NCBI GenBank assembly: GCA_007131745.1
Contig: SLPX01000292.1
Location: 1 to 11,788 of the forward strand
Reading direction: 5' to 3'
DNA length: 11,788 nt
Source: Myxococcales bacterium
GTDB taxonomy: Bacteria > Myxococcota > Polyangia > HGW-17 > SLPX01
Shown: in pieces, positions 1 to 11,788 of the stretch
How the letters are laid out: the number at the start of each line of letters is the position of its first letter
How positions within the stretch are numbered: the first letter of the stretch is position 1
The notes under the pieces: model-generated
Databases searched by the model: none
What the model saw: the letters and a program-made list of their open reading frames with translations, nothing else
Told to the model about the DNA's origin: nothing
Program-made: the position numbers and the translations under genes

Positions 1-1
1 C

Positions 2-169
2 ACGGAGTCTTCGCTGTCAGACGGATCCCGTTTTGATATCAATCTTGACCCGACCCACCCCTTTTCGCTATTATGTGCTCCATGGTGGACGGATGCGTGC
101 AAATGTGCGCCGATCCCCCGCGCCAATCCACCGGGCATTGGTGAAGAGAATGACAATAAGCGGGAATAG
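2..169 (+). CDS. 3' end of an unidentified protein, truncated by window edge
   Basis: Reading from base 2, the frame is open for 55 codons and ends in TAG at 167-169, so it has no start inside the window. The peptide is polar and rich in Pro and Asp, with a Cys pair (DACKC) and a charged end (EENDNKRE). I do not recognise a domain. The stop lies 36 bases before the start of the next gene, in the same direction, which would suit an operon. Another frame (base 3 to TGA at 171-173) is also open across the interval but gives an Arg-rich peptide unlike the acidic, Cys-containing proteins nearby, so I prefer this frame. With such a short fragment the call is tentative. Confidence 0.45.
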   Translation, partial: TESSLSDGSRFDINLDPTHPFSLLCAPWWTDACKCAPIPRANPPGIGEENDNKRE

Positions 170-205
170 CTGAATAAAAGCTGTTGATAGAGAGGGAAAA
201 TCATC

Positions 206-1096
206 ATGAACAAAACGGGAAAATTTTTAATAGCGAGCGCTGTTTCTATAGTGTTTCTTTTTGCGGGGGTTGCGTGCAACGAGGTCGGGGGAGGGGAGGA
301 TGATGAATTCAACAACAATAACGGAAACTATCCCGGCGGCAAGGCCGATGGCCACGGTGACGATGGAAAATACGACTCGTTTGACTGGGAATCCATTGCC
401 GCCAGGTGCTCTTTCCCGGATCCTGATGAACCCGTGCTCACTCAATCACACTTCGCGTGGAGACAGACAATCGAAGAAATGGGCGCGCGCTACGAGGAGC
501 ACTACAATGCACCCTACCGCATGAAGGATCGCGCGTATTGGGATCCCGACAAGCAAGAGTTCGTGCTTCTTTACCAAGATAAGCTCGTTACTCTTTCACG
601 TCGCATTATCGTGAATACGACGATGCACATTGAAAAGTCCCTGGCTCTCAAATACGTGGACTACATTTACTTCTCCGACATGGGCCACAACCATTTCTTC
701 ATTCCCTGGGATCGCTGGGACAATGTATACTCGCAGATACCTATTGCAGAGCGCGATACATTCTACAATACACTTTTCGATGATCCTGAGTTGAGAATCC
801 TCTACCACACTGCTGAACAGCTCGACATGTTGGACGAGAATAACCAGGTGTATTCAGACAGGCATATTCAGTGGCGTTACTACACCCGGAACATAGTGGG
901 CGACAACAAGTATCATGGTGTCGTTGACATAATCCACAATTTCTCACGTGCCATGAACACGGCCCACGACCTCGAAGGTCACCGTTATTACGGCGCGGGT
1001 TTTTATTTCGGAGCGCACAAGGACGGTTGTTTTCCGTTTGTCCACGAGGGCCGGGAATACTACTACGACATCACCTTTTCCTATTTTCCTTACTGA
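206..1096 (+). CDS. Putative lipoprotein of unrecognised family, His/Tyr-rich
   Basis: The product has 296 residues. The ATG at 206 follows an AGAGGGA ribosome site at 191-197 with good spacing. Residues 1-23 are a lipoprotein-type signal (Lys at the start, hydrophobic core, GVA before Cys24). Residues 25-60 are a low-complexity linker rich in Gly, Asn and Asp, as expected for a tether. The folded part (about 61-296) is rich in Tyr, Trp and His. Its notable features are a DMGHNHFF motif at 158-165 (His161, His163), His201 in a YHTAEQL segment, His254 and His259, and a Cys68/Cys275 pair that could form a disulfide. Clustered His residues next to an Asp would suit metal binding, but this is only an inference. 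I recognise no family. It is predicted to be exported and anchored in the outer membrane. A 123-base gap separates it from the next gene. Confidence 0.82.
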   Translation: MNKTGKFLIASAVSIVFLFAGVACNEVGGGEDDEFNNNNGNYPGGKADGHGDDGKYDSFDWESIAARCSFPDPDEPVLTQSHFAWRQTIEEMGARYEEHYNAPYRMKDRAYWDPDKQEFVLLYQDKLVTLSRRIIVNTTMHIEKSLALKYVDYIYFSDMGHNHFFIPWDRWDNVYSQIPIAERDTFYNTLFDDPELRILYHTAEQLDMLDENNQVYSDRHIQWRYYTRNIVGDNKYHGVVDIIHNFSRAMNTAHDLEGHRYYGAGFYFGAHKDGCFPFVHEGREYYYDITFSYFPY

Positions 1097-1204
1097 ACCC
1101 AATTCAACGCGCTTGGAGACCATGCGAAAAAAAACGGCCTGCAAAGGTTGATGATGAGCAATACATCAATCTGAACGCGCGTTGCAGACTCGGGACAAAT
1201 GATC

Positions 1205-1213
1205 AAAGGAGGG
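1205..1213 (+). promoter_or_regulatory. Strong ribosome binding site fixing the start at 1220
   Basis: The sequence AAAGGAGGG lies 6 bases before the ATG at 1220. An in-frame ATG at 1199 lies upstream of this site and has no comparable site of its own, so 1220 is the likely start. Starting there also puts the signal peptide at the N-terminus. Confidence 0.8.
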
Positions 1214-1219
1214 ATTGCC

Positions 1220-1588
1220 ATGAATAACTCACATCGTGCGGCTTTCTTTGCATTTGTTGTATGTGGATTCATTTTGGGATCCGTTTTCGGTTGCTCGAAG
1301 TCATCTCCCGATCGAATGCAGGACAGGCCTGATATCGTGGGACGGATGCCTCGACCGGTGTGCGAACCCGCGGCTGGTGGAGGAAGCGCGGACACAGCCG
1401 AACCTGAACTGATCGCTGATGTCGGCGGAGACGGTGTTTTGGAAATCGTTGTCAGCTTGAAAGACGGCAAAGACGGGGAACCCCAGGTAAAAATATTCAG
1501 CGTTCCGGGGTCCGCTGCCAATTGTCTTCTTTGGCCCACCGGGCGCGGAAACTATCTCAGAAACGGCTTTGTGCCACCGTCTGATTAA
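1220..1588 (+). CDS. Mini FG-GAP/VCBS-type lipoprotein (likely remnant), 122 aa
   Basis: The chosen ATG follows an excellent ribosome site. Residues 1-24 form a lipoprotein signal with VFG before Cys25. After a linker to about residue 60, residues 62-79 look like one blade of an integrin-type FG-GAP propeller: a DVGGDGVLE loop at 67-75 followed by a beta strand (IVVSL). The end contains WPTGRGNYLRNG (105-116), which resembles the closing motif of many long FG-GAP/PQQ-like propeller proteins. A functional propeller needs five to seven blades, whereas this protein has room for about one. It therefore looks like an internally deleted relative that kept its export signal and last blade, or else a subunit that completes a propeller in trans. 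The strong ribosome site and intact frame argue that it may still be expressed. It faces the zinc-ribbon gene tail to tail. Confidence 0.72.
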   Translation: MNNSHRAAFFAFVVCGFILGSVFGCSKSSPDRMQDRPDIVGRMPRPVCEPAAGGGSADTAEPELIADVGGDGVLEIVVSLKDGKDGEPQVKIFSVPGSAANCLLWPTGRGNYLRNGFVPPSD

Positions 1589-1618
1589 GCAGGGATACAT
1601 TCCCCCCCGGCAAAGTGT

Positions 1619-2107
1619 TTATTCCGGCCCGGCCACGTTCAATCCACGGTCATCGTCGCGGGTTCCATCATCATCATCATCACCGTCCCGTTCCCCGTTT
1701 TGCAAAGTGTCACCGTCTCGTCTAATCGGCACCTGCCGGTAACCGTAACCTTCAGCGTCCTTGCCGTAGCGATGTTCGAGTTCCCGGTCGTAAATGACGT
1801 AAGTCGCATGCTCCCCCGCGACCCGGGAAAATAAAACCCTCCGGCTTAAGTCGGGCTCGAGCATGGTAACAGCGCACATCTTTTCATCTTCATCGGTCTT
1901 GAGATCGGACCTGCAAACAGGGCAGAAAAAGTCCCATGACTGGCCTTCTTCAAGACCGGCGTCCGCTGGAAAATAAATCTCGTAATTTCCCGGTTCCGGG
2001 TGAAACCCCACCAGCATTCGTCGTGAATCGTGTTCAGCAAGCAGAATCAAGGTCTTGTTAGGATTGAGACGCTCATTGCAAAACGGACAAACATAAATCC
2101 AACTCAT
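1619..2107 (-). CDS. Cytosolic zinc-ribbon protein with acidic C-terminal tail
   Basis: The product has 162 residues and no signal peptide, unlike most neighbours. The ATG at 2107 is preceded by GGAGAGG (complement of 2115-2121) at 7 bases, a good site. Two CPxC knuckles, Cys7/Cys10 and Cys62/Cys65, frame a predicted beta-rich segment and should bind one zinc ion as a split zinc ribbon. Residues 66-85 are charged, and 86-115 look globular. From about 128 the protein becomes a disordered acidic tail with a run of five Asp encoded by a trinucleotide repeat. I know no specific function. Zinc ribbons of this type commonly support protein or nucleic-acid contacts, and nothing here separates these. 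It is transcribed divergently from the VWA gene at 2315, so the 207-base gap between them should hold promoters for both. Confidence 0.8.
   Translation of the reverse strand: MSWIYVCPFCNERLNPNKTLILLAEHDSRRMLVGFHPEPGNYEIYFPADAGLEEGQSWDFFCPVCRSDLKTDEDEKMCAVTMLEPDLSRRVLFSRVAGEHATYVIYDRELEHRYGKDAEGYGYRQVPIRRDGDTLQNGERDGDDDDDGTRDDDRGLNVAGPE
1666..1683. repeat. Short (CAT)n trinucleotide repeat
   Basis: There are five perfect CAT units followed by CAC. On the minus strand they encode a run of five Asp in the tail of the zinc-ribbon protein. Unit gain or loss would change only the number of Asp residues and keep the frame. Confidence 0.75.
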
Positions 2108-2251
2108 GATGGTGCCTCTCCGGGGCTATGTAAAAAAACATGCGGTGCAAATGAAAAACAACAACCTCTTGCAACGAAACCTTAAAGCGAGCTTTATCCA
2201 ACCCGGCCGCCATGTCAATCCGACACGCAGCCCTCGGTGACGGGGTAGCGG

Positions 2252-2279
2252 TTGACGGAGGCAAGGACTTTGATAGATA
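2252..2279 (+). promoter_or_regulatory. Weak candidate sigma-70-like promoter for the first VWA gene
   Basis: TTGACG at 2252-2257 is close to a -35 element. The best -10 candidate, TAGATA at 2274-2279 with a 16-base spacer, matches poorly. The position, about 35 bases before the start codon, is reasonable. The call rests on consensus only. Confidence 0.25.
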
Positions 2280-2314
2280 TGTGAGATGAAAGTATTGAAA
2301 AAAAGGAACGAACA

Positions 2315-3700
2315 ATGATGAGCCCCGGAAAACGCTGTTTTTTGCTTTTTTGTTTTATCCAGGCGATCGCTTTTGCCGCGTGCAGCCAAAAAACCGACAA
2401 GGTGATAAGCTGCGATGATCCGGGGATTTGCGGACCCCACGGTGTCTGTGATGACAACTCGGGCACAGCCAGGTGCGTGTGCAACCAGGGTTACACCGGC
2501 AGATACTGCGATGAATGCGACACTGGCTATATGTCGGACGGCGCGGGCAACTGCGTTCAAGGCACGGACTGTGATTCGTATTGTGCAGCGCAGGGTAGGG
2601 TATGTGCATCCGAAGGGGGCGCTGATATGACTTGCGGCGACTGTTTGCCCGGCTGGTTCGAGGAGAACGGGCATTGCATTCAGGCGTGTGAAGCAGCGCA
2701 CTACCCCGGCGAATTGGTGCAACTCGATGTCTACATCTTGCTGGATCGCTCGTTTTCCATGCTCGACGATGACAAGTGGGCAAAGACGACCGCGGCGATA
2801 GACCAGTTTGTAAGTTCACCGGATGCTTCCGGAATCGGAGTGGGATTACAGTTTCTGCCCGTAGAGCCTCCTCCCGAAACCACGTTCGTTGAAAACTGCA
2901 CCAATGATGACGATTGCGGGCTCTACGGTTCCTGCGATTGGGGTTATTGCCTCGGCTACTGGGCCCAGGATTCTTCTTGCGACCCCGCTGATTACGTGGA
3001 ACCGGTCGTGGATATTGCGCCCCTGCCCGGAGCGGCAAGCGCGATCTCCCAGGCCATGGCCGATACATCGGCCACCGGTTCGCAGACCCCTATCCAACCC
3101 GCGATGGAAGGTGTCTACCAGTACCTGGCCGATTACGCGGCTGCAAACCCCACGCATCTTGTTTACCTCCTTTTGGCCGCGGACGGCATGCCCATGGGCT
3201 GCACTTTCAATACAACCGCGGCGTCAGCGGACGCTGCAGAGGAAATGACGTCCAATGACCCTCCGGTTTATACTTATGTATTCGGAGTTGAAGACGCTCA
3301 AAACAACCTCGAAGGATTGAACGCAATAGCTGCAAAAGGCGGAACGGGTTCGGCTATCCTGGTCGGTTCGGATGAAGCCGTGACACAGACCTTTATCGTC
3401 ATGTTGAATGAAATACGCGCCAGGGCGCTTTGCAAATACCTGATCCCCGAACCGGAGGGTCAAACGGTCGACTTAGACCTTGTAAACGTCTCGATCGTGG
3501 ACCCAACCGACTCCGGATCGGGTGAAACGGTTTTCCACGTGGCGAGCGAAGCACACTGCGACCCGATTACCGGTGGGTGGTACTATGACGACCCGCTCAG
3601 CCCCTCCATGATCGTTTTGTGTGATGTCACCTGCGATTACATAAATGCACACAGCCGCGATGTTGAGATCCTGGTAGGATGCAAAACAATAGTGAACTGA
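2315..3700 (+). CDS. EGF-like / von Willebrand A domain lipoprotein (paralog A)
   Basis: The product has 461 residues. The start follows AAGGAA at 2303-2308; a second ATG comes immediately after. Residues 1-22 form a lipoprotein signal (FAA before Cys23). Residues 33-65 hold six cysteines in EGF spacing (33, 39, 45, 54, 56, 65), followed by further Cys-rich EGF/laminin-like modules to about 125. The VWA domain covers about 136-375 with a complete MIDAS metal site: DRSFS (Asp144, Ser146, Ser148), Thr258 and Asp290. A Cys-rich loop (Cys195, 201, 207, 212, 222) is inserted inside the VWA fold. Residues 376-461 form a Cys-containing C-terminal beta domain. VWA domains with an intact MIDAS bind protein ligands through a divalent cation, so an extracellular adhesive or recognition role is likely; the ligand is unknown. 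A close paralog lies downstream. Confidence 0.9.
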   Translation: MMSPGKRCFLLFCFIQAIAFAACSQKTDKVISCDDPGICGPHGVCDDNSGTARCVCNQGYTGRYCDECDTGYMSDGAGNCVQGTDCDSYCAAQGRVCASEGGADMTCGDCLPGWFEENGHCIQACEAAHYPGELVQLDVYILLDRSFSMLDDDKWAKTTAAIDQFVSSPDASGIGVGLQFLPVEPPPETTFVENCTNDDDCGLYGSCDWGYCLGYWAQDSSCDPADYVEPVVDIAPLPGAASAISQAMADTSATGSQTPIQPAMEGVYQYLADYAAANPTHLVYLLLAADGMPMGCTFNTTAASADAAEEMTSNDPPVYTYVFGVEDAQNNLEGLNAIAAKGGTGSAILVGSDEAVTQTFIVMLNEIRARALCKYLIPEPEGQTVDLDLVNVSIVDPTDSGSGETVFHVASEAHCDPITGGWYYDDPLSPSMIVLCDVTCDYINAHSRDVEILVGCKTIVN

Positions 3701-3746
3701 TGACAAAAACCCCTCCTGTAATCAAAAATACACAAATATCATTCAC

Positions 3747-3776
3747 TTGACCACTCAAACACTTTTGTGAGATAAA
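3747..3776 (+). promoter_or_regulatory. Candidate promoter for the second VWA gene
   Basis: TTGACC at 3747-3752 and GATAAA at 3771-3776 are separated by 18 bases. A TG three bases before the -10 gives some extended -10 character. The site lies in the 167-base gap between the paralogs and leaves a leader of roughly 85 bases. Two matched elements make it plausible but not proven. If real, the paralogs can be expressed separately. Confidence 0.35.
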
Positions 3777-3855
3777 CGAGACAGGGAAATAGTGGATTCG
3801 TAGGTTTTCACCCAGTTATCTGCGGATCCGGACAAGTGTTGTGAAGGTTTTTTCC

Positions 3856-3860
3856 AGGAG
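3856..3860 (+). promoter_or_regulatory. Ribosome binding site fixing the start at 3868
   Basis: AGGAG lies 7 bases before the ATG at 3868. The in-frame GTG at 3841 lies upstream of this site and would add nine residues (MKVFSRRRQ) before the signal peptide, so 3868 is preferred. Confidence 0.75.
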
Positions 3861-3867
3861 AAGGCAA

Positions 3868-5250
3868 ATGTTAACAAGTAAAAAGTTTTTATTATTATTT
3901 CTGTTTATACCCGCGTTGGCTACATGCAACCAAACAACCGGCAAGGTGCTGAGTTGCGATGATCCCAATATCTGCGGACAACATGGAACATGCGACGACA
4001 GCACGGGCAACGTGGTGTGCATCTGCGAACATGGTTATTCCGGAAGATTCTGCGATGAGTGCGAAACGGGTTTCTCATCCGACGGTGAAGGCAACTGCGT
4101 TCAGGGAACGGATTGTGACACGTTTTGCGCGGCCCAGGGAAGGGTGTGCGATTCCGACCAGGGCGTGGACATGTCTTGCGGCGAATGTTTGCCCGGCTGG
4201 TTCGAAGAAAACGGAAAATGCATCATGGCATGCGACGCGGCCCATTACGAAGGCGAACTGGTGCAACTCGATGTCTACATTCTTCTGGACAGGTCGGCTT
4301 CCATGCGCGACGACCAGAAATGGTCCAAGACAATCAACGCGATAAAGACGTTCGTGAACTCCTCGGATACTGCGGGCATGGGCGTTGGGTTGCAGTTTTT
4401 TCCGGTAAAGCCGCCTCCCGGAACCAGCATCCCGAGTGCCTGTACCAGCGACGCGGATTGCGGTCTCTACGGACCTTGTCTTCCCATTATGAATCAATGC
4501 AACGGCTCCTGGGCATCTGATTCTTCTTGCGACCCGGAGGACTATTTGGAACCGGCCGTGCATATAGCTCAACTCCCGGGAGTCGCGGGTGAGATGAACT
4601 CTGCTCTGGATAATGAATCCGCGGACGGATCCGCCACGCCTATCCAGCCGGCGATGGAAGGTGTTTTCGATTACATAGTGGAATACGCTCAGGCAAACCC
4701 CACTCATCTTGTTTACCTTCTATTGGCCGCTGACGGTATGCCGACGAGTTGCAGCTACAACTCCACCAGCGCCAGCGCGGACATAGCCGAAGAACTGCTT
4801 AACAGCGAACCGTCGGTGCCTACTTACGTGTTCGGCGTGGAAGATGCCGAAAACAACCTGGAAGGGCTTAACGCTATAGCAGCCAAGGGCGGCACCGGTT
4901 CGGCCATTCTGGTGGGTTCGGATGAAGCCGTGACCCAGACCTTTATCGACATGTTGAACGAGATCCGAGCCATGGCCCTGTGCAAGTACCAGATTCCCGA
5001 ACCCGAAGGCCAGACGGTTGACTTCGACATGGTAAACGTTTCGATTACCGATCCCGCGGACCCGGGCGCGAGCCGGACGGTTTTTTACGTGGGAAGCGAA
5101 GAAAACTGCGATTCAATGTTCGGCGGTTGGTACTACGATGACCGGGACAATCCCACTATTATTCTTCTTTGCCCCGCGACGTGCGAGTACCTCAACCAGA
5201 ACAACCGCGACATCGAAATCCTGGTGGGATGTGAAACGATCGTAAACTGA
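3868..5250 (+). CDS. EGF-like / von Willebrand A domain lipoprotein (paralog B)
   Basis: The product has 460 residues from the ATG chosen by its ribosome site. The signal peptide ends at LAT before Cys20. Domain order matches paralog A throughout: EGF-type cysteines at 30, 36, 42, 51, 53 and 62; more Cys-rich repeats to about 122; a VWA domain at about 133-374 with MIDAS residues Asp141, Ser143, Ser145, Thr257 and Asp289; a Cys-rich inserted loop at 192-221; and a C-terminal domain ending in the same GCxTIVN motif. In the stretch 320-359 only one of 40 residues differs from paralog A, yet many codons differ at the third base. This points to an old duplication kept under purifying selection rather than recent copying. 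The predicted role is surface recognition of a protein or matrix ligand. The next gene begins 40 bases downstream. Confidence 0.9.
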   Translation: MLTSKKFLLLFLFIPALATCNQTTGKVLSCDDPNICGQHGTCDDSTGNVVCICEHGYSGRFCDECETGFSSDGEGNCVQGTDCDTFCAAQGRVCDSDQGVDMSCGECLPGWFEENGKCIMACDAAHYEGELVQLDVYILLDRSASMRDDQKWSKTINAIKTFVNSSDTAGMGVGLQFFPVKPPPGTSIPSACTSDADCGLYGPCLPIMNQCNGSWASDSSCDPEDYLEPAVHIAQLPGVAGEMNSALDNESADGSATPIQPAMEGVFDYIVEYAQANPTHLVYLLLAADGMPTSCSYNSTSASADIAEELLNSEPSVPTYVFGVEDAENNLEGLNAIAAKGGTGSAILVGSDEAVTQTFIDMLNEIRAMALCKYQIPEPEGQTVDFDMVNVSITDPADPGASRTVFYVGSEENCDSMFGGWYYDDRDNPTIILLCPATCEYLNQNNRDIEILVGCETIVN

Positions 5251-5290
5251 CGGTGGGAAACCGAAACATCGGCGGCCGGGTAGAGTAGAT

Positions 5291-5542
5291 ATGAACAAAC
5301 GTCCGGAAATCGAATACCCCTGTGAGTGGCGCTACAAGATCATCGGCGCCCGTCTCGAAGATCTCCGGGAAGCGGTGAAAGAAATCATCCCAGCGGGAGA
5401 TTATTCCCTTGAGCACTCGAATACGAGCTCAAAGGGAAATTATCTCTGCATGAACCTTGAAGTCACGGTATACGACCATGCCACGCGTGAGGGGCTCTAC
5501 AGGGCGCTTTGCGCTCACGAGAGCATCCGCATGGTGCTTTGA
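5291..5542 (+). CDS. DUF493 / YbeD (UPF0250) family protein
   Basis: This small soluble protein has 83 residues, close to the usual 85-95 of the family. It begins with a YPCEWRYKIIG strand, has the highly conserved SSKGNY motif at 46-51 and ends in IRMVL, the same signature as E. coli YbeD at both sites. The family adopts an ACT-like ferredoxin fold and its role is not established; regulatory or ligand-sensing roles have been proposed from structure. It has no signal peptide and stands out as the only evidently cytosolic protein in this plus-strand block. The ribosome site is weak. It lies 40 bases after the VWA gene and may be co-transcribed with it. Confidence 0.85.
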   Translation: MNKRPEIEYPCEWRYKIIGARLEDLREAVKEIIPAGDYSLEHSNTSSKGNYLCMNLEVTVYDHATREGLYRALCAHESIRMVL

Positions 5543-5579
5543 ACATAAAAGATTTGCAGCGCTCTGCGAATCTGCCGTT

Positions 5580-5607
5580 TTGACATACTCCACAAATATG
5601 GTATTCA
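5580..5607 (+). promoter_or_regulatory. Candidate promoter for the rhodanese lipoprotein gene
   Basis: A perfect TTGACA lies at 5580-5585. The best -10 element is TATTCA at 5602-5607 with a 16-base spacer, a weaker match. The site falls inside the 93-base gap before the gene at 5636, leaving a short leader. This suggests the gene does not depend only on read-through from upstream. Confidence 0.4.
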
Positions 5608-5635
5608 CTGTAGAGAAAGGGAGTAACCCGACTTC

Positions 5636-6370
5636 ATGAGGAGACATCACAAGGTCATGAAAATGAGAATAAGAGCTATCAATAAAAAAAGGTTCATGAT
5701 CATTGCAGGGACTGTACTCGGTTTGGGGATCATGGTGTCGTCATCTTGCACACGTTCAGCAAAGACCGGACACACTGAAAGCAGCGCGGGAGAATCCGCT
5801 GAATCCGAAACAACCGGTCAGACATCGCAAGAGGGCAACCACGAACAAGCCGACGACAAAGTCAAGATCGATCTGAGCCAACACCTGGAAGAACAAAGCG
5901 ACGAAAACGGGGAGACGGGTATTTGCAGCCCCGAACTGGTGCTTTGCGGCGAAACAGCAGATGATTGCGTTGACGTGAACACATCGATTCAGCATTGCGG
6001 GGAATGCGGCCGCCGATGCTTCAGCAATCAAAAGTGCACCGAAGGTTCATGCAGCGGCGTGGGTATCATCACCGCAGCCCAACTCAAGGAAGCTATGGAG
6101 AACAAGGATTTCCTCCTGATCAATGTGAGAGTGCCGCCCGTGGGGATCATCCCGGGCACCGATGCATCCATTCCTCATAACCAACTCGACCGGATGGTGG
6201 CTGCAATAGGCGAGGACCTCGACAAACGGGTTGTGCTTTATTGCGGAACATCCACCAGAATCAAGATTGCTCTGCAACTTCTTCGTGAACGCGGATATAA
6301 AAACATTTCCGTTCTGGAAAACGGAGTCAGCGGCTGGAGACAGGCCGGTTTTCCCACGCAATCCGGTTAA
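5636..6370 (+). CDS. Rhodanese-domain lipoprotein with Cys-rich linker
   Basis: The product has 244 residues from the ATG at 5636 (AAAGGGAG at 5617-5624, spacing somewhat long). In-frame ATGs at 5657 and 5663 are alternatives; the latter has AAGG 8 bases upstream. The basic N-terminus and hydrophobic core precede SSS and Cys38, an atypical but possible lipobox. Residues 40-95 form an acidic, Ser/Glu-rich linker. Residues 97-139 carry eight cysteines, including HCGECGRRC, a pattern seen in many myxobacterial surface proteins. The rhodanese domain covers about 144-242: an LLINVR strand (160-165), the catalytic loop CGTSTR with Cys203 and Arg208, and a GVSGWRQAGFP end. The active-site Cys is present, so sulfur transfer or thiol chemistry outside the cytoplasm is possible; the substrate is unknown. 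The gene overlaps the convergent propeller gene by 4 bases. Confidence 0.87.
   Translation: MRRHHKVMKMRIRAINKKRFMIIAGTVLGLGIMVSSSCTRSAKTGHTESSAGESAESETTGQTSQEGNHEQADDKVKIDLSQHLEEQSDENGETGICSPELVLCGETADDCVDVNTSIQHCGECGRRCFSNQKCTEGSCSGVGIITAAQLKEAMENKDFLLINVRVPPVGIIPGTDASIPHNQLDRMVAAIGEDLDKRVVLYCGTSTRIKIALQLLRERGYKNISVLENGVSGWRQAGFPTQSG
6367..6370. other. Tail-to-tail stop-codon overlap in palindromic TTAA
   Basis: The plus-strand rhodanese gene stops with TAA at 6368-6370, and the minus-strand propeller gene stops with TAA read from 6369-6367. Both stops sit in one TTAA, itself inside the palindrome GGTTAACC (6365-6372). There is no room for a terminator between the two genes, and I see no convincing hairpin close by. 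Confidence 0.9.
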
Positions 6371-7899
6371 CCATCATTTACCCATACAGAAATGAAGAGT
6401 CGCAACCTGGGTGAGCCGTCGTTTACGGTAAGGATGTCCAAAACCCCATCGCCGTCCGCGTCCAGGATGACAGCGAACCGGGTGTGGGCCGGTTCCAGGC
6501 CGAGCGAAGGCGTGAAATCCAGCATGCGGCCCTCTGCGGTCCCCACGTAAAGCCTATCGGCCTGCCCGTAGTTTGCAATAACCACATCGGTGAAGCCATC
6601 CAGGTTGAGGTCTCCGGTCGCAGCGCAGCGTGAGTCGGTCCTATCCACCGGGAGCATGGCGGTTGTGTCGTCGAAGAAATGTGCATTGCCGTCATTGATG
6701 AAGACCCTGTTCTGACCTTGAGTGAGAAGCAACAAGTCCATGTCGCCGCTCGACTCCACGTCCAGCGGAGTGGAAAAAGTCACCGGATCCGGGGGGGACA
6801 CTACAGGTTGCTGCACAAAACGAAGAACCGTGGAATTTTCGTCATCGACGGTCCGCCTGTTTAAAAGCACCCGCAAGAATTCCCCCGTCGGGGAATCATT
6901 AGCGGTGAGTACGAGATCCACCGCGCCGTCGCCGTCCAAATCCGCCGCGGAGATGGAGCTGAATGTATCGCCTGAAAAACTGTGAACCGGTTCTCCATCG
7001 GAAACCGTCCATGGCTCTATATCTTCGTCGATTTCAAAAAGAGGATTTCCGGGAGCACCCAGATTTCGATATACCCTCAGAAATTGAACATCATCGTTTT
7101 CTTCTTTTGCTGCAATGACGACGATTTCCGCAAGACCATCACCGTCGAGGTCCGCGGCTGCAGCCGCGATACAACTTCCAACCCGGGGAGGTAACCCGTC
7201 CGATTCGTGAAAGCGCCCGGCGCCGTCATTGAGCAGCAGCCGATTCGGTTCCCCAGAACCACTGCATCCGAAAATGTCCGGGCTTCCGTCACCGTCGAAA
7301 TCAGCGACCACGAGTGCTCGGGTGTCTTGGATAAACACAGGAAGGCCGGGGCCTTCTTCAGGATCAGGATCTGTATCGGAAAAACCACCTGCGCCGTCGT
7401 TTAAAAGGAACTTGCTTTGCCCTCCGGATATTGCCAGCAAAATGTCAACAGCGCCGTCGCCGTTCAGGTCGACAGTTGCAACATCAGTGATGAGCACATC
7501 GCCTAAATTGGGCAAATAATGAGACGCAGCTTCCCTGAAATCGAGCGCCAGCGGTTCCACCTCGACAGCGTCCCGCATGGTGGCTGATGCTCCTGCCGGA
7601 ACCTTTACAGTAACATCGTAAACACCGGCTGTTTGAACCGGGGTGATAGCGGTGAGAACGTCCGCTGTCGAGTCCACGATTTCGAGGGGTTTGTCGCCAA
7701 GGTAAAGAGAAACTCCGCTCTTGAAGTTTCTTCCCTTCACAATGAGTGTTTCACCGCCTCGGGCCGAAACCCTTTCAGGAGAAACTGAATTTATTTTCAA
7801 ATCGGGATCGCCGGATTCACAGCTTGCTGCAAACATGAAACCCGTGAGAAGGAAAACAAAGGCCGCTCGAACAGCAGTTGGTATAACATCCTGCATCAT
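6367..7899 (-). CDS. IPT/TIG plus seven-blade FG-GAP (VCBS) propeller lipoprotein
   Basis: The product has 510 residues. The signal peptide ends with AAS before Cys27. An IPT/TIG Ig-like domain spans about 34-115 (the INSVSPERVSARGGETLIVKG segment is typical). An integrin-alpha-type propeller follows, with calcium loops at 144-152, 200-208, 250-258, 320-328, 430-438 and 480-488, and a degenerate seventh at 380-388 (DVESSGDMD), which lacks the usual Asp/Asn pattern. That count fits a seven-bladed propeller. Short LLNDGAGRF-type phrases recur between blades, as in VCBS repeats. The chain ends soon after the last loop. Its start overlaps the stop of the upstream gene (ATGA at 7899-7896), so translation is probably coupled. 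It is predicted to be a calcium-stabilised surface binding protein whose partner is unknown. Its domain plan is that of the upstream protein without the lectin end. Confidence 0.9.
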   Translation of the reverse strand: MMQDVIPTAVRAAFVFLLTGFMFAASCESGDPDLKINSVSPERVSARGGETLIVKGRNFKSGVSLYLGDKPLEIVDSTADVLTAITPVQTAGVYDVTVKVPAGASATMRDAVEVEPLALDFREAASHYLPNLGDVLITDVATVDLNGDGAVDILLAISGGQSKFLLNDGAGGFSDTDPDPEEGPGLPVFIQDTRALVVADFDGDGSPDIFGCSGSGEPNRLLLNDGAGRFHESDGLPPRVGSCIAAAAADLDGDGLAEIVVIAAKEENDDVQFLRVYRNLGAPGNPLFEIDEDIEPWTVSDGEPVHSFSGDTFSSISAADLDGDGAVDLVLTANDSPTGEFLRVLLNRRTVDDENSTVLRFVQQPVVSPPDPVTFSTPLDVESSGDMDLLLLTQGQNRVFINDGNAHFFDDTTAMLPVDRTDSRCAATGDLNLDGFTDVVIANYGQADRLYVGTAEGRMLDFTPSLGLEPAHTRFAVILDADGDGVLDILTVNDGSPRLRLFISVWVNDG

Positions 7900-9953
7900 G
7901 AATCATTTCCCCCGCTTTCTTCAGGTTCTCGGCACGCATCCCCAGGGCCGGGCGGGCCATGATACACTTCATCCGCGCAGATGAATCCACGCTGCCCATC
8001 GCATGGAAAATCATTCCATCCCCGATCGTCGCCTTCACCGAAAAAACCAGCGCAATCCTCGTTTCCCCCGGAATTGTTCGGCTCGCCTTCCCGCCAGTCG
8101 GACCATGTCAACTCCGTGCCGTCCACCCACACAAACTCTCCCTCGGTCTCCCGATCGTCCAGCCCGATCCAAAGAGGCTCGTCGCTGATAACCTTGAGAT
8201 AGTCGTTCTCTTCGGGTGTGCGTATGACCACCAGGTCTCCACCCCGCCCGAGGCAAAATTCACGCGCATCGTCATAGTCAAGCGGAGCGGCTGTGCAAAA
8301 CAGGTAAGCTCGCTCCCCACTACGGACATGCAGCACGCACCCGCTCTCTTGAGCGCAATCCTCTCGATCCTTGCAGTAGAAGTGATAAACTGAAGAGTTT
8401 GCCTGGTCAGGATTGTAAACGTCCGGACAATTATCCGCCTCATCGGGAATCCCGTCCCGGTCCCTGTCATCGAACATGGGATCCCAGTTCCATAAAAGCC
8501 AGGGCCGTCTCATGCGGGAGCGGCTCACGAAAATCTCGGGGTATCCGTCATTGTCCGCGTCCAGTACGGCCACGCCCAAAGCATCCGAGATAGCCGGACG
8601 ATCGGGCGCTACCCGGCCCGAATAATCGAAAAGCCGGCCCATGGGGTCCCCGCGATAAATCCTCAACCTCCCGTTCAGGTTCGCCACTACGACATCACTC
8701 GAACCGTCCATGTCCAAATCAGCTATCACCGCACTGTAGCCGTGCTCACTTCCCCCGGAACCCAGACGTTCCACCGTCTGGTCGACAAACCCTCCCAGGC
8801 CGTCGTTTATCCATATCCTGTCCTGACCCGCGCTCACCACGTAAATGTCCGGGAACCCGTTGCCGTTGAGGTCCCCCACGGCGGGTATGCGCGTGTCCAG
8901 ATCCGCGTGAGGCGGCAGGGCCGAAGGGCCTGCATCGCGGAAAACACCAGCGCCGTCATTCAGCCAGAGCCTGCATGCACCGTTTCTCAACGCCAGGAAT
9001 AAATCCGCCGCGCCGTTTCCCGTGAAATCGCCTACTCCGACTCCGGACGCGTTCAGGTCCGGTTCGGGCAACCGTATTTCGCTCTCATCGGCAAATCCAC
9101 CGGAGCGGTCGTTCATCCACAGCGCGACGTGCGCGGATACGCTGATTTCGTTTTCCGCGTCGTTGTACGCTCCGCGCACGATGATCAAATCAGGATATCC
9201 GTCTCCATCAAAGTCACCCGCGGCCGCGTGAATCGAATGGCTCTTTCCCTCGGGTATCATTGATGCATCGATGGTGGAAGCGTCCGTAAAGACCATTTGA
9301 CCTTCATTGAAAAACACCCGATCGGTTTGATAATCCATCAACGCGAGATAAAGATCCGGCAAGCCGTTTCCATTGAAATCAGCGGGCACGGCAATCGCTG
9401 TGCGAGCGAACGGTTCTTCACCGAACCCGGGAACGGTTTGTATAGGCAGGGTATTGAATGTTCCGTCGGACCTGTTGTGGTAAATTCGCAATCCATCGCC
9501 CGCTGCCTGGATCAAATCAACCGCACCGTCTCCATCCAGGTCTGCTGCGGAAACCAAGCGGCCGTCCAGTGGAGCGGAGTTCATAAGATGGGAATCCGTT
9601 CGGTCGACAAAATAAAGAGGTGTTCCCACATAACGGAACGCTCCCGGGGATACAAACTTGAAGTCACCTTTTCGCACGCTTATATCCACAACCCCGGTCT
9701 TTTGTCCGGCCGGGGAAACAACCTGTATGGCCGAAGACGCGGTCGAAACGACTTCTGCTTCCCGGTCTCCGAAATAGACCCGGACCGAGGATGAAAACCC
9801 CGAGCCCTGCAGGGTTACGACCGTCCCCCCCCTTATGGTGCCCCTGTCCGGGATGACCGAATTCACTTCGACATAATTGTTTTTCGAAGTGCAGCCGAAT
9901 GGTCCTGCAAAAAGAAAAAACACCCACATAGCGACTTTCACGCTTGAGTTCAT
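7896..9953 (-). CDS. TIG / FG-GAP propeller / thrombospondin-3 / C-type lectin lipoprotein
   Basis: The product has 685 residues from the ATG at 9953. The signal ends with PFG before Cys21. Domains in order are: TIG at about 29-110; a propeller at about 115-480 with seven calcium loops (138-146, 192-200, 247-255, 309-317, 361-369, 412-420, 465-473); a thrombospondin type 3 motif at 495-516 (DRDRDGIPDEADNCP); and a C-type lectin domain at about 539-661. The lectin has WIGL (595-598), the EPN sugar-selectivity motif (624-626), WND (646-648) and the two expected disulfides (Cys567-Cys659, Cys634-Cys651). In animal lectins EPN goes with calcium-dependent binding of mannose/GlcNAc-type sugars. The protein therefore very likely binds a glycan at the cell surface; the target is unknown. 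The TSP3 motif is probably a rigid calcium-filled spacer. It is co-transcribed with the genes on either side. Confidence 0.92.
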   Translation of the reverse strand: MNSSVKVAMWVFFLFAGPFGCTSKNNYVEVNSVIPDRGTIRGGTVVTLQGSGFSSSVRVYFGDREAEVVSTASSAIQVVSPAGQKTGVVDISVRKGDFKFVSPGAFRYVGTPLYFVDRTDSHLMNSAPLDGRLVSAADLDGDGAVDLIQAAGDGLRIYHNRSDGTFNTLPIQTVPGFGEEPFARTAIAVPADFNGNGLPDLYLALMDYQTDRVFFNEGQMVFTDASTIDASMIPEGKSHSIHAAAGDFDGDGYPDLIIVRGAYNDAENEISVSAHVALWMNDRSGGFADESEIRLPEPDLNASGVGVGDFTGNGAADLFLALRNGACRLWLNDGAGVFRDAGPSALPPHADLDTRIPAVGDLNGNGFPDIYVVSAGQDRIWINDGLGGFVDQTVERLGSGGSEHGYSAVIADLDMDGSSDVVVANLNGRLRIYRGDPMGRLFDYSGRVAPDRPAISDALGVAVLDADNDGYPEIFVSRSRMRRPWLLWNWDPMFDDRDRDGIPDEADNCPDVYNPDQANSSVYHFYCKDREDCAQESGCVLHVRSGERAYLFCTAAPLDYDDAREFCLGRGGDLVVIRTPEENDYLKVISDEPLWIGLDDRETEGEFVWVDGTELTWSDWREGEPNNSGGNEDCAGFFGEGDDRGWNDFPCDGQRGFICADEVYHGPPGPGDACREPEESGGNDS

Positions 9954-9959
9954 ACATTG

Positions 9960-9965
9960 TCCTCC
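9960..9965 (-). promoter_or_regulatory. Ribosome binding site fixing the start at 9953
   Basis: On the minus strand GGAGGA lies 6 bases before the ATG at 9953. A longer in-frame start at 10037 would add 28 hydrophilic residues ahead of the signal peptide and overlap the preceding gene, so it is rejected. Confidence 0.8.
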
Positions 9966-10008
9966 GTTTTGCGAGGTCCAAGAGGAAAAAATCTTTGAAC
10001 ATCCCCGA

Positions 10009-10977
10009 TCATCGAACATTGACCCGCTTGAATTCACCCTCGGAATTCACAATGATCACACTGCTGCGGTCGATACTCGGGTGCGGCCGTTTGAAGCCGG
10101 GCAGTTGCCATTTCATTGCACCGCTATTTCCATCCACCGCGTATATGGACCCGCGCACCTCGAAAACCACTGTTCCGTTCAGCCATACCGGAGGTTGCGG
10201 ACCCTCGGGCATCGGGACATTCTCCTGCACGATGTCCGGAGTATTCGTCAGGCGCCGCATATTCCGCCCCGAAACACCCACGACCCACAGCGAAGGAACA
10301 TCATCGCGTGCGGAGGCGAAAACAAGCTTGCTGCCGCACTCTGAAAACGCGGGCAACGCAAGAGGTGGGCCGGGTTCCACAACCGTGTGACGAACACCGG
10401 TTTTCATGTCAAATCGATAAAGCCCCATCAATGGAATTTCACCGCTTACATAGGCAATCGTCCCACCGCAAGGAGACCAGGAAAAACCGTTCAAAACATC
10501 CTTGTCGATAGAAGTGACATCTCCGGTTTGTGGATTCCAGACGACGAGGTCCCCCCTTCCATGAAGCACAGCCAAAAGACCGGATCCGTCCGGAGCGAAC
10601 CCGGCATCCTGGATCCATCCATGATTTCCGGGCAGCACACCAATCACCTGACCGAAAGAATCCGAGAGATACGCCTCGAAGCGGCGAAAACCGGTGGTCC
10701 TGGGAGGCGCTGGAACCTGTCTCCCAATAGCGATCATGCCATCCGGTGAAACATCCAGAATTTCAAAGTCCGAATCCACTGATTCGGAAACAGCTGCCAG
10801 GTATGAATCGCTCCGGCCGGCCGTGTCCGGGAAGACATCCGAAAAATCGGGGCCGCGCGGTCTTTCGGCTTCGTCGTTCTCAATTAGGGCTGACTCATCA
10901 TTTTCGTGTACATCTAAATAATTCTTGAATTCGCACGACAGGCCCATCAATGCACACATGCACAAAATGGATAACAT
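10009..10977 (-). CDS. Alternative separate gene: TolB/PD40-like propeller lipoprotein, 322 aa
   Basis: If the long frame is really two genes, this one starts at the ATG at 10977, with AAAGGA (complement of 10990-10995) 12 bases upstream. Residues 1-14 form a short hydrophobic signal with GLS before Cys15; it lacks the usual basic residue, which is a weakness. Residues 16-65 are an acidic linker. The rest (about 66-322) reads as a TolB/PD40-like propeller of about six blades: VSPDGMIAIG (76-85), FAPDGSGLLAV (127-137), FSWSPCGGTIAYV (165-177), FSECGSKLVFASARDD (211-226) with NMRRLT (239-244), VWLNGTVVF (264-272) and SSVIIVNSEG (305-314). TolB acts in the periplasm with the Tol-Pal system, but this protein lacks the TolB N-terminal domain, so only the fold is claimed. 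It precedes the lectin gene by 55 bases. Confidence 0.6.
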   Translation of the reverse strand: MLSILCMCALMGLSCEFKNYLDVHENDESALIENDEAERPRGPDFSDVFPDTAGRSDSYLAAVSESVDSDFEILDVSPDGMIAIGRQVPAPPRTTGFRRFEAYLSDSFGQVIGVLPGNHGWIQDAGFAPDGSGLLAVLHGRGDLVVWNPQTGDVTSIDKDVLNGFSWSPCGGTIAYVSGEIPLMGLYRFDMKTGVRHTVVEPGPPLALPAFSECGSKLVFASARDDVPSLWVVGVSGRNMRRLTNTPDIVQENVPMPEGPQPPVWLNGTVVFEVRGSIYAVDGNSGAMKWQLPGFKRPHPSIDRSSVIIVNSEGEFKRVNVR

Positions 10978-11788
10978 TATTCCGAGCAATCCTTTATCAC
11001 TATTTCCATTTTTCCGGCCGAATCGCGTTCGCGTACCCAGGAACAAAAACAGGAAAAACATGACGTTCAACAAAAACACGATTGAATTCATCATCCGGCT
11101 GGAACCGCTTCCCACTACAAGACAACTGCATCCTCCCGTCACGCCGGACATTTCTTCCAGACCCGGCCCGCCCTTGTCGTCTTCCCCCTTCAAATGCGAT
11201 GGTGCGGAAGAGAGATCCAAAAAAGGTTCCGGGCAACGCATGAACTCATGATCAGGACCGACCAACTCGAAACGCTCCGTGATTTCAACTTCGACTTCTT
11301 CGGACAGATAAACATGGAAAACAAATTCCCCTGTTTTCCCCGGCGCCGTATCCGTGCGAAGCACCGCAGCAATGTCGTGGGCGGACCAGGATTCTGCATC
11401 GTAAAACATGCTCGGCGCCCCCTCGTAGGGTTTTCGCGCTGCCAGGTGAACTTCCCCGGACGGCCAGGTTCCGGATCCCACGTTTTCGAACACGGCCCAG
11501 ACCTGTATTCGTTCGCCGGGTTTAATCCGCGCGGGCGCGCTCCAATCAACAATGCGGGCCGCGAATTCCGGCGGTGGATCACCCATCACCGAAGGATAGC
11601 CGTCGTCGATCAGGCCGTTGCAATCATTGTCCACGCCGTCGCATATCTCGGGTACCGGGTCCAAGATTCTCACGCATTCGAGGCAACCATCAATGCATCG
11701 CATCCGTCCCTCAGCGCAGGGTCCGGGCTCGCCCGTGTCGCACGCAGGCGTTCCTTCCGGATCCGGGCCGTGACAATCGCTCCACTCA
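10009..11788 (-). CDS. Continuous frame: MopE-motif/Ig-like/MYXO-CTERM-like protein running into TolB-like propeller (5' partial)
   Basis: As written, one frame is open from the window edge (codon at 11787-11785) to the TGA at 10009-10011. Its first part has Cys-rich spacing of the GTPACDTGEPGPC kind, then a MopE-type CDGVDNDCNGLIDDG motif (11643-11599). Next comes an NBR1-like Ig domain (VWAVFENVGSGTWPSG and surroundings, about 11550-11240), then an acidic linker and a GCSC motif (11133-11122). A hydrophobic span and a basic RTRFGRK end follow (to about 11010). That end resembles a MYXO-CTERM sorting tag, which normally closes a protein. Here the frame instead continues into a lipoprotein-like signal and a propeller. 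I suspect two genes joined by a frameshift or by a sequence error in an A5 run, but the text supports one frame. Any catalytic N-terminal domain lies outside the window. Confidence 0.7.
   Translation of the reverse strand, partial: EWSDCHGPDPEGTPACDTGEPGPCAEGRMRCIDGCLECVRILDPVPEICDGVDNDCNGLIDDGYPSVMGDPPPEFAARIVDWSAPARIKPGERIQVWAVFENVGSGTWPSGEVHLAARKPYEGAPSMFYDAESWSAHDIAAVLRTDTAPGKTGEFVFHVYLSEEVEVEITERFELVGPDHEFMRCPEPFLDLSSAPSHLKGEDDKGGPGLEEMSGVTGGCSCLVVGSGSSRMMNSIVFLLNVMFFLFLFLGTRTRFGRKNGNSDKGLLGIMLSILCMCALMGLSCEFKNYLDVHENDESALIENDEAERPRGPDFSDVFPDTAGRSDSYLAAVSESVDSDFEILDVSPDGMIAIGRQVPAPPRTTGFRRFEAYLSDSFGQVIGVLPGNHGWIQDAGFAPDGSGLLAVLHGRGDLVVWNPQTGDVTSIDKDVLNGFSWSPCGGTIAYVSGEIPLMGLYRFDMKTGVRHTVVEPGPPLALPAFSECGSKLVFASARDDVPSLWVVGVSGRNMRRLTNTPDIVQENVPMPEGPQPPVWLNGTVVFEVRGSIYAVDGNSGAMKWQLPGFKRPHPSIDRSSVIIVNSEGEFKRVNVR
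10994..11013 (-). other. A5 run followed by three out-of-frame stop codons at the gene junction
   Basis: On the minus strand an A5 run (11013-11009) is followed by TAG, TGA and TAA one after another (11002-10994), none of them in the long open frame. Adding one A to the run would end the upstream protein as RFGRKKWK and put all three stops in frame, 16 bases before the ATG at 10977. That arrangement is what two separate genes would look like. Confidence 0.7.

Follow-up and report, generated by a model that had tools for sequence, protein, structure and literature searches.

A predicted lipoprotein with an intact C-type lectin site, linked to a wall-hydrolase scaffold, in a Myxococcales contig

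What role might a C-type lectin with a complete calcium and sugar site have on a predicted bacterial lipoprotein, and what do the genes around it suggest? The window analyzed here, the whole 11,788-nucleotide stretch of contig SLPX01000292.1 from a Myxococcales bacterium, raises this question through a gene that we call TFL. An earlier note on this DNA had described the product as a TIG base, a seven-blade calcium propeller, a TSP3 stalk and a lectin head on a lipid anchor. The features of the window that bear on the question are as follows.

6367..7899, minus strand: TF2, a second predicted lipoprotein with TIG and FG-GAP, 510 residues (Pfam)
7896..9953, minus strand: TFL, 685 residues, TIG, seven-loop FG-GAP propeller, TSP3 motif and C-type lectin; predicted lipoprotein
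7977..8279, minus strand: Lectin_C domain of TFL, residues 559-659 (Pfam, 3.6e-22)
8403..8468, minus strand: single TSP3-like motif of TFL, residues ~496-517 (below the Pfam cut-off)
8481..9620, minus strand: FG-GAP beta-propeller of TFL, residues ~112-491, with seven calcium-type loops
9630..9866, minus strand: TIG/IPT domain of TFL, residues 30-108 (Pfam, 6.8e-14)
10009..10983, minus strand: propeller-like part of a protein, with a separate lipoprotein-type signal recognized by eye and a partial TolB-type match
10984..11787, minus strand: C-terminal part of a hydrolase scaffold, with a sub-threshold MopE motif, an NBR1-Ig-like region and GCSC plus a hydrophobic stretch

The core of the earlier description, a predicted lipoprotein joining TIG, propeller and lectin, is borne out. 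The lectin domain matches the Pfam profile PF00059 with 79.6 bits against a cut-off of 22.6 (E 3.6e-22), Pfam also recovers the TIG base, and Pfam and structure comparison recover the propeller, with seven FG-GAP repeats that carry calcium loops in an integrin-type fold, i.e. seven blades. The proposed TSP3 stalk proved too short, as several repeats over the cut-off were sought and a single stretch of 16 bits against a cut-off of 25 was found, leaving one sub-threshold motif; the relatives P0010 and P0124 have TSP3 over the cut-off with one repeat (28.1 bits). At the N terminus, Cys21 follows a hydrophobic stretch, but the residues at -3 and -2 are Pro and Phe (judged by eye), and TFL is probably a lipid-anchored surface protein. 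By eye, the window encodes further predicted lipoproteins, of VWA/EGF and rhodanese type.

Animal C-type lectins carry WIGL, EPN or QPD, WND, both calcium sites and canonical cysteines. In the TFL lectin all ligands of calcium site 2 are present (Glu-624, Asn-626, Glu-632, Asn-647 and Asp-648, within the motifs EPN624, E632 and WND646), together with WIGL and the canonical cysteines, and both calcium sites can be recognized from sequence motifs on a CTLD that is well modeled. The AF2 model of TFL has a pLDDT of 86; the lectin residues 551-660 range from 78 to 95 per ten-residue block and adopt the CTLD fold, with the EPN block itself (621-630, pLDDT 78) being the least certain stretch. Compared by fold match and alignment (Foldseek), the lectin resembles Mincle-type structures, with a TM-score by target length of 0.84 to both fish Mincle (9kpl, r.m.s.d. 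2.6) and mouse SRCL (2ox9, r.m.s.d. 1.9). The intact site claimed in the earlier note thus stands, as a site complete by sequence in a confidently modeled CTLD of Mincle/SRCL type on a predicted lipoprotein, and we infer that the protein ends in a true calcium-dependent C-type lectin, for which sugar binding is predicted. In CTLDs, EPN predicts a preference for mannose or GlcNAc and QPD is the galactose-type motif; the EPN site of TFL may accordingly be expected, on this indirect support, to prefer sugars of the mannose, GlcNAc or glucose type.

The site varies across the TFL family in a constrained manner. We compared 35 family rows, from which L002 and L005 (identical as proteins to P0008 and P0011), L013 (no lectin in its available DNA) and the lectin-less propeller proteins were excluded. 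QPD occurs in 16 rows and EPN in 13, the remainder being EPS (3), EPG (1), EPK (1) and APA (1), while EPD and QPN are absent from all 35; Glu/Gln and Asn/Asp are paired consistently in 29 of the 29 EPN or QPD rows. The full sugar site is kept in 28 of 35 rows, the other 7 lacking one or more site 2 residues, and P0015 is also among the relatives that lost the site. On a family tree built with the tripeptide masked, EPN and QPD have switched at least five times, and both positions change together in five independent pairs (sign test p 0.0625, the minimum reachable with five pairs). The restriction to EPN and QPD through this many switches fits a working sugar site that has been re-targeted, and the frequency of QPD makes specificity a variable trait within the family.

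Having an intact lectin domain is not what sets this gene apart. The earlier note held that intact sites are uncommon in bacterial CTLDs, a view that fails in this phylum: a Lectin_C match over the cut-off turns up in 223 of the 377 genomes surveyed from the related phylum (profile search), and the calcium and sugar site is kept in 18 of 37 scoreable non-family domains (11 genomes). Rarity is rejected for this phylum, where the domain family is common and the TFL lectin, taken by itself, is nothing out of the ordinary.

What the earlier note omitted was the strand, the overlapping partner gene TF2 and the upstream hydrolase scaffold, and these change the likely role of TFL. The start of TF2 overlaps the stop of TFL by four bases (ATGA), and TF2 adjoins TFL in 12 of 14 loci. 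On the other side, the propeller-like part ends 55 bp before TFL and shares an open frame with the scaffold, whose M23 head lies beyond the edge of the window and is known only from P0138, the database protein of this contig. The scaffold accompanies TFL in 9 of the 14 loci, in differing gene orders. It was not seen in the other five: the contigs of L010 and L013 are short, those of L004 and L014 are truncated at one flank, but L007 lacks it across flanks of more than 7 kb and ~6 kb. A match of TF2 to TcdB_toxin_midN (31.4 bits against a cut-off of 24.8, E 1.4e-7) was discounted, since none of its individual stretches passes and the best is 22 residues inside the FG-GAP region. For P0001, all NCBIfam matches were below cut-off.

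Across the 377 genomes the scaffold was detected in 18 (match over model positions 330-450) and the family lectin protein in 8, all 8 of which also have the scaffold; as the scan scored three candidates per genome, these counts are lower bounds. In 7 of the 8, lectin and scaffold share contig and strand and are no more than ~3.2 kb apart, and in G009 they are on different contigs. The scaffold occurs without a detected family lectin protein in at least 10 of 369 genomes. Fisher's test gives p 4.7e-12 for the association, and 1.3e-6 when limited to the four lectin genomes outside the previously known set, values that serve as guides given the shared descent of the genomes, the three candidates per genome and the overlap with the query alignment, to which 3 of the 18 scaffold genomes contributed rows. 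That the scaffold is found in 8 of 8 lectin genomes while the gene order is shuffled argues for selection to stay together.

The scaffold carries different heads. That of P0138 is a peptidase M23 (69.2 bits against a cut-off of 28.7, E 3.5e-19) with NGHGGTD and HLHL, which we take to be the HxxxD/HxH metal motif of M23; that of P0143 is CHAP (Pfam, 6.4e-10), and those of P0141 and P0149 are GH25 (Pfam, precomputed), so that the heads in all comprise M23, CHAP, GH25 and two weakly assigned types. Two scaffold proteins that are 75% identical carry unrelated heads. The scaffold tree has good support at just 5 of 21 branches, with a bootstrap that had not settled; on it the head changes 11 times against a shuffled mean of 13.5 (the lowest of 200 being 10). 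The heads appear to follow this tree only weakly, and the 75%-identical pair is the firmer evidence of head swapping. A frame pattern scan of 15 loci, kept outside the head counts, gave frames in three (L149, M23-like; L151, NlpC signature; L153, CHAP-like) and nothing in the other 12. NlpC/P60 as the most frequent head was not confirmed: among the candidates Pfam returned only P0145, at E 0.51, and nothing for the remainder, and a sequence search of the L001 head against solved structures found no NlpC/P60. The AF2 model of P0142, built from 8 rows, has a mean pLDDT of 60.3 and a pTM of 0.30, with values <50 over much of the head. A DPBB-like signature (L003, P0144) was recognized by eye only, and neither Pfam nor solved-structure sequence searches returned anything for it. 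Every match of the scaffold to MopE or NBR1-Ig falls short of the Pfam cut-off.

The C terminus of most partner scaffolds has a GC motif, a hydrophobic stretch and a basic tail. P0150 passes the NCBIfam MYXO-CTERM profile TIGR03901 (26.3 bits, cut-off 20), L002 (18.9 bits) and P0151 (17.6 bits) fall below it, P0138 has no match, and the other scaffold proteins scanned, L001 and L003 included, have none. According to PMC11980579, myxosortase sorts the Myxococcus xanthus MYXO-CTERM proteins TraA and MXAN_4924 to the surface, and MXAN_5598 is reported to carry its MYXO-CTERM internally. Most partner scaffolds share the tail layout of such proteins, whereas in P0138 the reading frame goes on into another part of lipoprotein type.

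Other parts of the system also have known counterparts. The TFL lectin has the fold, WIGL, EPN/QPD, WND, calcium sites and cysteines in common with animal carbohydrate recognition domains (Mincle, SRCL, DC-SIGN and mannose-binding protein), but is carried by a predicted lipoprotein of a bacterium, where TIG, propeller and TSP3 motif precede it, and is linked to wall-hydrolase genes. Its propeller, like those of CRTAC1 and integrin alpha, is a seven-bladed FG-GAP fold (13-20% sequence identity in the matches concerned); unlike them it is bacterial, with a predicted lipid anchor, and no integrin beta partner was seen. Modular peptidoglycan hydrolases, i.e. endolysins and lysostaphin-type enzymes, combine exchangeable catalytic heads with a shared part for binding or anchoring. 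The scaffold likewise has swappable heads on a shared part, but it is probably anchored to the surface of the producer, and the sugar-binding unit belongs to another predicted lipoprotein encoded alongside.

The reading that we place on these computed features (domain make-up, complete site, joint switching between EPN and QPD, linked genes and varied heads on one scaffold), and to which we give a little under an even chance, is that TFL is a calcium lectin in a conserved surface module, where it holds glycan-bearing targets within reach of a wall hydrolase displayed there. The module would consist of TFL, TF2 and the MYXO-CTERM-like scaffold with its peptidoglycan-cutting head (M23 in the database protein of this contig). 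Lectin and propellers would hold a glycan-bearing target at the cell surface, be it a neighboring cell, prey or wall material that has been released, and the displayed hydrolase would cut the wall of that target; gene linkage alone is no proof of such joint action. It is possible, if on balance doubtful, that this is a Myxococcota weapon or feeding module in which the EPN/QPD-switchable lectin guides the anchored scaffold to contact-dependent, glycan-targeted lysis. We are just as tentative on the further parts of that proposal, namely that the scaffold has swapped its head on many occasions (M23, CHAP, GH25, perhaps NlpC/P60 and DPBB-type) and that the module is previously undescribed; a literature search at the level of titles and abstract openings found no description of such a lectin/hydrolase cluster. 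If lectin and hydrolase do cooperate at the surface, they would provide a genetic handle on how predatory or competitive myxobacteria select the cells that they lyse, with a sugar preference predictable from three residues and a two-gene knockout as a possible test.

A rather unlikely alternative is that TFL simply acts as an adhesin or captures glycans at the surface (for biofilm matrix, host or algal glycans, or polysaccharide feeding) and that the hydrolase is a mere neighbor in an envelope island. L004, L007 and L014, which show TFL and TF2 without a scaffold in the available DNA, would suit such a role, as would the VWA/EGF and rhodanese lipoproteins predicted by eye in the window and the far wider spread of Lectin_C (223 of 377 genomes) than of the TFL module; the association in 8 of 8 lectin genomes despite shuffled gene order speaks against it. 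We consider it improbable that the lectin serves kin or self recognition by binding the cell's own surface glycan, with EPN/QPD tracking self glycotype in the way that TraA varies. The repeated switching of the specificity residues and the MYXO-CTERM-like partner are in keeping with this, and TraA is reported to be a polymorphic cell surface receptor in Myxococcus; TraA, however, is reported to recognize TraA, without a lectin, the rows compared here cover variation between genomes, and a hydrolase partner better fits attack or remodeling.

The EPN sites of known CTLDs accept GlcNAc, and with a hydrolase-headed scaffold in 9 of 14 loci the lectin might bind peptidoglycan or its attached glycans as the substrate-binding unit of the hydrolase, in wall recycling or debris scavenging. 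The 16 QPD rows of 35 misfit a constant GlcNAc/MurNAc target, and we regard this explanation as quite improbable. Many CTLDs bind a protein or nothing, and the relatives with EPS (3), EPG (1), EPK (1) or APA (1), along with P0015, indicate that the site can be lost; that the TFL domain likewise retains its motif without binding sugar is very improbable, since 28 of 35 rows have the full site and Glu/Gln and Asn/Asp remain coupled in all 29 EPN or QPD rows.

The earlier note described an intact EPN/WND lectin site in a bacterial lipoprotein and stated that bacterial C-type lectin-like domains often lack these residues, which would make such a site unusual. In this phylum (that of G001, the genome carrying locus L001; probably Myxococcota) the claim does not hold, as Lectin_C exceeds its cut-off in 223 of 377 genomes (and in none of 14 control genomes) and around half of the scoreable domains outside the window's propeller/lectin family are intact. 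This count comes from 11 genomes selected for containing the family, where the DNA around 52 matches contained 52 different domains or fragments, 12 belonging to the family and 40 to other proteins; three of the latter are fragments without the site, and EPN or QPD plus the E/D, N and D residues is kept in 18 of the remaining 37. A second sample, of 28 loci and 20 further rows from the best-ranked Lectin_C matches in the 377 genomes and hence biased to strong matches, had 38 of 50 non-family domains intact. Outside the family, mixed tripeptides (EPD and QPN, for example) are found. The window's lectin is real and probably functional, though not rare in its phylum; the interest lies in the module around it.

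A homologue search scored 7998 candidates and found 1356, and among the best 120 of these at least 17 proteins besides the query combine the propeller with Lectin_C. Aligned together with the query, two proteins from a further search and 15 from genomic loci, they form a set of 35 rows, in which P0012 and the protein of locus L007 are near-identical. The calcium/sugar site is complete in 28 of the 35, and the tripeptides are QPD (16), EPN (13), EPS (3), EPG, EPK and APA (one each), the E-N and Q-D pairings holding in 29/29 EPN/QPD rows. On a maximum-likelihood tree built with the tripeptide masked, in which the branch of L053 is very long and the letter composition of 11 rows is unusual, the fewest EPN/QPD changes number five as a raw count. 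Independent pairs on branches with good support number five, and in every one of them both positions change (p = 0.0625 by sign test, the minimum attainable with five pairs). Because EPN-to-QPD is the classical mannose-to-galactose switch, a site that works while its sugar preference changes would be expected to show this pattern.

On the minus strand of the window the hydrolase scaffold and a propeller part, in one open frame, are followed after a 55 bp gap by the lectin gene and then by TF2, a second predicted lipoprotein with TIG/propeller domains, whose start overlaps the stop of the lectin gene by 4 bp. The features are as follows.

10009-11787, minus strand: scaffold part with a C-terminal hydrophobic tail, running stop-free and in frame into a signal-like stretch and a second protein (compare database protein P0138)
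7896-9953, minus strand: lectin protein, predicted lipoprotein
6367-7899, minus strand: TF2 (P0052), TIG region at 31.2 bits against a cut-off of 30 (NCBIfam NF058597, choice-of-anchor Z repeating domain)
5636-6370, plus strand: predicted lipoprotein with rhodanese domain and Stig1-like cysteine cluster
3841-5250, plus strand: predicted lipoprotein with EGF-like motif and VWA domain, over Pfam cut-offs
2315-3700, plus strand: similar predicted lipoprotein in tandem with the last, below the cut-offs; DxSxS metal motif kept in both (by eye)

TF2 is present at 12 of 14 genomic loci (exceptions L005 and L010), and in P0004 a TF2-like part is fused with the lectin protein in one chain. The scaffold is present at nine (L001, L002, L003, L005, L006, L008, L009, L011 and L012, with L002 and L005 from the same genome). 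Among the remaining loci, the contigs of L010 and L013 are short, those of L004 and L014 break off on one side, and at L007 the scaffold is truly absent across the DNA covered. Gene order differs among the 14 loci (lectin-TF2-propeller-scaffold, scaffold-TF2-lectin, lectin-scaffold-TF2).

The association extends to the 377 genomes. The scaffold alignment is matched at E 1e-20 or better in 43, of which 18 cover model positions 330-450, the remainder matching the cysteine repeats or head only. All eight genomes with a detected family lectin protein fall among these 18 (8/8 versus 10/369 others; Fisher p = 4.7e-12), with the scaffold on the lectin's contig and strand in seven and on a different contig in G009. 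Four lectin genomes (G381, G035, G092 and G214) are new relative to the 14 loci, and the scaffold lies alongside in each (4/4 versus 10/369; p = 1.3e-6). In G145, from which the truncated locus L013 comes, and in G237 the matched DNA encodes scaffold and propeller proteins but no lectin. All these counts should be read as lower bounds and the p values as a guide only, because three candidates were scored per genome, the query alignment already held rows from G001, G007 and G008, and the genomes share descent.

P0138 (886 residues), listed with a contig of 31,760 as is the window's lectin protein, carries an M23 peptidase head (3.5e-19; motifs NGHGGTD and HLHL), cysteine repeats, a MopE motif that stays under the threshold, a region resembling NBR1-Ig (profile matches in relatives only, below cut-off), GCSC with a hydrophobic stretch, a second signal-like stretch containing Cys, and a TolB-type match that is partial (44 of 343 bits, 1.4e-11). 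It differs from the window by three residues in its last part, whereas the lectin protein is identical. Five kinds of head occur in 24 scaffold proteins (22 of the alignment plus L005 and L008): M23 (7) and GH25 (2), labelled from Pfam; NlpC/P60-signature (8) and DPBB-signature (2), judged from motifs by eye; and CHAP-type (5), labelled by Pfam for P0143, by motif or eye for P0152 and L008, and for L006 and L009 by weak matches to PcsB that score far under the cut-off. The scaffolds of P0141 (GH25) and P0146 (NlpC signature) are 75% identical (244/324) while their heads are unrelated; both probably lie together with lectin protein P0006, each being listed with a contig of 30,308. Four scaffold proteins (P0140, P0143, P0144 and P0148) end a few residues past the GCxC motif without a hydrophobic tail, which may reflect a truncated sequence, a frameshift or another way of anchoring.

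In P0138 the MYXO-CTERM-like tail is joined in frame to a lipoprotein-type signal, as it is between scaffold and TF2 in L009. The L009 frame lies at 2068-5340, and P0004 likewise shows stop-free passage from a scaffold or TF2 hydrophobic tail into a signal-like stretch and second protein. The joined frame could encode a polyprotein split by two enzymes, a myxosortase-like and a lipoprotein signal peptidase, and one internal MYXO-CTERM, that of MXAN_5598, is reported in PMC11980579. Alternatively, the second part may have an internal start; its internal ATG is preceded by an AAAGGA.

For the M. xanthus MYXO-CTERM proteins TraA and MXAN_4924, arrival at the surface needs myxosortase or the MYXO-CTERM, according to the same paper (PMC11980579). 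If the scaffold takes this route, the wall hydrolase would be displayed outward and should not reach the producer's own wall, and its natural substrate would therefore be other cells or free wall material. Contact would most simply be supplied by the co-encoded calcium-lectin lipoprotein. The analysis shows the domains, the lectin site, the linkage and the different heads; sugar binding, surface exposure of both lipoprotein and scaffold, their partnership and this target are inferred. No description of such a lectin/hydrolase module was found in the literature searched.

The same lectin type has another bacterial use in P0125, P0126 and P0127, which combine PF08757 (one is named spore coat protein CotH), a MopE motif and a lectin domain 42-46% identical to the window's. 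An acorn-worm mannose-receptor-like protein, P0121, has 44% identity to the lectin part, about that of the best non-family bacterial matches in the same search.
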